Source of the DNA: Hyphococcus sp.
GTDB lineage: Bacteria > Pseudomonadota > Alphaproteobacteria > Caulobacterales > Parvularculaceae
Length of the DNA: 64,000 nucleotides
Direction of reading: 5' to 3'
NCBI GenBank assembly: GCA_021776335.1
Contig: JAJFGB010000004.1
Coordinates: forward strand, 248,001-312,000
Shown piece after piece: positions 1 through 64,000 of this stretch. Position numbers and translations under genes: made by a program. The notes beneath the pieces were generated by a model. That model was not told the origin of the DNA and did not search any database. It worked only from the letters and a program-made list of their open reading frames with translations. Numbering within the stretch: the stretch's first letter is position 1; every line of letters begins with the position of its first letter.

Positions 1-1238
1 AACTCAGGGTGTTGTTGTATTACGGGATCGATATTCGAGGTTGTAAAGTCATAAACATAATATTCCCCGGGAATGTCGGGGGCGTTGACATATATAACTG
101 CCTTAGTGCCGGTCTGAGTAAACCCCAGTAGACTTACATTTGCTTCATCGTCAAAAAAAAGATTTATCGCATCATAATGCGCCTGTGTTTTCTTGTCGGC
201 AAAATGATATTGTAACCGATCAGCATAGTACCACGCGCCGGTATATTCGCCTGTTGCGATATCTCGTGACACGCCGGCGACATCGTATTTTTCATGTTCG
301 AATACGGTTTCCACATATTCCTGCTTTTGAAGATCATAAATTTTGATAGAGCGCCGGGCATCATCATCTTCGTCAGAAATTACATATACTTGGTGGGGAT
401 TGTTCGTTAGCGCAGCAGGGAAGAACTGAAAATCGTCTTCGTCGTCATTTTCTTTTAGCTTGAATGTCTTCACTTTTTCCCAGTTTTGTGATTCATCAGA
501 CCACGCAAAAACAGATACCTTCGTGCTGTGCAAGTTTGCATCATAACGCAATACGGGTTTTCCATTGTTGTCAGTGTACCAAAAAAAGGTGCCATGATTG
601 CCTATGGCTATTCGTTCAACGTCGCCCGTACGGATGTTGGCTTTCCATAGATCAAGGTCGCCCTTCTTCACTGCGGAAACAATGACATGATCGGGATCAT
701 CGCGCAGCATATTGCCAATTTGCGTGATGTTGAGGTTGGATTTTTTAATGCCGAGTGCGTTTTCGAAAAGAGTTATGTATTCGCCTTGCTCGCGCGGAAA
801 GGACATTATTCTTGTGCCGCCATTGCGCCACCGTGATCGACGAGTATTTATTGTTGCGCGCCTGGATATGCCGGCTAGAAGCCGGTCATCAGTCGCCCAT
901 TGAAACCACTGAACAAAATAGTCTTCCGGTAGCGGTCTGATGGAAATAGCTGATTTGATTTCGAGATCAAAAATTACAATTTGATATGATGTGCGGTGCC
1001 TGGTTTCGTTTGCAGAGCAACCTTCTGCGCTGATATCCACTGCCCCAGTTGAGTCGATGCAGCGCTTGGCCGTTGTCGCATAGGCGAGCGAAAAATAGCG
1101 CCCGCTTGGCGACAGTGCGAATTGTGAATGTGTTGGCGGCTTGAACAAGTCATATGCCGATGGGGGGGCGTCTTCCGCATATGTGTTGGTAAGCCCCAGC
1201 AAGAAAAGGCTGCAAAGAACAAATATACGATAAAACAT
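1..1238 (-). CDS. S9-family peptidase, N-terminal part (cut by window edge)
   Basis: The minus-strand frame stays open from an ATG at 1238 to the left edge, about 412 codons. It begins with a signal peptide (MFYRIFVLCSLFLLGL, then processing near AYA-ED) and continues as the beta-propeller half of a prolyl-oligopeptidase-type serine peptidase. It aligns almost colinearly with the complete neighbour at 1427-3475, sharing blocks such as PREQGEY, LRDDPDHV, RYDANL, YDVA/YDVS and VNAPDIPGEYYVY. The catalytic alpha/beta-hydrolase half lies outside the window, so activity cannot be judged. S9 enzymes of this type cleave short peptides in the periplasm or outside the cell; that is family knowledge. 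The arrangement is a head-to-tail duplication. Confidence 0.85.
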   Translation of the reverse strand, partial: MFYRIFVLCSLFLLGLTNTYAEDAPPSAYDLFKPPTHSQFALSPSGRYFSLAYATTAKRCIDSTGAVDISAEGCSANETRHRTSYQIVIFDLEIKSAISIRPLPEDYFVQWFQWATDDRLLAGISRRATINTRRSRWRNGGTRIMSFPREQGEYITLFENALGIKKSNLNITQIGNMLRDDPDHVIVSAVKKGDLDLWKANIRTGDVERIAIGNHGTFFWYTDNNGKPVLRYDANLHSTKVSVFAWSDESQNWEKVKTFKLKENDDEDDFQFFPAALTNNPHQVYVISDEDDDARRSIKIYDLQKQEYVETVFEHEKYDVAGVSRDIATGEYTGAWYYADRLQYHFADKKTQAHYDAINLFFDDEANVSLLGFTQTGTKAVIYVNAPDIPGEYYVYDFTTSNIDPVIQQHPE

Positions 1239-1426
1239 AACACGATCCCCAAATCGCCAATATGAGCTATGTTTTTAGCATAACTTGCCTTTTATCTAAA
1301 GCAAACTAGACGTTCCGGGATGTGTTCAAGGCTATGATCCATCGGGCGTTGCGGCGTTTAACAGCGCAATCCATATCAGGTGAATGTCCGAAAAAGGACC
1401 CGCAAAACCGGGCAATCGTGAAAGCA

Positions 1427-3475
1427 TCAATCCTGCAAATGCTTTTGGAGAAAACCCTCCAAAAGATTCAAATAGAAAATTTCATTTTCCAGCGACCACC
1501 CTCCGTGCCCCTCATATTTCAGTTCGACATACTCAACGTCGGCGCCTGATTTTTCCAGTGCCCGTTTCATTCTTCTAGATTGTTCAACGCCGACGATGCC
1601 ATCATCTTCGCCATGGACTAACAGCACCGGGCGTTGAAATTGATTGGCCAGATTAACAGGCGAACGACTGGCTAGCTTTTCTCGGTCTGTTTTCGGGTCG
1701 CCAACAGACTTTAGCCAATATTCGTAGGTTTCTGAATCGGCGCCGTAGTCACGCCTGATCGTGCTCAGCTTGCTTACCAGGTCTGAACGGCCGGCCCCGC
1801 TCACAATGCATTTGTACAATTCTGGTGTTGTGGCGCCGCCATATAGGGCCGCGTAGCCGCCATAGCTGTACCCGACGATACAGGTTTGATCCGGTGTCGC
1901 CACATCATTGTCATGGAGGAATCGAACAGCGTCTGTAATGTCATTTTGCATGACGCCGCCCCATTCGCCATACCCCGCCTCAGCAAAGGCGCGCCCATAA
2001 CCTGATGACCCGCGAAAATTAATTTGCAGAATGCGATATCCGCGAGCCGCAAAAAACTGAACCTGCGGATCGTAAACGAAATAATCTCTCCGCTCAGGCC
2101 CGCCATGGGGCATGACGAGCAAAGGCGCAGAACTGTCCTTTCCGGAAGATGGGTGCGTCAGATAAGCGGTGATGGTTTCGCCATCGCGCGTTTGAATTGT
2201 TAAAACTTCTGCTTTGCCAAATTTGGCGGGGCCCAGTTCAGGTTTGCGCTGCATGATGGGGTCAATATTGGTAGTGGTGAGGTTGTAAACATAATATTCA
2301 CCCGGAATGTCGGGCGCGTTGACGTAAATGATCGCCTTGTTGCCGGCTTTGTTAAACCCTAGAAGATTGACATTGGTTTCATTGCCAAAAAAACCATTCA
2401 GCGCATTATAATGCGCCTGTGATTTTTTATTGACGAAATGATGCTGCAACCGATCAGCATAATACCATGCCCCGGCATATTTGCCGGTGGCAACACTTAA
2501 CAAGGCGCCCGATACATCATATTTATCGTGCTCAAAAACCGTTTCCACATATTTTTGTTCTTTTATGTCGTATATTTTTATGGCACGACGGACGCCATCT
2601 TCTTCATCGGAGAGCACGTATATTTGATTAGGGTTATCTGTTGGCGCAACCGGAAAAAACTCGAAATCATCTTCTTCATCTTTGTCTCTCAAGTTGAATG
2701 TTTTGATTTTTTCCCAGCTTTCCGTCTCATCTGACCAGGCGAAAACTGTTATTTTTGTGCCGCGTAAATTGGCATCGTACCGCAAAATAGGTTTCCCCAG
2801 GTTATTGGTATACCAATAAAAGGTGCCCCTAACGCCGGTGGCGACCCTTTCTTGTTCGCCGGTGTTTACATTGACTTTCCACAAATCAAGATCATCGCCC
2901 TTATTAGCGGGAATGAGTACATGATCAGGATCGTCACGCAGCGTATTGGTTATTGATGAAATCCGGAAGTTTGATCTGTCAATGCTGCGCGAGCCTTCGA
3001 AAAGTGTAACATATTCGCCTTGCTCGCGCGGCATCGAAATGATCCGCGAGCCGCCGAAGGTAACTTTCGTTCCCCGTGCGTTGGATGTCGTGCGTCTCGC
3101 TATGGCGGCGAGAAGTCGGTCATCATTTGCCCATTCAAACCACTGAACATAAAAATCTTCGGGTAACGGCAATATCGAAATAGTTGCCCCAATTTCAAGA
3201 TCATAAATTACGATTTGATATGCGGCGCGGTATTTGGTTCGAGATTCTGAACAGCGTTTCGCGTGTTTGCTCACTTGGCCGGTAGAATCGACACAGCGTG
3301 TGTTCGTCACCGCGTGAACCATTGAAAAGTAACGGCCGCTTGGCGAAAGCTCGACTTCCGAATGCGTCGATATTTTCATTAAATCGAATGCTGAGGGCGG
3401 CGCGCCATCGGCAGTCGCGTGAGAAATGCCCAGCAACAGGAAAAAGCCGCAAAGAACCAGCGTGCGAAAATACAT
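1427..3475 (-). CDS. Secreted S9-family peptidase (prolyl oligopeptidase type)
   Basis: 682 aa when started at ATG 3475, which has a GGGGGC Shine-Dalgarno-like stretch just upstream and opens directly into a signal peptide (MYFRTLVLCGFFLLLG). A GTG at 3502 would add nine residues ahead of the signal and is less likely. Residues about 30-400 form a WD/beta-propeller-like region; the C-terminal third is an alpha/beta-hydrolase. The nucleophile lies in GYSYGGY (Ser ~537), the acid in HGEDDG (~624) and the base in YEGHGG (His ~657), so the triad is intact. It probably hydrolyses peptides in the periplasm. The gene follows its paralogue at 1-1238 with no other gene between. Exact substrate preference cannot be read from sequence. 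Confidence 0.92.
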   Translation of the reverse strand: MYFRTLVLCGFFLLLGISHATADGAPPSAFDLMKISTHSEVELSPSGRYFSMVHAVTNTRCVDSTGQVSKHAKRCSESRTKYRAAYQIVIYDLEIGATISILPLPEDFYVQWFEWANDDRLLAAIARRTTSNARGTKVTFGGSRIISMPREQGEYVTLFEGSRSIDRSNFRISSITNTLRDDPDHVLIPANKGDDLDLWKVNVNTGEQERVATGVRGTFYWYTNNLGKPILRYDANLRGTKITVFAWSDETESWEKIKTFNLRDKDEEDDFEFFPVAPTDNPNQIYVLSDEEDGVRRAIKIYDIKEQKYVETVFEHDKYDVSGALLSVATGKYAGAWYYADRLQHHFVNKKSQAHYNALNGFFGNETNVNLLGFNKAGNKAIIYVNAPDIPGEYYVYNLTTTNIDPIMQRKPELGPAKFGKAEVLTIQTRDGETITAYLTHPSSGKDSSAPLLVMPHGGPERRDYFVYDPQVQFFAARGYRILQINFRGSSGYGRAFAEAGYGEWGGVMQNDITDAVRFLHDNDVATPDQTCIVGYSYGGYAALYGGATTPELYKCIVSGAGRSDLVSKLSTIRRDYGADSETYEYWLKSVGDPKTDREKLASRSPVNLANQFQRPVLLVHGEDDGIVGVEQSRRMKRALEKSGADVEYVELKYEGHGGWSLENEIFYLNLLEGFLQKHLQD

Positions 3476-3573
3476 TATAAAAGCCCCCGAAAACCAATCC
3501 ACAACAGATTTATTTGCAGGCTAATCTATATTTTTGTTGGTGCAAAGTTCAGAGGCAGGAATCTATGCCTGAT

Positions 3574-4533
3574 CTAGGCGCTGCGTGGTGCGGCAGCCCG
3601 TTTAAGGCGATCATTGATCGCTTCGCCGAGGCCTGCATGAGGGACCGGCGCGGCGGCGATCCCTCTCAAATTGTGTTCTGCGCATAAATCATCAAGGCGG
3701 CGTAAATGGGCAAATAGATTGGCTGCAGATTCGCGCAAGTCTCCCGACGGGCTAAGATTAAGTGCGTAGGGAGATGTTGTTTCGGTCTCGCCAAAACCCA
3801 AAAAAGCTTCACCGTCACGCGGCGCTGATGTGTTAAGCCTCAACGGCGCCTGCGGTGCATAGTGGCTCGCAAGCATGCCGGGCGCCTGCGGTGTTTGGCT
3901 AATCGGCGCCTCGGCTAATGATCGTCCAAGAAACTGTTCAATCGCATCACGTGTAATCCCGCCGACGCGCAGCATCGTGACGTCGTTGTCGTTGATTGCC
4001 ACAATCGTTGATTCAATGCCGATAATGCATGCACCGCCGTCAAGAATCATGTCGACCTTGTCGCGCAGAGATTTACGGACGTGATCGGGGGTTGTCGGGC
4101 TGATTGCCCCCGAACGGTTGGCGCTGGGCGCCGCAAGGGGGTGATCAACGGCTCTGATCAACGCTTGCGCAGCCGCGTGAGCCGGCGCTCGAACAGCGAC
4201 GGTGTCGAGCCCGGCGCTGACCAGCAATGAGGTGTTGCTGTCCGCGCGTCGCGGTAAAACCATCGTCAAAGGCCCTGGCCAGAATTCACCGGCGAGTTTT
4301 GCCGCAAGTGGCGAAAATTTCACGTAACGCTTCGCCATCGCTGCGTCAGCGACATGGATGATCAGCGGATTGAATTGCGGACGACCCTTGGCCTCGAATA
4401 TACGGGCGACGGCCTTATCATTCGTCGCATCGGCTGCAAGGCCGTAAACCGTCTCTGTTGGTACGGCGACGAGCCCGCCGTCGCGGATCAAATCGGCCGC
4501 CTGTTCTATCTGTGCGGGGGCTGCTTTTGTCAT
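3574..4533 (-). CDS. tsaC: L-threonylcarbamoyladenylate synthase (Sua5/YrdC/YwlC family)
   Basis: 319 aa. This cytoplasmic enzyme makes threonylcarbamoyl-AMP from threonine, bicarbonate and ATP, the first step of the t6A37 modification of tRNAs reading ANN codons. The N-terminal ~200 residues carry the YrdC fold, with VPTETVYGLAAD near the start, KGRPQFNPLIIHV and the SANRSG motif. About 110 further residues form the Sua5-type C-terminal domain, including a PGMLASHYAP linker, so it is the long Sua5 form rather than short TsaC. It is divergent from the acyl-CoA dehydrogenase at 4638, with about 100 bp between. The start gives the expected N-terminus. Confidence 0.93.
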   Translation of the reverse strand: MTKAAPAQIEQAADLIRDGGLVAVPTETVYGLAADATNDKAVARIFEAKGRPQFNPLIIHVADAAMAKRYVKFSPLAAKLAGEFWPGPLTMVLPRRADSNTSLLVSAGLDTVAVRAPAHAAAQALIRAVDHPLAAPSANRSGAISPTTPDHVRKSLRDKVDMILDGGACIIGIESTIVAINDNDVTMLRVGGITRDAIEQFLGRSLAEAPISQTPQAPGMLASHYAPQAPLRLNTSAPRDGEAFLGFGETETTSPYALNLSPSGDLRESAANLFAHLRRLDDLCAEHNLRGIAAAPVPHAGLGEAINDRLKRAAAPRSA

Positions 4534-4637
4534 GAGCCCTGACTTAAAGATCGGGCGCCAGCAAAGCTAGCCGGAAGCGATGCGCCGAGGCATAAAGAAG
4601 TGCGATTCAACTGGCGCCCTACCATGGAGACCTGCTC

Positions 4638-6437
4638 ATGACTTTCTCAACGCCTGTCCGCGACATTCGGTTTGCCCTTGATCATATGGCGGGCTTTGGC
4701 GCGCTCGAGCGCAGCGGGGCATTCCCCGAGCTTTCCGGCGACCTTGTTTCTGCAATCCTCGAGGAAATGGGCAAATATTGCGACCAGGTTCTGGCGCCGC
4801 TTAACAGCGCGAGCGACGCTGACGGTGCAAGGCTCGAAAATGGACTGGTGCGCACGACACCAGGCTTCAAGGAAGCTTATCGACAATATGTTGACGCTGG
4901 GTGGAACGCGCTCGCCTTTCCTGAAGACATCGGTGGACAGGGCCTGCCATCGACCCTCGCGGTGGCGCTGGTCGACGCACTCAACGCCGCCTGTATGTCA
5001 TTTGCTATCGGGACAACGCTGACTACCGGCGCTGTGAAAGCGGTAAAGGCAGTGGGCACTGAACACCAAAAAAGCCTTTACCTTGAAAAGATGGTTTCCG
5101 GGGACTGGACGGGTACGATGAACCTCACTGAACCGCAGGCGGGTTCAGATCTTTCAGCTATTAGAACCAAAGCCGAGCCAGCGGGAGATGGTCGTTATAA
5201 AATTAAAGGTCAGAAGATCTTCATTACCTATGGCGATCATGATCTGACGGACAATATTGTTCACCTTGTGCTTGCACGCCTGCCGGACGCTCCGGAGGGA
5301 ACGGCGGGCATTTCCATGTTCCTCGTGCCAAAGATTCATGTGAATGACGACGGATCGCTCGGCGCCCGCAATGATGTTCAATGTGTTGGCCTTGAAGAAA
5401 AGATGGGCCTTCACGGCAGCCCGACCGCAGTCATGGCTTTTGGAGAAAACGGCGAATGTTACGGCACGCTTCTTGGCGAAGAAAACAAGGGGCTCAAGAA
5501 TATGTTCATTATGATGAACGCCGCGCGCCTTGATGTTGGTATGCAAGGGGTTGGGGTTGCGGAGCGCGCCTTTCAACGCGCGCTCGCTTACGTGCAAGAC
5601 CGCAAGCAAGGCCGCATGCCCGGCGTCAAAAGCGGCGACATGGTCGCGATCTATGAACACGCCGATGTGCGCCGCATGCTGTATTCGATGAAAGCCTTGG
5701 TCGAGGCCTCGCGCGGCATCTGCTACGCCAACGCTGTGGCTTACGATTTGGCGCGCCATTCAACGGATGAAAAACAGCGTAAAGAAGCAAAGGCGCTCGA
5801 AGAACTTTTGACGCCTTTGTCAAAAGCCTGGTCGACGGACCGCGCCAATGATGTGACCTCGCTTGGCGTGCAGATTCATGGCGGCATGGGCTATATCGAA
5901 GAAACGGGCGCCGCCCAGCATATGCGCGATGCGCGCATCGCAGCGATCTATGAGGGAACCAACGGCATTCAGGCAATGGACCTGGTGGGCCGCAAATTAC
6001 AAGGCGATGGCGGCGCAGCAGCGAAGGCGTTTATTGTCAATGTGAAAGAAGAGGCGATCATTTTGAGCGCCGGCAAACGCCCGGATCTGCATCACATTGG
6101 CGAGCGGTTATTGGCGGCGGCAACAGCGCTTGAAGTCTCAACCGATTGGCTGCTCAATGCTGCAAAAAACAACCAGGAAGATGTTCTGGCTGGCGCCACG
6201 CCTTATCTGAAACAATTCGGCAATGTCGCCGGCGGGTATTACCTCGCGCGTGGGGCGATGGCGTCAGCGCTGGCTGTCAACGAAAAAGGCGCAGACTCCG
6301 CCTGGCACGAATCAAAGCTGGCGATCGTGAAATTCTACGCTGACAATTACCTGACAGAAGCGGTGGGTCTGACCGCCTCTGTCACGGCCGGCGCCGAGAC
6401 TCTGGCACGGCTGGACCCGGAACTGTTAAGTGCGTAA
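4638..6437 (+). CDS. Acyl-CoA dehydrogenase (long, DmdC/FadE-like form)
   Basis: 599 aa, longer than the usual ~380 aa of acyl-CoA dehydrogenases because it has an extra N-terminal segment (about 1-80) and a C-terminal extension (about 470-599). FAD-binding core motifs are visible: LTEPQAGSDL, KIFITYGDHD, and ARLDVGMQGVG. The catalytic glutamate is expected in AIYEGTNGIQAMDL. It should oxidise a CoA thioester to the enoyl-CoA in the cytoplasm and pass electrons to ETF. The architecture matches the group containing methylmercaptopropionyl-CoA dehydrogenase (DmdC) and many fatty acyl-CoA dehydrogenases; substrate cannot be told apart here. GGAG lies about nine bases before the ATG. Confidence 0.93.
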   Translation: MTFSTPVRDIRFALDHMAGFGALERSGAFPELSGDLVSAILEEMGKYCDQVLAPLNSASDADGARLENGLVRTTPGFKEAYRQYVDAGWNALAFPEDIGGQGLPSTLAVALVDALNAACMSFAIGTTLTTGAVKAVKAVGTEHQKSLYLEKMVSGDWTGTMNLTEPQAGSDLSAIRTKAEPAGDGRYKIKGQKIFITYGDHDLTDNIVHLVLARLPDAPEGTAGISMFLVPKIHVNDDGSLGARNDVQCVGLEEKMGLHGSPTAVMAFGENGECYGTLLGEENKGLKNMFIMMNAARLDVGMQGVGVAERAFQRALAYVQDRKQGRMPGVKSGDMVAIYEHADVRRMLYSMKALVEASRGICYANAVAYDLARHSTDEKQRKEAKALEELLTPLSKAWSTDRANDVTSLGVQIHGGMGYIEETGAAQHMRDARIAAIYEGTNGIQAMDLVGRKLQGDGGAAAKAFIVNVKEEAIILSAGKRPDLHHIGERLLAAATALEVSTDWLLNAAKNNQEDVLAGATPYLKQFGNVAGGYYLARGAMASALAVNEKGADSAWHESKLAIVKFYADNYLTEAVGLTASVTAGAETLARLDPELLSA

Positions 6438-6500
6438 GCGTTAAGTCTTCATTCGGGTAAAACCGCAGATCAATCGGACATTTCAATCAGGATCAATATT

Positions 6501-7694
6501 ATGAAAACGCTCATTGTCGTTTCAGCCTTTGCCTTGGCGCCTTCTTTGGTTTTTGCGCAGCCCTCTGAGCGCGCTGTCGATCTCGCGCAGCAATTCATCA
6601 TTGTCGATGGTCATATTGATGCGCCAACGACGATTGCCAATGACGGCGCCGATATGGTCACTGGCAAAAATACGGTTGACATTGACTATGCACGCGCCAA
6701 AGCGGGTGGGCTCGATGCGCCGTTTATGTCGATCTATGTGGCCGCGGACTATGAGGGCAAGGGCGGGGCCAAAGCACGCGCTGATATTTTGATTGGATTG
6801 ATGGAGGGTGTCGCTGCACAATATCCGGACAAATTCGAAATTGCCCTTTCTCCAAAAGATGTGCGCCGGATCGCAAGCGAAGGTAAAATCGCCATGCCTT
6901 TGGGCATGGAAAACGGCTCGCCGATCGAAGGTGATCTTGATAATCTGAAGCATTTTTATGATCGCGGCGTGCGCTACATCACATTGGCGCATTCAAAATC
7001 AAACCATATTTCTGACTCATCTTACGACGATAATGAACGCTGGGACGGCCTCTCGCCCTTCGGATTTGAAGTGGTGCGCGTCATGAATAATCTCGGCGTG
7101 ATGGTTGACATCAGCCATGTAACCGATGCGGCAATTGAGGATGTCTTGAACATCGCGCGTGCGCCGGTGATCGCATCCCATTCGTCGCTGCGCCATTTCA
7201 CACCCGGCTTTCACCGTAATCTTCCCGATGAGCTCATCACCAAGATTGGTGAAAATGGCGGCGTCGTGATGATCAATTTTGGATCGTCTTTTTTAACCGG
7301 TGAGGCCAATAAATATTCCGAGCCACGCGACGCTGCTCGTAAAGCGCAGGAAGCAGCGACCGGAAAAATCATGACGTCGGCAGAGCGCAGTGCCTTCAAT
7401 TCAGAATGGCGCGAGACGCACCCCTACCCCTATGCCGGGCTCAACGATGTCCTCGACCATATCGACCGGACGGTTGAACTTGCCGGGATCGATCATGTGG
7501 GGATTGGCTCTGATTATGATGGCGTTGGCGACTCATTGCCTGAAAGCCTGAAAGACGTGTCGACCTATCCGGTTTTGGTTCAGGGGTTGATCGATCGCGG
7601 TTATGATGATGCTGCGATTGAAAAGATCCTCGGCGGCAATGCTTTGCGGGTCTGGGAAGAGGTTGAAAAGGCGCGCAAAGGCCGGTGGTTTTAA
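6501..7694 (+). CDS. Secreted membrane-dipeptidase family protein (peptidase M19)
   Basis: 397 aa with a clear signal peptide (cleavage near FAQ-PSE). M19 renal-dipeptidase-like enzymes use two zinc ions to cleave dipeptides, including some D-amino-acid dipeptides. The metal-binding pattern is visible: VDGHIDAP near the start, the GMENG glutamate around residue 137, then VDISHV, ASHSSLR and GIGSDYDG near the end. It likely acts in the periplasm. The gene lies 63 bp after the acyl-CoA dehydrogenase in the same direction, so it may be co-transcribed, but a functional link is not obvious. Length and motif order are normal for the family. Confidence 0.92.
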   Translation: MKTLIVVSAFALAPSLVFAQPSERAVDLAQQFIIVDGHIDAPTTIANDGADMVTGKNTVDIDYARAKAGGLDAPFMSIYVAADYEGKGGAKARADILIGLMEGVAAQYPDKFEIALSPKDVRRIASEGKIAMPLGMENGSPIEGDLDNLKHFYDRGVRYITLAHSKSNHISDSSYDDNERWDGLSPFGFEVVRVMNNLGVMVDISHVTDAAIEDVLNIARAPVIASHSSLRHFTPGFHRNLPDELITKIGENGGVVMINFGSSFLTGEANKYSEPRDAARKAQEAATGKIMTSAERSAFNSEWRETHPYPYAGLNDVLDHIDRTVELAGIDHVGIGSDYDGVGDSLPESLKDVSTYPVLVQGLIDRGYDDAAIEKILGGNALRVWEEVEKARKGRWF

Positions 7695-7759
7695 ACCGCC
7701 GGAATTTGGCGCCGAATCCAGCCATCTCACTGCCATATTGATTGATCATATCCGATGAC

Positions 7760-8698
7760 ATGACAGAAATTGGCCTGCTTCAGATATTCTCGCTTGCAAT
7801 TTATCATGCGAGTTATCTTTATTTCATTGCTGCGCCGCTCGCGCTGTGGCTGATCGTCAGGCATAGCGGCGCCAGGCGATATGTTCTCGCTGTGTTTTTC
7901 TTGGCCATTACTATTCTTGCCTATGCCCGCTTCGTTGAGCCGCGCATCCTCCTGACGGCGGAGCATGATGTTGAACTGAACGGGTGCTTCGACCGAGCGG
8001 GCGCCTTTCGCGTTGCCGTTTTTTCCGACACGCATAATGGCATATTCGGCAATACGATTTCGATTGAGCGGATTACAAAGGCGGTTGAGGCGGTGCGCCC
8101 TGATTTTGTAGTCGTCCCCGGCGATTATATTTACTTCCTGCATCCGGATCGGTTTGAAAAAACATTCGCTGCCTTTGCCGACCTCAATGCGCCAATATTT
8201 GCCGTGTTGGGTAATCATGATCTGGGTTTGCCCGGGCCGGATCTAAGTGTGCCGCTGAATGAAAATCTCTCGGGGCTGGGTGTCCGGATGATCGACAACA
8301 CGGTGTTGAAACTCTCAAACAGTCGATTTTCAATTGAATTGATTGGCCTTTCCGATGAATGGGAAGGGCGCCAGGACTTGGCGCTTTTGGAGCGGCCGCC
8401 GTCTGCGCCGCGGCTTGTCGTGACCCATCACCCTGAAACGATTTTTCTTTTTCGCGACCCGATGCGCGCAGATCTTCTTGTTGGTGGCCACACCCATGGC
8501 GGTCAGATACAGCTTCCCTTTGTCACCTGTTGGATGACCAATATCTGCGGCAATCACGCTTACGGTCTTCGTGATGAAAACGGCGTTCTTGTTTTTACAA
8601 CCTCGGGCACCGGCATGGTCGGATTGCCCATGCGGTTTCGCGTGCCGCCAAGGATTGATGTGCTCAATATTGGTTACAAGGCATGTACGGCGCAGTAG
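7760..8698 (+). CDS. Membrane-anchored metallophosphoesterase
   Basis: 312 aa from ATG 7760. A TTG at 7742 would add six residues and cannot be excluded. The first ~65 residues hold two hydrophobic helices, followed by a calcineurin-like phosphoesterase domain with the full motif series: FSDTHNG, VVPGDYIY, LGNHD, VTHHPE and GGHTHGGQ. These bind a dinuclear metal centre. The catalytic domain is likely periplasmic, resembling YkuE/YaeI-type enzymes, some of which act on UDP-diacylglucosamine or other phosphoesters; the substrate here is unknown. It sits 65 bp after the dipeptidase on the same strand. Confidence 0.9.
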   Translation: MTEIGLLQIFSLAIYHASYLYFIAAPLALWLIVRHSGARRYVLAVFFLAITILAYARFVEPRILLTAEHDVELNGCFDRAGAFRVAVFSDTHNGIFGNTISIERITKAVEAVRPDFVVVPGDYIYFLHPDRFEKTFAAFADLNAPIFAVLGNHDLGLPGPDLSVPLNENLSGLGVRMIDNTVLKLSNSRFSIELIGLSDEWEGRQDLALLERPPSAPRLVVTHHPETIFLFRDPMRADLLVGGHTHGGQIQLPFVTCWMTNICGNHAYGLRDENGVLVFTTSGTGMVGLPMRFRVPPRIDVLNIGYKACTAQ

Positions 8699-8725
8699 GG
8701 TGCATGTGAACTATCGGAGAACAAT

Positions 8726-9610
8726 ATGACCACGCTTAAGGGAAAAACTCTTTTTATCACCGGCGCGTCGCGCGGCATTGGCCTGGCTATCGGCCTGCGC
8801 GCCGCAAAAGACGGCGCCAATATCGCGATTGCCGCGAAATCGGCAGAACCCCACAAACATCTACCGGGCACGATTTACACCGCGGCAAAAGAAATCGAAG
8901 CGGCGGGCGGTAAGGCGCTGCCGCTGGTTGTCGATGTGCGTGAGGAGCAGGGCGTTGCTGACGCGGTGGAAAAGACCGCACAAACATTCGGCGGCATTGA
9001 TATCTGCATCAACAATGCGTCGGCGATCTCGCTGACGGGTACAGAAGCAACGCAAATGAAGCGTTACGACCTCATGCACCAGATTAATGGTCGGGGGACA
9101 TTTTTGACATCGAAAACTTGTATCCCGCATCTGAAGAAAGCCGAAAACCCTCATGTGCTGATGCTGTCGCCGCCGCTTGATATGAGCCCGAAATGGTTTG
9201 GCGGCCATGTCGCCTATTCCATGGCGAAATTCAACATGTCGATGTGTGTTCTCGGCATGGCGGAAGAGTTCAGAAATGACGGAATTGCGTTTAACGCGCT
9301 CTGGCCGAGAACAGCAATTGCGACAGCAGCGGTGAAATTTGCGCTTGGCGGCGAGGCGATGATGCAGGCCTCACGCAGCGTCGATATTATCGCAGATGCA
9401 GCACATATGATCTTTACCAAACCATCGCGTGAATTTAGCGGTAATTTCCTGATCGATGATTCCTTCCTGCACCAGAACGGCGTCAGTGATTTTGAAAAAT
9501 ATCGCGTCGACCCATCGAAGAAATTGGCGCCGGATTTCTTCGTGCCTGACGACAGCGTCCCACCGCCGGGTGTGGCAGAAACCCTTATGCAAAATATGCT
9601 GGGCGGATAA
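8726..9610 (+). CDS. SDR-family oxidoreductase (HSDL2-like)
   Basis: 294 aa. A classical short-chain dehydrogenase with the TGASRGIG nucleotide-binding loop at about residues 12-19, an NNAS motif near 95, and a catalytic YSMAK pair near 165-169. The early segment with KSAEPHKHLPGTIYTAA resembles the hydroxysteroid dehydrogenase-like 2 (HSDL2) group, which is associated with lipid metabolism. Substrate and cofactor preference are not evident. It begins 28 bp after the phosphoesterase and is followed six bases later by the MOSC gene, suggesting a shared transcript. AGGAGAAC-like ribosome site (GGAGAACA) precedes the ATG. Confidence 0.9.
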   Translation: MTTLKGKTLFITGASRGIGLAIGLRAAKDGANIAIAAKSAEPHKHLPGTIYTAAKEIEAAGGKALPLVVDVREEQGVADAVEKTAQTFGGIDICINNASAISLTGTEATQMKRYDLMHQINGRGTFLTSKTCIPHLKKAENPHVLMLSPPLDMSPKWFGGHVAYSMAKFNMSMCVLGMAEEFRNDGIAFNALWPRTAIATAAVKFALGGEAMMQASRSVDIIADAAHMIFTKPSREFSGNFLIDDSFLHQNGVSDFEKYRVDPSKKLAPDFFVPDDSVPPPGVAETLMQNMLGG

Positions 9611-9616
9611 AGCCTT

Positions 9617-10468
9617 ATGAAAATCTCTTCGCTGTATATCCACCCCATCAAAGGGGTGCGCGCAGTTTCCCGCGATGCTTCGCTTGTGACGGACAGAGGT
9701 ATGGCTTTTGATCGCCGCTGGCTTGTGATCGATGATGATAATCAATTTTTGACGCAGCGAAACTGCGCTGCGCTCGCCCGGATCATTGCAACACCGACAC
9801 CTGCCGGTATTCGCCTGGAAAGCGCCGTAATGGATGCGGCGATCGATGTTCCGTTTCCGGTAAACACCTCTCGCCAATCCGTGCCTATCTGGAGTGATCA
9901 TGTGGATGCGGTATGGGCCGATGAACCATCCTCTGAATGGCTATCGACAGCCTTGGGGCGAGGCGCACGGCTTTGTTTTATGGACGCCGAAGCTGAGCGA
10001 CTGTCGTCTGAAAAATGGAGTGTGCCACAGCCTGTGAGCTTCGCCGACATGCACCCGGTATTGATTGCGAACACCGCGTCTCTCGCGGCGCTAAATAGGG
10101 TTATTGAAAACGACGGCGGCGCGCCCGTCGAGATGGAACGGTTTCGCCCGAACATCGTAATAGATGGTGCGGACCCATGGGCAGAGGATTTCTGGAAAAC
10201 CATCCAGCTTGGCGACGTTGTATTTGATATCGTTATGCCTTGCGACCGCTGCGTTGTGACAACAAAAGATCAGCAGTCAGGTGAGACGATGGGCAAGGAG
10301 CCGCTGGCAAGCCTCGCAAAGATTCGCCGCTCAGCCGATCCTCGCGTCAATGGCGTCCTCTTTGGATGGAGAGCCGTTCCGCGCAACGAAGGAAACATTG
10401 CGGTTGGCAATAAGCTTGTCATTGTTGAGTCGCGACCGGAGGGCTGGCCGCTTGCGGCGGCCGGATGA
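9617..10468 (+). CDS. MOSC domain protein (YcbX-like)
   Basis: 283 aa. The N-terminal ~120 residues form the MOSC N-terminal beta-barrel (IHPIKGVRAVS, then DRRWLVIDDDNQFLTQR) and the C-terminal part is the MOSC domain, with the conserved cysteine in PCDRCVVTTKD. MOSC proteins bind a molybdenum cofactor; relatives such as YcbX and mARC reduce N-hydroxylated compounds. No ferredoxin domain is fused, so a separate electron donor would be needed. It is six bases downstream of the SDR gene and very likely co-transcribed with it. Specific substrate unknown. Confidence 0.88.
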   Translation: MKISSLYIHPIKGVRAVSRDASLVTDRGMAFDRRWLVIDDDNQFLTQRNCAALARIIATPTPAGIRLESAVMDAAIDVPFPVNTSRQSVPIWSDHVDAVWADEPSSEWLSTALGRGARLCFMDAEAERLSSEKWSVPQPVSFADMHPVLIANTASLAALNRVIENDGGAPVEMERFRPNIVIDGADPWAEDFWKTIQLGDVVFDIVMPCDRCVVTTKDQQSGETMGKEPLASLAKIRRSADPRVNGVLFGWRAVPRNEGNIAVGNKLVIVESRPEGWPLAAAG

Positions 10469-10473
10469 GATTT

Positions 10474-10494
10474 CAGCGCCTGCTCAAGGCGCTG
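10474..10494 (+). terminator. Hairpin after the MOSC gene, possible weak terminator
   Basis: CAGCGCC and GGCGCTG form a seven-base-pair stem around a seven-base loop six bases after the MOSC stop codon. No run of T follows, so it is a weak or factor-assisted terminator, or an mRNA 3' stabilising hairpin. Confidence 0.35.
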
Positions 10495-10627
10495 TCGTAA
10501 TCTAATATTAACTTCACGGCCGCTCACGTCTTTGCGCGCTCGCGCGCCTGTGTGTTCACTTAGATGCACAGCCATGGCTCTATCTTCTCTTCGGTAAACT
10601 GAAGCGCCAGTTTAATGGGAGGGCGTC

Positions 10628-11110
10628 ATGGTCTGCTTAATTGTTCATCGACTGCAAACATTTTTCGCCCTGGCCGGAATTTCATTGGCGCTGTTGATTA
10701 CGGTCGCCCCGAATGCCGCGTGGGCGGAAATGCCTTCCCATGGCGGCGCCACTATTTCTCTTACAGGTGACTGGGAGACGCCTGATATGGATGCTGTGAT
10801 TTCGATCCGTCAAAACGGCGAGGTTTTATATGCGGATCTTGTGCAGCATGATTATACCGGGCTCACCAGCCAGGATATCAATAATCCCGACCCGGCGAAG
10901 CGCACACGGCCTCTACTGGGGGTGCGCATCCTAGATGGGTTGCGCCGTGTTAAAGAAAATCGATGGAAGGGCGGTGAGCTTTATGATCCCCGCACCGGGA
11001 AGACCTATCTTTCAGAGCTGAAATTTCTCGATCAGAACCGGTTGAAAATCATCGGTTGTATCGGGCCCGGCCTGTGCAAGGGCTATGTTTGGCGGCGGGT
11101 CGCCGGATAA
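10628..11110 (+). CDS. Secreted DUF2147-family protein
   Basis: 160 aa with an N-terminal signal peptide (hydrophobic stretch about residues 12-33, cut after WAE). The rest matches the DUF2147 pattern: GDWETPDMDAVISIRQ at the start, a GVRILDGLR segment, GGELYDPRTGKTYLS and a closing GCIGPGLCKGYVWRR. DUF2147 proteins are small exported lipocalin-like proteins whose biochemical role is not established. GGAGGG lies immediately upstream of the ATG. The gene stands alone, separated by about 160 bp from the MOSC gene and 130 bp from the next. Confidence 0.85.
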   Translation: MVCLIVHRLQTFFALAGISLALLITVAPNAAWAEMPSHGGATISLTGDWETPDMDAVISIRQNGEVLYADLVQHDYTGLTSQDINNPDPAKRTRPLLGVRILDGLRRVKENRWKGGELYDPRTGKTYLSELKFLDQNRLKIIGCIGPGLCKGYVWRRVAG

Positions 11111-11243
11111 TACAACGCTGGCTTTTCTGCCCTTGGAGGGCGCCGGAGATTCCCGGCCGCCGCTGTGAAATTTGTCACACGCTGTGCTTTTTTATAAAGT
11201 CAGGAAGTGCGGTGCAGGGCAAAATGTTGTAATAGCGTTGCGA

Positions 11244-12185
11244 ATGACAACGCTTCTGTTTTCCCATCCCATATTTCAGCGCCATGAAGTTCCGCCTGGC
11301 CATGTGGAACATCCCGGCCGCTACGAAGCCGTGGATCGGGCGTTACAGGCGCCGGAATTTAGTGCCCTCGACCGGCGTGTTCCACCGCTGGTGACGATGG
11401 AACAAATTGAACAAGTACATCCGGAGCGCTTTCGGCTTTTGGTTGAGGATAAGGCGCCGTCAACGGGCCTTGCACAATTTGACGCTGACACCTTCATGGG
11501 CCCGTCCTCGCTTGAGGCGGTGCGACGCGCGGCCGGCGGCGCCATAGCGGCGGTTGATGCGGTGTTTACCGGCGAGGTGAGGAATGCTTTTGTCGCTGCG
11601 CGCCCGCCGGGTCATCATGCGGAACCGGAACGCGCCATGGGGTTTTGCTTTTTTAATAACGCTGCAATTGCAGCGAAGCATGCGAGATCGCATTTAAGCA
11701 AAATTGGCGGTGGCGAGCGCGTTGCCGTTGTTGATTTTGATGTCCATCACGGCAATGGCACCGAAGCCGCATTCTGGCATGATGAAAAAGCCTTCTTCGG
11801 GTCCTCCCATGAATGGCCACAATATCCAGGCACGGGTCGGGAAAGCGATCGCGGCGCATTCGACAATATCCACAATGTGCCGCTGGCAACGGGCGAGGGC
11901 GGTGAGGCGTTCCGTCGCGCCTGGGGAGAACGGCTTTTGCCGGCGCTTTCTGATTTTGCTCCGGAATTCATTGTTATCTCCGCCGGTTTTGACGCCCACG
12001 CAGCGGACCCGTTGGGCGGGCTCAATCTTACTGAGGATGATTTTGTCTGGGCAACGCGGGAGATCACCGCAATCGCCCGTGACACGGCTGATGGCCGGCT
12101 GATTTCGGTCCTCGAGGGCGGCTATGATTTGCCGGCGTTAGGCTCTAGCACTGCCGCACATGTCAAAGCCTTGATGACGGCCTAG
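11244..12185 (+). CDS. Histone-deacetylase-family hydrolase
   Basis: 313 aa from ATG 11244. The frame extends to a TTG at 11172, but family members start near FSHP..HEVPPGHVEHPGR, so the later ATG is preferred. The zinc-dependent deacetylase signature is complete: RPPGHHAEPERAMGFCFFNN, VVDFDVHHGNGT (zinc ligands), ISAGFDAH and LEGGYDL. Bacterial relatives remove acyl groups from acetylpolyamines, small amides or lysine side chains; which applies here is unknown. It is likely cytoplasmic. A histidine phosphatase gene follows 42 bp downstream in the same direction. Confidence 0.92.
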   Translation: MTTLLFSHPIFQRHEVPPGHVEHPGRYEAVDRALQAPEFSALDRRVPPLVTMEQIEQVHPERFRLLVEDKAPSTGLAQFDADTFMGPSSLEAVRRAAGGAIAAVDAVFTGEVRNAFVAARPPGHHAEPERAMGFCFFNNAAIAAKHARSHLSKIGGGERVAVVDFDVHHGNGTEAAFWHDEKAFFGSSHEWPQYPGTGRESDRGAFDNIHNVPLATGEGGEAFRRAWGERLLPALSDFAPEFIVISAGFDAHAADPLGGLNLTEDDFVWATREITAIARDTADGRLISVLEGGYDLPALGSSTAAHVKALMTA

Positions 12186-12227
12186 AAACCAAGCCATAAG
12201 AACCGTCCGAGGGATAAGAAAACCATC

Positions 12228-12839
12228 ATGACCGGCCGTATCATCACTGCCCGCCACGGGCGCCCTGACCTTTCACGTGATGTCAAAATCACGGGGCGGG
12301 AGTATGGCGACTGGTGGGCGCAATATGACCGCAGCGGCCTGCATCCCGATGAGCGCCCGCCCCAAGGGCTGATCGAGATCGCGGGGAGAGCGAAGACTGT
12401 GCTGTCTTCGACCCTGCCCCGGGCAATAGAAACTGCGCAGCAGGCAACAGACACGGCGCGTGAGGTGCCGGCGGATGTGATGTTTGTTGAAGCGCCATTG
12501 CCGGCGCCGCCAGTGCCGTTTTTGAAGCTCAAGCCCGGAACCTGGGGTGTAATCTCGCGCAGCTTCTGGTTTTGGGGTTACGCGCCCGGCGGCATGGAGG
12601 CCCATCTGGAAACATGGGGGCGCGTACGGAAAATTACAGCGCGCCTCGCCGACTATGCAGAGCAGGGCGATGTTTTGTTATGCGCCCATGGTTACCTCAA
12701 CTGGATGATCGACCGGCGTCTTAAAAAAGAGGGCTGGACGCTCACAGAACGAAATGGCGGTCATCGCTACTGGTCGTGGCGCATTTATGAGGCGCCTGGC
12801 TTGCGTGATGGCGTGGAGAAGCCGGCGATAGCGGAGTAG
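12228..12839 (+). CDS. Histidine phosphatase family protein
   Basis: 203 aa. The catalytic ARHGRP motif lies at residues 8-13 and the second histidine occurs in LLCAHGYLNWM near residue 163, which fits the branch-1 phosphoglycerate-mutase-like fold. An internal STLPRAIETAQ segment carries the second conserved arginine. No signal peptide, so it is probably cytoplasmic. Substrates in this family range from sugar phosphates to nucleotides and proteins, and nothing here narrows that. It lies close behind the deacetylase gene; its 3' end faces the convergent response regulator gene. Confidence 0.85.
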   Translation: MTGRIITARHGRPDLSRDVKITGREYGDWWAQYDRSGLHPDERPPQGLIEIAGRAKTVLSSTLPRAIETAQQATDTAREVPADVMFVEAPLPAPPVPFLKLKPGTWGVISRSFWFWGYAPGGMEAHLETWGRVRKITARLADYAEQGDVLLCAHGYLNWMIDRRLKKEGWTLTERNGGHRYWSWRIYEAPGLRDGVEKPAIAE

Positions 12840-12867
12840 AATTATCGGCTGTTCGCGAAAGCGCCGT

Positions 12868-13584
12868 CTAGATACTCAACCAGTGTTTCAATGCATCAAC
12901 GCGTCCACGCCCGACCGGCAGGGCGGCGCCCGTTGACAAAATCAAGCGATAACGGCTGCCGGATTGTGGTCGGAACTCCGATGCATAGCGCCTGTTGACC
13001 ATATGAGACCGGTGGATGCGGAAGAAATCCGATCCGAGCATTGCCTCCAATTCGGCCATGTTCTTCCGTGTGAGCAACCGCTTACCGCTGTTCAATTCGA
13101 TTTCCACATAGTCGTCAGCGCCATGCAGCGCGACGACATCGGCAAGGGGCGCGAAGACCACGCCGGATCCTGCGGCCGCCGGCGCCCCACCCAGGTATTT
13201 TATCGGCTTTGCAAGCGGGTCGCGACCTGTCAGCGCGCGGTCAATGGCTTGTGCGATGCGTTCTTTGGTGAATGGCTTGGCGACAAAATCGACAACGCCG
13301 TGAGCAAAGGCCTCCACAGCGCGCGATTGATCGGCAGAGACGACAATTGTGTGCGCCGGAGAACGTATGTCAATTTCCAGGAGGTCGAATCCATCGACGC
13401 CGAAAAGATTCAAATCAAGAAACAATATTGCAGAGGCCGGCAAACGTTCCGCAAATGGTGTTGCTTCTTCTACGCTGCGTGCAAAGGTGCTCTTGCCAGC
13501 TTGCTCGCCAAGGGCTTCGCGGGCGAACCGTTCCAGTCGCTTCGCAACGAGGGGCTCATCTTCGATGATCAGCATATCAATCAT
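12868..13584 (-). CDS. LytTR-family response regulator
   Basis: 238 aa. The receiver domain (1-~120) has the acidic pair in IEDEP, the phospho-acceptor aspartate in LFLDLNL, and the conserved lysine in VAKPF. The C-terminal ~100 residues form a LytTR DNA-binding domain (DYVEIELNSGKRLLTRK, then FFRIHRSHMVNRRY). It binds DNA in response to phosphorylation by a cognate kinase. Its start overlaps the stop of the kinase gene at 13581-15284 by four bases, so the two are translated together. Targets are not known; the divergent secreted-hydrolase genes are reasonable candidates. Confidence 0.94.
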   Translation of the reverse strand: MIDMLIIEDEPLVAKRLERFAREALGEQAGKSTFARSVEEATPFAERLPASAILFLDLNLFGVDGFDLLEIDIRSPAHTIVVSADQSRAVEAFAHGVVDFVAKPFTKERIAQAIDRALTGRDPLAKPIKYLGGAPAAAGSGVVFAPLADVVALHGADDYVEIELNSGKRLLTRKNMAELEAMLGSDFFRIHRSHMVNRRYASEFRPQSGSRYRLILSTGAALPVGRGRVDALKHWLSI

Positions 13585-15284
13585 GGGACCCGCCAGCTTA
13601 TTGTCGTCTCCCAGGCTTTATTTGTCGGCTTCGATCGAAGAGTCCAGTTTTCGCCAAACGCCTCTTTTAATCTCGCGCGGATATAGGCGAGGCCTGTGCC
13701 TGGTTGTGTTGATCGATTGATGGTCGTTTGAATAGGCGCTCGGCAGATGATTGCAATGTCTCTTCCAGTTTGTGTCGCATTGATTTCAAATGTCGCGTCA
13801 TCTCGATATTCATTGTGGGTGAATGCGTTCTCTATCAGTGTTAACAGAACTGCTGGCGGGCACTGGATATCTGACGTCCCGCCATCAACATGCAAAGTGA
13901 AAGCAGCGTCAGCGCGAAGCGACATGACCATTAGATGCTGACGACAAAGCTCAAGCTCATCATCAAGGGAGATGAGGGTTTTGTCACTGATGTCATGAAG
14001 CAGGCGAAACTCATTGCTGAGCGCATCGATCATGGCGACGCCGGTTTTGGGTTCAGACTCAATCCATTCAGAAAGCGTTGTCAGTGTATTCATGAGAAAA
14101 TGCGGCTGGATTTGCTTTTTCAAAAGCTCGTGACGTAAGCGAACGGCTTCAAGGGCGGCGGTTTCTCGGGCGTGTCGCTCGAAGCCAAGCAGGCGAATTT
14201 GCATGGTAAATAGAACGATCATCAACATTGCCATGATCAAATAATATGTCTGGTCCAGAAATCGTTGGGGCGCGATAAAGGCGATCAAGATAAAAATCGC
14301 GAAACCAGCAGCGGAGAGGCGCGCACCGCGCTCACTGTTCGTCGCTCCGATCAGCGCTGCAACGAGCGCGGCCGTCATAAAGGTTAGAAAGACAAGTGCG
14401 ATTTTTCCGTCATATCCAGGCGCCAAATAAATCGCGAGACCTGCAGTGACAACAGCAACAACCGAAATCGATTTGGCTCGATGTGGTGCAAATCGAAGAC
14501 CTGAAAACGCGAACAAAGCGGCGCCAGCCAACGCGGCAAAACCAAGCATCAAATAAATTCGCAGCATGTGCGTGGGATAAAAGTAGAGATTAAAGGCACG
14601 CCAGACTTCTGCACCCAGCTGACCGACGACAGCGAACGCCAGAATACCCAGCGCGAGTGATGTTAATTCGCGCCGATTGGCTGCAAATAAGCCAAGAAAA
14701 TAAAATGCGCCGAGAGAGATAGCGCCGCCAGCGGCGATTGCCGGGATGTAAGACTGAATGCGATGCTTAGTTGCACCCTCGTAGGAACCTACGCGGAAAC
14801 TGTGAATTGGCCCGCGAACGCGTGCGCCAAGGTGGTGACTTGAGATACGGATGGCGAGAACATTGGCGCCCGGGCGAATGAGCTCGGTCGGGATATAATA
14901 TACCGCGTCAAGCGGTCCGGGAATTTCCGCATCAGCAGAGACGCCGGGTGTTCCGCTGGCGCCGATGGAGACACCGTTAAAAAAAACTTCACGCGATGCG
15001 AGCGCAGAAAAGAAAAACCCAAGCGGTCTTTCCGCGGTAGCGGCTTTTAGCTGGTTGCCGTCCACATAGGCGCGAACCCAGATCATGCGTCCTTGCGGAT
15101 CAATTCTATAACGTGAAACGGGCAACCAGTCTGCATCGTCGTACTCTGGGGCGGCATATCCCGGGTGATCGCCTTCATGGACGCGCACTTCCTTGAACGT
15201 GACGGCAGCGCTTTGTGTTTCCTGCGCTTGTCCGCTTGCCACCAGGGAAAAGATAACCGCTATGAATATGAAAACCCGGATCAT
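13581..15284 (-). CDS. LytS/YehU-type membrane sensor histidine kinase
   Basis: 567 aa from ATG 15284, which opens directly into a signal peptide (MIRVFIFIAVIFSLVASG). A start at 15326 would put 14 extra residues before it. The exported N-terminal ~170 residues resemble a beta-sandwich, carbohydrate-binding-like domain (YDDADWLPV, MIWVRAYVDG, VLAIRISS). About seven transmembrane helices follow. The cytoplasmic part is a His_kinase domain with QIQPHFLMNTL carrying the phospho-histidine near residue 400, an N box in LIENAFTHNE and a GTGLAYIRARL G box. It partners the LytTR regulator it overlaps. The external domain suggests sensing of a glycan-like or small ligand, which is inference. Confidence 0.92.
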   Translation of the reverse strand: MIRVFIFIAVIFSLVASGQAQETQSAAVTFKEVRVHEGDHPGYAAPEYDDADWLPVSRYRIDPQGRMIWVRAYVDGNQLKAATAERPLGFFFSALASREVFFNGVSIGASGTPGVSADAEIPGPLDAVYYIPTELIRPGANVLAIRISSHHLGARVRGPIHSFRVGSYEGATKHRIQSYIPAIAAGGAISLGAFYFLGLFAANRRELTSLALGILAFAVVGQLGAEVWRAFNLYFYPTHMLRIYLMLGFAALAGAALFAFSGLRFAPHRAKSISVVAVVTAGLAIYLAPGYDGKIALVFLTFMTAALVAALIGATNSERGARLSAAGFAIFILIAFIAPQRFLDQTYYLIMAMLMIVLFTMQIRLLGFERHARETAALEAVRLRHELLKKQIQPHFLMNTLTTLSEWIESEPKTGVAMIDALSNEFRLLHDISDKTLISLDDELELCRQHLMVMSLRADAAFTLHVDGGTSDIQCPPAVLLTLIENAFTHNEYRDDATFEINATQTGRDIAIICRAPIQTTINRSTQPGTGLAYIRARLKEAFGENWTLRSKPTNKAWETTISWRVP

Positions 15285-15437
15285 CTCATCCAGATACCGG
15301 GATTTTGATACAATGACGATAAGCATGCTGGCATTTTGCCCGCCAATTACCGATTCAGAGAGAGATTGGCCGAAATCACCGAGGCGGCAAATGGCGGATG
15401 CGTTATGGCTGTTACATTGTCCGAAGATTCGTAATGG

Positions 15438-16793
15438 ATGTTCGATATGTTCAGGTTACTTCGAATAAAATGGATGGTGCGGTGTCTTGTCATGCCGGCT
15501 TTGGCGGTGATCCTTCTGTCTGCGCCAAACGCTGCAAGCGCCAATAACAATGACGCTCTTTGTGAGCGGTTGAACAAGTTTATCGATCCATTTGTCGAGC
15601 TGGCGATGTTTGACGGTGTCATCATGATCGATGTGGCGGGTGAGACCTGTTTCTGCACTTATGGGTTTGCGAACTATGAATATGATCTTCGTCATGACGT
15701 CGACACTCAATTTCGAATTGCGTCGGTTTCAAAAACACTGACGAAAGCGGCCTTCGGAAGATTGATTCACCAAGGAAAACTATCTGCGGATGATCTTCTG
15801 TCACAATATTTGCCTGATTTCCCGAAGGCAGAAAAAATTACGATTCGTCATCTGCTCGAAAACAGATCCGGCATCGCCCATACAAATGAGCAACCCTGGG
15901 GACATGGACGCGTTTCACTATCACTCGACGATATTGTTGAAAGGCTTGCTGCAACGCCGTTCGATTTTGAGCCGGGCGAAAGCCGCGAGTATAGCAACGG
16001 CGGCTACGCTGTTGCCGCGAAAGCGCTTGAAGCCGCGACCGGCATGGATTTCGGCGCCGCAATGCGCGTGCTGGTATTTGAACCACTCCAAATGCATGAC
16101 ACGGGGCATATTGAAGACGCGCGCGCCCTCGCGCCGCAAATGGCGAGGGGCTACGAGCCAGGCAGGGCGCCAGGATCGCGGCGGCATACGCGGTTTTACG
16201 CGGTCGAGACGCGCCCGGGCGGCGGTTCTCTTTATTCGACTGCGCCGGACTTAATGGCGTTCTTGAAAGTGCTTGCAGTCGAAGAATTTCTGCCATCTCA
16301 GCTCTTGAGCAGTATTGTCGGCATTGCACCGGATGATTTGTTCGTGTCGGATGGCCGGTCGCCGGGGTTTGTTGCGAAGATTTATCGCGATCCGGTGCGA
16401 AATATCAGCATCGTCAGCCTGTCCAATAACTACGCTGTGCCGACTGATTGGGCTGAGGCCATCGCTGACACCGCCCTTGGCGCGACACTGGATCCGCAAT
16501 GGCCACGACTTCAACCGTCGCAAGAAAAGGTTGATCGCGCGCATCCGTTTTTAGGAGAATACGCGTCAAATTTCGGGGTCGACATTGCCATCAAGCTGCA
16601 CAACGGTGCTGTTTACTTTCATGACCCGGAAAATCAACTGCGCGTTGGCATGCCACGCCTGGCGAATGATATGTTTCTTTTGCCAATATATTTTTCACTT
16701 TGTCAGCAAGATAACGAAACGCGCATCATTCGATGTGAAATGCTCTCTGGCGACGAACGATACACGCAGGTTTATACGCCAATTGAAAAATAA
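15438..16793 (+). CDS. Secreted serine hydrolase (class C beta-lactamase/DD-peptidase fold)
   Basis: 451 aa with an N-terminal signal peptide (cut near ASA-NNN). The active-site SxxK is in ASVSKTL (~residue 99) and the YxN motif is YSNGGY (~190). HLLENRSGI and GGSLYSTAPDL are typical of the esterase/D-aminopeptidase/beta-lactamase group. A short C-terminal beta domain (about 350-451) is present. Substrates in this family include peptidoglycan peptides, esters and D-amino-acid amides; it need not confer antibiotic resistance. It is divergent from the LytS-like kinase by about 150 bp and may be under that system's control. Confidence 0.88.
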   Translation: MFDMFRLLRIKWMVRCLVMPALAVILLSAPNAASANNNDALCERLNKFIDPFVELAMFDGVIMIDVAGETCFCTYGFANYEYDLRHDVDTQFRIASVSKTLTKAAFGRLIHQGKLSADDLLSQYLPDFPKAEKITIRHLLENRSGIAHTNEQPWGHGRVSLSLDDIVERLAATPFDFEPGESREYSNGGYAVAAKALEAATGMDFGAAMRVLVFEPLQMHDTGHIEDARALAPQMARGYEPGRAPGSRRHTRFYAVETRPGGGSLYSTAPDLMAFLKVLAVEEFLPSQLLSSIVGIAPDDLFVSDGRSPGFVAKIYRDPVRNISIVSLSNNYAVPTDWAEAIADTALGATLDPQWPRLQPSQEKVDRAHPFLGEYASNFGVDIAIKLHNGAVYFHDPENQLRVGMPRLANDMFLLPIYFSLCQQDNETRIIRCEMLSGDERYTQVYTPIEK

Positions 16794-16924
16794 TGCGGAT
16801 TAACATCAATGGAGGCGTTGGCCGATCTCCGGAGACGCCTGCCGATTATCCCGTGCCTGCGGTGATGTTTTGTATAGGGAATAGGCAACAAGATCATCAT
16901 CAGTTCACCCGAAAGGTTGCACAC

Positions 16925-18373
16925 ATGCCCCACGCCAGAAAATATCTGCTGAGTTTAGTTTCTGTCTTTGCGATGATTGCAGGCGCAACAGAAGCGGCGC
17001 CCGGGGATGAGCCTTATCTTTTCGAACCCCGTGACGGCGAAAGCGTTGAGGCAATTCGCGGATCGTTCGAGGTTCCAGAAAACCGCGCCGACCCGAATGC
17101 GCGCATGATCACGCTGAAATATGTCCGGTTTCCATCGACGAACGCTAATCCCGGTCCGCCGATTGTGTATCTTGCCGGGGGGCCGGGAGGCTCGGGCGTG
17201 CGTACGGCGCGCGGTCGGCGCTACCCGCTTTTTATGGCGCTCCGAGAAGTCTCGGACGTCATCGCTTTTGACCAACGCGGGACTGGGTGGTCGAATGACC
17301 TTCCGGAGTGTGAAACGGAAATTAGCTATCCACTTGATGTGCCGATTGAGCTGGAAACGGCGATTCCATTATACGAACAGGCCGCCGCTGAATGTCTGGA
17401 GTTCTGGTCTCGCGCTGAGTTTGACCTGGCTGGCTATAATACGTTTGAGAGCGCGCGCGATCTGGATGCGTTGCGGGCTCATCTCGGCGCTCAAAAAATC
17501 AACCTGTGGGCGATTAGCTATGGAACGCATCTCGCGATGGCTGCGATCAAAACCATGGATGACCGCATTGATCGTATTGTCATGACTGGTGCTGAGGGCT
17601 TGCATCAAACCGTAAAGCTGCCTGCACGGACGGACGCATTTTTTGGTCGCATCCAGGCAGCGATCGACAAAGACCCTGCAGCAAAAGCGATTTATCCCGA
17701 CATAAAAGATTTGATGCGCCGGGTTCAGGAAAAACTGGAAGCTGAGCCGGCGGCAGTAGAAACGGAAGTGCCTGATAAAGCGCTGGTAGGATTTTCTTTC
17801 GGCAAGGCCGATATGCAAATGTTGACAGCTTTTGGCAACGCCGACCCTTCAAACACGGCGCGCATATTGTCTTTGTATCTCGCCGTTGATGCGGGGCGCC
17901 CGGAGGCGGCTGCGCCTTTGATCTATCGTATTCTTCGGTCTGGCACGATCGAGTTCGATCCGATGTCGACAGCGATGGATATCGCATCGGGTATTTCAAG
18001 CGACCGACTAGCGCTGGTTGAGGAGCAAGCTGAAACAGCACTGGCTGGCTCATTTCTGAATTTTCCGATGCCGCATCTGAAAGACGCGTTCGGCGACCTC
18101 GACCTGGGCGAAGATTTCCGCTCCTTGCCAAGCTCTAATACGCCGACGCTTTTATTGACCGGAACATTGGACGGGCGCACCTATCCGAAATCGCAGGCAG
18201 AAGCGGTCGCCGGGTTTTCGGACGTCACCCAGGTGATGGTTGAAAATGCTGGCCATAATCTTTTTATGTCATCGCCTGAAGTCACCGACCGTATCGTTGA
18301 CTTCTTTAGCGGCGAGCCCGCAGATACTGCGCGGATCGTCCTGCCGCTGCCTGATTTCAAACCGCAGCAGTAA
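16925..18373 (+). CDS. Secreted alpha/beta hydrolase, TAP-like (proline iminopeptidase group)
   Basis: 482 aa from ATG 16925, preceded by GAAAGG and opening into a signal peptide (KYLLSLVSVFAMIAGATEAAP). The open frame runs back to 16793, where ATG overlaps the previous stop (TAATG), but that extension lacks family character. The oxyanion region GGPGGSG, the nucleophile in WAISYGTH, the acid in GTLDGRTYP and the histidine in ENAGHNLF form a complete triad. The C-terminal TAP-like domain is characteristic of tripeptidyl/prolyl aminopeptidases. It probably removes N-terminal residues from peptides in the periplasm. Likely cotranscribed with the preceding serine hydrolase. Confidence 0.9.
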   Translation: MPHARKYLLSLVSVFAMIAGATEAAPGDEPYLFEPRDGESVEAIRGSFEVPENRADPNARMITLKYVRFPSTNANPGPPIVYLAGGPGGSGVRTARGRRYPLFMALREVSDVIAFDQRGTGWSNDLPECETEISYPLDVPIELETAIPLYEQAAAECLEFWSRAEFDLAGYNTFESARDLDALRAHLGAQKINLWAISYGTHLAMAAIKTMDDRIDRIVMTGAEGLHQTVKLPARTDAFFGRIQAAIDKDPAAKAIYPDIKDLMRRVQEKLEAEPAAVETEVPDKALVGFSFGKADMQMLTAFGNADPSNTARILSLYLAVDAGRPEAAAPLIYRILRSGTIEFDPMSTAMDIASGISSDRLALVEEQAETALAGSFLNFPMPHLKDAFGDLDLGEDFRSLPSSNTPTLLLTGTLDGRTYPKSQAEAVAGFSDVTQVMVENAGHNLFMSSPEVTDRIVDFFSGEPADTARIVLPLPDFKPQQ

Positions 18374-18460
18374 CCGCCTATTCATTCCCGAGCTTGCATT
18401 CCGAGTTGATCCGCCGCAAAAATGGACCGCGGATATCGCGGCGGAATCAAAGGGAATGCA

Positions 18461-18943
18461 ATGAAGTATCAACTTGCGCAGGCAAATATCGCGCGGTTTC
18501 GGTTGCCTGCCGACCACCCCGTCAATGCAGATTTCGTCAATAATCTTGATCGTGTAAATGCGATTGCTGAAAAACAACCAGGATTTGCCTGGCGCCTGGT
18601 CGGCGAAGGGAATGATGCGCTCGACATCAGACCATTTGATGATCCAAACATGGCAATTAATATGTCGGTTTGGGCTGATCTCGAATCGCTTGCGGCGTTT
18701 GTCTATCGAAATGAGGATCATCGCTCAATCATGCGCCGCCGACGTGAGTGGTTTGAACACATAGAGTTCTATCTTGTATTATGGTGGGTAGAAGAGGGCT
18801 CTATGCCGACCATCGAAGAAGCAAAAACACGTCTTGATTTGCTACGGCGCAATGGACCGACAACGGGTGCATTTACATTCAAACAACCATTTCCAGCACC
18901 TGGTCAAAGCGATATAAAACCCGTGCTCGACGAATGCGCATAG
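18461..18943 (+). CDS. DUF3291-family protein
   Basis: 160 aa from ATG 18461, with AAAGGGA seven bases upstream; an in-frame ATG at 18422 lacks a ribosome site. It begins YQLAQANIARFR and contains PGFAWRL, IRPFDDPNMAINMSVW, and an MRRRREWFEH segment, the usual pattern of DUF3291 (a dimeric ferredoxin-like fold related to antibiotic-biosynthesis monooxygenases). Function is unknown; no metal site or signal peptide is evident. The next gene, xseB, begins 17 bp later, so they may share a transcript. Confidence 0.8.
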   Translation: MKYQLAQANIARFRLPADHPVNADFVNNLDRVNAIAEKQPGFAWRLVGEGNDALDIRPFDDPNMAINMSVWADLESLAAFVYRNEDHRSIMRRRREWFEHIEFYLVLWWVEEGSMPTIEEAKTRLDLLRRNGPTTGAFTFKQPFPAPGQSDIKPVLDECA

Positions 18944-18960
18944 GGACTGGAAAGACTTAA

Positions 18961-19206
18961 ATGGCGAAAAAACCCAACGATCTGGCGACCGTGTCTTTTG
19001 AAAAAGCGCTTGCCGAGCTGGAAGAGATTGTGCGCAAGCTTGAAAGCGGCGGCGCGGAGCTTGAAGAATCCATCGCTTTGTATGAGCGCGGGGCGGCCCT
19101 TAAGGCGCATTGCGAAGCGACACTAAAATCCGCTCAGGAAAAAATTGAAAAAATCGTCGTCGACGGCGCAGGGGACGTCAAGTCCGAACCAGCGAGCTTC
19201 GAATAA
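18961..19206 (+). CDS. xseB: Exodeoxyribonuclease VII small subunit
   Basis: 81 aa, the normal size. It shows the XseB pattern SFEKALAELEEIVRKLESGG and LEESIALYERGAALKAHCE. The protein forms helical hairpins that wrap the large subunit XseA, giving a nuclease that degrades single-stranded DNA during repair. xseA is not in the window. In many proteobacteria xseB lies beside ispA and dxs; here dxs is about 1.1 kb away with a minus-strand SDR gene between, and ispA is missing. Confidence 0.95.
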   Translation: MAKKPNDLATVSFEKALAELEEIVRKLESGGAELEESIALYERGAALKAHCEATLKSAQEKIEKIVVDGAGDVKSEPASFE

Positions 19207-19209
19207 TCC

Positions 19210-20037
19210 CTAAAGCGTGTTCTGCGACAGAAGCCAGCTGAGTTTTTGCGCGTAGCTCTGAGGGAACATTCGCTGGATTAATGAAATTATTTTTGCATCG
19301 CGTCCGACAATAACGCGGCGCTTTTTCTTTGCGACGCCTTCGAGAATTATTTTCGCTGCAGCTTCAGCGCTTGTTATTGCCGCCTTTTCAAATCCCTGCT
19401 CGAATTCACCCCGATTATTAACACCATCGGGCAAGGCGTCCATTGCTGCATTGCGGGCGATGTTTGTGGCGACACCGCCCGGATGAACGGAAGTTACAGA
19501 AACGCCTTTGGCTTCAAGTTCCTGTGCCAGGGTTTCATTGAAACCCCGAACGGCGAATTTTGACGCACAGTAATGTGTTTGTCCGGCAAAGCCGATCAGG
19601 CCAAAGAGACTGGAGATGTTGATGAGCCCGCCTTTGCTGCGCAGCAACTGCGGCAGAAACGCCTTTGACATTCTGACAACACCCCAAAAATTGACGTCCA
19701 TAATTTTTTCAAAAGACGAGAGCGGTGAAGCTTCGAAGGAGCCGACCCGCGTCAGCCCGGCAACATTGAATACATAATCGGCGTCGCCAAGGCTTTCGGT
19801 CACCGCTGCAGCATAGCTTTCGATCGCCTCGGCGTCGGCCACATCAAGCAGGTCGACCCGAATGCGGTTGGTTGGCGCTGCATCAAGCAGCCTGCGCGTC
19901 TCCTCAAGGCCTGCTTCATTCACGTCCGACAGCGCGAGGGCTGCCCCGCGCGAAGCGAGATCAAGCGCCAGCGCCCGGCCAATGCCGGATGCTGCGCCGG
20001 TCACCACGCAGAGTTTGTCTTTGAATACACCCGTCAC
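19210..20037 (-). CDS. SDR-family oxidoreductase
   Basis: 275 aa from GTG 20037. The frame extends to 20211, but AAGGAGG lies eleven bases before this GTG and family members begin just before DKLCVVTGAASGIG, so the longer form is unlikely. The nucleotide loop TGAASGIG, an NVAG motif and the catalytic YCASK are present, followed by HPGGVATNIAR, typical of classical SDRs of the short-chain ketoreductase/acetoin type. Substrate unknown. Convergent with xseB, with three bases between stops, and divergent from dxs. It interrupts what is often an uninterrupted xseB-dxs block. Confidence 0.87.
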   Translation of the reverse strand: MTGVFKDKLCVVTGAASGIGRALALDLASRGAALALSDVNEAGLEETRRLLDAAPTNRIRVDLLDVADAEAIESYAAAVTESLGDADYVFNVAGLTRVGSFEASPLSSFEKIMDVNFWGVVRMSKAFLPQLLRSKGGLINISSLFGLIGFAGQTHYCASKFAVRGFNETLAQELEAKGVSVTSVHPGGVATNIARNAAMDALPDGVNNRGEFEQGFEKAAITSAEAAAKIILEGVAKKKRRVIVGRDAKIISLIQRMFPQSYAQKLSWLLSQNTL

Positions 20038-20308
20038 TTCTCTGACTGCCTCCTTTTCGGTGATGATGGTGGGCGTTCCAGACGCCTTCAAGCCGCTTTG
20101 GCAGCTCGCGTGCACCAACCCGTCGCGAGCTCTATTGCCTTTGTGCGACATAATCTTCAAATCGCCGTGTGCCTGCCGGGAATTCACCTCAATGGGGCTG
20201 GAGATTTCCACAGGAAGGGCTAAAACAATCGGCCGCGTGCCCTGCTTGAACCCTATGGGGGCTCGGCTGGACTGTGCGCGGCCATGAATTACTCAGAGGG
20301 GAACTCCC

Positions 20309-22222
20309 ATGACCGTCGAAACGCCGCTTTTGGATACTGTCACTTATCCAGCTGACCTCAGAAAGCTCGAAAAAAGCCAGCTGCGCCAGCTTGCCGACGA
20401 GCTGCGTGCGGAAATGATCGATGCGGTCTCCGTTACCGGCGGGCATCTGGGATCAGGTCTTGGGGTCGTGGAACTGACGACGGCGATCCACTATGTTTTC
20501 AATACGCCTGACGACAAGCTCGTTTTTGACGTCGGCCATCAGTGCTACCCTCATAAAATTCTCACGGGACGGCGCGAGCGGATCAGGACGTTGCGCCAGG
20601 GTGGTGGGCTCTCCGGTTTCACCAAGCGGTCCGAAAGTGAATATGATCCCTTTGGCGCTGCCCATGCGGCGACATCGATTTCCGCTGCGCTCGGCTTTGC
20701 CCGCGCTCGTGATCATCAGGGAAAAGACAACCAGGCTATCGCTGTGATCGGCGACGGATCCATGTCAGCGGGCATGGCCTATGAAGCGATGAATAATGCC
20801 GGCCACCTTGGCGCCAAGATGATTGTTATTTTGAATGACAACGATATGTCGATCGCACCGCCAGTGGGCGCCATGAGCGCCTATCTGGCGCGCGCCTCTT
20901 CGTCAGGTGTTTATCACGGCTTCCGCAAATTTTCGAAACAGCTCGCCAAGCGTTTGCCGCAGGCAATCTATAAGCAGCTCGCCAAGGCCGAAGAATATGG
21001 CCGCGGCATGGTGACGGGCGGAACCCTATTCGAAGAGCTTGGCTTTTATTATGTTGGCCCCATTGATGGGCACAACCTCGACCATCTGGTGCCGGTTCTT
21101 GAAAATGCGCGTGATATGCAGGACGGCCCGGTGCTGGTTCATGTCGTGACCCGCAAAGGCGCTGGCTATCCACCCGCTGAAGAAGCCTATGACAAATATC
21201 ACGGCGTTGCGAAATTTGATGTTGTTTCCGGCAAGCAGAAAAAAGGCACGCCCAATGCACCGGCCTATCAGAAGGTGTTTGCGAAAACGCTGATCAAAGA
21301 AGCGGAAAAGGACGACAAGATTGTCGGCATTACCGCAGCGATGCCTTCGGGCACCAGTCTGGATATGTTTGCCGAAGTTTATCCTGACCGCTGTTATGAT
21401 GTGGGCATTGCCGAACAGCATGCGGTGACTTTTGCCGCGGGCCTAGCTGCTGACGGCATGAAGCCGTTTGCAGCAATCTATTCGACGTTCCTGCAGCGCG
21501 CCTATGATTCCGTAGTCCATGATGTGGCGCTACAGAATTTGCCCGTTCGTTTCCCAATGGACCGGGCCGGCCTTGTCGGCGCTGACGGCCAGACACACGC
21601 TGGCGCTTTTGATCTCGCTTATCTTGGCTGTCTGCCGAATATGGTGATCATGGCGGCTGGCGACGAAGCTGATCTTGTTCATCAGACGGCGACAGCGGCG
21701 GCCTATGATGAAGGCCCGATAGCGTTTCGTTATCCGCGCGGCGAAGGCGTCGGTGTGGATATGCCGGAGCAAGGAAAGATCCTCGAGATCGGCAAAGGCC
21801 GCATCATGAAAGAAGGCTCCAAGGTTGCGATTCTCGCACTGGGCGGCCGACTGGTTGAGGCGCTGAAAGCCGCCGATACGCTGGAAAGCCAGGGGCTTTC
21901 AACAACGGTTGCCGATGCGCGTTTTGCAAAACCGCTTGATCACGATCTGATTTTGCAGCTGGTGCGCAATCATGAAGTGGTGATCACGGTGGAAGAGGGC
22001 TCGCGCGGCGGCTTTGGCGCTTTTGTTCTACATTTTCTTGCCGACCAGGGGCTTCTCGATAGCGGCGTAAAGATCCGCACCATGACATTGCCTGATATAT
22101 TCCAGGATCATGACAGCCCGGCAAAAATGTACGACACAGCGCGCCTTAACGCTGCGCAAATTGTCGAACGGGTTCGTGAAGCTCTTGGCATGACTGCGGA
22201 TGTCGTGAATTTGCGCGGGTAA
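20309..22222 (+). CDS. dxs: 1-deoxy-D-xylulose-5-phosphate synthase
   Basis: 637 aa, full length. Thiamine-diphosphate enzyme that joins pyruvate and glyceraldehyde 3-phosphate to make DXP, the first step of the non-mevalonate isoprenoid pathway and a precursor of thiamine and pyridoxal. Visible motifs: [29 protein letters not shown], the ThDP signature [18 protein letters not shown]...NDNDMS, and the transketolase-like [15 protein letters not shown] with [21 protein letters not shown] precedes the ATG. The gene is divergent from the SDR gene with about 270 bp between. Confidence 0.97.
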
Positions 22223-22309
22223 CGTAACGCAGCACTTCTTCGAAGCTGGACATGGCCTGATACGGAGGGGCTCGCATAGGTGCGTGCGGCTCAACCGTTC
22301 AGTTAGGCT

Positions 22310-22924
22310 TCAACTTTTTTTGAAGCTGGCATCCAAATAGGCAATTGTGGCTTTGCGGACTTCATTTTCGGTTTTTTGAGAGATCAGGCCTTCTTTGCGG
22401 ACGCCGGCCGAAAATAAGGACGTCATCAAACTTAGTACAAACTCAAAAAAATCCGGCGCCGGCGGCTTACCTTGAGTAAGCTCCGGCAAATTTGTGTGCA
22501 GCGTCATCAATTGGCCGATATCACTTGCCAGCTGCTCTTCGGATTCGTGCCCCCCAAAAAGCGCCTGCTTTGCGCCCTTTCTTCCAAGAAGCAAAATGGC
22601 GGCGGCTGGTGTTTGCTCAAAGAACTCTTTGTAGACACCGGATACGCCGATCCACGCCTGACGATAGTCTTCCTGCTTTCTCGGATCAAAAAATGAAACA
22701 ACACGTTCGCGCAATTGAGCGTAATAACGATCAGCCAGCGCATCCAGAACATCGATTTTCGACGGAAAGAAATGGTACATTGATGTCCGTGTCACATCCG
22801 CGCGCTCAGCGATCATCGTCGAGGTTATTGCTTCCACCGGCTTTTCGAGCAGCAGTTCTTCTGCGGCGCGCAAGATTTCCTCAACTTTGTCAGCGCTGCG
22901 TTTTTGTGACGGCTCTTTTCGCAT
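22310..22924 (-). CDS. TetR-family transcriptional regulator
   Basis: 204 aa from ATG 22924, with GGAAAAAG upstream. The open frame reaches 23059 but the extra N-terminus is unlike the family. An N-terminal helix-turn-helix (EEILRAAEELLLE, then TSTMIAERADVTRTSMYHFFPSKIDVLDALA) is followed by an all-helical ligand domain. It is divergent from the cation symporter at 23447 and most simply represses that transporter and/or itself. A pair of short palindromes at 23216-23237 between the two genes is a plausible binding site. The inducing ligand is unknown. Confidence 0.9.
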   Translation of the reverse strand: MRKEPSQKRSADKVEEILRAAEELLLEKPVEAITSTMIAERADVTRTSMYHFFPSKIDVLDALADRYYAQLRERVVSFFDPRKQEDYRQAWIGVSGVYKEFFEQTPAAAILLLGRKGAKQALFGGHESEEQLASDIGQLMTLHTNLPELTQGKPPAPDFFEFVLSLMTSLFSAGVRKEGLISQKTENEVRKATIAYLDASFKKS

Positions 22925-23446
22925 TACTTTTTCCAAATTCGAGTATGATTGGCCGAGACCGTCTAGCGTGCGTGCGGCAATTTCCAAAGTACAAAAACAG
23001 TAATCGATGCAACAAATTCCAAAAAATGACATATGTCGAACATCACGCAGAAGGTGCATGAAGCACGCAAGCAGGCGAGACGCTGAAAGGAATGCACATC
23101 TACTGCGTTACAAAGGGCGGGCGGGGAATATATGTTGCGATGCAAAATAAAATTAGCTTCGTGCTGCGCCAGCGACGCGAACGCCTAATTGAAATAAGAT
23201 GAACATTTCCGGCGTCGGTAAATACCGGCGGTTACCGTTATGCGAATGGAAAGAAGCGATCACATGACCAACTGCGGATGAGCCTGCCGTGCATATATGT
23301 ATGAAACATCCGTCAGACGATCTGTACGATTGGAAAAACCCTTGAAGGCAATTTTGATGAAGTGGATGAACGCATTCCGGTGATGGCTGAGAATCACGCA
23401 ACCTATTACGACATCTTGCCGAAGAGGTCATTTGAGATTTTGAACG
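22925..23446. other. Intergenic region between TetR gene and symporter
   Basis: About 520 bp between divergent genes, with no credible coding frame on either strand. It contains the operator-like palindromes at 23216-23237. The rest shows no recognisable RNA gene or mobile-element remnant. Confidence 0.6.
23216..23237. promoter_or_regulatory. Paired palindromes, candidate TetR operator
   Basis: CGGTA-AA-TACCG (23216-23227) is followed after one base by CGGT-T-ACCG (23229-23237). Two adjacent, related inverted repeats between a TetR gene and its divergent transporter are typical of an operator. Binding by this TetR protein is inferred only. Confidence 0.45.
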
Positions 23447-24712
23447 ATGAACACATTTGATGTCCAATTAGACAGAACAAAAGGTGGCTTCCTTGCGCTT
23501 TATGCAAACCGCTCGCTAGGCTTTAAAATACTGATCTGGATGGTGTTGGGCATTATCGCCGGCGTGATATTTGGCGAACGCGCGACCATCGTTGCGCCGG
23601 TTGGCGAGTTGTTTATCAGGCTTTTATTGATGTCCGCCGTGCCGCTTGTGTTCTTCAATCTGATCGCCGGGATAACCAGCCTTTCAAATATTGCGATCCT
23701 TGGGCGTCTGGGTGTCCGCACATTCGTTTACTATCTTACGACGACAGTGGTGGCGCTATCGTTAGGTCTCGGGATGGCCAATCTCCTGAAGCCCGGACGG
23801 GGTATGCAACTGACCGAGAATGTAAGCGACAGTTTCGGGGAAGTGCCGGCGGTGGCCGATGTGATCCTCAACCTGTTTCCGGAAAATGTTTTCGAAGCGT
23901 TTGCCGATGGAAACATCGTACAAGTTGTCGTTTTTGCGATCTTCGTCGGCATCACAACACTCATGCTGCCGGGCGCGCAAAAAGAAAAGCTTCAGGATAT
24001 GTTCGCATTGATTGCGGAGCTTCTGCGCAAGCTTGTCGGCGTCGTTCTATATTTCGGCCCGATCGGAGTTGGTGCGCTTGCAGCAAATACGGTCGGTGAA
24101 TATGGCAGCGCAATATTTGGCCCGCTGGCGCGGTTTATTGGAACGGTTTGGTTTACTCAAACCGTTATGATTGGCGTCTACATGGTGTTGCTGACAGCAC
24201 TTACTGGACGCAATCCTTTGAAGTGGCTGCAAACGACATCGCCTTTATACGCGACCGCCGCCGCAACCTGCAGCAGCCTTGCAAGCCTGGTTTTTGCGAT
24301 GGACATTGCAGAAAGGCGATTAAAGCTGACGCAAAATATTTATAGCTTCACCCTGCCCCTTGGCGCTCAACTCAACAAGGATGGTACGGCAATTATGCTG
24401 GCGGCCGTGCTGTTGTTCACAGCGCAAGCGGCTGGTGTGGAATTCACACTAACCCAGGCGGTGACGATTGTCGTAATTGGTCTCCTGTTGTCAGAAGGGG
24501 CAGGCGGCATACCAGGCGGTGGACTTGTTATCGCGCTGATTTTTGTTGAGGCGTTTAACCTGCCTTTGGAAATCGCTGGCATTGTCGCGGGTATTTACCG
24601 CCTCATTGATATGGGCAGCACAACGGTAAATGTTATGGGCGATCTTATCTGGACAACCATTCTCTCTGATCGGGAGGCAAGAAAAGAAAACCAACCCGGC
24701 ATGCCGCCTTGA
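23447..24712 (+). CDS. Dicarboxylate/amino-acid:cation symporter (DAACS family)
   Basis: 421 aa integral membrane protein with about eight transmembrane helices plus re-entrant loops. It shows the SDF-family hallmarks: serine-rich turn TAAATCSSLASL, then FTLPLGAQLNKDGTA, where relatives usually read TxNMDGT, and DMGSTTVNVMGDL near the end. It should import an anionic substrate such as glutamate, aspartate or a C4-dicarboxylate together with Na+ or H+. The altered QLNKDG motif may shift substrate or cation use. The divergent TetR gene suggests ligand-regulated expression. Confidence 0.92.
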   Translation: MNTFDVQLDRTKGGFLALYANRSLGFKILIWMVLGIIAGVIFGERATIVAPVGELFIRLLLMSAVPLVFFNLIAGITSLSNIAILGRLGVRTFVYYLTTTVVALSLGLGMANLLKPGRGMQLTENVSDSFGEVPAVADVILNLFPENVFEAFADGNIVQVVVFAIFVGITTLMLPGAQKEKLQDMFALIAELLRKLVGVVLYFGPIGVGALAANTVGEYGSAIFGPLARFIGTVWFTQTVMIGVYMVLLTALTGRNPLKWLQTTSPLYATAAATCSSLASLVFAMDIAERRLKLTQNIYSFTLPLGAQLNKDGTAIMLAAVLLFTAQAAGVEFTLTQAVTIVVIGLLLSEGAGGIPGGGLVIALIFVEAFNLPLEIAGIVAGIYRLIDMGSTTVNVMGDLIWTTILSDREARKENQPGMPP

Positions 24713-24829
24713 TCCAGGTCTCGCGTGAGAACGTTTCAGCGCGGCTGTCCTGCCGCATCGCAATTACCATCAGCCCAGGGAGCGCAACCTCTTAAAGGTC
24801 AAATTGGATAGCGTCACAACCAATGGTTG

Positions 24830-24835
24830 TATAAT
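24830..24835 (+). promoter_or_regulatory. Possible -10 element
   Basis: A perfect TATAAT lies in an AT-rich stretch 67 bases before the ATG of the coiled-coil gene at 24902. No good -35 box sits at the usual distance, so this is tentative. Confidence 0.3.
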
Positions 24836-24901
24836 TTTAATCTTTTTGCATTAACAAACCAAGATGTCGATTCACGAGTGTGCATAGGCCGCGCATGCTG
24901 C

Positions 24902-25162
24902 ATGAAAGCCCTTGCTGTGACGCAAACGCCGAAAGATCTGGAAGACCGGCTCGCGGAGATCGAGTCGAGCCTCGCTTATCTCGGAACCTATCTCGAAACC
25001 CGGTTTGCATCGTTGGCGGGAGAATATGAGCGCTCGGCGGGACATTATGAACGGATTGATCTGCGTATCACCGAAACGCTACAGCGCCTGCGCCAGCAGG
25101 ATACCGTTCTAAACGAGTTGCAAACCCACCTCTCCAAGCTTTCCCAGGGCGCTGCCGACTGA
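24902..25162 (+). CDS. Small predicted coiled-coil protein
   Basis: 86 aa from ATG 24902; the frame extends to 24827, but that part is unlike protein-coding sequence. The protein is almost wholly helical and heptad-like (LEDRLAEIESSLAYLGTYLETRF, then RITETLQRLRQQDTVLNELQTHLSKL). It resembles SlyX-type short coiled coils in size and style, although it lacks a convincing match. No signal peptide. It lies just upstream of tlyA on the same strand, with a 99-bp gap. Function unknown; it could be a structural or adaptor peptide. Confidence 0.6.
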   Translation: MKALAVTQTPKDLEDRLAEIESSLAYLGTYLETRFASLAGEYERSAGHYERIDLRITETLQRLRQQDTVLNELQTHLSKLSQGAAD

Positions 25163-25261
25163 AGTGAACGCAGGACTTGTGCAAACGCAGCAGCTCAAAA
25201 ATAAAATTGTTCGGCAGGGGCGATCTTTGCAGAAGAAGCACACAGGTTTATCACAACGCTT

Positions 25262-26020
25262 GTGAACACAGCACCATCAAAACCATTGCGCCTGGATATG
25301 CACCTGATAGAGCGCGGTCATTTTCCAAGCCGCGCGCGGGCGCAGGCGGCGATCAAGGCGGGACTTGTGACTGTTGACGGTATAATCACAGCAAAACCTT
25401 CGCAAACAGTAGCGCCTGACAGCAAGATCGGTGTTGATGGTGATGTGCACCCGTATGTGTCGCGGGGCGGCGTTAAGCTCGAGGCAGCCTTAAAGTCTTT
25501 CGAGATTGATCCTGCGGGAAAAATTTGTCTCGACCTGGGGGCTTCAACTGGCGGCTTTACGGAAGTGTTGCTCCGGCGCGGCGCGGCGAAAGTCTACGCA
25601 GTTGATGTGGGTTCAGGACAGCTCCACCCAAAAATTTCATCAGACCGGCGCGTCATGAATCTCGAAAAAACCCACGCCAAAGATTTGTCTCCAGAATTGA
25701 TTCCCGAAAACCCTGATCTCATTGTCTGCGACGTCAGCTTCATAAGTCTCAAAAAGGCGTTGCCCTTTGCGATGGCGCTGGCGGCGCCGAACGCGCATCT
25801 CGCAGCGCTGATCAAACCGCAATTCGAGGTCGGTCGGAGCGGCATTGGCAAAGGCGGGATCGTTAAGGAGGGTCACGAGAACAGTTATGGCGTGGCTGAA
25901 GACATCGCCACATGGATCGATGGTCAACCAGGCTGGAGATCAGCGGGGTATATGGAAAGTCCCATTAAAGGCGGTGACGGCAATCAGGAGTTTCTGATTG
26001 GGGCCATCAGGGCCTATTGA
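25262..26020 (+). CDS. tlyA: TlyA-family rRNA methyltransferase (S4 plus FtsJ-like)
   Basis: 252 aa from GTG 25262. The N-terminal ~60 residues are an S4 RNA-binding domain (LIERGHFPSRARAQAAIKAGLVTVDG). The remainder is an FtsJ-like SAM methyltransferase, with CLDLGASTGGFTEVLL as the SAM-binding loop, DVSFISLKKALP and KPQFEVGR. Relatives 2'-O-methylate 16S and/or 23S rRNA; the gene is often annotated as hemolysin. It commonly lies near dxs and xseB, as it does here at a few kilobases. The ATG at 25298 would lose the first S4 residues, so the GTG is preferred. Confidence 0.92.
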   Translation: MNTAPSKPLRLDMHLIERGHFPSRARAQAAIKAGLVTVDGIITAKPSQTVAPDSKIGVDGDVHPYVSRGGVKLEAALKSFEIDPAGKICLDLGASTGGFTEVLLRRGAAKVYAVDVGSGQLHPKISSDRRVMNLEKTHAKDLSPELIPENPDLIVCDVSFISLKKALPFAMALAAPNAHLAALIKPQFEVGRSGIGKGGIVKEGHENSYGVAEDIATWIDGQPGWRSAGYMESPIKGGDGNQEFLIGAIRAY

Positions 26021-26120
26021 ATTTGATAAGCGCGGCGAGGCGACGCGGTCCGCGTCAATTGATCTGATGGCGTGTCCTCCCCACATTGATGTCTCTACTG
26101 CTTGGGTGAAAGGACTAATC

Positions 26121-27191
26121 ATGACGCCTCTCAACTCAGTCATCACCAATAGCGCAAAACGCATCACTTACAGTGCGGCCCAGGCGGCGCGCGTTCTCTG
26201 GTATACCGGACATTATATGGCCGGCCGCCGAATGGTTGGCCCACTCACAGAGCCAGGAGAGGCGCCCTATGCGGATGAGTTCGGTCCGCTCGACCGTGCA
26301 AGGTTGAAAACCGCGTTTCGTGGGCTTTTCAAAACCGACTGGCAAAATATTGAGGCGGGTATTTACAAATTGCCGCTGGATATGCGCCAGCCGCCATCGC
26401 CGGCAAAATTATGGCGCCAAAGCCGGGATTATCTGCGTGACGCGAGCAAGGTGGCCAGGCGCAAACATGTGCGCGGTCATTCCGAGGTGCTGACGCCAGC
26501 GCGCCAGGAAAAATATCCACGTTATTTTCTTCAGAATTTTCACTACCAGACAGACGGCTGGATGACGGCAAGTTCGGCCGATCGTTATGACATGCAGGTC
26601 GAAACACTGTTTACCGGGTCTGCGGGCGCTATGCGCCGTCAGGCGCTGCCGGCAATAAGAAAAGCGCTTGCCGGCAGGGATGCAGGCGCCGCGCGACTTC
26701 TTGATCTTGGTTGCGGCGCCGGGCGGTTCCTTGGCGAAGTGAAGGATAACTGGTCGTCGCTTGAGGCGACAGCGCTCGATCTATCCCCTGCCTATCTCGG
26801 TAAAGCGCGCGCCAATTTGGGACGCTGGAAAGACATCACTTATGTCGAGGCGAATGCCGAGGCGACAGGCCTGCCCGACGCCTCATTTGATGTCATCACT
26901 GCGATTTATCTGTTCCATGAATTGCCGCCGGCTGTGCGCAAGATAATCGCCAAAGAAATTTCACGGTTGTTAAAGCCTGGCGGAACATTGATTCAGGTTG
27001 ACACCATTCAATATGGAGATGAACCCGGCTTTGATACTCTGTTGGAAAACTTTCCGCGCGGCTTTCATGAGCCTTATTATGACAGCTATTGTCGCGCGGA
27101 CCTGAAAGCGCTTTTCGGCGATGCGGGTGTTCAGCACACCGAAGAGACAATTGCTTTTCTAAGTAAAGTTTCTGTTTTCGAAAAATTGTGA
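26121..27191 (+). CDS. Class I SAM-dependent methyltransferase
   Basis: 356 aa from ATG 26121, with AAAGGA eight bases upstream; a longer frame to 25998 overlaps the tlyA stop and looks non-coding. The first ~200 residues are an uncharacterised helical segment. The methyltransferase domain then begins with LLDLGCGAGRFLGEVK (motif I) and continues with ALDLSPAYLGKARANL, ANAEATGLPDASFDVITAIYLFHELP and a PGGTLIQVDTIQ strand. The methyl acceptor is unknown; relatives act on quinones, lipids or small molecules. Close downstream of tlyA on the same strand. Confidence 0.88.
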   Translation: MTPLNSVITNSAKRITYSAAQAARVLWYTGHYMAGRRMVGPLTEPGEAPYADEFGPLDRARLKTAFRGLFKTDWQNIEAGIYKLPLDMRQPPSPAKLWRQSRDYLRDASKVARRKHVRGHSEVLTPARQEKYPRYFLQNFHYQTDGWMTASSADRYDMQVETLFTGSAGAMRRQALPAIRKALAGRDAGAARLLDLGCGAGRFLGEVKDNWSSLEATALDLSPAYLGKARANLGRWKDITYVEANAEATGLPDASFDVITAIYLFHELPPAVRKIIAKEISRLLKPGGTLIQVDTIQYGDEPGFDTLLENFPRGFHEPYYDSYCRADLKALFGDAGVQHTEETIAFLSKVSVFEKL

Positions 27192-27223
27192 CCGGGACAA
27201 AAATGTTAAACGTTGGAATTGTT

Positions 27224-28204
27224 TCACTGTGGTTGCTCCGAAACGGCTGACCGCGTCAAAATGCGATCCAGGAATGCGTCAATGTCGTTGGCTGTCCGGT
27301 CGGGCGCCTCTTCCATGGGAAGATGGCCGACTCCATCATAGATCACGACATCGGCATCGGTCATACGCTCGTCAAAACTTTGGGCGGCGCTTGCAAATAT
27401 GAGCTGATCTTCGGCGCCCCAGATGACCAATGCGGGCGCGGTGATTTCTCTAATGCGTTCAGCGTATTCTGGCTCACGGTTGGTGATCGCGCGCAGCGCG
27501 GCGGCGCGGCGGTTACCGGGATAGCGCAATAACTCCCAATAGCGATCAATTGTCGCTTCATCCATCATGGATTTGACCGATACGGATTGCAGCGCCGATT
27601 TCTCCACTAGAAAACGCGGTGTATAATGCAGCGCCAGAAAACGCCCGACAGGGTTTTGTAACAGGCGAAAGCCGAGATTGAGCGGCGGTTCCTCTTCGCC
27701 GGCGCGTAACGGCATGCCGGCCGCATCGAGCAGCAAAAGCGCATCGATGCGGTTAGGGTTGGCGAGCGCATAGCGCCACGCCACCCATCCGCCCATAGAA
27801 TTGCCGCCGAGCACGAAGTGATCGACTTCCAATTCTGCTGCAACAAGATCAAGCGCCTCCGCCATGCCGGCAGAAGAATAATCGTCGCGCGGATGCGGTC
27901 CCGTCAGGCCATGGCCAGGCTGTGTGTAGGTAATGATGCGGTATTCATCACCTAGCCGCTCAACCAAAGGTTCCCATGTGTGCAGCGATGCAGCTGTGCC
28001 ATGGACCAGGACAATAGGAATGCCATCGGGATTGCCCTGGTCGCGATAGTGAACGCGCAAGCCTTCGGTGTTTTCCACGAATTCCGATTCGGCATTGGCA
28101 TATTTTCCGGTCATCAGGGCGGTGTCGGTGTCCGGTGTGCGCAACAACCAGAGTGCCGCAAAAATTGCAGCCCAGGGCAGAACGATCAAAACGAATTTTT
28201 TCAT
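27224..28204 (-). CDS. Membrane-anchored alpha/beta hydrolase
   Basis: 326 aa. The N-terminal hydrophobic segment (VLIVLPWAAIFAALWLL) is a signal anchor or signal peptide. The alpha/beta-hydrolase fold has an oxyanion HGTAASLHTW, nucleophile in GGNSMGGW (Ser near 136), acid in WGAEDQLIF and base in GVGHLPMEEAP. It resembles general esterase/epoxide-hydrolase-like proteins acting in the periplasm; the substrate cannot be told. Its gene is divergent from another, unrelated-looking alpha/beta hydrolase at 28316. The intergenic region is about 110 bp. Confidence 0.9.
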   Translation of the reverse strand: MKKFVLIVLPWAAIFAALWLLRTPDTDTALMTGKYANAESEFVENTEGLRVHYRDQGNPDGIPIVLVHGTAASLHTWEPLVERLGDEYRIITYTQPGHGLTGPHPRDDYSSAGMAEALDLVAAELEVDHFVLGGNSMGGWVAWRYALANPNRIDALLLLDAAGMPLRAGEEEPPLNLGFRLLQNPVGRFLALHYTPRFLVEKSALQSVSVKSMMDEATIDRYWELLRYPGNRRAAALRAITNREPEYAERIREITAPALVIWGAEDQLIFASAAQSFDERMTDADVVIYDGVGHLPMEEAPDRTANDIDAFLDRILTRSAVSEQPQ

Positions 28205-28315
28205 GAGTCAGAGATTAGCGCGTCGAAGCGTCTTGGGGAATTACAAATATCAGTGGTGGACGGCGCGCGGCCGAGACTGTTAGGTTTTATGAGAAGTTTT
28301 CACTGGAGAATCAGG

Positions 28316-29197
28316 ATGCGCGACGCGTTCATTGCAGCGACCCTTTTGTTAGTTTCGCCATCCCTGTCGGCGAATGATGCGGTGACCGAAGACCCAACGC
28401 GCATAGACCCTGACTATCCGCCTGGCGTCGCGGAACTCTTTATCGACAGCCATGGCGATCGCATGAACGGTCATATCTATCTTGCTGACGGCGCCGGACC
28501 GCACCCGACGGTCGTGTTGCTGCATGGGTTTCCGGGCAATGAAAAAAACCTTGATCTCGCCCAGGCGATCCGTCGCAGCGGATGGAATGTTCTTTTTTTC
28601 CACTATCGCGGCGCCTGGGGATCTGATGGCACATTCAGTTTTTCAAATGCAATCGAGGATGTTGCTTCAGTGTTGAGTTTTCTGCGCAAGCTGGAAAATG
28701 AAACGCTGCGGATCGATACCGATCACATCGCCCTCATTGGTCATTCCATGGGTGGTTTTATGGCGCTCAAAGGCGGCGCCAATGACGATGCCATAAACTG
28801 TATTGCCGGCCTTGCTGCCGCTAATTTTGGCGAACGCGCTGCTATTGCGAATGCATCACCCGAAGCGCTCGACGGGTTTAAGCAATATTCTGATCAGCTT
28901 CGTATGCTGAATGGATTTTCGGGAGACGGCGCAATCGCTGAATTGGCGAAGGCCGGCGATCGATTTGATCTTCGATTGTTGGGGCCAAGTCTGGCGGGAA
29001 AGAACGTATTCTTGATTGGCGGTGAACGTGATCAGGCTGTCGATATCTCAGTCTATGAAAGCCTGATAGACGCCTATGGGACTGTGCCCGATATTGACCT
29101 TGCTCAATTACGGCTTGACGCCGACCATTCATTTTCCTGGCATCGCATCCGATTGGCCAGCGAATTGACTGGCTGGCTTAATCAATCCTGCCGGTAA
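28316..29197 (+). CDS. Secreted alpha/beta hydrolase (dienelactone-hydrolase-like)
   Basis: 293 aa from ATG 28316, which follows GGAG at a suitable distance and opens into a signal peptide (MRDAFIAATLLLVSPSLSA). The frame runs far upstream to 27980 through the opposing gene, which is not credible. LHGFPGNEKN, nucleophile GHSMGGFMAL, acid GGERDQAVD and histidine DADHSFSW complete the triad. The fold resembles prolyl-oligopeptidase/dienelactone-type hydrolases of the periplasm. Its 3' end is convergent with aroC, four bases apart. Confidence 0.85.
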   Translation: MRDAFIAATLLLVSPSLSANDAVTEDPTRIDPDYPPGVAELFIDSHGDRMNGHIYLADGAGPHPTVVLLHGFPGNEKNLDLAQAIRRSGWNVLFFHYRGAWGSDGTFSFSNAIEDVASVLSFLRKLENETLRIDTDHIALIGHSMGGFMALKGGANDDAINCIAGLAAANFGERAAIANASPEALDGFKQYSDQLRMLNGFSGDGAIAELAKAGDRFDLRLLGPSLAGKNVFLIGGERDQAVDISVYESLIDAYGTVPDIDLAQLRLDADHSFSWHRIRLASELTGWLNQSCR

Positions 29198-29200
29198 AAG

Positions 29201-30301
29201 TTAGCCGCACTGTCCCCGATGCAACAATGCATGATCGGCAAGGACGAGGGCCATCATTGCCGCGCCAACCGGCACGCCTCTGATGCCGACGCAAGGATCA
29301 TGACGGCCTTTCGTTGCAATGTCGGTTTCTTCGCCGCTGCGGGTGATGGTTTTGCGCGGTGTGAGAATGGATGAGGTGGGTTTGACCGCAAAACGCGCAA
29401 CAATATCCTGGCCTGTGGATATGCCCCCTAAAATGCCGCCTGCCTGATTAGACAGGAAATGCGGCCGGCCGTCCTTCATGCGAATTTCATCGGCGTTTTC
29501 TTCACCCGAGAGCGCGGCTGCTTCCATCCCGGCGCCGATCTCAACTGCTTTTGCCGCATTGATCGACATCATGGCGCTTGCAATATCTGCATCGAGCTTG
29601 CCGTAAATTGGCGCGCCCAATCCGGCGGGAACACCTGAGGCTACAACTTCAATAACAGCGCCCATGGAGGAACCGGCTCTACGAGCCGCCTCAAGATGGG
29701 TTTCCCATTCCTTGGCGGCAACAGCGTCGGGGCACCAGAACGGGTTTTTTTCCACTTCCATCCAGCTAAACCGGGCGCGGTCGATTTCATGCGGCCCCAT
29801 TTGAACGAGGCATGCTTTTATTGAAACAGCGCTGCCGAAAACATGCGCCAGCGCTTTTTCCGCAACGACGCCCGCTGCGACACGGCAGGCTGTCTCGCGC
29901 GCAGAGGAGCGTCCGCCGCCACGATAATCGCGGAGGCCGTATTTGGCGTCATAGGTGAAATCGGCGTGACCGGGGCGGTATTTGTCGCGAATATCGGCAT
30001 AATCTTTCGACCGCTGGTCGAGATTTTCGATTTCCAGACTGATTGGCGCGCCAGTGGTGCGCGGACCGTCGGTGCGATCATCCTCAAAGACGCCGGACAG
30101 GATTTTCACCGCGTCCAGCTCTTTCCTTTGGGTGACAAATTTCGAGGTGCCCGGCTTACGCGCATCAAGAGCCGGCTGAATGTCTTCGGCGCGAAGCAAA
30201 ATGCCGGGTGGGCAGCCGTCAATGACAACGCCGATCGACGGTCCGTGGGATTCACCCCAGGTCGTGAACCGGAAAATGCGCCCGAAAGTGTTGAAAGACA
30301 T
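29201..30301 (-). CDS. aroC: Chorismate synthase
   Basis: 366 aa, full length. Cytoplasmic enzyme using reduced FMN to convert 5-enolpyruvylshikimate-3-phosphate to chorismate, the last common step of aromatic amino-acid and folate/quinone precursor synthesis. Signatures include [20 protein letters not shown] at the N-terminus, [26 protein letters not shown] and the C-terminal [14 protein letters not shown]. No fused flavin reductase domain, so it is the monofunctional type. Divergent from pdxH with about 100 bp between. Confidence 0.97.
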
Positions 30302-30403
30302 TGCGGATTCCGCTGTGAAGGTGGCTGTGCGACGTCGCTGAGCCTATCATGGCGCATGACGCCCGCATAAGGGTTAATACGCCGCAATTTGTCCGAGGTA
30401 TCC

Positions 30404-31066
30404 ATGGCCGCCGATAGACTGATCCCGCCGAGCCCCAGTGAAGAAACCTATGCCGTCGATCAGGATCAGGGCGAGGTCTTCACAGAGGACGATCCCATCG
30501 CGCTGTTCGCGGCGTGGCTGACGCTGGCGAAAAAGACCGAACCCAATGATCCAAACACTATGGCGCTGGCGACGGTCGACGCGCAGGGCATGCCGGATCT
30601 GCGCATGGTGTTGCTAAAGGATGTGGATGCGTCTGGGCTCACCTTTTACACCAACACCGAAAGCGCTAAAGGCGAACAGCTTGCCGACAGCCCAATGGCT
30701 GCAATCTGCTTTCATTGGAAATCCATCCGGCGCCAGGTTCGCTTTCGCGGCCATGTCACGCCAGTAAGCAATGAGGAAGCCGACGCCTATTTTGCAACCC
30801 GCGCCCGCAGCGCCCGGATCGGCGCCCATGCCTCGGCGCAGTCGCGCCCCATGGATGGACGCTTTGTGCTGGAAAAACAGGTGGCCCTTAAGGCCGCGCA
30901 ATTCGGTATCAAGGAAGTCACGCGTCCATCTCATTGGTCCGGTTACAGAGTGTCGCCTGTTCAGATTGAATTCTGGGTCAACAGGCCCTTCAGATTGCAT
31001 GACCGATTGCAGTTTACGCGAGAAAACGTAAGCGCTGATTGGAAAACGGCGCGACTTTACCCATAG
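30404..31066 (+). CDS. pdxH: Pyridoxine/pyridoxamine 5'-phosphate oxidase
   Basis: 220 aa from ATG 30404, with GAGG six bases upstream; a TTG at 30389 would add five residues. FMN-dependent oxidase that makes pyridoxal 5'-phosphate from PNP or PMP. Substrate and FMN segments are visible: [34 protein letters not shown], and the C-terminal [15 protein letters not shown], where the RxHDR residues close the active site. Followed closely by a RidA gene; RidA clears reactive enamine/imine products of PLP enzymes, so the pairing is sensible. Confidence 0.95.
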
Positions 31067-31083
31067 ACCGCAAGGGATATGTC

Positions 31084-31479
31084 ATGACGCAGAAAGTCGA
31101 AACTTTCACACCGCCGAATGTCATGACGCCGATCGGGCCCTACAACCATATCGCTAAAGCCGGAAAATTGATTTCGATCAGCGCGACGGCCGGTGTTGAT
31201 CCGGTGACGGGGAAACTTGCCGGGGATGATATCGAAAGCCAGACTGCGCAAATCATCAAGTCCTTCTCTGTGATGCTGGAATCCGTAAATTCCGATCTTG
31301 ATCACGTCATGCATATCAATGTTTTTCTTACTGATATGGCGAATTTTCAGCGCATGAATGCGGCCTATGCGGCGGCCATGGGCGACCGCCGTCCGGCGCG
31401 AACTGCCATCGGGGTGGCAGCGCTGCCAAAACCCGGTGCTCTTGTAACGATGAATCTCACAGCTGTGGAGCAGGATTAA
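31084..31479 (+). CDS. RidA-family reactive imine/enamine deaminase
   Basis: 131 aa from ATG 31084, with AAGGGA upstream. Family features include IGPYNHIAKAGKLISIS near the N-terminus, NVFLTDMANFQRMNAAYAAAMG, and RTAIGVAALPKPGALVTMN; the last segment carries the arginine that in RidA binds the carboxylate of the substrate. RidA enzymes hydrolyse 2-aminoacrylate-type intermediates produced by PLP enzymes. It follows pdxH by 17 bases, so an operon is likely. Related Rid subgroups have divergent substrates, so precise class is unsure. Confidence 0.9.
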   Translation: MTQKVETFTPPNVMTPIGPYNHIAKAGKLISISATAGVDPVTGKLAGDDIESQTAQIIKSFSVMLESVNSDLDHVMHINVFLTDMANFQRMNAAYAAAMGDRRPARTAIGVAALPKPGALVTMNLTAVEQD

Positions 31480-31556
31480 GTATTCAGCGTGCATTTTGTT
31501 AACAGTAGAGAAATATTCGAACACGAGTATTGAATTGTCTGACAGGAGGCGCCGCC

Positions 31557-32075
31557 ATGCATATTATTATCGCTGTTCTCGGCGCGCTCGCTGCCGCCTT
31601 CTGGGCCTTCACGCATTTTATGAACGCCGCCAATGAAGGCCGCGAGGCCATTGGTGAGGTTAAGGGCGTCATCCGGCGCGGTAAATGGAACCGCCGCGTT
31701 GACCAACGCCTCATTGAAAATCTGTCTGATCCGCGTGAGGCCGCGGCGATTTTGATGGTTCAGATCGCCGCCTATGACGGCGCGGTTACGGATCGCCAAA
31801 AGGCGCAGATTGTCAGCGATATGCGTGCAGCGTTCGATGCTGATGAAGAAACTGCCGAAGGGCTGTATGCATTCGGCCGCATGGCCGTGGGTGAGATCAA
31901 CGATGCCGGTAATAGCGTGCGCAAAATCCTGCGCCCGGTGACCGAGGTCTGCACGGTTGACGAGAAAGCGTCGTTTATCGAAGTGCTTGACCGCACAGCT
32001 GAAATCGAAGGCGAGCCAACAGACATCCAGCGCGGCTTGATTGCCGAAGCGCGGCGGATTTTATCGGACGCCTGA
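31557..32075 (+). CDS. TerB-like membrane-anchored protein
   Basis: 172 aa from ATG 31557, with AGGAGG seven bases upstream. A single N-terminal transmembrane helix (IIIAVLGALAAAFWAFTHF) precedes a basic linker, then an all-helical domain whose pattern (AAAILMVQIAAYDGAVTDRQKAQIV...FIEVLDRTAEIEG) is that of TerB-like proteins. TerB domains are associated with tellurite resistance and envelope stress, and may bind metal through acidic residues. No other ter genes are nearby, so function is unassigned. It is convergent with the MBL-fold gene. Confidence 0.72.
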   Translation: MHIIIAVLGALAAAFWAFTHFMNAANEGREAIGEVKGVIRRGKWNRRVDQRLIENLSDPREAAAILMVQIAAYDGAVTDRQKAQIVSDMRAAFDADEETAEGLYAFGRMAVGEINDAGNSVRKILRPVTEVCTVDEKASFIEVLDRTAEIEGEPTDIQRGLIAEARRILSDA

Positions 32076-32078
32076 GTG

Positions 32079-32984
32079 TCAATCTGCAAGGCGGTAGGAA
32101 GCAGTCATTCCGTGTTCATCGTCGCACATTACCGTCCCGATGCGTTTTAGTCGAATAAGATGCGCCAGCACATTGAGCGCCGCTGCTTTATGAAGACGCG
32201 GATCAACGTCAGCATACATCGCCGGCACAATTTCTTTAATTCGTGTGCGGCCGTTTTTGATCTGTTCGACGATTTGCGCGTCGCGCATCAGCCGATGGGT
32301 TCGAACGGCGCGTACGAAGCGTTTGGGATTAATGATCGGCGCCCCGTGGGTTGGGAAGTAAATCTCATCATCGCGTGTAAGCAGCTTTTCGAGGCTTTCG
32401 ATGTATGCGCTCATGTCGCCGTCGGGCGGCGCGACCACTGTTGTCGCCCACCCCATGATGTGATCGCCAGTGAACAAGGCATTTTCCTGCGGTAAAGCAA
32501 AACACATATGGTTCGACAGATGTCCCGGCGTATGTACGGCTTCGATGCGCCAGTCCGGGCCTTTGATGATTTCCCCGTCGCCGATCATTTGATCCGGCTT
32601 GAAAGAATAGTCAGCGCCTTCATCAAGGGCGGGGGCGTCATCCTGCTGTTTTCGCACCGGATGATGGCCAAATCCAAGAATCGGTGCGCCGCAGCGCTCC
32701 GCAAGAGCCCGTGCTCCGCCGCAATGGTCTGAATGGGTATGGGTGATTAGAACATGTGTGACGCGTTCGCCGCCAAGCGCCGCCATTAGCGCATCTATAT
32801 GACCGGAATCATTTGGCCCCGGGTCAATAACGGCAACCTCGCCCGCGCCAATGAGATAGGTTCCGCTGCCCGTATAGGTGAAGGGCCCCGGATTGTTGGC
32901 AATGATACGCCGGACACCGGGCAGAACTGTGTCTGCAACGCCGGGCGTAAAATCAATGTCTTTGACAAAAGGAATGGAGGCCAA
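32079..32984 (-). CDS. MBL-fold metallo-hydrolase (LACTB2-like)
   Basis: 301 aa. The metallo-beta-lactamase fold shows ITHTHSDHCGG (zinc ligands), HTPGHLSNH, FTGDHIMGW and a late FPTHGAP histidine. A C-terminal ~60-residue winged-helix segment (HKAAALNVLAHLIRLKRIGTV) follows, which is usual for the LACTB2/GloB-like group that includes endoribonucleases and thioester hydrolases. No signal peptide. The substrate cannot be inferred. It ends four bases from the convergent TerB-like gene, and the ATP-grasp-like gene lies 15 bp upstream on the same strand, so the pair is probably cotranscribed. Confidence 0.87.
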   Translation of the reverse strand: MASIPFVKDIDFTPGVADTVLPGVRRIIANNPGPFTYTGSGTYLIGAGEVAVIDPGPNDSGHIDALMAALGGERVTHVLITHTHSDHCGGARALAERCGAPILGFGHHPVRKQQDDAPALDEGADYSFKPDQMIGDGEIIKGPDWRIEAVHTPGHLSNHMCFALPQENALFTGDHIMGWATTVVAPPDGDMSAYIESLEKLLTRDDEIYFPTHGAPIINPKRFVRAVRTHRLMRDAQIVEQIKNGRTRIKEIVPAMYADVDPRLHKAAALNVLAHLIRLKRIGTVMCDDEHGMTASYRLAD

Positions 32985-32998
32985 TGCGGGGCCTTGTT

Positions 32999-33931
32999 CT
33001 AGGTTGCGACAGCGTCGTCTACCATCGCTGCAAAAGCATCAGCAAGACCACGCATCGCTTTGAGTTTGTCAGGCGCACGCATTGCTGATGGCGGGCCCAT
33101 ATCAGTCTTGTTGGCGTCGACAATGTAAATGCGTCCGTCATTGCGATTGCGCAGAACATCCAGCCCGCCGAAATCGAGCGACATGCCGCGCGCGAAGGCT
33201 GCAATTTTTTGTTGTTCTTCGCGGGACAACATCGCGTCAGTCTCAACCAAATCGACGCGGTGATTTTCATTGGTGAATCGCAAGTCACGTGCGCGCCGCT
33301 TCAGGAAAACGTAAGGAATTTTTCCATCGACAATTGGCGTTCTGATATCAATATGTTCAACGCCGTCGAAAGTATTTTCGATAACGCGTTGATAGACGCA
33401 ATTGGGTTTTACGGCATCGATTGGGCAGGTGACGATGCGACCATCGTGTTTGCCATTGGCCTCGGATTTTTCAACCGCGATCCCTTGATGAGTTAGCGGG
33501 TCGATATCCAAATTATATCCGAAAGTTTCGTGGAAAACGCGGCCAACGACGCTTTTGCGAATATCAAAGCAGCCGGTGTTGAACGCCGGTTTGCTCGTCG
33601 GAATTTGCCGCGGCGCCGTCAGAAATTCACGGTCCTCAAAATAGAAATGGATATCCGCATCCGCCGGGTCATCGACTATTTTTACATCCGCCAGCTGGCA
33701 AACCGGCCAGATCGCATAATAAGAGCGGGGCTTTTTCGGGAAAAAAGAGATTCGCGCGCGTGGTTCGCGGCCTTTGACAAATCGCGTGGCGCGCAAGGCG
33801 TTAACCAACCAGACAAAGCTCGCGATGCTGATCACGTCGCGAGCAAAACTAGGGGTCAGCGGTATCTGCGCACCGGTCTCGGTCGCAACCAACTGATTTC
33901 CGTTGATTTTGAAGTCGCCAAAAACTGACAT
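32999..33931 (-). CDS. Uncharacterised protein with ATP-grasp-like C-terminus
   Basis: 310 aa from ATG 33931 (a TTG one codon earlier is possible). I do not recognise a named family. The middle holds CFDIRKSVVGRVFHETFGY, and the C-terminal part, FARGMSLDFGGLDVLRNRNDGRIYIVDANKTDMGPP, looks like the metal-binding end of an ATP-grasp domain (acidic residue, then D-x-N). No signal peptide or membrane helix. An ATP-dependent ligase or transferase is possible but unproved. It is cotranscribed with the MBL-fold gene by position. Confidence 0.65.
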   Translation of the reverse strand: MSVFGDFKINGNQLVATETGAQIPLTPSFARDVISIASFVWLVNALRATRFVKGREPRARISFFPKKPRSYYAIWPVCQLADVKIVDDPADADIHFYFEDREFLTAPRQIPTSKPAFNTGCFDIRKSVVGRVFHETFGYNLDIDPLTHQGIAVEKSEANGKHDGRIVTCPIDAVKPNCVYQRVIENTFDGVEHIDIRTPIVDGKIPYVFLKRRARDLRFTNENHRVDLVETDAMLSREEQQKIAAFARGMSLDFGGLDVLRNRNDGRIYIVDANKTDMGPPSAMRAPDKLKAMRGLADAFAAMVDDAVAT

Positions 33932-34064
33932 CAATACCTCGCGGCTTCGGGGCCGCTCTGCCTGTTGTTCTTATGAACATGGCTTTTTCCGCGATGACAA
34001 GGAAATAAAGAGGTCGTGAGCGCCTATTTTCGCCAGGCGGCGCGGCTTTTGCGACAAAGCGCCT

Positions 34065-34433
34065 ATGTGTATCAATCGTAAACAGGTCCTTAACGCTGCC
34101 GTTGCAATTTTATCGGGAGGCTTGTTTCATCTAGCCCCGGCTCAGGCGGGTGAGGCGCCAACTGGCTTGGCTGCGGGCTCCGCGGGCGGGGTTGCGGTTG
34201 GGGAGGGGGCTGGCGGTATCACGGATAGGGCATATGTCACTGCGCCGCCGAATTACCTCTATGTCGTCGAAAAAGAACGAGGAAGTTTCCTTGATTGCGG
34301 GGCGGGTCAAAATGTCCGCGCAACCGATGGGGATGGGCGCGATCTTGCCACACTGCGCTGTGGCGTTACGCTAACTGAGACCATCGTTATTCCGGCGGCA
34401 GCGGCAAGCGCACGTGTGATCATTCACTATTGA
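34065..34433 (+). CDS. Small secreted hypothetical protein
   Basis: 122 aa with a signal peptide (hydrophobic stretch about residues 9-28, cut after AQA). A glycine/alanine-rich stretch (GLAAGSAGGVAVGEGAGG) follows, and the rest has two cysteines, in LDCGAGQNV and LRCGVT, that could form a disulphide. No recognisable family. It faces a convergent gene at 34452. Probably exported; role unknown. Coding status rests on signal peptide, composition and open frame. Confidence 0.55.
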   Translation: MCINRKQVLNAAVAILSGGLFHLAPAQAGEAPTGLAAGSAGGVAVGEGAGGITDRAYVTAPPNYLYVVEKERGSFLDCGAGQNVRATDGDGRDLATLRCGVTLTETIVIPAAAASARVIIHY

Positions 34434-34451
34434 GCGATCTGGCAGTGTTTC

Positions 34452-34850
34452 TTAGTAAACGGCCTTTGAGCGCATCAGGCATGCGTCCGTTTCGAACCCT
34501 TCCGCAGTTTCTCGCGCAACAACAGAATATTTCTTGCCATAGTCAAAAGTAACGCCGCACTGGCTCGGTTTTGTTGCATGCCAGATCCTGGTTCGGCCTT
34601 CGATGTCAGTGCTTGACGAGGTGACGTTAAAAATCGTCGCTTGGCGGTCAGCTGGTGACAGCCCATCAGCCGAAAGCGTTACTTCAGCATCAACCACAAT
34701 ACCCTCAAGGCTAAGAAGCCCGGTTTCATTGTTGGCGGGGCAACGACATTGAGTGGAGCGGATTGACGGCGGCGGTGGGGCCGTCGGCGGGGCTTGGGTG
34801 TTTGATTGAGATGCGCCAAGAAAGGCAATCGTCGCAAGGATACCAATCAA
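34452..34850 (-). CDS. Small secreted hypothetical protein
   Basis: 132 aa from a TTG at 34850 whose bases overlap the TGA stop of the upstream DUF442 gene, giving translational coupling. The N-terminus is hydrophobic (MIGILATIAFLGA), followed by a proline-rich patch (APPTAPPPPS) and four cysteines, including a CRC pair. It is likely exported, with disulphides. No family recognised. It could be an accessory of the DUF442 protein with which it shares an operon. Confidence 0.6.
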   Translation of the reverse strand: MIGILATIAFLGASQSNTQAPPTAPPPPSIRSTQCRCPANNETGLLSLEGIVVDAEVTLSADGLSPADRQATIFNVTSSSTDIEGRTRIWHATKPSQCGVTFDYGKKYSVVARETAEGFETDACLMRSKAVY

Positions 34851-35314
34851 CTCGATTTCTCCGCTTCATAAGTGGACGCATTTTGCTCGGCCAGCGCTTC
34901 AAGAGCGGTACGGTGAGCCGAAACATCGTAGCCAGCGGCAGCGGTTTTTTCGATAATTTCTTGCACAGGAACACCAGAACTTGCGGCGGCATAGGCGCCG
35001 AGAAAAATAGACCGGGTTCCTGAACGGCAGAAAGCCAGGGCTCTACCGGGATTGGTCCGACGCGCCTCCAGATGCGCCGCAAGATGGTCCGGCGTGATCC
35101 CAGTGCCGCCAACAGGATTATGAGCGTAGGCAAGACCATGCGCCTTCGCTGCTGCTTCCAGATCGTCGCTTTTGGGTTGTCCCATGACCTCGCCATCGGG
35201 TCGGTTATTGATGATCAGGCTAAAACCTGCAGCGGCGGCGTCCTTGATATCGTCTATCGACAATTGCGGCGCTACCCAGAATTCTTCGGTCACTTGGGTG
35301 AATTTGTCAGACAT
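34847..35314 (-). CDS. DUF442/TIGR01244 phosphatase-like protein
   Basis: 155 aa. The pattern FWVAPQLSIDDIKDAAAAGF...INNRPDGE...GLAYAHNPV...LAFCRSGTRS matches the small dual-specificity-phosphatase-like domain found alone or fused to persulfide dioxygenase-type MBL proteins (the Blh group). The CRSGTRS loop is the P-loop with the nucleophilic cysteine. It is thought to act in sulfide or persulfide metabolism as a sulfur transferase or phosphatase; evidence for this exact role is indirect. Overlaps the small secreted protein gene downstream. Confidence 0.87.
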   Translation of the reverse strand: MSDKFTQVTEEFWVAPQLSIDDIKDAAAAGFSLIINNRPDGEVMGQPKSDDLEAAAKAHGLAYAHNPVGGTGITPDHLAAHLEARRTNPGRALAFCRSGTRSIFLGAYAAASSGVPVQEIIEKTAAAGYDVSAHRTALEALAEQNASTYEAEKSS

Positions 35315-35347
35315 AATAATCCTATACCGAGAGTGCGTAATTGGGCG

Positions 35348-35869
35348 TCAGTGTTTGTTTGCCGCCATCTGGGTTTGTAATTGGGCGATAAAAGCCTCGG
35401 TATCAAGATAGTCTCTGTGCTCGACGATCTTACCGTGCTCGACCTTCAAGGTCATCATGAGGTCAAGCTTGAAATTGAATTCGCGTTCTGGCTGTTCGCC
35501 CACCGCGATCATCATGTTGAAATCGATCCAGGCTATATAAACGAAATGACTGCCGGATCGGTATTTGTTTAATTCCCGTGTGTCAGGCCCGGTTGTCGTC
35601 ACGCGACTGAACACCTCGCTTAAGCCGTCAATGATGGCGCCCTTGCCCTCAAAGTAGCTTGCGGGATCTTCAAAAACTGCTTTCTCGGACAAGAACGCGC
35701 TCATGGCGGTAATGTCGCGCGCGGAATACGCGTCTGCATAAGCCTGCGCTGCTTCAGCGTCGATTGTATATTGGTTCTGTTCCGCAAACGCGCCTTGCCC
35801 GGCAATGAGGACCATGATCGCCGCCAAAAGGGAGGCGGCGATTTTTGGTGATATCATTTCGATTTTCAC
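35348..35869 (-). CDS. Secreted SnoaL/NTF2-like protein
   Basis: 173 aa with a signal peptide (IAASLLAAIMVLIAGQGAFA). The mature part has the NTF2/SnoaL cone-fold pattern: AAQAYADAYSARDITAMSAFLSEKAVFEDPASYFEGKGAI and a closing IVEHRDYLDTEAF. Members range from small-molecule binding proteins to polyketide cyclases and isomerases; the exported form here suggests a periplasmic binding or enzyme role that cannot be specified. It lies upstream of the DUF442 gene on the same strand, with a 33-bp gap. Confidence 0.82.
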   Translation of the reverse strand: MKIEMISPKIAASLLAAIMVLIAGQGAFAEQNQYTIDAEAAQAYADAYSARDITAMSAFLSEKAVFEDPASYFEGKGAIIDGLSEVFSRVTTTGPDTRELNKYRSGSHFVYIAWIDFNMMIAVGEQPEREFNFKLDLMMTLKVEHGKIVEHRDYLDTEAFIAQLQTQMAANKH

Positions 35870-36004
35870 TGCGGTTTCCTCTGTCGTTGATTGCTGATTT
35901 GACCTGCTGTTGGTATATTCCTTTATCCGGCCGTAATCGCAAAGTCTTTATCCCGGAGGGTAATCTCTTTCGTTACGCACTCACGCAAATTGGAGACGAT
36001 TTCG

Positions 36005-36424
36005 ATGACACTATCGCCTTTCCATCTCGCTATTCCTGTGGACGATCTTGAAAAAGCAGACGCGTTTTACGGCGAACTAATGGGCTGTGCGCCGGGACGG
36101 CGTTCTGATCAATGGATCGATTTCGATTTTTTCGGCCATCAGCTGGTGACGCATCTTGCCCCCGGTGAATGCGGACCCGCAGCAACGAATAATGTTGACG
36201 GCAAACAGGTGCCAGCCAAACATTTCGGCGTTGTTCTTGATCCTGGAGACTGGGAAGCACTCGCTGCGCGTCTTGAGGCGGCTGGCGTTGATTTTATCAT
36301 TGAACCCGGTGTGCGCTTCAAGGGCGAGTCCGGCGAACAGGGAACATTCTTTTTCCTCGATCCAGCGGGCAATGCGCTTGAGTTTAAGTGTTTCAAAGAC
36401 AGGGCGCAGTTGTTTGCCTCTTAG
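36005..36424 (+). CDS. VOC (glyoxalase/bleomycin-resistance) family protein
   Basis: 139 aa from ATG 36005, with GGAG about nine bases before it; a TTG at 35990 is less likely. VOC features: FHLAIPVDDLEKADAFYGELMGC at the start and FFFLDPAGNALEFKCFKD at the end, which hold the usual metal-ligand His and Glu positions. It is a single-domain member that should dimerise. Substrate unknown. It is followed by a YCII gene and a second VOC-like gene, forming a run of three small proteins on the plus strand. Confidence 0.87.
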   Translation: MTLSPFHLAIPVDDLEKADAFYGELMGCAPGRRSDQWIDFDFFGHQLVTHLAPGECGPAATNNVDGKQVPAKHFGVVLDPGDWEALAARLEAAGVDFIIEPGVRFKGESGEQGTFFFLDPAGNALEFKCFKDRAQLFAS

Positions 36425-36548
36425 TCGTTGAGGGCCGGGCGAATAGAAAGTTCCCTGTTGTCGATTTCGAGTTGGTTCACGCGTCATCAAAATATGCTGT
36501 GGTTTTTTTGCTGCAGCGCATTTTTTTGAAACGATAAAGGAGAGGCCA

Positions 36549-36860
36549 ATGCCGAAATTTTTGTATGTTTATCATGGCAGCAAGAAACCGGAGACGCCTG
36601 AAGAAGGCGAAAAAGTCTTGGCGAAATGGTATGCTTGGTTTGAAAAGCTGGGCGATGCCGTCGCCGACGGCGGAAATCCTGTCGGCCTTTCAAAAACCGT
36701 GACCGGCCGATCCGTTGTGGACAATGGCGGCGCTAACCCGGCCTCGGGTTACAGTGTCATCAGTGCTGTCGATATTGATGACGCGACTGACAAAGCCAAA
36801 GGCTGCCCCATACATGAAAATGGCGGCAGCGTCGAAGTTGCTGAAGTGATTGAGATGTAA
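36549..36860 (+). CDS. YCII-related small protein
   Basis: 103 aa. The pattern MPKFLYVYHG, KWYAWFEKLGDAVADGG, SGYSVISAVDIDDATDKAKGCP and a final EVAEVIEM is that of YCII domain proteins, which form ferredoxin-like dimers and may be enzymes with His/Asp residues; few have known functions. AAAGGAGAG gives a strong ribosome site. The next VOC-like gene lies 67 bp downstream, so the two are probably in one operon. No signal peptide. Confidence 0.83.
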   Translation: MPKFLYVYHGSKKPETPEEGEKVLAKWYAWFEKLGDAVADGGNPVGLSKTVTGRSVVDNGGANPASGYSVISAVDIDDATDKAKGCPIHENGGSVEVAEVIEM

Positions 36861-36927
36861 AAACCGGGATCGCGCCGCTGGTCTATTGTTGGATCAGCGG
36901 CGACATATTTTGAACGAGAGGTTGGCA

Positions 36928-37320
36928 GTGAATATTCCAGACGGCTTTGCGCAGGTGACCCCTTACATTTTTGCTGCTGACGCCGACAAATATATGGATC
37001 ATCTGGTGTCGGCGCTTGGCGGCGTTGCAACCAATCGCTCCTTGCGTCCAGACGGCAAATTGGCGAACGGTCAAATCCGATTTGGCGAGGCGAGCGTTAT
37101 GATTTCAGAATCCGGCCGCGGCTTTGCGCCGTCACAGTCGACTTTCTATCTCTATGTGGAAAATGCCGGCGCCGCGATGAAAAAAGCGCTCGAAAACGGC
37201 ATGGAGAAAATTATGGATATTGCCGATATGTCCTATGGCGACCGCCAGGGCGGCGTGAAAGACATCGCCGGCAATATCTGGTGGATTTCACAACGGCTCA
37301 CTGATGCTGGATATCAATGA
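36928..37320 (+). CDS. VOC/PhnB-like glyoxalase superfamily protein
   Basis: 130 aa from GTG 36928, with GAGAGG upstream; the frame extends back to 36850, overlapping the previous gene, but only the GTG gives the usual PhnB-type N-terminus. Pattern: FAQVTPYIFAADADKYMDHLVSALGG, RFGEASVMISE and a C-terminal YGDRQGGVKDIAGNIWWIS. These are hallmarks of the PhnB/YdhR-like glyoxalase superfamily subgroup. No assigned reaction. It forms a small set with the YCII and VOC genes. Confidence 0.85.
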   Translation: MNIPDGFAQVTPYIFAADADKYMDHLVSALGGVATNRSLRPDGKLANGQIRFGEASVMISESGRGFAPSQSTFYLYVENAGAAMKKALENGMEKIMDIADMSYGDRQGGVKDIAGNIWWISQRLTDAGYQ

Positions 37321-37339
37321 GGCGCCGCATTTGGTGCTG

Positions 37340-37453
37340 CTAGTCTTCGTCTCCGATATCGCCGAGGGATGTGATAGCCGCCCAAATATTCCAGAGGACG
37401 AAAACCAACAGCCCGAAAACGATCAGGAATTGCCAGAACGTCATACCCGTCAT
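37340..37453 (-). CDS. Possible small single-pass membrane protein (37 aa)
   Basis: An unlisted short frame in the gap between two genes. From ATG 37453 it encodes MTGMTFWQFLIVFG followed by LLVFVLWNIWAAI and an acidic end, GDIGDED. This is a near-perfect single transmembrane helix with a charged tail. GTG starts at 37471 or 37489 would add 6 or 12 residues. A ribosome site is weak (GGAGTGG 12-18 bases upstream). The frame lies just upstream, on the same strand, of no gene until the amidohydrolase end, so it would be a separate unit or its 3' operon member. Confidence 0.4.
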   Translation of the reverse strand: MTGMTFWQFLIVFGLLVFVLWNIWAAITSLGDIGDED

Positions 37454-37525
37454 GTGGGGTGGGTGTTCCACTCCCGCAACCGGGCTCACGACAATCGTGA
37501 TTGAGCGCCCAATCGCCCCTAAACG

Positions 37526-39217
37526 TTAGTTCCGCGCGTCAAAGACAATCACACCGTCAACTATCGTCATCACCGGTTTGGCATCCAGAATGTCGCTTTC
37601 AGGAATTGTCATGATATCGGCGGAAAACACTGAAAAGTCGGCGCGCTTGCCGTGTTCGATCGTGCCAAGGGCGTTTTCCTGGAACGATGCGTAGGCTGGC
37701 CACAATGTAAACATCTTAAGCGCTTCAGCACGCGTGACGGCTTCTGCGGGCCGCCAGTTGTCGTCCTGATACCCGTTCAACCCCCGACGCGCGACGGCTG
37801 CATAAAATTCGATCAGCGGATCGCCGCGCTCTACTGGCGCATCCGAGCCCGCTGCGATGATGGCGCCCGAATCAATCAACGAACGCCAGGCATAGGCGCC
37901 GTCGAGACGGTCGGGCCCGAGCCGATCCGGCGCAAAGAAAAGATCGCCGATGGCATGGCTTGGTTGCATTGACGGGATTACGCTGAGTTCCGCAAAGCGC
38001 TGAATATCATCGAGATGCAGGATTTGAGCGTGTTCAATGCGCCAGCGCACATCGCCCATATCGGGGCTTTCGGAAAATGTGTTTTCATACCAGTCGAGGA
38101 CGAGCCGATTGCCGCGATCGCCGATGGCGTGGGTGTTGACCTGTATGTCCGCAGCGAGGGCCCGGCGCATGATGTCGAGCGCTTCCGGTTTTTCTATGAG
38201 AAGAAGGCCGGTACTCGCCGCAGAGTCGGAATACGGCGCAAACAATGCCGCCCCACGTGATCCAAGTGCGCCGTCGGCGTAGAGTTTTAACGCCCGCGTG
38301 ATGATCCGTCCGCTCGTATCAGCTCGGGGCGCATTTTCAAGCAGCCAGTCGAACCCGTCCTTATCGATAGAATTATAGACCCGGATATTGATACCGCCGT
38401 CTTCGGCGAGGCCTTCCATCATGTCGATATTACCCGGATCGACGGACATTGAATGGATACTGGTCCATCCGTAGGCGGCGTAAACTTCAGACGCTTTACG
38501 ATAGGCTTCTTCCTTGCGGGCGGCTGAAGGGGCAGCGATAAGGTCGGAGACAAGCAACTGCGCCTTGTCGATTAAAAGCCCGGTGGGTTCGCCATTTTCC
38601 AATATGCGAACTTCGCCTCCCGCGATCTCAGTTTCGGCGGTGATGCCCGCCTTTTCCATCGCATAGCTGTTGACAATGACAGCATGTCCGTCAGCGCGCT
38701 GAAGGATGACCGGATTATTCGGTGAGACTGGGTCAAGATCAGCCCGGTGCGGGAACCGGCCTTCTGGCCAGTGGGTTTCGATCCAGCCACGACCATAAAC
38801 CGTCTCTCCGGCAGGCGTTTTCTCGATTTCCGTGCGGACCACGTCGACCAGTTCAGCAACAGAGGTGACGCTCTCAAGATTGAGCGTGATTTCGCGCATG
38901 CCGATGCCGAGAAGATGCGCGTGGGCGTCTGTAAATCCCGGATACATCGCCGCTTCATTCAGATCGACAATTTCAAAATCCGCACCAGCGCTTTCTTCAA
39001 CCAATGTGCGGGTGCCGACCGCCAGGATGACGCCGCCGCTGACGGCGACAGCCTCTGCCATCGCGGCGTCACCAACGCCGGTGTAAATCGGGCCGCCGGT
39101 GAAAATCGTAATTTTGTCGTCGCTGACGGCGGGCTGTTCTGCATCGCTATTTGGGTCGCATGCCGCGAGTGTTAGTCCAATGATTGCAACCATAAATTGT
39201 GTTCGGGGAAATGTCAT
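37526..39217 (-). CDS. Amidohydrolase lipoprotein (YtcJ-like)
   Basis: 563 aa from ATG 39217; an upstream start at 39301 would precede the signal and is unlikely. The N-terminus is a lipoprotein signal (MVAIIGLTLAAC), so it should be membrane-tethered. It contains the amidohydrolase motifs FTDAHAHLLG, the metal-binding NTHAIGDRGN and IEHAQILH, and the acidic GSDAPVE. YtcJ-like enzymes are predicted N-substituted formamide or related amide hydrolases; the reaction is not established. Lys carbamylation residue is not obvious from sequence alone. Terminates near the small membrane frame at 37340. Confidence 0.87.
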   Translation of the reverse strand: MTFPRTQFMVAIIGLTLAACDPNSDAEQPAVSDDKITIFTGGPIYTGVGDAAMAEAVAVSGGVILAVGTRTLVEESAGADFEIVDLNEAAMYPGFTDAHAHLLGIGMREITLNLESVTSVAELVDVVRTEIEKTPAGETVYGRGWIETHWPEGRFPHRADLDPVSPNNPVILQRADGHAVIVNSYAMEKAGITAETEIAGGEVRILENGEPTGLLIDKAQLLVSDLIAAPSAARKEEAYRKASEVYAAYGWTSIHSMSVDPGNIDMMEGLAEDGGINIRVYNSIDKDGFDWLLENAPRADTSGRIITRALKLYADGALGSRGAALFAPYSDSAASTGLLLIEKPEALDIMRRALAADIQVNTHAIGDRGNRLVLDWYENTFSESPDMGDVRWRIEHAQILHLDDIQRFAELSVIPSMQPSHAIGDLFFAPDRLGPDRLDGAYAWRSLIDSGAIIAAGSDAPVERGDPLIEFYAAVARRGLNGYQDDNWRPAEAVTRAEALKMFTLWPAYASFQENALGTIEHGKRADFSVFSADIMTIPESDILDAKPVMTIVDGVIVFDARN

Positions 39218-39519
39218 AGTCCAGCCTCGGCTTGTTTTGCGGTTATGCGTCCTGTGTGCCGGTCTATCCATCAGCGCTGTGTCCGGCAAGGAGAGCATCA
39301 AAACGCTGCTTTTCGCGCATTAGGCGAGTTTTTTACGCACCAACGCTGGGGGGTTGTGCAGCGCAAAAAAAAACAGCGAATTTGAGTAAAAAACAGCGTA
39401 TTAAGGATGTTTCCTGATTGACTTGACGGTGGAAAAGTCGATGGTAAAGCAGAAATTAACATCTAGTAATTGTAACGCGTTTCGATCACGAATGCGCGGG
39501 TTCAACGAAGGGGGAACCG
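39218..39519. other. Intergenic region, amidohydrolase to VPLPA-type protein
   Basis: About 300 bp between divergent genes; no coding frame is credible. It is AT-rich at 39360-39420, with CAGCG repeated between A-tracts, consistent with promoter DNA. GAAGGGGG precedes the ATG at 39520. Confidence 0.55.
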
Positions 39520-40197
39520 ATGAAGAAAATCCTCGCCTTTGCAGCAGCATCGCTCGCAGCGGGTTCACTGTCGATGGCGGCTCATGCAGCACCTGTCGAT
39601 TTCGTTTCTTTTGCAGCCGGCAATGAGCATGGCATTGTGAGCGGAACTGTTGGCACAAGCAACGTGACTATCAACGGTGTCGACATGACGTTGCTGTCCA
39701 ATTTCAATCCATATTTTGACGATGTTGACGCAGTCTCACGCAAACCTGGCGGTCTAGGCGTTTGTCGTAATCTTGCCACGCTGGGTGTCAAACCTAACCA
39801 GTGTAACCCTGGCAGTGATGACAGTATTGATGGCGACGGCGGCACTGCCGAATACATCAAAATATTGTTTACAAACGGCCCCGTCGACATACGGCACCTG
39901 TCCTTCAACAACGGTCAGCACAACTCGCTCAATACTGACAATGTCGCCCAGGTCACCTATATGGTTCTGAACGCGGCCGGCGTTGCGACTTTCACAGCAA
40001 CGACGTCTTTTGCAAATCTCGTCGCCCTCGCGTCGGGTGGCGCCTTTCTTAATGTTGCCGGCCTGGGCTTCCAGTTTGCGGGAACAGAATTTTACGTCGA
40101 CACGGTTTCTGACGTGCCGCTCCCAGCAGCGCTGCCGCTGCTGCTTTCTGGCCTTGCCGGTCTCGGCTTTGCAGCCCGCCGCAAGAAAGCTGCATAA
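39520..40197 (+). CDS. Secreted protein with VPLPA-type C-terminal sorting signal
   Basis: 225 aa. An N-terminal signal peptide (cut near AHA-APV) and a C-terminal tripartite sorting tail are both visible: VPLPAALPLLLSGLAGLGFAA, then RRKK. This is the VPLPA-CTERM type, in which the tail is recognised and cut by a membrane exosortase. The body has no recognised domain; it contains a GDGGTAEYIKILF segment. Such proteins are exported and often linked to extracellular matrix. A strong terminator follows. An exosortase-family gene (XrtE type) is in this window at 62974-64000. Confidence 0.9.
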   Translation: MKKILAFAAASLAAGSLSMAAHAAPVDFVSFAAGNEHGIVSGTVGTSNVTINGVDMTLLSNFNPYFDDVDAVSRKPGGLGVCRNLATLGVKPNQCNPGSDDSIDGDGGTAEYIKILFTNGPVDIRHLSFNNGQHNSLNTDNVAQVTYMVLNAAGVATFTATTSFANLVALASGGAFLNVAGLGFQFAGTEFYVDTVSDVPLPAALPLLLSGLAGLGFAARRKKAA

Positions 40198-40225
40198 GCA
40201 AAGCTTGCAGATACGAATTTAATAA

Positions 40226-40256
40226 ACCGGCCTCCAATTTGGGGGCCGGTTTTTTC
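40226..40256 (+). terminator. Rho-independent terminator after VPLPA-type gene
   Basis: AACCGGCCTCC and GGGGGCCGGTT form a long GC-rich stem with a short AATTT loop, followed immediately by a T-run. It stands 29 bases after the stop codon. Confidence 0.9.
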
Positions 40257-40640
40257 TTGCCTTGGTCTCTGAGCAGTATTTTTTAGGCTGCTTGTCGCTC
40301 AGCAAATATAATGGTCGGCGTGAGAGGATTCGCAACACCGGTCTCCGCGGCCAGAAGGCAGTACTCCACTAGGAGCTACACGGCGATAATTGTTCTGCGC
40401 TGTGTTTGAGGGGGCTTTCTGTGAATATGCAAATAATGATGTGCAGTCTTCGCGCAGGCGACGATATCCAAGGCAAAACCGGGCGCAAAAAATCCCAGAG
40501 GACCATTGCAAGACTGAGGGGAACGAGCTATCTCCCTCGCTCCCAGCGGGCGGGTCTGCGTGCTGGATTCCAGAAAGCCTTTTTCCCACAGACCAGTAGG
40601 TTTAACCGGGTCAGTTCCGGTCATGGTGAAAAGGCCTGAT
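40257..40640. other. Gene-poor region before tRNA-Gln
   Basis: No credible coding sequence. Short frames here are compositionally unlike genes, and the one on the minus strand runs across the tRNA. No repeats or recognised ncRNA were seen. Confidence 0.5.
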
Positions 40641-40715
40641 TGGGGCGTCGCCAAGTGGTAAGGCATCGGTTTTTGGTATCGACATTCCCAGGTTCGAATC
40701 CTGGCGCCCCAGCCA
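40641..40715 (+). tRNA. tRNA-Gln (anticodon TTG)
   Basis: 75 bases including an encoded CCA. The acceptor stem TGGGGCG pairs with CGCCCCA, followed by discriminator G and CCA. D arm GCC/GGC, anticodon stem TCGGT/ATCGA around TTTTGGT with anticodon TTG, and T arm CCAGG-TTCGAAT-CCTGG are all present. The sequence closely parallels known glutamine tRNAs. Confidence 0.97.
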
Positions 40716-40957
40716 TTCCCACCCCGGCATGTAGAATGCCTTTCCGCTGCGTTGCGGCCAATCGGTGTGGTTAGCGCGGTCACCTAATTTTGACTTGACA
40801 ATTCAATGTTGTGCGGCCCGCCAGCCTTTGAGGTATTCAGCATAAGTGGTTGTCACATAGAGTGATTGCCAGAACGGGCTAGTGTTGTTACAAACTAACG
40901 AGGGGAGCGTCGGTGGTCATCAAATGCCGCCGTCAGGAATGGACGGGTTTGGGATAC

Positions 40958-40981
40958 TGTACACGAAAGAAATGTACACGA
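40958..40981. promoter_or_regulatory. TGTACACGA direct repeat, candidate operator
   Basis: TGTACACGA occurs at 40958-40966 and again at 40973-40981, 15 bases start to start. Each copy contains the palindrome TGTACA. It lies about 250 bases before the DUF3450 gene. A regulator-binding site is a reasonable inference. Confidence 0.4.
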
Positions 40982-41126
40982 GACAATGGCGAAGTTGACT
41001 CTTTGGTCGAAACGTCATTGCAATATCTTGGCAAATGTTTCATGCATTTGCGTTACAGGGATTGGGTAAGGGCTTTCTCGGTGAGGGGTAATGTCGGGGT
41101 GATAAACGATTTCAATCCAGTTTTCG

Positions 41127-41146
41127 GAATGCGTGTTAGCGCATTC
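41127..41146. promoter_or_regulatory. Perfect inverted repeat upstream of TonB operon
   Basis: GAATGCG and CGCATTC form a seven-base-pair perfect repeat around TGTTAG, followed by TTTG. It may be an operator or an RNA attenuator hairpin about 85 bases before the first start codon. Confidence 0.4.
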
Positions 41147-41229
41147 TTTGTCGGCGCGGCGACGCGCATTTTTCCGTCGGCCGTAGCGCCGTTCCAACTA
41201 ACCGCAATAATCCGGTAGGTGAGGCAATT

Positions 41230-41994
41230 ATGAAAAGAGTAGCGATTTTGGGATCAGCAGCAGTTATGCTTGCTGTATTTGGCGCGCCTGCCCAAGCGCA
41301 GTTTACGGATGCGGTTGACCTGAGCGACAGGACCGCGCGCGATACGACACGATCGCAGCAGCGTATTGATCAGCTTGATGATCAAACGGCGAGTTTGCTG
41401 AACGATTATCGCGCGAACCTGAAACAGCTGGAAGCGGCGCGACGTTATAATGCATCGCTGAACCGCAATATCGAAGCTCAAGAGCGCGAAATTGTACGAC
41501 TGGAAGAAGACATTGCTAATGTCGCAGGCTTGCAGCGCGCGATGCAACCTTTGATGGAAGATATGGTTGCGCGGTTTGGTGAAATCGTAAACGCGGATCT
41601 GCCGTTTAATATTGTGGAGCGAGCAGATCGTGCAGCTCGCCTAAGCGGCGTTCTTGCCAATCCGTCCATGTCGGCAGCGCAGCGCTATCGTCTTATTGTT
41701 GAAGCCTATCAGATCGAAAATGAAGCCGGGCGGACCATTGGTTGGTATGAAGGCACGATGAATGACGGCGAGCAGGAACTTACAGGTGAGTTTCTTCAGG
41801 TTGGCCGTATCGCATTGATATTTAAAACGCCTGACGATTCAGTGCTTCGGATTTGGGACGTGGGACAAGGCGCCTTCGTTAATCTCAACCGCAGCTATTT
41901 GCAGGATGTGAAATTCGGTTTCCGGATGGCCAAAGAGCAAACGGCGCCGGATATCCTCTTCGTACCGGTCAAGGCGCCGGTCACAGTTCAGTAA
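41230..41994 (+). CDS. DUF3450-family periplasmic coiled-coil protein of a TonB system
   Basis: 254 aa with a signal peptide (cut near AQA-QFT). It is mainly coiled coil (LDDQTASLLNDYRANLKQLEAARRYNASL, then QEREIVRLEEDIANV) with a C-terminal beta region including GWYEGTMNDGEQELTGEFLQVG. This is the DUF3450 pattern. Known neighbours in other proteobacteria are TtpC/ExbB/ExbD/TonB, as here. It is presumably a periplasmic accessory to the complex; its biochemical role is undefined. GGTGAGG lies just before the ATG. First gene of the operon ending at 47134. Confidence 0.88.
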   Translation: MKRVAILGSAAVMLAVFGAPAQAQFTDAVDLSDRTARDTTRSQQRIDQLDDQTASLLNDYRANLKQLEAARRYNASLNRNIEAQEREIVRLEEDIANVAGLQRAMQPLMEDMVARFGEIVNADLPFNIVERADRAARLSGVLANPSMSAAQRYRLIVEAYQIENEAGRTIGWYEGTMNDGEQELTGEFLQVGRIALIFKTPDDSVLRIWDVGQGAFVNLNRSYLQDVKFGFRMAKEQTAPDILFVPVKAPVTVQ

Positions 41995-42024
41995 CGGCAA
42001 CCAGGATTTTAAGGAAAACACGGC

Positions 42025-43413
42025 ATGAAATTCTTCAAACTTGCAAGTCTTTCTCTGGTCGCTGGCATTACTGCAGCGAGCATGGATATTTCAACAGGCG
42101 GCATTTCCGGCGCTAATGCGCAGGAAGCAGCACCGATTACGCTTGATCAGGTGCTTGCGGCGGTGCGTCGCGAGCGGAATGAGGTGAGTGCGGAAAACCA
42201 GGCTCGCGAAGCCCAGTTCCTCGCTCAGCGAAACCAGCAGCAATCGGCCCTCACGCGTGTGCGTAACCAGGTTGCCGCCGCTGAAGCGGAATCTACGCGC
42301 CTTGAGGGTGTGATGGAGGCCAACCAGCTTCGTATTGATGATCTTGATGTGCTGCTGGCGGATGCTCAGGGCGAATTTCAGGAATTGTTTGGCGCCGCGC
42401 GTTCCGCTGCCGCAGATCTGAACGCCCAAGTTAAAACGTCTGTTATTTCCACGCAGTTCTCCGGGCGCGACGAAATTTTGCGCGATCTCGCACAGACCGA
42501 AAAGCTCCCCTCTGAGGATCAATTACGTAGCCTGTGGGAGATTATGATTCAGCAGATTGTTGAGCAGGGCAAATCGGCGACGTTCACAGCAACAGTTGCA
42601 CGGGCGAACGGCGAATCGGTTGAGCAGTCGATCACCAGGGTTGGCCCGTTTGTTGTATTCTCCGATGGCAAATATCTGACCTACAAACCAAAGCTCGGAA
42701 CGTTGCAATTCCTTCCGCGTCAGCCAGCCAAAGACATCACAGACGCCGCACGCCGTGTCCAGAATTCTTCTGGTGACGGGTTTGTGCGCGCGGCCATCGA
42801 TCCGGCATTGGGAACGTTGCTCGATCTTAAGGTCGACACGCCGAATGTGGTGGAACGGATCAATCAGGGCAAATTCATTGGTAAAGTTATTCTCGGCGCA
42901 GCGGCTTTCGGCATTTTGCTCGGCGTCTATAAATGGGTGACGCTGACCATGATTGCGGGCGCTGTTCGCTCCCAGGTTCGCCGCAAAAAACCTTCCAAGT
43001 CCAACCCACTGGGCAGGGTCATGCTTGCATACCAGAATACGAAGTCCAATGACGTGGAGACCGTCGCGCTTAAACTTGATGACGCGATCTTGAAAGAGGT
43101 GCCGAAACTCGAAGGCGGCCTCAATCTGGTCAAAGTGCTCGCAGCGACGGCGCCGCTTCTGGGGCTGCTCGGGACCGTCATCGGCATGATCAATACGTTT
43201 CAGGCGATTACGTTGTTTGGCACCGGTGATCCGCAGATCATGGCGTCTGGTATTTCAGAAGCGCTTGTCACGACGGTGCTTGGCCTGATCGCGGCGATCC
43301 CGCTCCTGCTTCTTCATGCTTTTGCCGCCGGCGCCTCACGCCGCGTGTCACAAGTTCTCGAGGAGCAATCCGCCGGCATTATCGCCGAACACGCAGAAGG
43401 AGGTCGGGCCTAG
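42025..43413 (+). CDS. Long ExbB-like proton-channel protein (TtpC-like)
   Basis: 462 aa, far longer than a normal ExbB (~230 aa). It begins with a signal peptide (about 1-31), has a long periplasmic coiled-coil region (about 40-125) plus a globular segment up to ~280, and ends with a MotA/TolQ/ExbB channel domain with three transmembrane helices (IGKVILGAAAFGILLGVY, then LAATAPLLGLLGTVIGMI and a final helix). TtpC in Vibrio TonB2 systems has this layout and is needed for TonB2 function. It likely couples the proton motive force to the TonB protein. Second gene of the operon. Confidence 0.88.
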   Translation: MKFFKLASLSLVAGITAASMDISTGGISGANAQEAAPITLDQVLAAVRRERNEVSAENQAREAQFLAQRNQQQSALTRVRNQVAAAEAESTRLEGVMEANQLRIDDLDVLLADAQGEFQELFGAARSAAADLNAQVKTSVISTQFSGRDEILRDLAQTEKLPSEDQLRSLWEIMIQQIVEQGKSATFTATVARANGESVEQSITRVGPFVVFSDGKYLTYKPKLGTLQFLPRQPAKDITDAARRVQNSSGDGFVRAAIDPALGTLLDLKVDTPNVVERINQGKFIGKVILGAAAFGILLGVYKWVTLTMIAGAVRSQVRRKKPSKSNPLGRVMLAYQNTKSNDVETVALKLDDAILKEVPKLEGGLNLVKVLAATAPLLGLLGTVIGMINTFQAITLFGTGDPQIMASGISEALVTTVLGLIAAIPLLLLHAFAAGASRRVSQVLEEQSAGIIAEHAEGGRA

Positions 43414-43443
43414 CGGCCCGGCCCGCGAAAGGGACCTCGACAT

Positions 43444-43977
43444 ATGTTCGAGTTATTAAACCCGGCTATTGCGTTTGACGCGCTGCAGGATTTTCTCGCA
43501 GCAGGCGGTGGTGTCCTTAGCATCATCATGGTGACCACATTTTTTATGTGGGCGTTGATCATCGAGCGCCTGATGTATTGGTCCGGCGCTCATGGCGGCG
43601 TCGCCAAGCGGGCCCAGCGCGCCTGGGGCGCCCGCAATGATCATAAATCCTGGTACGCTCATGCGGTGCGCGACAAGCTGATTTCAGAAGCAATACAGGA
43701 AGCGTCACGGTTCAATAATGTGATCCGCGCGCTTGTGGCGGTGACGCCGCTTTTGGGCTTGCTTGGCACTGTGACGGGCATGGTTGAAGTGTTTGATGTG
43801 ATGGCTGTTACCGGTTCGTCCAACGCGCGCTTAATGGCAGCCGGCATTTCCAAAGCAACAATCCCGACAATGGCGGGCCTTGTTGCGTCGCTGTCGGGGC
43901 TGGTCTTTATCAATGCCTTTGACAGCAATGTTCAAAAGGCGTCGCACCGCATTTCCGATGATTTGTTGATCGAGTAA
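43444..43977 (+). CDS. exbB: ExbB/TolQ-like proton-channel subunit
   Basis: 177 aa, compact form with three membrane helices. The channel signature VTPLLGLLGTVTGMVEVFD and a following TMAGLVASLSGLVFIN match ExbB/TolQ/MotA. It should form the inner-membrane pentamer through which ExbD and TonB use the proton motive force. In TtpC-type systems this short ExbB works beside the long one. AAAGGGA lies before the ATG. The gene is 30 bp after the long ExbB gene and five bases before the first ExbD. Confidence 0.93.
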   Translation: MFELLNPAIAFDALQDFLAAGGGVLSIIMVTTFFMWALIIERLMYWSGAHGGVAKRAQRAWGARNDHKSWYAHAVRDKLISEAIQEASRFNNVIRALVAVTPLLGLLGTVTGMVEVFDVMAVTGSSNARLMAAGISKATIPTMAGLVASLSGLVFINAFDSNVQKASHRISDDLLIE

Positions 43978-43981
43978 TCAG

Positions 43982-44392
43982 ATGAGAAAAAGAGCAAAAC
44001 ACGCCGCAGATGAAGCTGAAGTCAATATCACGCCGCTACTCGATATTGTCTTTATCCTGCTAATCTTTTTCATCGTGACGGCGACATTTTTGCGGGAAAA
44101 AGGCATCGACGTCCGGACGCCGGAGCCCGATCCGCCAGAAGACATCGTGGCTTCACCTCCAGCATTGGTGTTGGCGGTGCAGGAGGATGGCTTTGTGCGT
44201 ATCAACGGTGTTCGGATTATTGACCCGGGCTCCGTCAAGCCGGTTGTGCAGGAGTTTATGGCTCGGGAACCTAACGGCGTTGTTCTGGTCACCGCGGCGC
44301 CGAATTCAGAATCCGGTATTGCGGTTGAGGTTATGGACCAAGCCCAGGATGGTGGCGCGGGCGCTGTTTCTCTGGCGTTACAGAAAGAGTAA
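43982..44392 (+). CDS. exbD: ExbD/TolR-like protein, copy 1
   Basis: 136 aa. One N-terminal transmembrane helix follows the ITPLLDIVFILLIFFIVTATF block; the aspartate in LLDIVF is the essential proton-coupling residue. The remaining periplasmic domain is about 90 residues with PPALVLAVQEDGFVRINGV. ExbD dimers or trimers sit inside the ExbB pentamer. A second ExbD gene follows at 44450. In many TtpC systems there is only one, so the duplication is a distinguishing trait of this operon. Confidence 0.93.
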   Translation: MRKRAKHAADEAEVNITPLLDIVFILLIFFIVTATFLREKGIDVRTPEPDPPEDIVASPPALVLAVQEDGFVRINGVRIIDPGSVKPVVQEFMAREPNGVVLVTAAPNSESGIAVEVMDQAQDGGAGAVSLALQKE

Positions 44393-44449
44393 TAGGTCGG
44401 TGCAAAGGCTCCAACCTTTCGAACGTTATAGTTTGTAGGCGGATGAAAT

Positions 44450-44860
44450 ATGGCAAGACGCAATACATTTCAAAACAACAGCAGCGATGATGATGACGTC
44501 AATGTTACGCCGTTGCTCGACATTGTTTTTATCATGCTGATTTTCTTTATCGTGACCTCAACCTTTATCAAGGAGCCGGGCGTTGATGTTCTGCGGCCAG
44601 ACGCCGTTACCGGAAAAGAACGCCGCTTCGCCTCGATTATTGTAGCGATTTCCGAAGATGACGAAATCTGGATTAATAAAGAGCGTGTTGAGCTGGAAGA
44701 AGTGCGTGCAATAGTTTTGCAATTACGCAGTGAGAATCCCAAGGGGACGGCGGTAATTCAAGCTGACACCAAGTCAAAATCGCGCTTGTTAGTTGAGGTT
44801 GTCACCCAGATACGCTCCACCGGAATTTCCGATGTCGCTGTCTCCACAGAAGATGTTTAA
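44450..44860 (+). CDS. exbD: ExbD/TolR-like protein, copy 2
   Basis: 136 aa, same length as copy 1. VTPLLDIVFIMLIFFIVTSTF keeps the essential Asp; the periplasmic domain differs (DVLRPDAVTGKERRFASIIVAIS, then NPKGTAVIQADTKSKSRLLVEVV). Copies 1 and 2 share the membrane region but diverge sharply outside it, so they may bind different partners or form a hetero-oligomer. The gene is 57 bp after copy 1 and 12 bp before tonB. Confidence 0.93.
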   Translation: MARRNTFQNNSSDDDDVNVTPLLDIVFIMLIFFIVTSTFIKEPGVDVLRPDAVTGKERRFASIIVAISEDDEIWINKERVELEEVRAIVLQLRSENPKGTAVIQADTKSKSRLLVEVVTQIRSTGISDVAVSTEDV

Positions 44861-44872
44861 GGGAGAATAATT

Positions 44873-45472
44873 ATGGGTTCTCTTGTTCGATTATTTGTCG
44901 GCGTGCCCGCCGCGGTTCTGGTTACCGGCGGTTTGTTTTTGTTCATGGCAGCGATGATAAGGCAGCCGCTAGATCTGAATGAAGCGGAAGATTCTATCAA
45001 TATCGACATCACAGCACAGATTGATGATTCCGATCTCAACAATGCTAACAAGGAATTTAAGCGGCCCACACTCGACACGCCGCCGCCGCCGCCGCCAGCC
45101 GTTAATGATCCAACAAATCGTCCGGCGCTTGATGGTGTGCGTGCGCAGATTCCAACGATTGACGCCAACCTCAATATTGGCACCGGTTTTAATCCTGATC
45201 GTGACGCTCAGCCGCTGGTGCGCATTCCGCCGCAATATCCGGATCGCTGCAAGACGCGGGCTGAGGATTCAGAGTCTGTGACCGTGGAGTTTGACGTGAC
45301 GCCTGAAGGTCAAACAACCAATGTTCAAATCGTAGACTCTTCCAATAGCTGTCTAAACCGCCCTGCTATTCGATCCGTAGAGAAGTGGAAATATCAGCCG
45401 AAAATAGTGGACAATGAAGCCCAGTGGCGCCGCGGCGTACAGACTGTGGTGAGATTCGAGCTCGCAGATTAA
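44873..45472 (+). CDS. tonB: Energy transducer TonB
   Basis: 199 aa. An N-terminal transmembrane helix (VLVTGGLFLFMAAMI) is followed by a short proline patch (LDTPPPPPPAVNDP) and a C-terminal TonB domain with IPPQYPDRC, VTVEFDVTPEG and VEKWKYQPKIV. The proline-rich linker is much shorter than in E. coli TonB, as in TonB2-type proteins of TtpC systems. It should contact the TonB box of outer-membrane receptors. AGGGAGAA precedes the ATG. No receptor gene is in the window. Confidence 0.93.
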   Translation: MGSLVRLFVGVPAAVLVTGGLFLFMAAMIRQPLDLNEAEDSINIDITAQIDDSDLNNANKEFKRPTLDTPPPPPPAVNDPTNRPALDGVRAQIPTIDANLNIGTGFNPDRDAQPLVRIPPQYPDRCKTRAEDSESVTVEFDVTPEGQTTNVQIVDSSNSCLNRPAIRSVEKWKYQPKIVDNEAQWRRGVQTVVRFELAD

Positions 45473-45544
45473 TTGGGGGATCGCCGTTCAAAAAGCGGCA
45501 CGGGTATTTGCGGCGTGAACGGTTAACAAGTGTAAGGCGACGAC

Positions 45545-47134
45545 ATGAATAAGAAGTGTTGGAAATTCTGTAATGTCTCATGCGCCGCCATTGCGGCAGC
45601 GCTCGGCTTGCTGACGATGGCGGCGCCCACATCGGCAATGGCGCAGCAATGTGCCGTTGAAAATGGCCGCGGGCCGTCTAAGACACTGAGCCCTCGTGTG
45701 GCGACCGCGCTTGGCAATGTTTTTGAGCTAATGACTGCGGAACAATATCCGGAGGCGCTCACCGCGCTGAATCAACTTATCGCCCAGCGTGGCGATAGTA
45801 TGAAGCCGTTTGACCGGGGAACAACATTTGAGTTGCGTGGATCCGTAAAAGTCAATTTGGAAGATTATGCAGGGGCTTTGCGGGACTTTCAGACTGCGCT
45901 GGACTCCGGCGCATTGCCGGCATCGCGCAACAACCAGCTACGCTATTTTATAGCTCAGCTTCACTTTCAGGAAGAAAACTTCCAGCAAGCGATCCGCGGC
46001 CTTAACCAGTGGATTCAATCGGCTCAGGCTTGCGGTGAAACAGTTGATTCGAATGCGTATTATCTTCTGGCGGCGGCTCATACATCGACCTCGCCCCCCA
46101 ATCACCGCGCCGCGCTTGGCCCGGCGGAACAGGCTGTCGCCAATGCGCCTGAGCCGCGAAAAAGCTATTATGACCTTTTGAATTTGCTTTATTCAGAGCT
46201 TGGCGACAATGCCAAGCGCGCGCCGCTTTTGGAACGTATGGTTAATCACTGGCCTGCAGAGAAAAGCTATTGGACGCAACTTTCCGGCGCCTATTCGGTC
46301 ATGAACCGCGACCGTGAGGCCTTCTCTGTTCTTGAGGTCGCTTATCGCGCGGGACTGCTGAAAACAGAGGCCGAGCTGAAGACCCTCGTTCAATATTATT
46401 CCTTTTTCGAAAACCCCTATCGCGGCGCAAAAATGCTTGAGCGCGAGATGGCGGCCGGCAATATTAATCGCACGCAGGATAATCTTCAGTTGCTGTCGCA
46501 GCTTTGGAGTCAGGCGCGCGAACATAAAAAATCAATCCCGGTTTTACGCGAAGCAGCGCGTAATGCACCCGATGGCGAACTTTTCTACCGGCTCGGTCAG
46601 GTGTTGCTGGCGGATGAGCAATACCGTGAAGCGCAAAGGGAACTCGAACGCGCTTTGAATCGCGGCGGCATGGAGCGCAAAGACACTGGCGATGCATGGC
46701 TCTTATTGGGCACCGCCCGTTTCAGTCAGGCAGGGCCTGAAGATGTCGAGATATGGGATCGCTCCATTGATGCGTTCGTGAATGCACAGCGCTACGAAAA
46801 TGCTCGGGCAGCCGCGACAAACTGGATTGCTTATATCCGCGCTGTGAAAGACACCTATATCGCCGGTAAGGCAATCGAAGAGGCTCAAATACGAGAGCGT
46901 TGTCTGGACGATCTGGTTCGGGTTGAAACCCAGCGCCGGATTATGGAGCTAAGGGGTGCGACGCCCACAGCCGAACAGCTGGCGCGTGAGGCGGAATTGA
47001 ACGCCCTTTGCGGGGCCCCTGCCGCGACCGCTGCGGGCGGCGGCGCAGATGGCGGCGGCGCAGACGGAGGCGGCGAGGACGCAGACAGCGACACAGACTC
47101 GGATGATGAAAGCGATGCCGGAGGCGATGAATAG
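45545..47134 (+). CDS. Secreted TPR protein of the TonB operon
   Basis: 529 aa with a signal peptide (cut near AMA-QQC). About residues 60-450 contain several TPR-like helical repeats (YAGALRDFQTALDSGALP, then FQQAIRGLNQWIQS; GELFYRLGQVLLADEQYREAQ). The C-terminal ~45 residues are a low-complexity acidic tail: GGGADGGGADGGGEDADSD then DSDDESDAGGDE. It is the last gene of the operon, in the place where TtpC clusters carry a TPR protein, and probably acts as a periplasmic scaffold. The acidic tail could bind divalent metal or cationic surfaces. Confidence 0.88.
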   Translation: MNKKCWKFCNVSCAAIAAALGLLTMAAPTSAMAQQCAVENGRGPSKTLSPRVATALGNVFELMTAEQYPEALTALNQLIAQRGDSMKPFDRGTTFELRGSVKVNLEDYAGALRDFQTALDSGALPASRNNQLRYFIAQLHFQEENFQQAIRGLNQWIQSAQACGETVDSNAYYLLAAAHTSTSPPNHRAALGPAEQAVANAPEPRKSYYDLLNLLYSELGDNAKRAPLLERMVNHWPAEKSYWTQLSGAYSVMNRDREAFSVLEVAYRAGLLKTEAELKTLVQYYSFFENPYRGAKMLEREMAAGNINRTQDNLQLLSQLWSQAREHKKSIPVLREAARNAPDGELFYRLGQVLLADEQYREAQRELERALNRGGMERKDTGDAWLLLGTARFSQAGPEDVEIWDRSIDAFVNAQRYENARAAATNWIAYIRAVKDTYIAGKAIEEAQIRERCLDDLVRVETQRRIMELRGATPTAEQLAREAELNALCGAPAATAAGGGADGGGADGGGEDADSDTDSDDESDAGGDE

Positions 47135-47165
47135 CGACCGGCTATTTTGAAACGCGAAAAAATAG

Positions 47166-47195
47166 AAAAAGGCGGCCTTTAAGGGCCGCCTTTTT
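47166..47195. terminator. Bidirectional Rho-independent terminator
   Basis: AAAAAGGCGGCC and GGCCGCCTTTTT form a perfect hairpin with a TTTAAG loop. It lies 32 bases after the TPR gene stop and can also terminate the convergent gene at 47238. Confidence 0.9.
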
Positions 47196-47237
47196 CAATC
47201 TGGGTTAAGCGCATATTAATAGCGCCCTAATCAGTCA

Positions 47238-47540
47238 TTAATATTCGTTACGTTCGCCTAAAATACGGCCGCCATCTTTCGCTTCCGGGATGCTGCTGGT
47301 GCATTCAAGATAACCCTGCCGCCAGCCTGCGCGATAGGCTTCGTCATTTTCAAAGGCATAAGCGTCGCGCGCCTGGCGCGTGGAAAAGCTTTTATCCTCT
47401 TCAGAGGCGGTGGCGCATCCGTCGGTATATCCAGCCTGAAATCCGGGCGCCTCGCGCAATGCCTGGACGTCAAGGGAGGTGGCGCAGCCGCTGAGCGCCA
47501 CGAGCGCTGTGGCGGCGAAATATGGCAAGGCTTGTTTCAC
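47238..47540 (-). CDS. Small hypothetical lipoprotein
   Basis: 100 aa from GTG 47540, with AAAGGGA nine bases upstream. The first residues KQALPYFAATALVALSGC form a lipoprotein signal with lipobox LSGC. The mature part has repeated A/G-Y-x-x-G elements (FQAGYTDGCATA, then YRAGWRQGYLEC) and two cysteine residues. I do not recognise the family. It is likely anchored in the inner or outer membrane. Convergent with the TonB operon and sharing its terminator; probably not part of that system. Confidence 0.65.
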   Translation of the reverse strand: MKQALPYFAATALVALSGCATSLDVQALREAPGFQAGYTDGCATASEEDKSFSTRQARDAYAFENDEAYRAGWRQGYLECTSSIPEAKDGGRILGERNEY

Positions 47541-47690
47541 AGGCGTAATTCCCTTTCTGGTCCGGGTGGATGACACTCTAGCATCAGGGAGCGCCAAGGT
47601 CTCGGAAAACCCGATGTAAAAGTGAAATCCCTCGTTAACGGTGTTCCGGTTACAACGGTTTTATCCAGAAAGCCGGATTGACGGGCAACC

Positions 47691-48866
47691 ATGACAGAAT
47701 TTGAGACGGCGCTAGACGAAGTACCGGCCGCGCCCGACGCGGAGACAATGCTGACCCCATTACATGCGGTTGGCCATTCGCCGCGCGCGCTGATGGCGCG
47801 CAAGCTTACCGATATTGTGGTGCTCCCCGCGGGCCGGATTTCCGGCAATGAGCGAGCACTCGTCGCCGACATTCTTTTGCAGGTCCTCGATAAGGTTGAT
47901 CAGGATATTCGCATGGAGATTGCCGAACGTGTGGCGCGGGTTACCGAGTGCCCGCCAGCGCTCGTGCGCATGTTGCTTTTGGATGATTCTATCGTTGCCC
48001 AAAAGGTTCTTCGAAGCGGCACGACTTTGCCGGATGCGCTGTTAATTGAAACGGCCCGTGACGGCACGATGGCGCATCGCGAAATGATTGCCCGGCGCCT
48101 GGACCTCTCGCCAGCGGTTGCAGACGCCTGTCTGCAATATGACGAAGGGGAAGTGTGCAAACTTGTTCTAAAGCGCGAGGGCTGCCAGATTTCGCCGAAT
48201 GCGATCAACAAACTTGTTGCCCTGAGCGCTCTAAATAGCGAGCTGCAGACATTGTTGCTGCGTCGGCCGGAACTCGAGCCAGCGCATGGTTTTACGATGT
48301 TCTGGTGGGTCGACACGCCTGAGCATCGCAAGCGCATTCTTTTGCGTTTTGCCCTTGATCGCCGATTAATTCAGGACGTGCTGGAGGACCTCTATGCACG
48401 GGCTTTCCGTGGCAGCGAGGCCGACCCATTTGTTCAGGAGATATTGACCCTGGCGGAGCGCCGGCATCGGCCGCGCGGCATTAACGGAGAATCAGTTTCC
48501 ATGGGCGTCGTTATACGCACATTGGCTGCCGCCTACTGTAATCCGGTCGAGGATATCGTGGACGCGGTCAGGATGATCGGCGGCATCAGTCGCGATCTGG
48601 CGGCGCGCATTTTGCGCGATGGCGATGGCGAGCCATTTGCGGTGCTTTGCAAGAGCCTTGGCATTCCTCGCGATGATTTTTTCAGTGTTGTCGACCGCCC
48701 TGATCTTGAAGGTCATGCGCCGGGTCACGGCGATTACCTGCTCAGCATTTTTGACTCTATTGCGCGCGATTATTCACGCGCCGTTTTGCGATATTGGGAT
48801 TGGGACAGTAATCCGCGAATAGCGCACATCACGAGGCTGCTCGCCTTGCTCGAAGATGACATTTGA
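47691..48866 (+). CDS. DUF2336-family protein
   Basis: 391 aa, no signal peptide. It shows the alpha-helical repeat style of DUF2336: RALMARKLTDIV, VADILLQVLDKVDQDIRMEIAERVARV, and VVADACLQYDEGEV-like blocks, with a charged C-terminal half. DUF2336 proteins are common in Alphaproteobacteria, HEAT-like, and without an established function. It is divergent from the small lipoprotein gene with about 150 bp between. A ~230-bp region separates it from parA. Confidence 0.65.
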   Translation: MTEFETALDEVPAAPDAETMLTPLHAVGHSPRALMARKLTDIVVLPAGRISGNERALVADILLQVLDKVDQDIRMEIAERVARVTECPPALVRMLLLDDSIVAQKVLRSGTTLPDALLIETARDGTMAHREMIARRLDLSPAVADACLQYDEGEVCKLVLKREGCQISPNAINKLVALSALNSELQTLLLRRPELEPAHGFTMFWWVDTPEHRKRILLRFALDRRLIQDVLEDLYARAFRGSEADPFVQEILTLAERRHRPRGINGESVSMGVVIRTLAAAYCNPVEDIVDAVRMIGGISRDLAARILRDGDGEPFAVLCKSLGIPRDDFFSVVDRPDLEGHAPGHGDYLLSIFDSIARDYSRAVLRYWDWDSNPRIAHITRLLALLEDDI

Positions 48867-49020
48867 AAAAATACAGGCCATTTTAAGCCTCGTTTAATTG
48901 CTTTGTGCGAAAAACCGCCTCGCGTCGGTTGTGGTCTTGCGTATTAAGGCTGCTTCCGGCGTCTTTTTTTGACTACTAACAAGTCGATTCAAATTTGAGC
49001 AAAATTGTCGAGCTTGTTCA

Positions 49021-49039
49021 CGCCCAGTGTTAACGGGCG
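49021..49039. promoter_or_regulatory. Small inverted repeat upstream of parA
   Basis: CGCCC and GGGCG flank a nine-base AGTGTTAAC core, about 55 bases before the parA start. A weak operator or hairpin; no T-run follows. Confidence 0.25.
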
Positions 49040-49093
49040 CTGTGCACAATAACATACGGACATTCTGTCCAAGGGTGATTTTCTGGAGGGCGC

Positions 49094-49810
49094 ATGCTTT
49101 CTTCGATGCGTGTCATTGTCTTTGCATCGCAAAAGGGAGGTTCCGGTAAGACGACGTTATCGGGCCATATTGCGGTAGAGGCCGAGCGCCAGGGGGCGGG
49201 GCCCGTTGCGCTTATTGATACCGATCCGCAAGGATCGCTGGCAAAATGGTGGAATGTCCGAAAGGATCCGGCGCCGGCATTTATTCAGTCAGTATTTTCA
49301 AATCTATTTCATGATCTCGATAGTGCGCGCGATGAAGGCTTTCGCCTTGTTGTCGTTGATACGCCGCCTGCCGTTACGCGGGCGATTTCCGAGGTTGTGA
49401 GCTTCGCCGATCTTGTCGTGGCGCCGACACGGCCGAGCCCCCATGATCTTCGCGCTGTCGGTCCCACGGTTGACATCGCCGAAGCGCGCGGCAAACCGTT
49501 GATCTTTGTTGTCAACGCGGCGACGCCACGGGCGCGTATTACTTCAGAAGCCGCGATCGCACTGTCCCAGCATGGCACAGTGGCGCCGGTCACAATCCAC
49601 CATCGTGTTGATTTCGCGGCCTCTATGATTGACGGTCGCAGCGTGATGGAAATTGATCCGTTCTGTCAGTCGGCACAAGAGGTCTCGCAGCTGTGGAAGT
49701 ATCTCCATGAGCGTTTGCAGCGCGCTGATGGCGGATACCGCACACAGGAAGATCCGATGGCGGCGATGACCAACCCTCACAACCGCGTTTTCGGGCGCCG
49801 GGCGGTGTAA
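49094..49810 (+). CDS. ParA-family ATPase
   Basis: 238 aa. The deviant Walker A motif QKGGSGKTT is at residues 13-21, with LIDTDPQGSLAKWW (Walker A') and VVDTPPAV (Walker B). It lacks an N-terminal DNA-binding domain, so it is the small chromosomal/plasmid ParA-like type that moves cargo by ATP-dependent DNA association. GGAGGG gives the start at 49094. The next gene overlaps by one base (TAATG), implying a functional pair. No parB box array was seen, so this is not obviously a plasmid origin. Role may be in segregation of DNA or protein clusters. Confidence 0.88.
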   Translation: MLSSMRVIVFASQKGGSGKTTLSGHIAVEAERQGAGPVALIDTDPQGSLAKWWNVRKDPAPAFIQSVFSNLFHDLDSARDEGFRLVVVDTPPAVTRAISEVVSFADLVVAPTRPSPHDLRAVGPTVDIAEARGKPLIFVVNAATPRARITSEAAIALSQHGTVAPVTIHHRVDFAASMIDGRSVMEIDPFCQSAQEVSQLWKYLHERLQRADGGYRTQEDPMAAMTNPHNRVFGRRAV

Positions 49811-50427
49811 TGAACGGTTATGCGCCAAACCCAACCAACTCAGCCGACGACAATGCCTGCGCCCCGCTAACCGCGGGTCTGCTGGCCCGTAAAGGCGAAG
49901 CGTTGCCGGCCGTTGATGCGGATGCGCATGCGGGTGTCGATCTTGGCGCACAACCGGTGCGTCAGGCGAATGGCGCGCAGTCCAAGGGCGTCAGTCAGGA
50001 AACAATAGAAAGTCTGTACCCGGCAGTTCCTGAAAAAGGCGATGCAGCGCCGCGCAGCAATGTGCACACTATTCATCGTCACGCTGAGCCGCCAGCCGGA
50101 GCGCCGGTTGATGCGCCGCCGACTAGTTGGACGGCGACGCCCAATCCGCACAAGTCCTATTTTGAACGAAAAGGTCGTCCTCTGCGCCCGCCGGTTCAAG
50201 ACCAGCCTGGCCCCAAGGCCACGGTGACGTTTCGGATGCCCGCGCGCGATTTCATCCGCCTGCGCTTTGCCGCGCGCGATCTTGAGCTGTCATGCCAGTC
50301 GGTGATCCTCGAAGCGCTCGATTGCTATCTTGACGCCAATGACGTTGAAGCCGTCTCCGACGAGGTTTGCGAGGCCGAGACCGAGCGCTTGATGCGGACC
50401 ATGGGTCGGCGTCGCAGCGGCGGATAG
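49810..50427 (+). CDS. ParA-associated protein with possible RHH domain
   Basis: 205 aa, starting one base inside the parA stop (TAATG), so translation is coupled. The first ~130 residues are poorly ordered and rich in Ala, Pro and Asn. The C-terminal ~70 residues contain ATVTFRMPARDFIRLRFAARDLELSCQSVILEAL, which resembles a ribbon-helix-helix DNA-binding pattern (strand then two helices). It is a plausible DNA- or ParA-interacting partner in place of a classical ParB. No family recognised by name. Confidence 0.6.
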   Translation: MNGYAPNPTNSADDNACAPLTAGLLARKGEALPAVDADAHAGVDLGAQPVRQANGAQSKGVSQETIESLYPAVPEKGDAAPRSNVHTIHRHAEPPAGAPVDAPPTSWTATPNPHKSYFERKGRPLRPPVQDQPGPKATVTFRMPARDFIRLRFAARDLELSCQSVILEALDCYLDANDVEAVSDEVCEAETERLMRTMGRRRSGG

Positions 50428-50733
50428 CACGCACAATGCATTTCGTGCTGTGATCACAACCCGATTGGCGCCGGGCTAAACTGCAAATTTCAAAAAATCG
50501 AATATCACTCGTTATATTGGGCCCCGGCGGGCTGTGCGAAACTGAACCCCAACCCATTGATTTATCGCCAAATTCTGCGACATTCGCGGCTTCTGGAAGC
50601 TGATTTGCGAGTTTCGGCGCTGAGGCAGATATTTGCGCTTTGGCGCGACTCGCGGCGGTGTTTCTGTCATGTGGGGTCGATCACATCCAATGTGGATCGG
50701 CCGGTGTGGATTGGGGTTCAACGGGAAGGGTTG
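50428..50733. other. Intergenic region before Mrp operon
   Basis: About 306 bp with no credible gene. A frame from 50557 into the mrpE gene lacks family character. CACATCCAATGTGG (50686-50699) holds a short imperfect repeat CACAT/ATGTG. Likely holds the operon promoter, which I cannot place. Confidence 0.5.
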
Positions 50734-51213
50734 ATGGGGCGGTTTATCATCCTTGTTTTGGCGCTGGCCGCCATTTGGCTGTTGTTGTCGGGCTATTTCG
50801 ACAAGCCGTTATTGCTCGGCTTTGGCGCCGCCTCTGTGCTTTTCGCTGCTTGGCTCGCTCACCGCGCCCATGTCCTTGACGATTCGGGTGTTCCCGGCGG
50901 GGTCTTTCCCGGCATTGTTGGCTATATGATCTGGCTCACCGTTGAAATCGGCAAGGCGAACATCATGGTGATGCGTCAGGCGCTTGCTGTTGAACCTAAA
51001 CTCTCGCCAAAACTTTTTACGGTGCCGAACCCACCGAAAACCAACCTCGGCAAAGTGATCTTTGCAAATTCCATCACCCTGACACCGGGAACGGTGAGCA
51101 TCGATCTTCGGGAAAATGAAATCCTTGTTCACGGGCTGACTGAAGACCTCTCCGATGTGGCAGGCATTAACGCCATGGGCGCTCGTGTCGCCAAGATCGA
51201 GCGGAGGCGCTGA
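50734..51213 (+). CDS. mrpE: Mrp-type antiporter subunit E
   Basis: 159 aa from ATG 50734; upstream frame to 50557 is unlike protein. Two N-terminal helices (FIILVLALAAIWLLLSGYF, then a second near residues 27-45) are followed by the MrpE pattern YMIWLTVEIGKANIMVMRQAL, and ANSITLTPGTVSIDLRENEILVHGL. MrpE is required for stability of the multi-subunit Na+(K+)/H+ antiporter in the inner membrane. It is the first gene of a nine-gene operon. Confidence 0.93.
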   Translation: MGRFIILVLALAAIWLLLSGYFDKPLLLGFGAASVLFAAWLAHRAHVLDDSGVPGGVFPGIVGYMIWLTVEIGKANIMVMRQALAVEPKLSPKLFTVPNPPKTNLGKVIFANSITLTPGTVSIDLRENEILVHGLTEDLSDVAGINAMGARVAKIERRR

Positions 51214-51217
51214 GCTG

Positions 51218-51535
51218 ATGTTTGCAACGGCGACCGCTGCTATTATTGCCGCCATGGTGCTGGCCCTTATCCGGGCTATTGCCGGTCCATCGCTTTACGA
51301 CCGCATCTTGGCCGGCAATTCTTTCGGCACCAAGACAGTGCTCCTGATCGGCGTTATGGGATTTTTGATGGGGCGCCCCGATTTTCTCGACATTGCGCTT
51401 TTATATGCGTTGATCAATTTCGCGGCGACCTTGGCGATTTTGCGCTTTTTCTCCTATCGCACCCCCAAGGGTAAACCGGCCGAACCCACCGACGGGCCGT
51501 TGACTGGGTCGATGAATGATGGAGGCGCGGCATGA
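51218..51535 (+). CDS. mrpF: Mrp-type antiporter subunit F
   Basis: 105 aa from ATG 51218. Three short hydrophobic helices with the MrpF pattern RAIAGPSLYDRILAGNSFGTKTVLLIGVMGFLMGR, then DIALLYALINFAATLAIL. Small membrane subunit that packs against the others; usual length ~90. The C-terminal ~20 residues (KPAEPTDGPLTGS) are an extra tail. Its stop overlaps the start of mrpG by four bases (ATGA). Confidence 0.92.
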   Translation: MFATATAAIIAAMVLALIRAIAGPSLYDRILAGNSFGTKTVLLIGVMGFLMGRPDFLDIALLYALINFAATLAILRFFSYRTPKGKPAEPTDGPLTGSMNDGGAA

Positions 51536-51873
51536 TCGACTGGGGTCTAGTGCGTGATCTCTTATCATGGGCGTTGTTCCTGACCGGCGGCGCTGCTGTC
51601 GTGATCGGCGCCGTTGGTATCGTGCGTTTTCCGGATTTTTTCACGCGCCTTCACGCTGCAGGCGTTACGGACACAGCAGGCGCCGAACTTATTATCTTCG
51701 CGATGATGCTTCAGGCGCCGAACTGGCTCGTAGTATCGAAGCTCGGTTTCATTGCCGTGTTCCTTGCGCTGACGTCGCCGGTGGCGACCCACGCGATCGC
51801 ACACGCAGCATGGATGGTTGGTTTTAAACCAATGCAGGGGCCTGATCTTCGCTATGATGGTGATGGCAAATGA
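51532..51873 (+). CDS. mrpG: Mrp-type antiporter subunit G
   Basis: 113 aa, three transmembrane helices. The family block GGAAVVIGAVGIVRFPDFFTRLHAAGVTDTAGAELI is clear, followed by LTSPVATHAIAHAAW. MrpG is a small membrane subunit of the antiporter assembly. Overlap with mrpF and with the next gene (four bases each) shows tight translational coupling. Confidence 0.93.
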   Translation: MIDWGLVRDLLSWALFLTGGAAVVIGAVGIVRFPDFFTRLHAAGVTDTAGAELIIFAMMLQAPNWLVVSKLGFIAVFLALTSPVATHAIAHAAWMVGFKPMQGPDLRYDGDGK

Positions 51874-52463
51874 ACGGTTTTCAGACGCATCTGGGACCGT
51901 TAGTGTTCCTTGACCTTTCATTGTTGACGATGTTGGTGCTTGTCGCCTTTGCGATGCTTCGGTCGCGGCATTTATTTGCGGTGGTCATGCTGTCGGGCAT
52001 TTATTCGCTTTTGTCAGCAGCTTTTTTTGTTTCGCTTGATGCCGTTGATGTCGCCTTTACCGAAGCCGCAGTTGGCGCAGGCATTTCCACCGTTTTAATG
52101 CTGGGCGGTATGCTGTTGACGGCGCGCCGTGAAAAACCCGTGACGCCAGGCCGTGCGCCGGTCGCGCTGGCGGTTGTTTTTGCCACGGGCGCGGCGCTCA
52201 TCTACGCAACCATCGACATGCCGGCCTTTGGCGACCCCAATGCGCCAGCAAACAGTTCCGTCGGGCAGCGATATGTTGAGGAAACGCCAAACGATATTGC
52301 GGTCCCGAACATCGTTACCGCGGTTCTGGCGAGCTATCGTGGGTTTGATACGCTGGGTGAGGTCATGGTGATTTTCACAGCGGGTGTGGCGGTTATTCTT
52401 CTTCTCGGTGTTGGTTCAGTGCGCGGTGGTACGCGCATTGTCGACAAGGATGAGGACGAATGA
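51870..52463 (+). CDS. Separate MrpA C-terminal-like subunit (DUF4040 plus MbhE-like)
   Basis: 197 aa, about five transmembrane helices. The first half fits DUF4040/MbhD (FAVVMLSGIYSLLSAAFFVSLDAVDVAFTEAAVGAG). The second half fits MbhE (PAFGDPNAPANSSVG, then VPNIVTAVLASYRGFDTLGE). In standard Mrp these segments are the C-terminus of MrpA; in this operon they are a free subunit, as in split Mrp-like modules of membrane-bound hydrogenases. It should sit between the antiporter-like subunits and MrpB. Overlaps both neighbours by ATGA. Confidence 0.9.
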   Translation: MNGFQTHLGPLVFLDLSLLTMLVLVAFAMLRSRHLFAVVMLSGIYSLLSAAFFVSLDAVDVAFTEAAVGAGISTVLMLGGMLLTARREKPVTPGRAPVALAVVFATGAALIYATIDMPAFGDPNAPANSSVGQRYVEETPNDIAVPNIVTAVLASYRGFDTLGEVMVIFTAGVAVILLLGVGSVRGGTRIVDKDEDE

Positions 52464-52903
52464 TGGAACGTTTGATCCTTAAGGTAACAACCAAAATTCT
52501 CTTTGCGCCAATCATCTTGTTTGCGCTTTACGTGCAGTTTCACGGGGATTACGGGCCCGGCGGCGGCTTTCAGGCCGGCGTTATTTTTGCGGTTGCCTTT
52601 ATTTTGCACGCCTTTTGTTTCGGGCTTGAGGAAACAAAAAAAGCGGCGCCGCAAAAGGCGCTGATCGTCGCTATGGTTCTCGGCCTGATGTTTTATGCGG
52701 GGACGGGGGTGGCGACGATGCTGCTGGGCGCCAATTTCCTTGGATATGATGCGATCGATCCGGCATCGACCCATCATGCCGGTCAGCATTATGGGATCTT
52801 GCTGGTTGAATGGGGCGTCGGCATGACGGTTGCGTCGACGATGCTGACAATTTTTTATCATTTCACAGGCCGTGAGCCTGATATCGATCAAGAAGATTGG
52901 TAG
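52460..52903 (+). CDS. mrpB: Mrp-type antiporter subunit B
   Basis: 147 aa, four transmembrane helices. The MnhB block KILFAPIILFALYVQFHG, DYGPGGGFQAGVIFAVAF is well preserved, followed by HHAGQHYGILLVEWGVGMTV. Structural and probably ion-path subunit. Four-base overlap with the DUF4040-like gene upstream; the mrpC ATG is three bases after its stop. Confidence 0.93.
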   Translation: MMERLILKVTTKILFAPIILFALYVQFHGDYGPGGGFQAGVIFAVAFILHAFCFGLEETKKAAPQKALIVAMVLGLMFYAGTGVATMLLGANFLGYDAIDPASTHHAGQHYGILLVEWGVGMTVASTMLTIFYHFTGREPDIDQEDW

Positions 52904-52905
52904 GC

Positions 52906-53718
52906 ATGGAACACTGGCTCGAATTCATTGCGGCGCGCTACAATTACTGGATCGTCATTGTTTTGATGATGACTGGCCTTTATGTGGTTTTTGCGCGCGG
53001 CAATCTTGTGAAGAAGATTGTTGGCCTCAATCTCTTTCAGACATCGGTATTTATTTTTTATATCACAATTGGAAAAATTGCTGGCGGTACTGCGCCGATC
53101 TATATCGGCGGTGAGCTGGATCACGGTGACACTGCCGGCCATGGCGATGTGGGTGATTCACACGGCGCAGAAGGCGCCGGTTTGCATGACGTCCTGGACG
53201 ATGCTGCCGGCGCAGCGACCCAGCCGATCAGCGATGGCAGCGCGGTCGATAGCCTTCATGCCAAAGTCGACAATTCGATTGGGGACCTTGCCGCCAATGA
53301 TCTTAAAACTATGCTCAAAGATCTGGATCCTGGAGAGGGCGGCGAAGTTGTCGCTTCCCTGCATGACGATGTGGGCAAGGTGGCAAACGACATGCTTGCC
53401 AAAACTCAACAGCCGGATGCACCCGCGTTTGACTTGACGGATGACGTCGCGCCCGAAACCATTGATCACGCTGCTGACATTGCCAATACGCTCGGCGATG
53501 CCGGACATGGGCTGGGCGAGGTGATTTACACCAACCCATTGCCGCATGTGCTGATTCTGACGGCGATCGTTGTGGGCGTTGCAACAACCGCGGTTGGTCT
53601 CGCTCTCGCCGTGCGCATTCGCGAAGCTTACGGCACGATCGAGGAAGACGAACTTGAAGTGCTCGACAATGTCGCGGAATTTGGCGAGGCAGCCGCCGTC
53701 GCGGGAGGGCATGCATGA
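52906..53718 (+). CDS. mrpC: Mrp-type antiporter subunit C with long periplasmic insertion
   Basis: 270 aa from ATG 52906 (TTG at 52897 would add three residues). Usual MrpC/NuoK proteins are about 110-130 aa with three helices. Here TM1 (~15-30), the cytoplasmic RGNLVKKIVG loop and TM2 (~43-58) are normal and end in GGTAPIYI. An insertion of about 137 residues (~70-206) follows, then the normal LPHVLILTAIVVGVATTAVGL helix. The insert is rich in Asp, Ala and Gly with eight His, starting ELDHGDTAGHGDVGDSHG. By the NuoK topology it faces the periplasm. It may bind cations or another protein. Confidence 0.9.
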   Translation: MEHWLEFIAARYNYWIVIVLMMTGLYVVFARGNLVKKIVGLNLFQTSVFIFYITIGKIAGGTAPIYIGGELDHGDTAGHGDVGDSHGAEGAGLHDVLDDAAGAATQPISDGSAVDSLHAKVDNSIGDLAANDLKTMLKDLDPGEGGEVVASLHDDVGKVANDMLAKTQQPDAPAFDLTDDVAPETIDHAADIANTLGDAGHGLGEVIYTNPLPHVLILTAIVVGVATTAVGLALAVRIREAYGTIEEDELEVLDNVAEFGEAAAVAGGHA

Positions 53719-55220
53719 TAATCGCATCCCAGCTTGCCGTTCTGCCGGTCATCACGCCGCTTGTTCTCGCGCCAATCACTTTGTTGCTGCCGAAAGGGCG
53801 TGCGTCCTGGGCGTGGGCGACACTCGTCAGCTGGCTGACCTTTGCCGCATGCATATTCGTGTTGAAAACGGTCGCCGAGACAGGCTTGATTTCCTATTAT
53901 CTTGGCGACTGGGCGCCGCCTTTGGGGATTGAATATCGCATCGATCTCGCCAATGCGCTGGTTTTGTTTCTTGTCTCGGGTATTGCGGCGGTTGTTTTTC
54001 CATTCGCGTACCGTTCCGTGGAACTTGAGGTTGATGAGCGTCAAACCCCGTATTTTTACGGCGCTTTGCTAATCTGCCTGACCGGTTTGTTGGGCGTCAC
54101 CATTACCGGTGATGCATTCAACGTCTTTGTGTTTTTGGAAATTTCATCGCTCTCGACCTATGCGTTGATCGCTATGGGCGCCCGCCGAGATCGGCGTGCG
54201 CTGACCGCGGCATTCAACTATCTCGTTATGGGGACGATTGGCGCGACGTTTTACGTTATCGGGATTGGCCTTCTCTATCAGGCGACTGGTACGCTCAACA
54301 TGGCTGACCTCCATGACCGCCTTGTGGGGCAGGATAATCGCATGGTGCAGGCGGGGTTTGCCTTCATTCTTGTGGGTGTCGGATTAAAACTGGCAATGTT
54401 CCCCTTACACCTCTGGTTGCCTAATGCTTATGCCTACGCGCCATCGGCGGTAACAGCATTCCTCGCGGCGACAGCAACCAAGGTTGCAGTTTATGTCCTG
54501 ATCCGGTTTTTCTATTCAATTTTCGGCTTCGATTTTGCGTTCATGGGTGCGGCTTTTACATACGTGCTTTTGCCCCTTGGTCTCGCAGGCATGTTCGTTG
54601 CTTCGCTGGTCGCCGTCTTTCAGGAAGACGTCAAACGCATGCTGGCCTATTCTTCGGTGGCGCAAATTGGCTATATGTTGCTTGGCCTTTCTTTCGCCAG
54701 CGCTGCAGGGCTGACGGCGACACTTATCCATATCTTTAACCATGCATTGATGAAGGGTGCGCTCTTTATGGCGGTCGCCTGCGTCGTGTTCCGTTGTGGT
54801 TCGCACTCTATTCACGCCTTTGCGGGGCTTTCCAAACGCATGCCTTACACGACCTGGGCGTTTATCCTGAGTGGATTGTCGTTGATTGGTGTGCCGTTGA
54901 CGGTTGGCTTTATCTCAAAGTGGTATCTTTTAGAGGCTGCCTTCGGCGCCGGGCACTGGTATGCAGGATTTTTGATCGTCGCCAGCTCATTGATTGCGCT
55001 CGTCTATATCGGGCGCATCGCGGAAGTCATGCTATTGCGCGAACCGGCGAGCGATGGAAAATACGTTATCGCGGCTAAGGACGCACCGCTCTCGATGTTG
55101 ATCCCCATGTGGGCGCTGGTCGCGGCCAACATCTATTTTGGCGTCAGGACAGAACTGACCGCCGGGCTCGCCGAGCGCGCTGCCGCCGCATTGATGACTT
55201 TTGCAGGAGGCGGGTCATGA
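53715..55220 (+). CDS. mrpD: Mrp-type antiporter subunit D (NuoN/M-like), first
   Basis: 501 aa polytopic membrane protein with about 14 helices of the proton-translocating NuoL/M/N family. Signatures: GDAFNVFVFLEISSLSTYALIAMG (with the conserved acidic residue), KLAMFPLHLWLPNAYAYAPSAV, FQEDVKRMLAYSSVAQIGYMLLGL and IFNHALMKGALFMA. This is the typical MrpD. It should provide one proton pathway. Overlaps mrpC and the next gene by ATGA. Confidence 0.94.
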   Translation: MIIASQLAVLPVITPLVLAPITLLLPKGRASWAWATLVSWLTFAACIFVLKTVAETGLISYYLGDWAPPLGIEYRIDLANALVLFLVSGIAAVVFPFAYRSVELEVDERQTPYFYGALLICLTGLLGVTITGDAFNVFVFLEISSLSTYALIAMGARRDRRALTAAFNYLVMGTIGATFYVIGIGLLYQATGTLNMADLHDRLVGQDNRMVQAGFAFILVGVGLKLAMFPLHLWLPNAYAYAPSAVTAFLAATATKVAVYVLIRFFYSIFGFDFAFMGAAFTYVLLPLGLAGMFVASLVAVFQEDVKRMLAYSSVAQIGYMLLGLSFASAAGLTATLIHIFNHALMKGALFMAVACVVFRCGSHSIHAFAGLSKRMPYTTWAFILSGLSLIGVPLTVGFISKWYLLEAAFGAGHWYAGFLIVASSLIALVYIGRIAEVMLLREPASDGKYVIAAKDAPLSMLIPMWALVAANIYFGVRTELTAGLAERAAAALMTFAGGGS

Positions 55221-56725
55221 TTTCTCCCGGCCTCGCCATTCCTCTTGCGCTCTCAGTTCCGCTGATTGGTTGCGTCCTGATCTGGCTCGCCAACAAATCG
55301 CCAAATTTGCGCGAAGGCGTAACGCTCGTTACGGGCGGCGTTCTTTTGTTTTTGGTTATTACGGTTTTTGCGGCGGTAAGCGAAGGTGACCGGCCGGACT
55401 TTCATTTGATTGAAGTAATCGACGGTTTGCCGATCGCATTTCAGGCTGAGCCCCTTGGCGCCATGTTTGCGCTCATTGCAAGCGGGCTGTGGCTTGTGAA
55501 TTCGGTTTACTCCATCGGCTATATGCGCAGCGGCAACGAGAGCAATCAAACGCGCTTTTATATGAGTTTTGCGGTCGCGATTTCCGCAGCCATGGGTGTT
55601 GCTTTCGCCGCCAATCTTTTTACGCTTTTCATCTTCTATGAAGTGTTGACGCTCTCAACGTTCCCGCTGGTAACCCATAAAGGTAATGACGCCGCACGAC
55701 GCGGCGGCCGGGTTTATCTTGGCGTTCTGATGGCGACATCGATCGGTCTCTTGCTGCCGGCGATCGTCTGGACTTATGCGATTACAGGGACGACGGAATT
55801 TGCTCCCGGTGGCATCATGAGCGCACATGCCGACGCTGTTGGCCCGCTCGCGGGCGTTTTGCTCGGCCTTTATGCGTTTGGTGTTGGCAAGGCGGCATTG
55901 ATGCCCGCGCATCCATGGCTCCCCAATGCCATGGTGGCGCCAACGCCTGTCTCGGCGTTCCTGCACGCTGTCGCCGTCGTCAAGGCGGGCGTCTTTTCCA
56001 TCCTCAAAATCGTTGTTTATATCTTCGGGATTGATTTTCTTCATGACACCGGCGCCGCAACGCCCTTTATGTGGATCGCAGCGGGCTCGATCCTGTTGGC
56101 GTCAGTCATTGCGATGAACAAGGACAATTTGAAAGCGCGGCTTGCCTATTCGACCGTTTCACAACTTTCTTATGTCACGCTCGGTGCGATGCTTGCGACA
56201 TCCATGGGGGTGATGGGCGGAGCCATGCAGATCGCCGCTCATGCGCTCGGCAAGATGACGCTCTTCATGTGCGCCGGCGCAATTTATGTGGCCCACCACA
56301 AGACGCTTATCTCGGAAATGAGGGGGCTTGGCCGGGTCATGCCCATTACGTTCGGCGCCTTTTTCATCGGCGCGATGTCGATTATAGGCCTGCCGCCGAT
56401 GGCTGGGTCCTGGCCGAAGTTCTTTTTAATGGTCGGTGCAGCGGATAACGGTCAGTTGGCAATTATAGCGGTTTTGATGATTTCGTCGATCCTCAACGTT
56501 ATCTATCTTCTGTCAATCCCGGTTCAGGCTTTTTATTTGAACCCCGCGGAAGAGGGTGAAAAACCAAAAGGCGCGGGCGGCGCCGCGATTCAATGGGGCG
56601 CGCTAAAAGAAGCGCCGATCCTCTGTCTCGCCCCGCCGATTGCCACGGCGCTCGGCGCCTTCCTGCTCTTTTTCTTTGCTGACCCGCTTTACAAATTTCT
56701 GACGCCGCTGATCGGAGGTGGGTGA
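55217..56725 (+). CDS. NuoL/M/N-like antiporter subunit, second
   Basis: 502 aa from ATG 55217, which overlaps the mrpD stop (ATGA). About 14 helices, with FTLFIFYEVLTLSTFPLVTHKGN, KAALMPAHPWLPNAMVAPTPVSAFLHAVAVVKAG and NKDNLKARLAYSTVSQLSYV. This shares the NuoL-type signature (LHAVAVVKAG) more than the NuoN one and is probably the N-terminal MrpA-type piece without its C-terminal extension. That completes a split MrpA, with the missing end at 51870-52463. Inference from motif order. Confidence 0.9.
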   Translation: MISPGLAIPLALSVPLIGCVLIWLANKSPNLREGVTLVTGGVLLFLVITVFAAVSEGDRPDFHLIEVIDGLPIAFQAEPLGAMFALIASGLWLVNSVYSIGYMRSGNESNQTRFYMSFAVAISAAMGVAFAANLFTLFIFYEVLTLSTFPLVTHKGNDAARRGGRVYLGVLMATSIGLLLPAIVWTYAITGTTEFAPGGIMSAHADAVGPLAGVLLGLYAFGVGKAALMPAHPWLPNAMVAPTPVSAFLHAVAVVKAGVFSILKIVVYIFGIDFLHDTGAATPFMWIAAGSILLASVIAMNKDNLKARLAYSTVSQLSYVTLGAMLATSMGVMGGAMQIAAHALGKMTLFMCAGAIYVAHHKTLISEMRGLGRVMPITFGAFFIGAMSIIGLPPMAGSWPKFFLMVGAADNGQLAIIAVLMISSILNVIYLLSIPVQAFYLNPAEEGEKPKGAGGAAIQWGALKEAPILCLAPPIATALGAFLLFFFADPLYKFLTPLIGGG

Positions 56726-57012
56726 TGTCTGATCATGATCAAAATCATGGAAAACCTGATGACGGGGGATGGGCGGACAACCCGATTTTTATCCGGGCAT
56801 TCCTCGGCCTGTTGATAATCTCCTGCATTGCAGCTGCGGCGGCGGGTTTGAACGCCGCGTGGCACAACCCGCATCCGCATTTTGCGATTGAGGGCGTCCC
56901 TGCATTTTTTGCGATTTACGGTTTTGGCGCCTTCGTGTTCATCGTGCTCGTCGGCCAGCATCTAAGAAAGCTGGTTGGCCGTAAAGAGGAGTATTATGAT
57001 GAGCGCGAGTAG
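56722..57012 (+). CDS. Small two-helix membrane protein of Mrp operon
   Basis: 96 aa, overlapping the previous stop by ATGA. N-terminal ~25 residues are polar (DHDQNHGKPDDGG) with two hydrophobic helices (FLGLLIISCIAAAAAGL, then FFAIYGFGAFVFIVLVGQHL) and a charged C-terminus RKEEYYDERE. No family recognised. It is placed between the antiporter-like subunits, so it is probably an accessory membrane subunit. The D/H-rich N-terminus mildly recalls the composition of the mrpC insertion. Confidence 0.75.
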   Translation: MMSDHDQNHGKPDDGGWADNPIFIRAFLGLLIISCIAAAAAGLNAAWHNPHPHFAIEGVPAFFAIYGFGAFVFIVLVGQHLRKLVGRKEEYYDERE

Positions 57013-58738
57013 CCTTTTGTCGGTTTTCCTCGACAACCCGGCTGTGATTCTCACGGTTGGCGCGCTGATGTGTGTTGCAACGCCGCGTCATCTGGCAGGC
57101 GTGATCATGTTGGTTGTGACGGCGATCTCAGCGGCAAAGCTCTATTCACTGGGGCTCGGTAATTATGGCGTGTTCGAACTTTTTGGCGAAGAGATTACCA
57201 CTATTCGCATCGATCCGCTGTCGCGTGTCTTTGCCGTCGTCTTTCACATCGCAATAGCGCTCAATGTTATCTATGCCTGGGGTCAGAAAGACCGTGCACA
57301 GAATTTTGCAACGCTCGCCTATCCCGCCGCTGCGCTTGGGGGCGTTCTGGCAGGTGATTTCATTACATTGTTTATCTGGTGGGAGATGGCGGCGATTACC
57401 AGCGTCTTTCTGGTTTGGGCGCCGGGAACGCGTGCGACCTATGTTTCCGGTATGCGCTATCTGGCGATCCAGGTGCTCTCCGGCGTGTTGTTGCTGGCTG
57501 GCGTCGTGCTTTTCTATCGCGAAACCGGATCGTTTGCCTTTGATGCGATTGGCTTGCGCGACGGCGATGGCGCAATCAAACTTGCGGCGTTGGTGATATT
57601 TCTTGCCTTCGGGATCAAGAGCGCGTTTCCGCTGTTGCACAACTGGGTGCAGGACGCTTATCCGAAATCAACGATCTCCGGGACGATTATCCTTTCGGTC
57701 TTTACGACGAAGCTTGCGGTTTATGCGCTGGCGCGCGGATTTGCAGGAACACCGGAGCTTATTTACATTGGCGCGGTGATGACGATCTTCCCGATCTTCT
57801 TTGCGCTCATTGAAAATGATCTGCGAAAAGTCCTGACCTACTCCATCAATAACCAGGTGGGGTTTATGATCGTCGGCATTGGTATTGGAACGGCGGCGTC
57901 GCTCAATGGCGCGGTCGGTTACGCCTTTTCCAACATTATTTTTGAGAGCCTTTTGTTTATGGCAGTCGGCGCTGCGATGTTCCGAACGGGAACGTCCAAG
58001 GCAACGGAACTTGGCGGGCTTTACAGGACCATGCCGTTGACCCTGACTTTTTGCATTATTGGAGCCCTTTCGATTTCAGCTTTTCCGGGCTTTGCGGGCT
58101 TCGTCACCAAGGGGCTTATTGTCGATGGCGCTGCGGGCTTTAACATCTGGATCTGGTTGACCCTGCTCTTTGCGTCTGCCGGTGTGCTTGAACATGCGGG
58201 CATCAAGATCCCCTATTTTACGTTTTTTGCTCATGACAGCGGCAAGCGCCCGAAAGAGGCGCCGGTTCCCATGCTCATCGCCATGGGTGTTGCCGCAATT
58301 CTGTCCATCGGTATCGGGGTCCATCCTGAACCGCTTTATGCGCTCTTGCCTGATCAGGAGCAGATCGCCGGTTACCATCCCTACAGCGCCTATCATATTA
58401 TCGAGCAGCTACAGCTTCTCCTTTGGGCCATACTCGCCTTTGCTGTGTTGATCCTGATTAAATGGTATCCGGCGGAAGTGCCTTCTACCAATCTCGACAC
58501 TGATTGGTTTTACCGGGTGCCGGGCAGGGCTTTTGTCACCTGGGCTGTCGGCGCTGCGCGTGTCATCTGGGTCGCCCTATGGGGGATTTTCTCGGGCCGC
58601 CTGCACGCCCTGATGACCCGCATTTACACGATGCACGGCCCTGAAGGGCAATTGGCGCGCAACTGGCCAATCGGCTTCATGGCGTTGTGGACGGCTGTGT
58701 TGCTTGGCTTCGTGTTGGTGTTGTCATTTCTCGCCTGA
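56996..58738 (+). CDS. NuoL/M/N-like antiporter subunit, third
   Basis: 580 aa from ATG 56996 (ATG 56999 alternative), with GAGGAG upstream. It overlaps the small membrane gene by 17 bases. About 14-16 helices with LAGDFITLFIWWEMAAITSVFLVWA, KSAFPLLHNWVQDAYPKSTISGTII, LIENDLRKVLTYSINNQVGFM and a C-terminal amphipathic region (YRVPGRAFVTWAVGAARVI). This third NuoM/N-like subunit makes the operon richer in antiporter modules than standard Mrp (two: A and D). It could be a second MrpD-like channel. Confidence 0.93.
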   Translation: MMSASSLLSVFLDNPAVILTVGALMCVATPRHLAGVIMLVVTAISAAKLYSLGLGNYGVFELFGEEITTIRIDPLSRVFAVVFHIAIALNVIYAWGQKDRAQNFATLAYPAAALGGVLAGDFITLFIWWEMAAITSVFLVWAPGTRATYVSGMRYLAIQVLSGVLLLAGVVLFYRETGSFAFDAIGLRDGDGAIKLAALVIFLAFGIKSAFPLLHNWVQDAYPKSTISGTIILSVFTTKLAVYALARGFAGTPELIYIGAVMTIFPIFFALIENDLRKVLTYSINNQVGFMIVGIGIGTAASLNGAVGYAFSNIIFESLLFMAVGAAMFRTGTSKATELGGLYRTMPLTLTFCIIGALSISAFPGFAGFVTKGLIVDGAAGFNIWIWLTLLFASAGVLEHAGIKIPYFTFFAHDSGKRPKEAPVPMLIAMGVAAILSIGIGVHPEPLYALLPDQEQIAGYHPYSAYHIIEQLQLLLWAILAFAVLILIKWYPAEVPSTNLDTDWFYRVPGRAFVTWAVGAARVIWVALWGIFSGRLHALMTRIYTMHGPEGQLARNWPIGFMALWTAVLLGFVLVLSFLA

Positions 58739-58765
58739 CACCGTCTGTTCACATTCGGGCACGCG

Positions 58766-59179
58766 TCAATCTTTGGCGATATTTTCAGCGGCGATGGTGC
58801 GGATGCGATTGACCATCGAATGAAGTCCATTTGAGCGTTGTGGCGTCAAATGATCGTTCAAATCAAACGGCGCCAGCGCCGCCTGCGGATCAATATCGGA
58901 AATTGCCTGAGGAGGCTTTCCTGAATAGAGCGCAATCATCAGTGCGACGAGGCCTTTGACGATATGCGCGTCAGAATCGCCCTGAAGCGTAATTACGTCG
59001 CCCTCGCACACGGCGTGTAACCAGACCTGGCTGGCGCAGCCACGCACCTTGTGATCCTCATCGCGAAATTCTTCAGGGTAGGGCGCGAGGCTGCGACCCA
59101 GATCGATCAGATACTTATATCGATCATCCCACTCATCGAGGAATTCAAAATCATCGCGGATTTGCTCAAACGTCGTCAT
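58766..59179 (-). CDS. sufE: SufE-family sulfur acceptor protein
   Basis: 137 aa. SufE accepts persulfide sulfur from the cysteine desulfurase SufS and passes it to the Fe-S scaffold. The active-site cysteine is in GCASQVWLHAVC (~53), with IVKGLVALMIALYSGKPPQAI and a closing RSNGLHSMVNRIRTIA block. Length is normal. suf genes are not adjacent, so it is an isolated copy, convergent with the Mrp operon by about 27 bp. Divergent from the hemerythrin gene at 59302. Confidence 0.94.
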   Translation of the reverse strand: MTTFEQIRDDFEFLDEWDDRYKYLIDLGRSLAPYPEEFRDEDHKVRGCASQVWLHAVCEGDVITLQGDSDAHIVKGLVALMIALYSGKPPQAISDIDPQAALAPFDLNDHLTPQRSNGLHSMVNRIRTIAAENIAKD

Positions 59180-59301
59180 GCGAATGGAGATAAGCTGTTA
59201 GCGGCGCATGGACAAGCCGACCTCGAGCGGCTCGACGAAACCCGCTTGCTTTGATACATATAGTCTTTGATTTTCTGTCATTTTGTGCGGGGGCTCAAGC
59301 G

Positions 59302-59856
59302 ATGACCCTAATTGATGCGATCAAGGATGAGCATGACCGCCTCAGGAGCCGGCTGGTCCTGCTGAAACAAGAAATCGATGTTTGGACCCGCAACGGAGAG
59401 CCGGACTATGATTTGCTCCATCTATTGGCGCAGTATTTCATGAGATTCCCCGATGAAATCCATCACAAAAAAGAAGACCACATATATGACGCCCTTATGG
59501 ATAAGGGCGTTTTAGAAACAGAATATCTCTTAAGATTGAAATCCGAACACGAACAAATGGGCTTGCTTACGACGCAGTTTTCCGAGCATTTTGACGATCT
59601 TCTCGCCCATCATGTTTCGCCGAAATGGACGATGATTGATAAGGTCAAAAAGTTTATTGTAATGCAGGAACTGCACATGGCGGATGAGGAGTCACAATTC
59701 CTGCCGCTTGCGCGAAAAGAGCTCTCCGTAGACCGTCTCAATGAGATCGGCGCCGCGGCGCGAAAAGCGCTGATCAACGATGCAGCGCGAGAGTCGTTCC
59801 AAGAACTAGCCACCATTGATTCCGGAATTGAAAGCCATCTTGCGAAGAAAAAATAG
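59302..59856 (+). CDS. Hemerythrin HHE cation-binding domain protein
   Basis: 184 aa from ATG 59302; the frame extends to 59251 but the extra part is unlike the family. A four-helix bundle with iron-ligand candidates: DEHDRLRS, FMRFPDEIHHKKEDHIY, SEHEQM, and QELHMADEESQFLP. This is the HHE pattern that binds a di-iron centre; relatives sense or store oxygen, iron or respond to nitrosative stress. Soluble. Convergent with the YbjQ gene at 59875. Confidence 0.9.
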   Translation: MTLIDAIKDEHDRLRSRLVLLKQEIDVWTRNGEPDYDLLHLLAQYFMRFPDEIHHKKEDHIYDALMDKGVLETEYLLRLKSEHEQMGLLTTQFSEHFDDLLAHHVSPKWTMIDKVKKFIVMQELHMADEESQFLPLARKELSVDRLNEIGAAARKALINDAARESFQELATIDSGIESHLAKKK

Positions 59857-59874
59857 CGCGCGCGTGCGCGTTTC

Positions 59875-60195
59875 TCAAGCGAAAGCAACCGCTGTTCCGG
59901 AAACTGAGACCATCATCATTGACCCTTTTTCGCCGATGACCTCATAGTCGATGTCAACGCCAACGACAGCATCTGCGCCGAGCTGGCGGGCTTCTTCTTC
60001 AACTTCGCGAAGGGCAATCTGACGGGCTTCGCGCAGTGATTTTTCGTATGAGCCCGATCGACCACCAACAATGTCGCGAATGCCAGCGAACAAATCGCGA
60101 ATTATGTGCGCGCCAAGAATAGCTTCACCGGTAACAACGCCTTTGTATTCACGAACAGACTGCCCGTCGACAGTATGGGTTGTAGTGATGATCAT
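59875..60195 (-). CDS. YbjQ/UPF0145-family (heavy-metal-binding-like) protein
   Basis: 106 aa from ATG 60195; a longer start at 60225 lacks family match. Family blocks: [38 protein letters not shown], then [27 protein letters not shown] with a beta strand [12 protein letters not shown]. YbjQ forms a pentamer-like beta structure of unsettled function. No cysteine-rich motif. A strong terminator at 60282-60312 lies upstream. The start is preceded by GGGAAA. Confidence 0.9.
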
Positions 60196-60281
60196 TGGAG
60201 TTTCCCTATCAATTGTTGTGTGCACAGGGATTTGATATGGTGATGTTGCAGACCCATTACGAGGGTTTCGCGCTGATCAAT

Positions 60282-60312
60282 AAAAAAGCCGCTCCTTCTG
60301 GAGCGGCTTTTT
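60282..60312. terminator. Bidirectional Rho-independent terminator
   Basis: AAAAAGCCGCTCC-TTCT-GGAGCGGCTTTTT forms a long stem with A/T tails on both sides. It lies between YbjQ (divergent side) and the 3' end of the minus-strand gene at 60359, which it terminates. Confidence 0.85.
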
Positions 60313-60358
60313 TATTTGCGGGAGGGACAACGGTGCGTGTGAAAGTGTTGCGGGTGTA

Positions 60359-61354
60359 TTAACTTGCGTCGGCGCCGGCTACCCAACCGGTGCAGGTGGC
60401 GACATCGTTCAGGCCATGTTCGCCGAGGCAAAAGGCTTCCTCATAGGGCGTGCGTGTTGCGGCGATGCATTGATCGAGGGTCAGTTTCGCCATGGAAAGG
60501 CAGCGCTCCGATTTGTTGTTCTTGGCGTAGACCTCGACGATCTTGGCGTTGATGCCGCCGGTGGAATAGCGCGCGGCGAGATTTAGGACGCGATCCATAA
60601 TGACCCGCGCATTGGCTTCGCTCATACGGCCTTTGTCAGCACTCTCGCCCCAGTCAGCACTCCAGTCACCGCTTTCACTGGCAAGCGCGGGCGCTGTTAC
60701 GCCGCCACTGGTGGTGCGGTTAAAGTCCGGTGCAGCGGGCGCATTTCGTCTTCGGCTGTAATTGGCCGCTTCAGTGATGCGTTTCTGGCTTGGCGCGATG
60801 CGTTTCTTACCCCAGCTGGTTTTCTGCATCGCGTAGGCTTGTTCCTTAAAGGCTTCACCAAGAGCGGTGATGCGGGCGCCGTCCTGCATGGTCATGGCAA
60901 GCACCGCCTCGACAGCCTTATTGGCGCCGCCAAGTTTGCGGATGTAACTCGGATCCTGTGCGAGATTGGAAATAAGTCCGTCCCGACCACCAAGATGGCC
61001 GCGGCGCTTTTTCTTTTTCATTTCCTTGTTCAGGGCTTCTGCGAATTCAGGCGTATCTGCGGCGACCAGGGCTGCGTAAGCGACCCATCCGGCGGCGAGG
61101 TCCTCTGAATTATGCGCAGCAAAACGGCGATGGGCTTCGCGTGTGATATCGGCATTTTTAAACGGCATGGCCTCTATCGTCTCGACGTCTTCACGAAATC
61201 GGATGTAGTCAGCTGCCTGGCGCTCCAGGGCGTTATCTTTTGGTTGAGCGAGCGTGTCGGCTGATACGCCGGTGGCTGCAAAGCCAACAAGTAACGCCAG
61301 AATGGCGCAATGTGGCGATTTCCGTGCGGCTGTGGTGTGTCTGCTACGCGACAT
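60359..61354 (-). CDS. Secreted protein of unknown function
   Basis: 331 aa from ATG 61354, preceded by GGGAGAAG. An N-terminal signal peptide (AILALLVGFAATGVSADTLA) leads into a helical region with a basic block (MKKKKRRGHLGG) and a C-terminal pair of cysteines plus others (RCLSMAKLTLDQCIAATRT, then AFCLGEHGLNDVATCTGW), four in all, which may form two disulphides. I do not recognise the family. Exported with a cysteine-rich end; role unknown. Divergent from the PAS kinase gene. Confidence 0.7.
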   Translation of the reverse strand: MSRSRHTTAARKSPHCAILALLVGFAATGVSADTLAQPKDNALERQAADYIRFREDVETIEAMPFKNADITREAHRRFAAHNSEDLAAGWVAYAALVAADTPEFAEALNKEMKKKKRRGHLGGRDGLISNLAQDPSYIRKLGGANKAVEAVLAMTMQDGARITALGEAFKEQAYAMQKTSWGKKRIAPSQKRITEAANYSRRRNAPAAPDFNRTTSGGVTAPALASESGDWSADWGESADKGRMSEANARVIMDRVLNLAARYSTGGINAKIVEVYAKNNKSERCLSMAKLTLDQCIAATRTPYEEAFCLGEHGLNDVATCTGWVAGADAS

Positions 61355-61631
61355 ACGAATACTTCTCCCAAACATGACGGCCCCCGACAATGGGATCCCC
61401 CGACAAAGCTACCGTCACGATACCGCTGCATGGTTTAACGCTGACCTGACCATCCTAGCCGAATTATACTCAAATTCGACCTGTTCAGGCCGCTGACACG
61501 TTAAATTTCGGGCATTTTCCGTGATTCAGCATTTATTAACGACAACGCGACCATGGTGAAGATGCGTTAACGAATCTAATGGCCGGGTTAACGCCGGCCC
61601 AACCAGTCAGATATCTAAAGCCCTCGTTTCA

Positions 61632-62891
61632 ATGGATTTTCGCCCTCTTTCCTATCTCAAAAGCCGCACAAGTCGTGTGCGCGGCGGCCCCGTTTGGCGA
61701 GGCGGCGCGGGCGATATTGTGCTGAAACTCGATCACGACGGGATCATTCTCGATATTTCTGCGTCGGCGGAAGACATTATCGGCGCTGCGGGCAATCTTG
61801 TGGGCCGCTCGCTCTATGACTTTGTTCGGCGCGAAGATCGGGCGGCAGTGCGCGGGACGCTGAGCCTTGCGATAGAAGGCGATGCGCATGGCGGTAAGGA
61901 TCTGCGCGCTGAATTTCGTTTGTTACGGCTTCGCCGTGCGCCGGCGCTTGCTGAGATTTCGTTTTTGTCGGTTGGGGGCGGGCAGGCAAAGGCGCTGATC
62001 CGTGATCGGGCAGGAGAACTTACAAAATTACGCCAGTCCCGAGCGGCCGCTGAAACCCCGCCTCAGGCGGCTGGGGCGGCGCCGATGTCTGGCGGCGCAG
62101 AGATGATGGCCGATCTCGGTCATGAGCTTAAAACGCCTTTGAACGCGATTATGGGCTTTGCGGAAACCATGGAGGCGGAAACCTTCGGCCCTCTCGGTAG
62201 CGAGAAATACAAAGAATATGCCGGTCACATTCATTCCTCGGGGGCCCATTTGCTGGAGTTGATCGGGTCGATTCTCGACAGCGCCAAGGTCGATGCTGGC
62301 CGTTATGCGTTGGCCCCGGCGCTGACAACGCCCGGTCCGATTGTGCGCGATTGCGCTGAAATGGTTCGCGGGCAAGCGGAAAAGGCTGGGCTTGAGCTCA
62401 CCGTCAATATCGCACCAGGTTTATCGGAAGCGATGCTGGATACCCGAGCGGTAAAACAGATTTTGATCAATCTTCTGTCCAATGCGGTGAAGTTTACCGC
62501 CGAGGGCGGCGTTGAGATTTCGGTTTCAGAAAAATGCGGCGCCCTTGATTTTGTTGTGCGAGACACCGGCATCGGTATGAATCAGATCGCGCTCGCAAAG
62601 CTTGGCGGACGATATACTGAGATTCATCAAAATGGCGTACGCGGATCGACGGGAACCGGGCTTGGACTGTCTCTGGCCTTTTCGCTGGCGAAGCTGCATG
62701 GCGGCGCACTTAGGCTAGACAGTGCGCCGGGTGAGGGAACGACAGCAAGGCTGACATTGCCGCTGCGCAGCAGTCGGAGTGATTTTACGGCGCCGCAGCT
62801 TGGCCTCGGTCGCGCCAGCGATATTCAAAGTCAGCTTGATCGCGTCGCTCAATATCGCCGTGAGCGGGCGTCAAAAGCGAACGCGGCGTAG
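61632..62891 (+). CDS. PAS-containing sensor histidine kinase
   Basis: 419 aa, no transmembrane helix obvious. The N-terminal ~110 residues form a PAS-like domain (LDHDGIILDISASAEDIIG, then SLYDFVRREDRAAV). The kinase core has the HisKA H box in LGHELKTPLNAIMGFAETM, N box ILINLLSNAVKFTAEGG, DTGIGMN and GTGLGLSLAFSL. It is related to cytoplasmic kinases of alphaproteobacterial cell-cycle or stress networks, such as PdhS/DivL types. No response regulator gene is adjacent, so it is an orphan. Confidence 0.93.
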   Translation: MDFRPLSYLKSRTSRVRGGPVWRGGAGDIVLKLDHDGIILDISASAEDIIGAAGNLVGRSLYDFVRREDRAAVRGTLSLAIEGDAHGGKDLRAEFRLLRLRRAPALAEISFLSVGGGQAKALIRDRAGELTKLRQSRAAAETPPQAAGAAPMSGGAEMMADLGHELKTPLNAIMGFAETMEAETFGPLGSEKYKEYAGHIHSSGAHLLELIGSILDSAKVDAGRYALAPALTTPGPIVRDCAEMVRGQAEKAGLELTVNIAPGLSEAMLDTRAVKQILINLLSNAVKFTAEGGVEISVSEKCGALDFVVRDTGIGMNQIALAKLGGRYTEIHQNGVRGSTGTGLGLSLAFSLAKLHGGALRLDSAPGEGTTARLTLPLRSSRSDFTAPQLGLGRASDIQSQLDRVAQYRRERASKANAA

Positions 62892-62973
62892 GGTCTTATA
62901 GAAATTTTATTTTTGGTTTGAATCAAGCCCTATCCCAGATTCTTGTTCATCCCATTCTTTGTCGTTGCGCGCC

Positions 62974-64000
62974 CTACAGCAAACTCCATTGCCCAAAGAT
63001 AATCGCCCAAAAGGCGATCAGCGCGTTTGCAGACATATGTGCGGCGATAGCGCCGGAAATTTTGCCTGAGCGATAGAGCGCAAAGGCGAACACGGCGCCG
63101 GCCAGAGCGCCGGCCAGCCAGCGATCATGAAGAACGCCAAACAGCGCAGAGCTGATCAGAAAGGCTTTCCAGGAAAAGGCGCCCTCCGCGATGTTCTCAA
63201 ATTTATCGGCGATGAGTTTGCGGTGCAGATAACCGCGAAAGGCCAATTCTTCGGCAATGGGGACAAGAATAATTGTTCCAAAGATGCGCATCGAGAGCCA
63301 CAATAACATTGCGGCGGGAGGAAGCGCGCCGAGCCATAAGCCAAGTGTGTCGGGAGCATCACCGGCCGGATCGGTTGCGATCCATGCAGCGCCGACAATC
63401 AGCCCAAGGACGATGGGTGTCCAGCCAATGCGCCAGTCGAGGCGGCGGTAATAGCGCCAGCAGGCGAATAACGCGATGCTGATTGCGATGACGCGCAGCG
63501 CGTAAGACCAGTAGTTTTCGTGCGTAAAGGCTGCTGCGAGAATGCCCGCAGCAGTCATTGCCAGAAATGGAGCGAGCAGCGCAACGGCGGCCTGGAAAGC
63601 TGTCGATGGCGCTGCAGGCGTCACAATGGCCGCCTGGTCATGAAAAAATGCGATACGGTGCGTCGCGAGCATGATCGCAATGGTCACCATTAGAAACATC
63701 ATCCAGCCGGCTTGAGAGTGAAATCCGGTGACAGCGACTTCCGGTGAAACATGGGCGCCGAGACTGACAAGCGCGGCGATCCGAACGCTGTTCAAAATCC
63801 AGATGGCGGCAATGCCAATGGGCAAAATCAGGAAGACATTGGGAAACTTTAAAACACTGCGGAAAATCCATAGATAGATGGCAAGAAATGTCGCGACCAG
63901 TCCGATGCCCTCATAGCCTGAACACGCTGCCGCAATGTTTACGACAAAGTCGCCGATTCCAAGCACGCGTTTGTCGGCGATAATGATGATGTCGGTTTCG
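62974..64000 (-). CDS. Exosortase E/CPBP-protease fusion (cut by window edge)
   Basis: The frame is open to the right edge; an internal GTG at 63966 is not the true start. The first part matches the exosortase active site: catalytic Cys in AACSGYEGIG, Arg in LNSVRIAAL, and His in GFHSQAGW. The second half is a CPBP (CAAX-like) membrane protease with EELAFRGYLHRKL, FGVLHDRW and HMSANAL. The two-domain layout is that of exosortase E, linked to VPEID-CTERM sorting. It should cleave and process C-terminal sorting tails in the inner membrane. Confidence 0.88.
   Translation of the reverse strand, partial: ETDIIIIADKRVLGIGDFVVNIAAACSGYEGIGLVATFLAIYLWIFRSVLKFPNVFLILPIGIAAIWILNSVRIAALVSLGAHVSPEVAVTGFHSQAGWMMFLMVTIAIMLATHRIAFFHDQAAIVTPAAPSTAFQAAVALLAPFLAMTAAGILAAAFTHENYWSYALRVIAISIALFACWRYYRRLDWRIGWTPIVLGLIVGAAWIATDPAGDAPDTLGLWLGALPPAAMLLWLSMRIFGTIILVPIAEELAFRGYLHRKLIADKFENIAEGAFSWKAFLISSALFGVLHDRWLAGALAGAVFAFALYRSGKISGAIAAHMSANALIAFWAIIFGQWSLL

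Follow-up and report, generated by a model that had tools for sequence, protein, structure and literature searches.

Why does an MrpC-type subunit gene of Hyphococcus sp. encode a protein in which a long, acidic, histidine-containing insert separates the second and third transmembrane helices (TM2 and TM3), how widely is that insert shared, and what might it do? We addressed these questions in a 64,000-nucleotide stretch of contig JAJFGB010000004.1 (the window, within which all coordinates are given) and in related genomes.

An MrpC-type subunit with a long TM2-TM3 loop

The open reading frame begins with ATG, contains no internal stop and encodes 270 aa; antisense open reading frames overlap it in the mechanical list. 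The genome carries a single match to this protein (E ≤ 0.001). The Pfam model Oxidored_q2 (PF00420) scores 76.2 bits (gathering score 26.1), its match being split into two stretches that share one reading frame, the better of which pairs residues 209-253 with profile positions 49-93. The NCBIfam model NF005624, 'cation:proton antiporter subunit C', scores 113.9 bits and exceeds its curated cut-off of 95, while the remaining 16 NCBIfam subunit models matched all fall below theirs. Three transmembrane helices, as characterise the family, were modelled with AlphaFold2 (residues 2-29, 34-58 and 211-241), and only the length departs from the ~110-140 aa that are usual, rather than defining, for such proteins (109-137 aa in solved members). 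Judged by its sequence, the protein is the C subunit of a Mrp/Mbh-type cation-proton antiporter-like complex, in agreement with the initial annotation.

The TM2-TM3 loop spans 144 residues, from behind the API that ends TM2 (residue 65) to NPLPH (residue 210). In relatives outside the order, the Planctomycetota and the Gemmatimonadota, the loop has 9-14 residues (24 distinct loops, drawn from the 80 top-ranking of at least 480 named loci and thus picked by likeness to the query rather than at random), so the insert amounts to ~130-135 residues. This is close to the ~137 residues first estimated, and the placement between TM2 and TM3 likewise held, as did the description as acidic and His-containing: the loop has 8 His and 30 Asp/Glu against 5 Lys/Arg. 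For a chance test, we took 14,784 overlapping 139-aa segments from 392 mechanically called genes in 412 kb of the same contig, the MrpC gene included. At least eight His occur in 1.7% of the segments and at most five Lys/Arg in 3.2%; both occur together in 4 of 8,783 hydrophilic segments, again counting those of the MrpC gene itself. Hydrophilic segments of the contig that are low in Lys/Arg (n = 331) average 2.6 His per 139 residues.

Searched against Pfam, the insert gave no match, and among 25 genus-level inserts five Pfam families matched one or two inserts weakly (best E 0.027). No PDB sequence matched up to E 1, and a genus profile of the insert found no second place in the rest of the genome up to E 10. 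Insertion of a domain from a known family was therefore rejected.

Gene cluster and neighbouring subunits

The gene lies in a cluster of ten tightly packed same-strand genes (50734-58738) with the order E-F-G-MbhD/E-B-C-D1-D2-small-D3 (Table 1), comprising three antiporter-like subunits and a sodium-type module. With E, F, G, B, C and D subunits together, the cluster is by gene content Mrp-type in the wide sense, a sense in which the accessible text of PMC5703873 counts the irregular group 3 as a Mrp-type antiporter. The fused large MrpA of canonical Mrp (groups 1-2) is absent; a separate MbhD/E-type protein and three antiporter-like subunits are present instead. Among the detected genes, the same order is found in 14 of 14 loci of the order (L190-L203), with the small protein detected in 12 and B not separate in four.

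Redox subunits (hydrogenase, Fe-S) were found neither among the ten cluster genes nor among the six flanking reading frames scanned, which are DUF2336, a ParA-like ATPase, one without a match, SufE, hemerythrin and YbjQ. Domain searches found no known metal genes among the ten. The hemerythrin-domain gene and the YbjQ gene, putatively heavy-metal-binding, occupy 59251-60225, at most 1.5 kb downstream of the cluster and on opposite strands to each other.

Table 1. Features of the locus, with residue numbers referring to the 270-aa MrpC protein
Feature	Position	Strand	Basis
mrpE-type subunit (MNHE)	50734-51213	+	Pfam
mrpF-type subunit	51221-51535	+	
mrpG-type subunit	51532-51873	+	Pfam
MbhD/MbhE-type subunit, equivalent of the MrpA C-terminal part	51870-52463	+	Pfam
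mrpB-type subunit	52460-52903	+	Pfam
mrpC/mbhG-type subunit	52906-53718	+	270-aa reading frame, ATG start, profile matches
TM2-TM3 loop, residues 66-209, 144 aa	53101-53532	+	strict-anchor loop count, alignments
His/Gly/Asp-rich first part of insert, residues 70-92 (ELDHGDTAGHGDVGDSHGAEGAG)	53113-53181	+	
Motif LHxKIxN...NDLK, residues 117-134; K120, N123, K134 invariant in 26/26	53254-53307	+	
Motif LH...KVANDML, residues 152-164; L152, H153, K158, N161 invariant in 26/26	53359-53397	+	
Possible degenerate last copy DHAADIANTLG, residues 187-197; LHGADAANAL-like in relatives	53464-53496	+	by eye
Antiporter-like subunit D1 (Proton_antipo_M)	53715-55220	+	Pfam
Antiporter-like subunit D2 (Proton_antipo_M, Proton_antipo_N)	55217-56725	+	Pfam
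96-aa protein, two hydrophobic stretches, HPHF between, YYDERE C-terminus	56722-57012	+	
Antiporter-like subunit D3 (Proton_antipo_M; NF009310 above cut-off)	56999-58738	+	Pfam, NCBIfam

The 96-aa protein, presumed to be a subunit of the complex, matched nothing in Pfam or NCBIfam. An end rich in Asp and His had been remarked on before, and the N-terminus is indeed of this kind (MSDHDQNHGKPDD); however, the K/R-rich C-terminal end and the two hydrophobic stretches put both ends probably in the cytoplasm, unlike the MrpC insert. Searched for in the 80 top-ranking of at least 480 named loci, the protein has homologues with a YYD-type C-terminus in 60, spread over three phyla. A His precedes the second hydrophobic segment in 59 of the 60, counted in a 26-residue stretch that was cut by rule and lies partly inside the first hydrophobic segment. 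In three planctomycetotal loci (L096, L100 and L109) the middle loop carries a His/Asp expansion of the SHDD/HDEHAHD type. Given the K/R at the C-terminus, this middle stretch would be periplasmic, on the same side as the MrpC insert, and two proteins of a single cluster can thus carry His/Asp expansions, which probably share one face.

Solved relatives and membrane side

In a Foldseek search MbsG (6u8y_G) ranked first (E 0.077), with no match passing E 0.001; in sequence searches with the short-loop family profile, too, 6u8y_G is the top solved relative (5e-26). Like MbsG and MbhG of the Pyrococcus furiosus MBS and MBH complexes (6u8y_G, 6cfw_G), the window protein is a three-helix subunit with a separate MbhD/MbhE-type partner, whereas those proteins have 114 and 117 aa and a short loop, and work in redox complexes. 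With MrpC of Bacillus, Anoxybacillus and Dietzia (7qru, 6z16, 7d3u; 109-137 aa) it shares the family and, by homology, the place in the complex, but those proteins lack a long loop and possess H37 and H40, a pair described as conserved in Mrp in the accessible text of PMC7419157. By eye, Thr46 and Phe49 occupy the two positions in our alignment. The adjacent residues 44-45 (FQ) are invariant in the 20 short-loop relatives aligned.

Arg27 of Bacillus MrpC, located near the cytosolic opening, aligns to the TM1-TM2 loop, and MrpC residues 66-82, which border the proposed periplasmic sodium exit, begin right after the TM2-TM3 loop in the alignment with solved relatives (structural positions as given in the accessible text of PMC9568556). 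By homology only, this would put the insert on the periplasmic side, next to the proposed Na+ exit, which is consistent with the periplasmic location originally suggested.

Distribution and origins of the long loop

The order was surveyed in 299 genomes (match threshold E 1e-8), 200 of which have a match. Some matches in families f3 and f4 are weak and single (1e-10 to 1e-12) and are probably other C-type subunits. Within the window's own family, coded f1 and, from locus titles and NCBI ranks, probably the Parvularculaceae, 59 of 60 genomes match, 56 of them with a two-part match and three with a single one (G001 and G011, where it lies at contig ends, and G260). The loop has 91-236 aa in all 56 distinct loops of this family, including those of the isolates Parvularcula mediterranea, P. 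oceani, Marinicaulis flavus and Aquisalinus flavus. Being universal among the Parvularculaceae examined, the long loop is a trait of the clade and not an oddity of one genome. Two other families of the order have loops of 32-129 aa (f2) and 18-139 aa (f5), giving a range of 18-236 aa within the order.

The main loop and spacing counts come from a strict-anchor set, which drops L154, L156 and L157 (32-aa loops with the anchor missing) and the partial genes L030 and L066. Of L027 and L051, where the gene contains unread bases, it drops the short second frame and counts the first. Tree labels, motif counts, the Cys count, per-group spacing, repeat DNAs and profile scores are based on a loose-anchor set, in which L013, L016, L018, L166 and L168 begin 10-18 residues early and L126 is omitted.

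Beyond the order, we surveyed 289 genomes of the class with a profile built from short-loop proteins (threshold E 1e-18), settings under which diverged long-loop genes could be missed. Eighty-six genomes passed, 84 from outside the order and two from within it. Each of the 84 outside matches is a single unsplit stretch of 315-366 bases, as short-loop MrpC gives, and both order matches are split. This comparison across the Alphaproteobacteria, suggested by the initial annotation, refutes the notion that most MrpC proteins share the unusual length.

Long His-rich loops at the same site are also present in the Planctomycetota (43-98 aa; six loci, five from Pirellulaceae and one labelled Planctomycetaceae) and the Gemmatimonadota (60-65 aa; two loci), each phylum also having a short-loop representative, of 21 and 11 aa respectively. 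On a tree of D1 from the window and 79 named loci (80 rows), the long loop corresponds to three changes with short-loop relatives in between. A single clade of all long loops is rejected (p 3.9e-9), as is one of the Parvularculaceae with the six Planctomycetota (p 0.0097), on what is a quick tree with some long branches, groups named after the loops were known and trait rows limited to the two Gemmatimonadota and six Planctomycetota. One old insert inherited by all phyla is ruled out by this quick tree with its post hoc groups, and His-bearing long loops seem, from these sequences, to have separate origins in three bacterial phyla.

Length and composition go together across the collection. At least three His are present in 80 of 85 distinct loops of at least 40 aa and in none of 25 loops shorter than 17 aa, and the long loops (≥40 aa) together hold 1738 Asp/Glu versus 320 Lys/Arg. 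Five loops of at least 40 aa have less than 3% His, among which L137 (55 aa) has none; a single His is present in each of L139, L144 and L150 (40-42 aa), and four f2 loops of 32 aa have 0-1.

Possible roles of the loop

The reading that we favour, and put forward tentatively, is that the insert acts as a tether that binds ions or protons at the periplasmic opening of the complex. A short periplasmic TM2-TM3 loop would have grown, in part at least through in-frame tandem duplication, into an acidic, His-rich and flexible arm. Hanging at the mouth of the ion path, which in solved relatives has MrpC next to the proposed Na+ exit, the arm could bind and release protons and/or cations through its alternating His and carboxylate groups, and so keep substrate ions near the complex, acting as a local buffer or as an antenna that collects them. 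The LH...KI.N and AND(L/M) motifs may pin it to the complex or to a periplasmic partner via short induced helices. In favour of this reading are the constancy of the long loop in the Parvularculaceae, its His and acid content, its recurrence in three phyla, the His-bearing 96-aa neighbour and the constraint on the insert; against it, His is dispensable to a long loop and varies in number and position, and tandem DNA repeats supply a mutational cause for the His spacing. As far as the accessible texts go, surface antennas have precedents in other systems (PMC9775063, PMC5986270), and it has been suggested that negative charge on the periplasmic side collects protons for the MrpA-N/D part (PMC9568556, PMC7419157). 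The accessible text of PMC7419157 also reports, for the solved Mrp of A. flavithermus, positive periplasmic charge over the small subunits, which its authors read as suiting cation release; an acidic arm runs against that design. The wider proposition is that the C subunit of this three-antiporter-module Mrp-like complex, and in some Planctomycetota the small two-helix neighbour as well, acquired a tethered, disordered His/carboxylate antenna for ions or protons at the periplasmic mouth independently in several lineages; it seems to us doubtful, if arguable.

Conservation within the insert bears on a second reading, that it mainly holds a subunit, a dimer mate or a periplasmic or outer-membrane protein, with the His and acidic residues as spacer. 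Seven insert residues are invariant in 26 genus proteins (K120, N123, K134, L152, H153, K158 and N161), and they belong to the motifs, not to the His-rich start, as docking would have it. The conserved pieces read LHxKIxN...NDLK and SLHxxP...KIANDxL. H153 is the only genus-invariant His, H118 being kept in 22 of 26 proteins and H94 in 23 of 25, and His number and position vary across the insert. Docking also gains from the enrichment of LHxxP (56 occurrences in 53 family loops versus 1.8 in shuffles) and KIxN (64 versus 1.1), counts that are inflated because the sequences are related. The strict motif LH(2-16)AN.[LIM] occurs in 26 of 40 family loops, with two or more copies in nine, so a regular four-copy repeat is only suggestive. 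Against docking, this strict pattern is absent from all f2 and f5 loops and from the five Planctomycetota/Gemmatimonadota loops checked, which still have His-rich arms. Of 28 family loops outside the genus profile of the insert, 13 score higher with it than the best of all shuffles (7.4 bits), again in favour of docking. The same is true of 6 of 29 non-family loops, so plain His-Gly-acid make-up accounts for part of the score; nor, as noted above, does the profile match elsewhere in the genome.

From a shallow alignment of 40 sequences, AlphaFold2 gave a mean pLDDT of 60.9 and a pTM of 0.35, with the transmembrane helices at about 70-88 and the insert mostly at 40-55, rising to 67 around residues 131-140. 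The only helices modelled in the insert are short (133-138, 162-166 and 189-203) and fall at the conserved motifs, which suits docking. Modelled alone, the insert reached a pLDDT of 54.9 and a pTM of 0.15. We read these models as showing a disordered arm that carries short motifs able to form helices; low pLDDT is what disorder would give and is not proof of it. On the evidence from both sides, we regard a mainly docking arm as unlikely.

A third reading is near-neutral, low-complexity growth: the periplasmic loop puts up with added length, repeats come and go by slippage, and the make-up, acidic with few Lys/Arg, is simply what can be tolerated outside the membrane. The span of loop lengths within one order and the low model confidence agree with it, as do the existing long loops without His. 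So do the tandem repeats found in 39 of 84 loop DNAs, many with a period of 12, 15 or 21 nt, although the window's own loop is not among them. Related genomes carry differing His-bearing tandem units in the same loop (HGEAIAD, HGAADAA, HQDG and HSEEG in L138, L166, L121 and L136), a natural series of repeat growth.

Selection on the insert weighs against neutral growth. In the 18 closest pairs, dN/dS is 0.09-0.51 in the insert and 0.03-0.20 in the flanks (by simple counting on a gapped alignment with partly saturated synonymous sites); together with the invariant residues, these sequence comparisons show the insert to be under purifying selection. Moreover, all 56 Parvularculaceae loops keep at least 91 aa, and His enrichment recurs in the same loop of separate lineages, compared with the 2.6 His per 139 residues of the 331 contig segments. 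The initial annotation had named disorder and dispensability together as what would weaken its case: the low model confidence does resemble disorder. We give neutral growth, too, a rather low probability.

His-rich loops of zinc transporters and zinc-binding proteins have a clustered HxH make-up. As far as they are described in the accessible texts, the ZIP, ZnuA and PA4063 loops resemble the insert as His-rich hydrophilic segments in or near a transporter; unlike their clustered HxH, the present loops have spaced His, and the families differ. In 27 loops, one per genus label, His gaps of 4-7 occur 111 times (54.5 expected from shuffles) and those of 3 or less 31 times (62.7 expected). Both effects appear in f1, f2 and f5; the Planctomycetota show only the excess at 4-7 (19 versus 20.3 expected for gaps of 3 or less), both from loose anchors, and the two gemmatimonadotal loops are too few to judge. 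The smallest His-His gap in the window's insert is at least 6 (by eye). A clustered zinc loop was rejected, as the His spacing overall, Planctomycetota excepted, goes against clustered HxH or HH. Much of this spacing is explicable by duplication of small units, repeats of 12, 15 and 21 nt giving periods of 4, 5 and 7 residues, and for that reason spacing was dropped as proof of selection.

A classical transition-metal loop, chelating zinc, nickel or copper for scavenging or for gating of the antiporter, is accordingly improbable in our estimation. It would fit the 3-20 His of each Parvularculaceae loop, the up to 17% His in Planctomycetota and the YbjQ and hemerythrin-domain genes just downstream, and it has a precedent in a periplasmic protein whose His-rich loops, disordered without metal, contribute to zinc binding (accessible text of PMC8561739). 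Opposed to it are the depletion of close His pairs (absent in Planctomycetota alone), the near lack of Cys (two in 55 Parvularculaceae loops) and the want of any known metal gene in the cluster.

An artefact in which a frameshift, mis-assembly or wrong start joins foreign sequence to MrpC, a concern raised at the outset for which no support was found, can be dismissed with near certainty, as the frame is intact and holds both match halves, the match is two-part in 56 of 60 family genomes, and all 56 family loops are long, isolates included.

Implications

Titles and abstracts in the literature searched, a set with most subscription papers outside it, describe no His-rich or long MrpC/NuoK loop, and those on Mrp in Parvularcula and on the gene arrangement do not describe the insert. 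What is new is an external part on a protein of a known family, an accessory part of a kind that the literature searched does not describe for the complex I/Mrp superfamily. According to the accessible text of PMC9568556, periplasmic ion uptake and release in Mrp and complex I relatives are debated, with rival Na+ and H+ routes. An arm on the subunit next to the proposed exit, which some relatives have and others lack and which comes in graded lengths, offers a series in which to test whether transport is limited by ion collection at the surface. A strongly conserved three-helix subunit evidently tolerates, and probably uses, a large external insertion, and the recurrence of such loops hints that there is some use in a movable, ion-binding arm next to the transport path.
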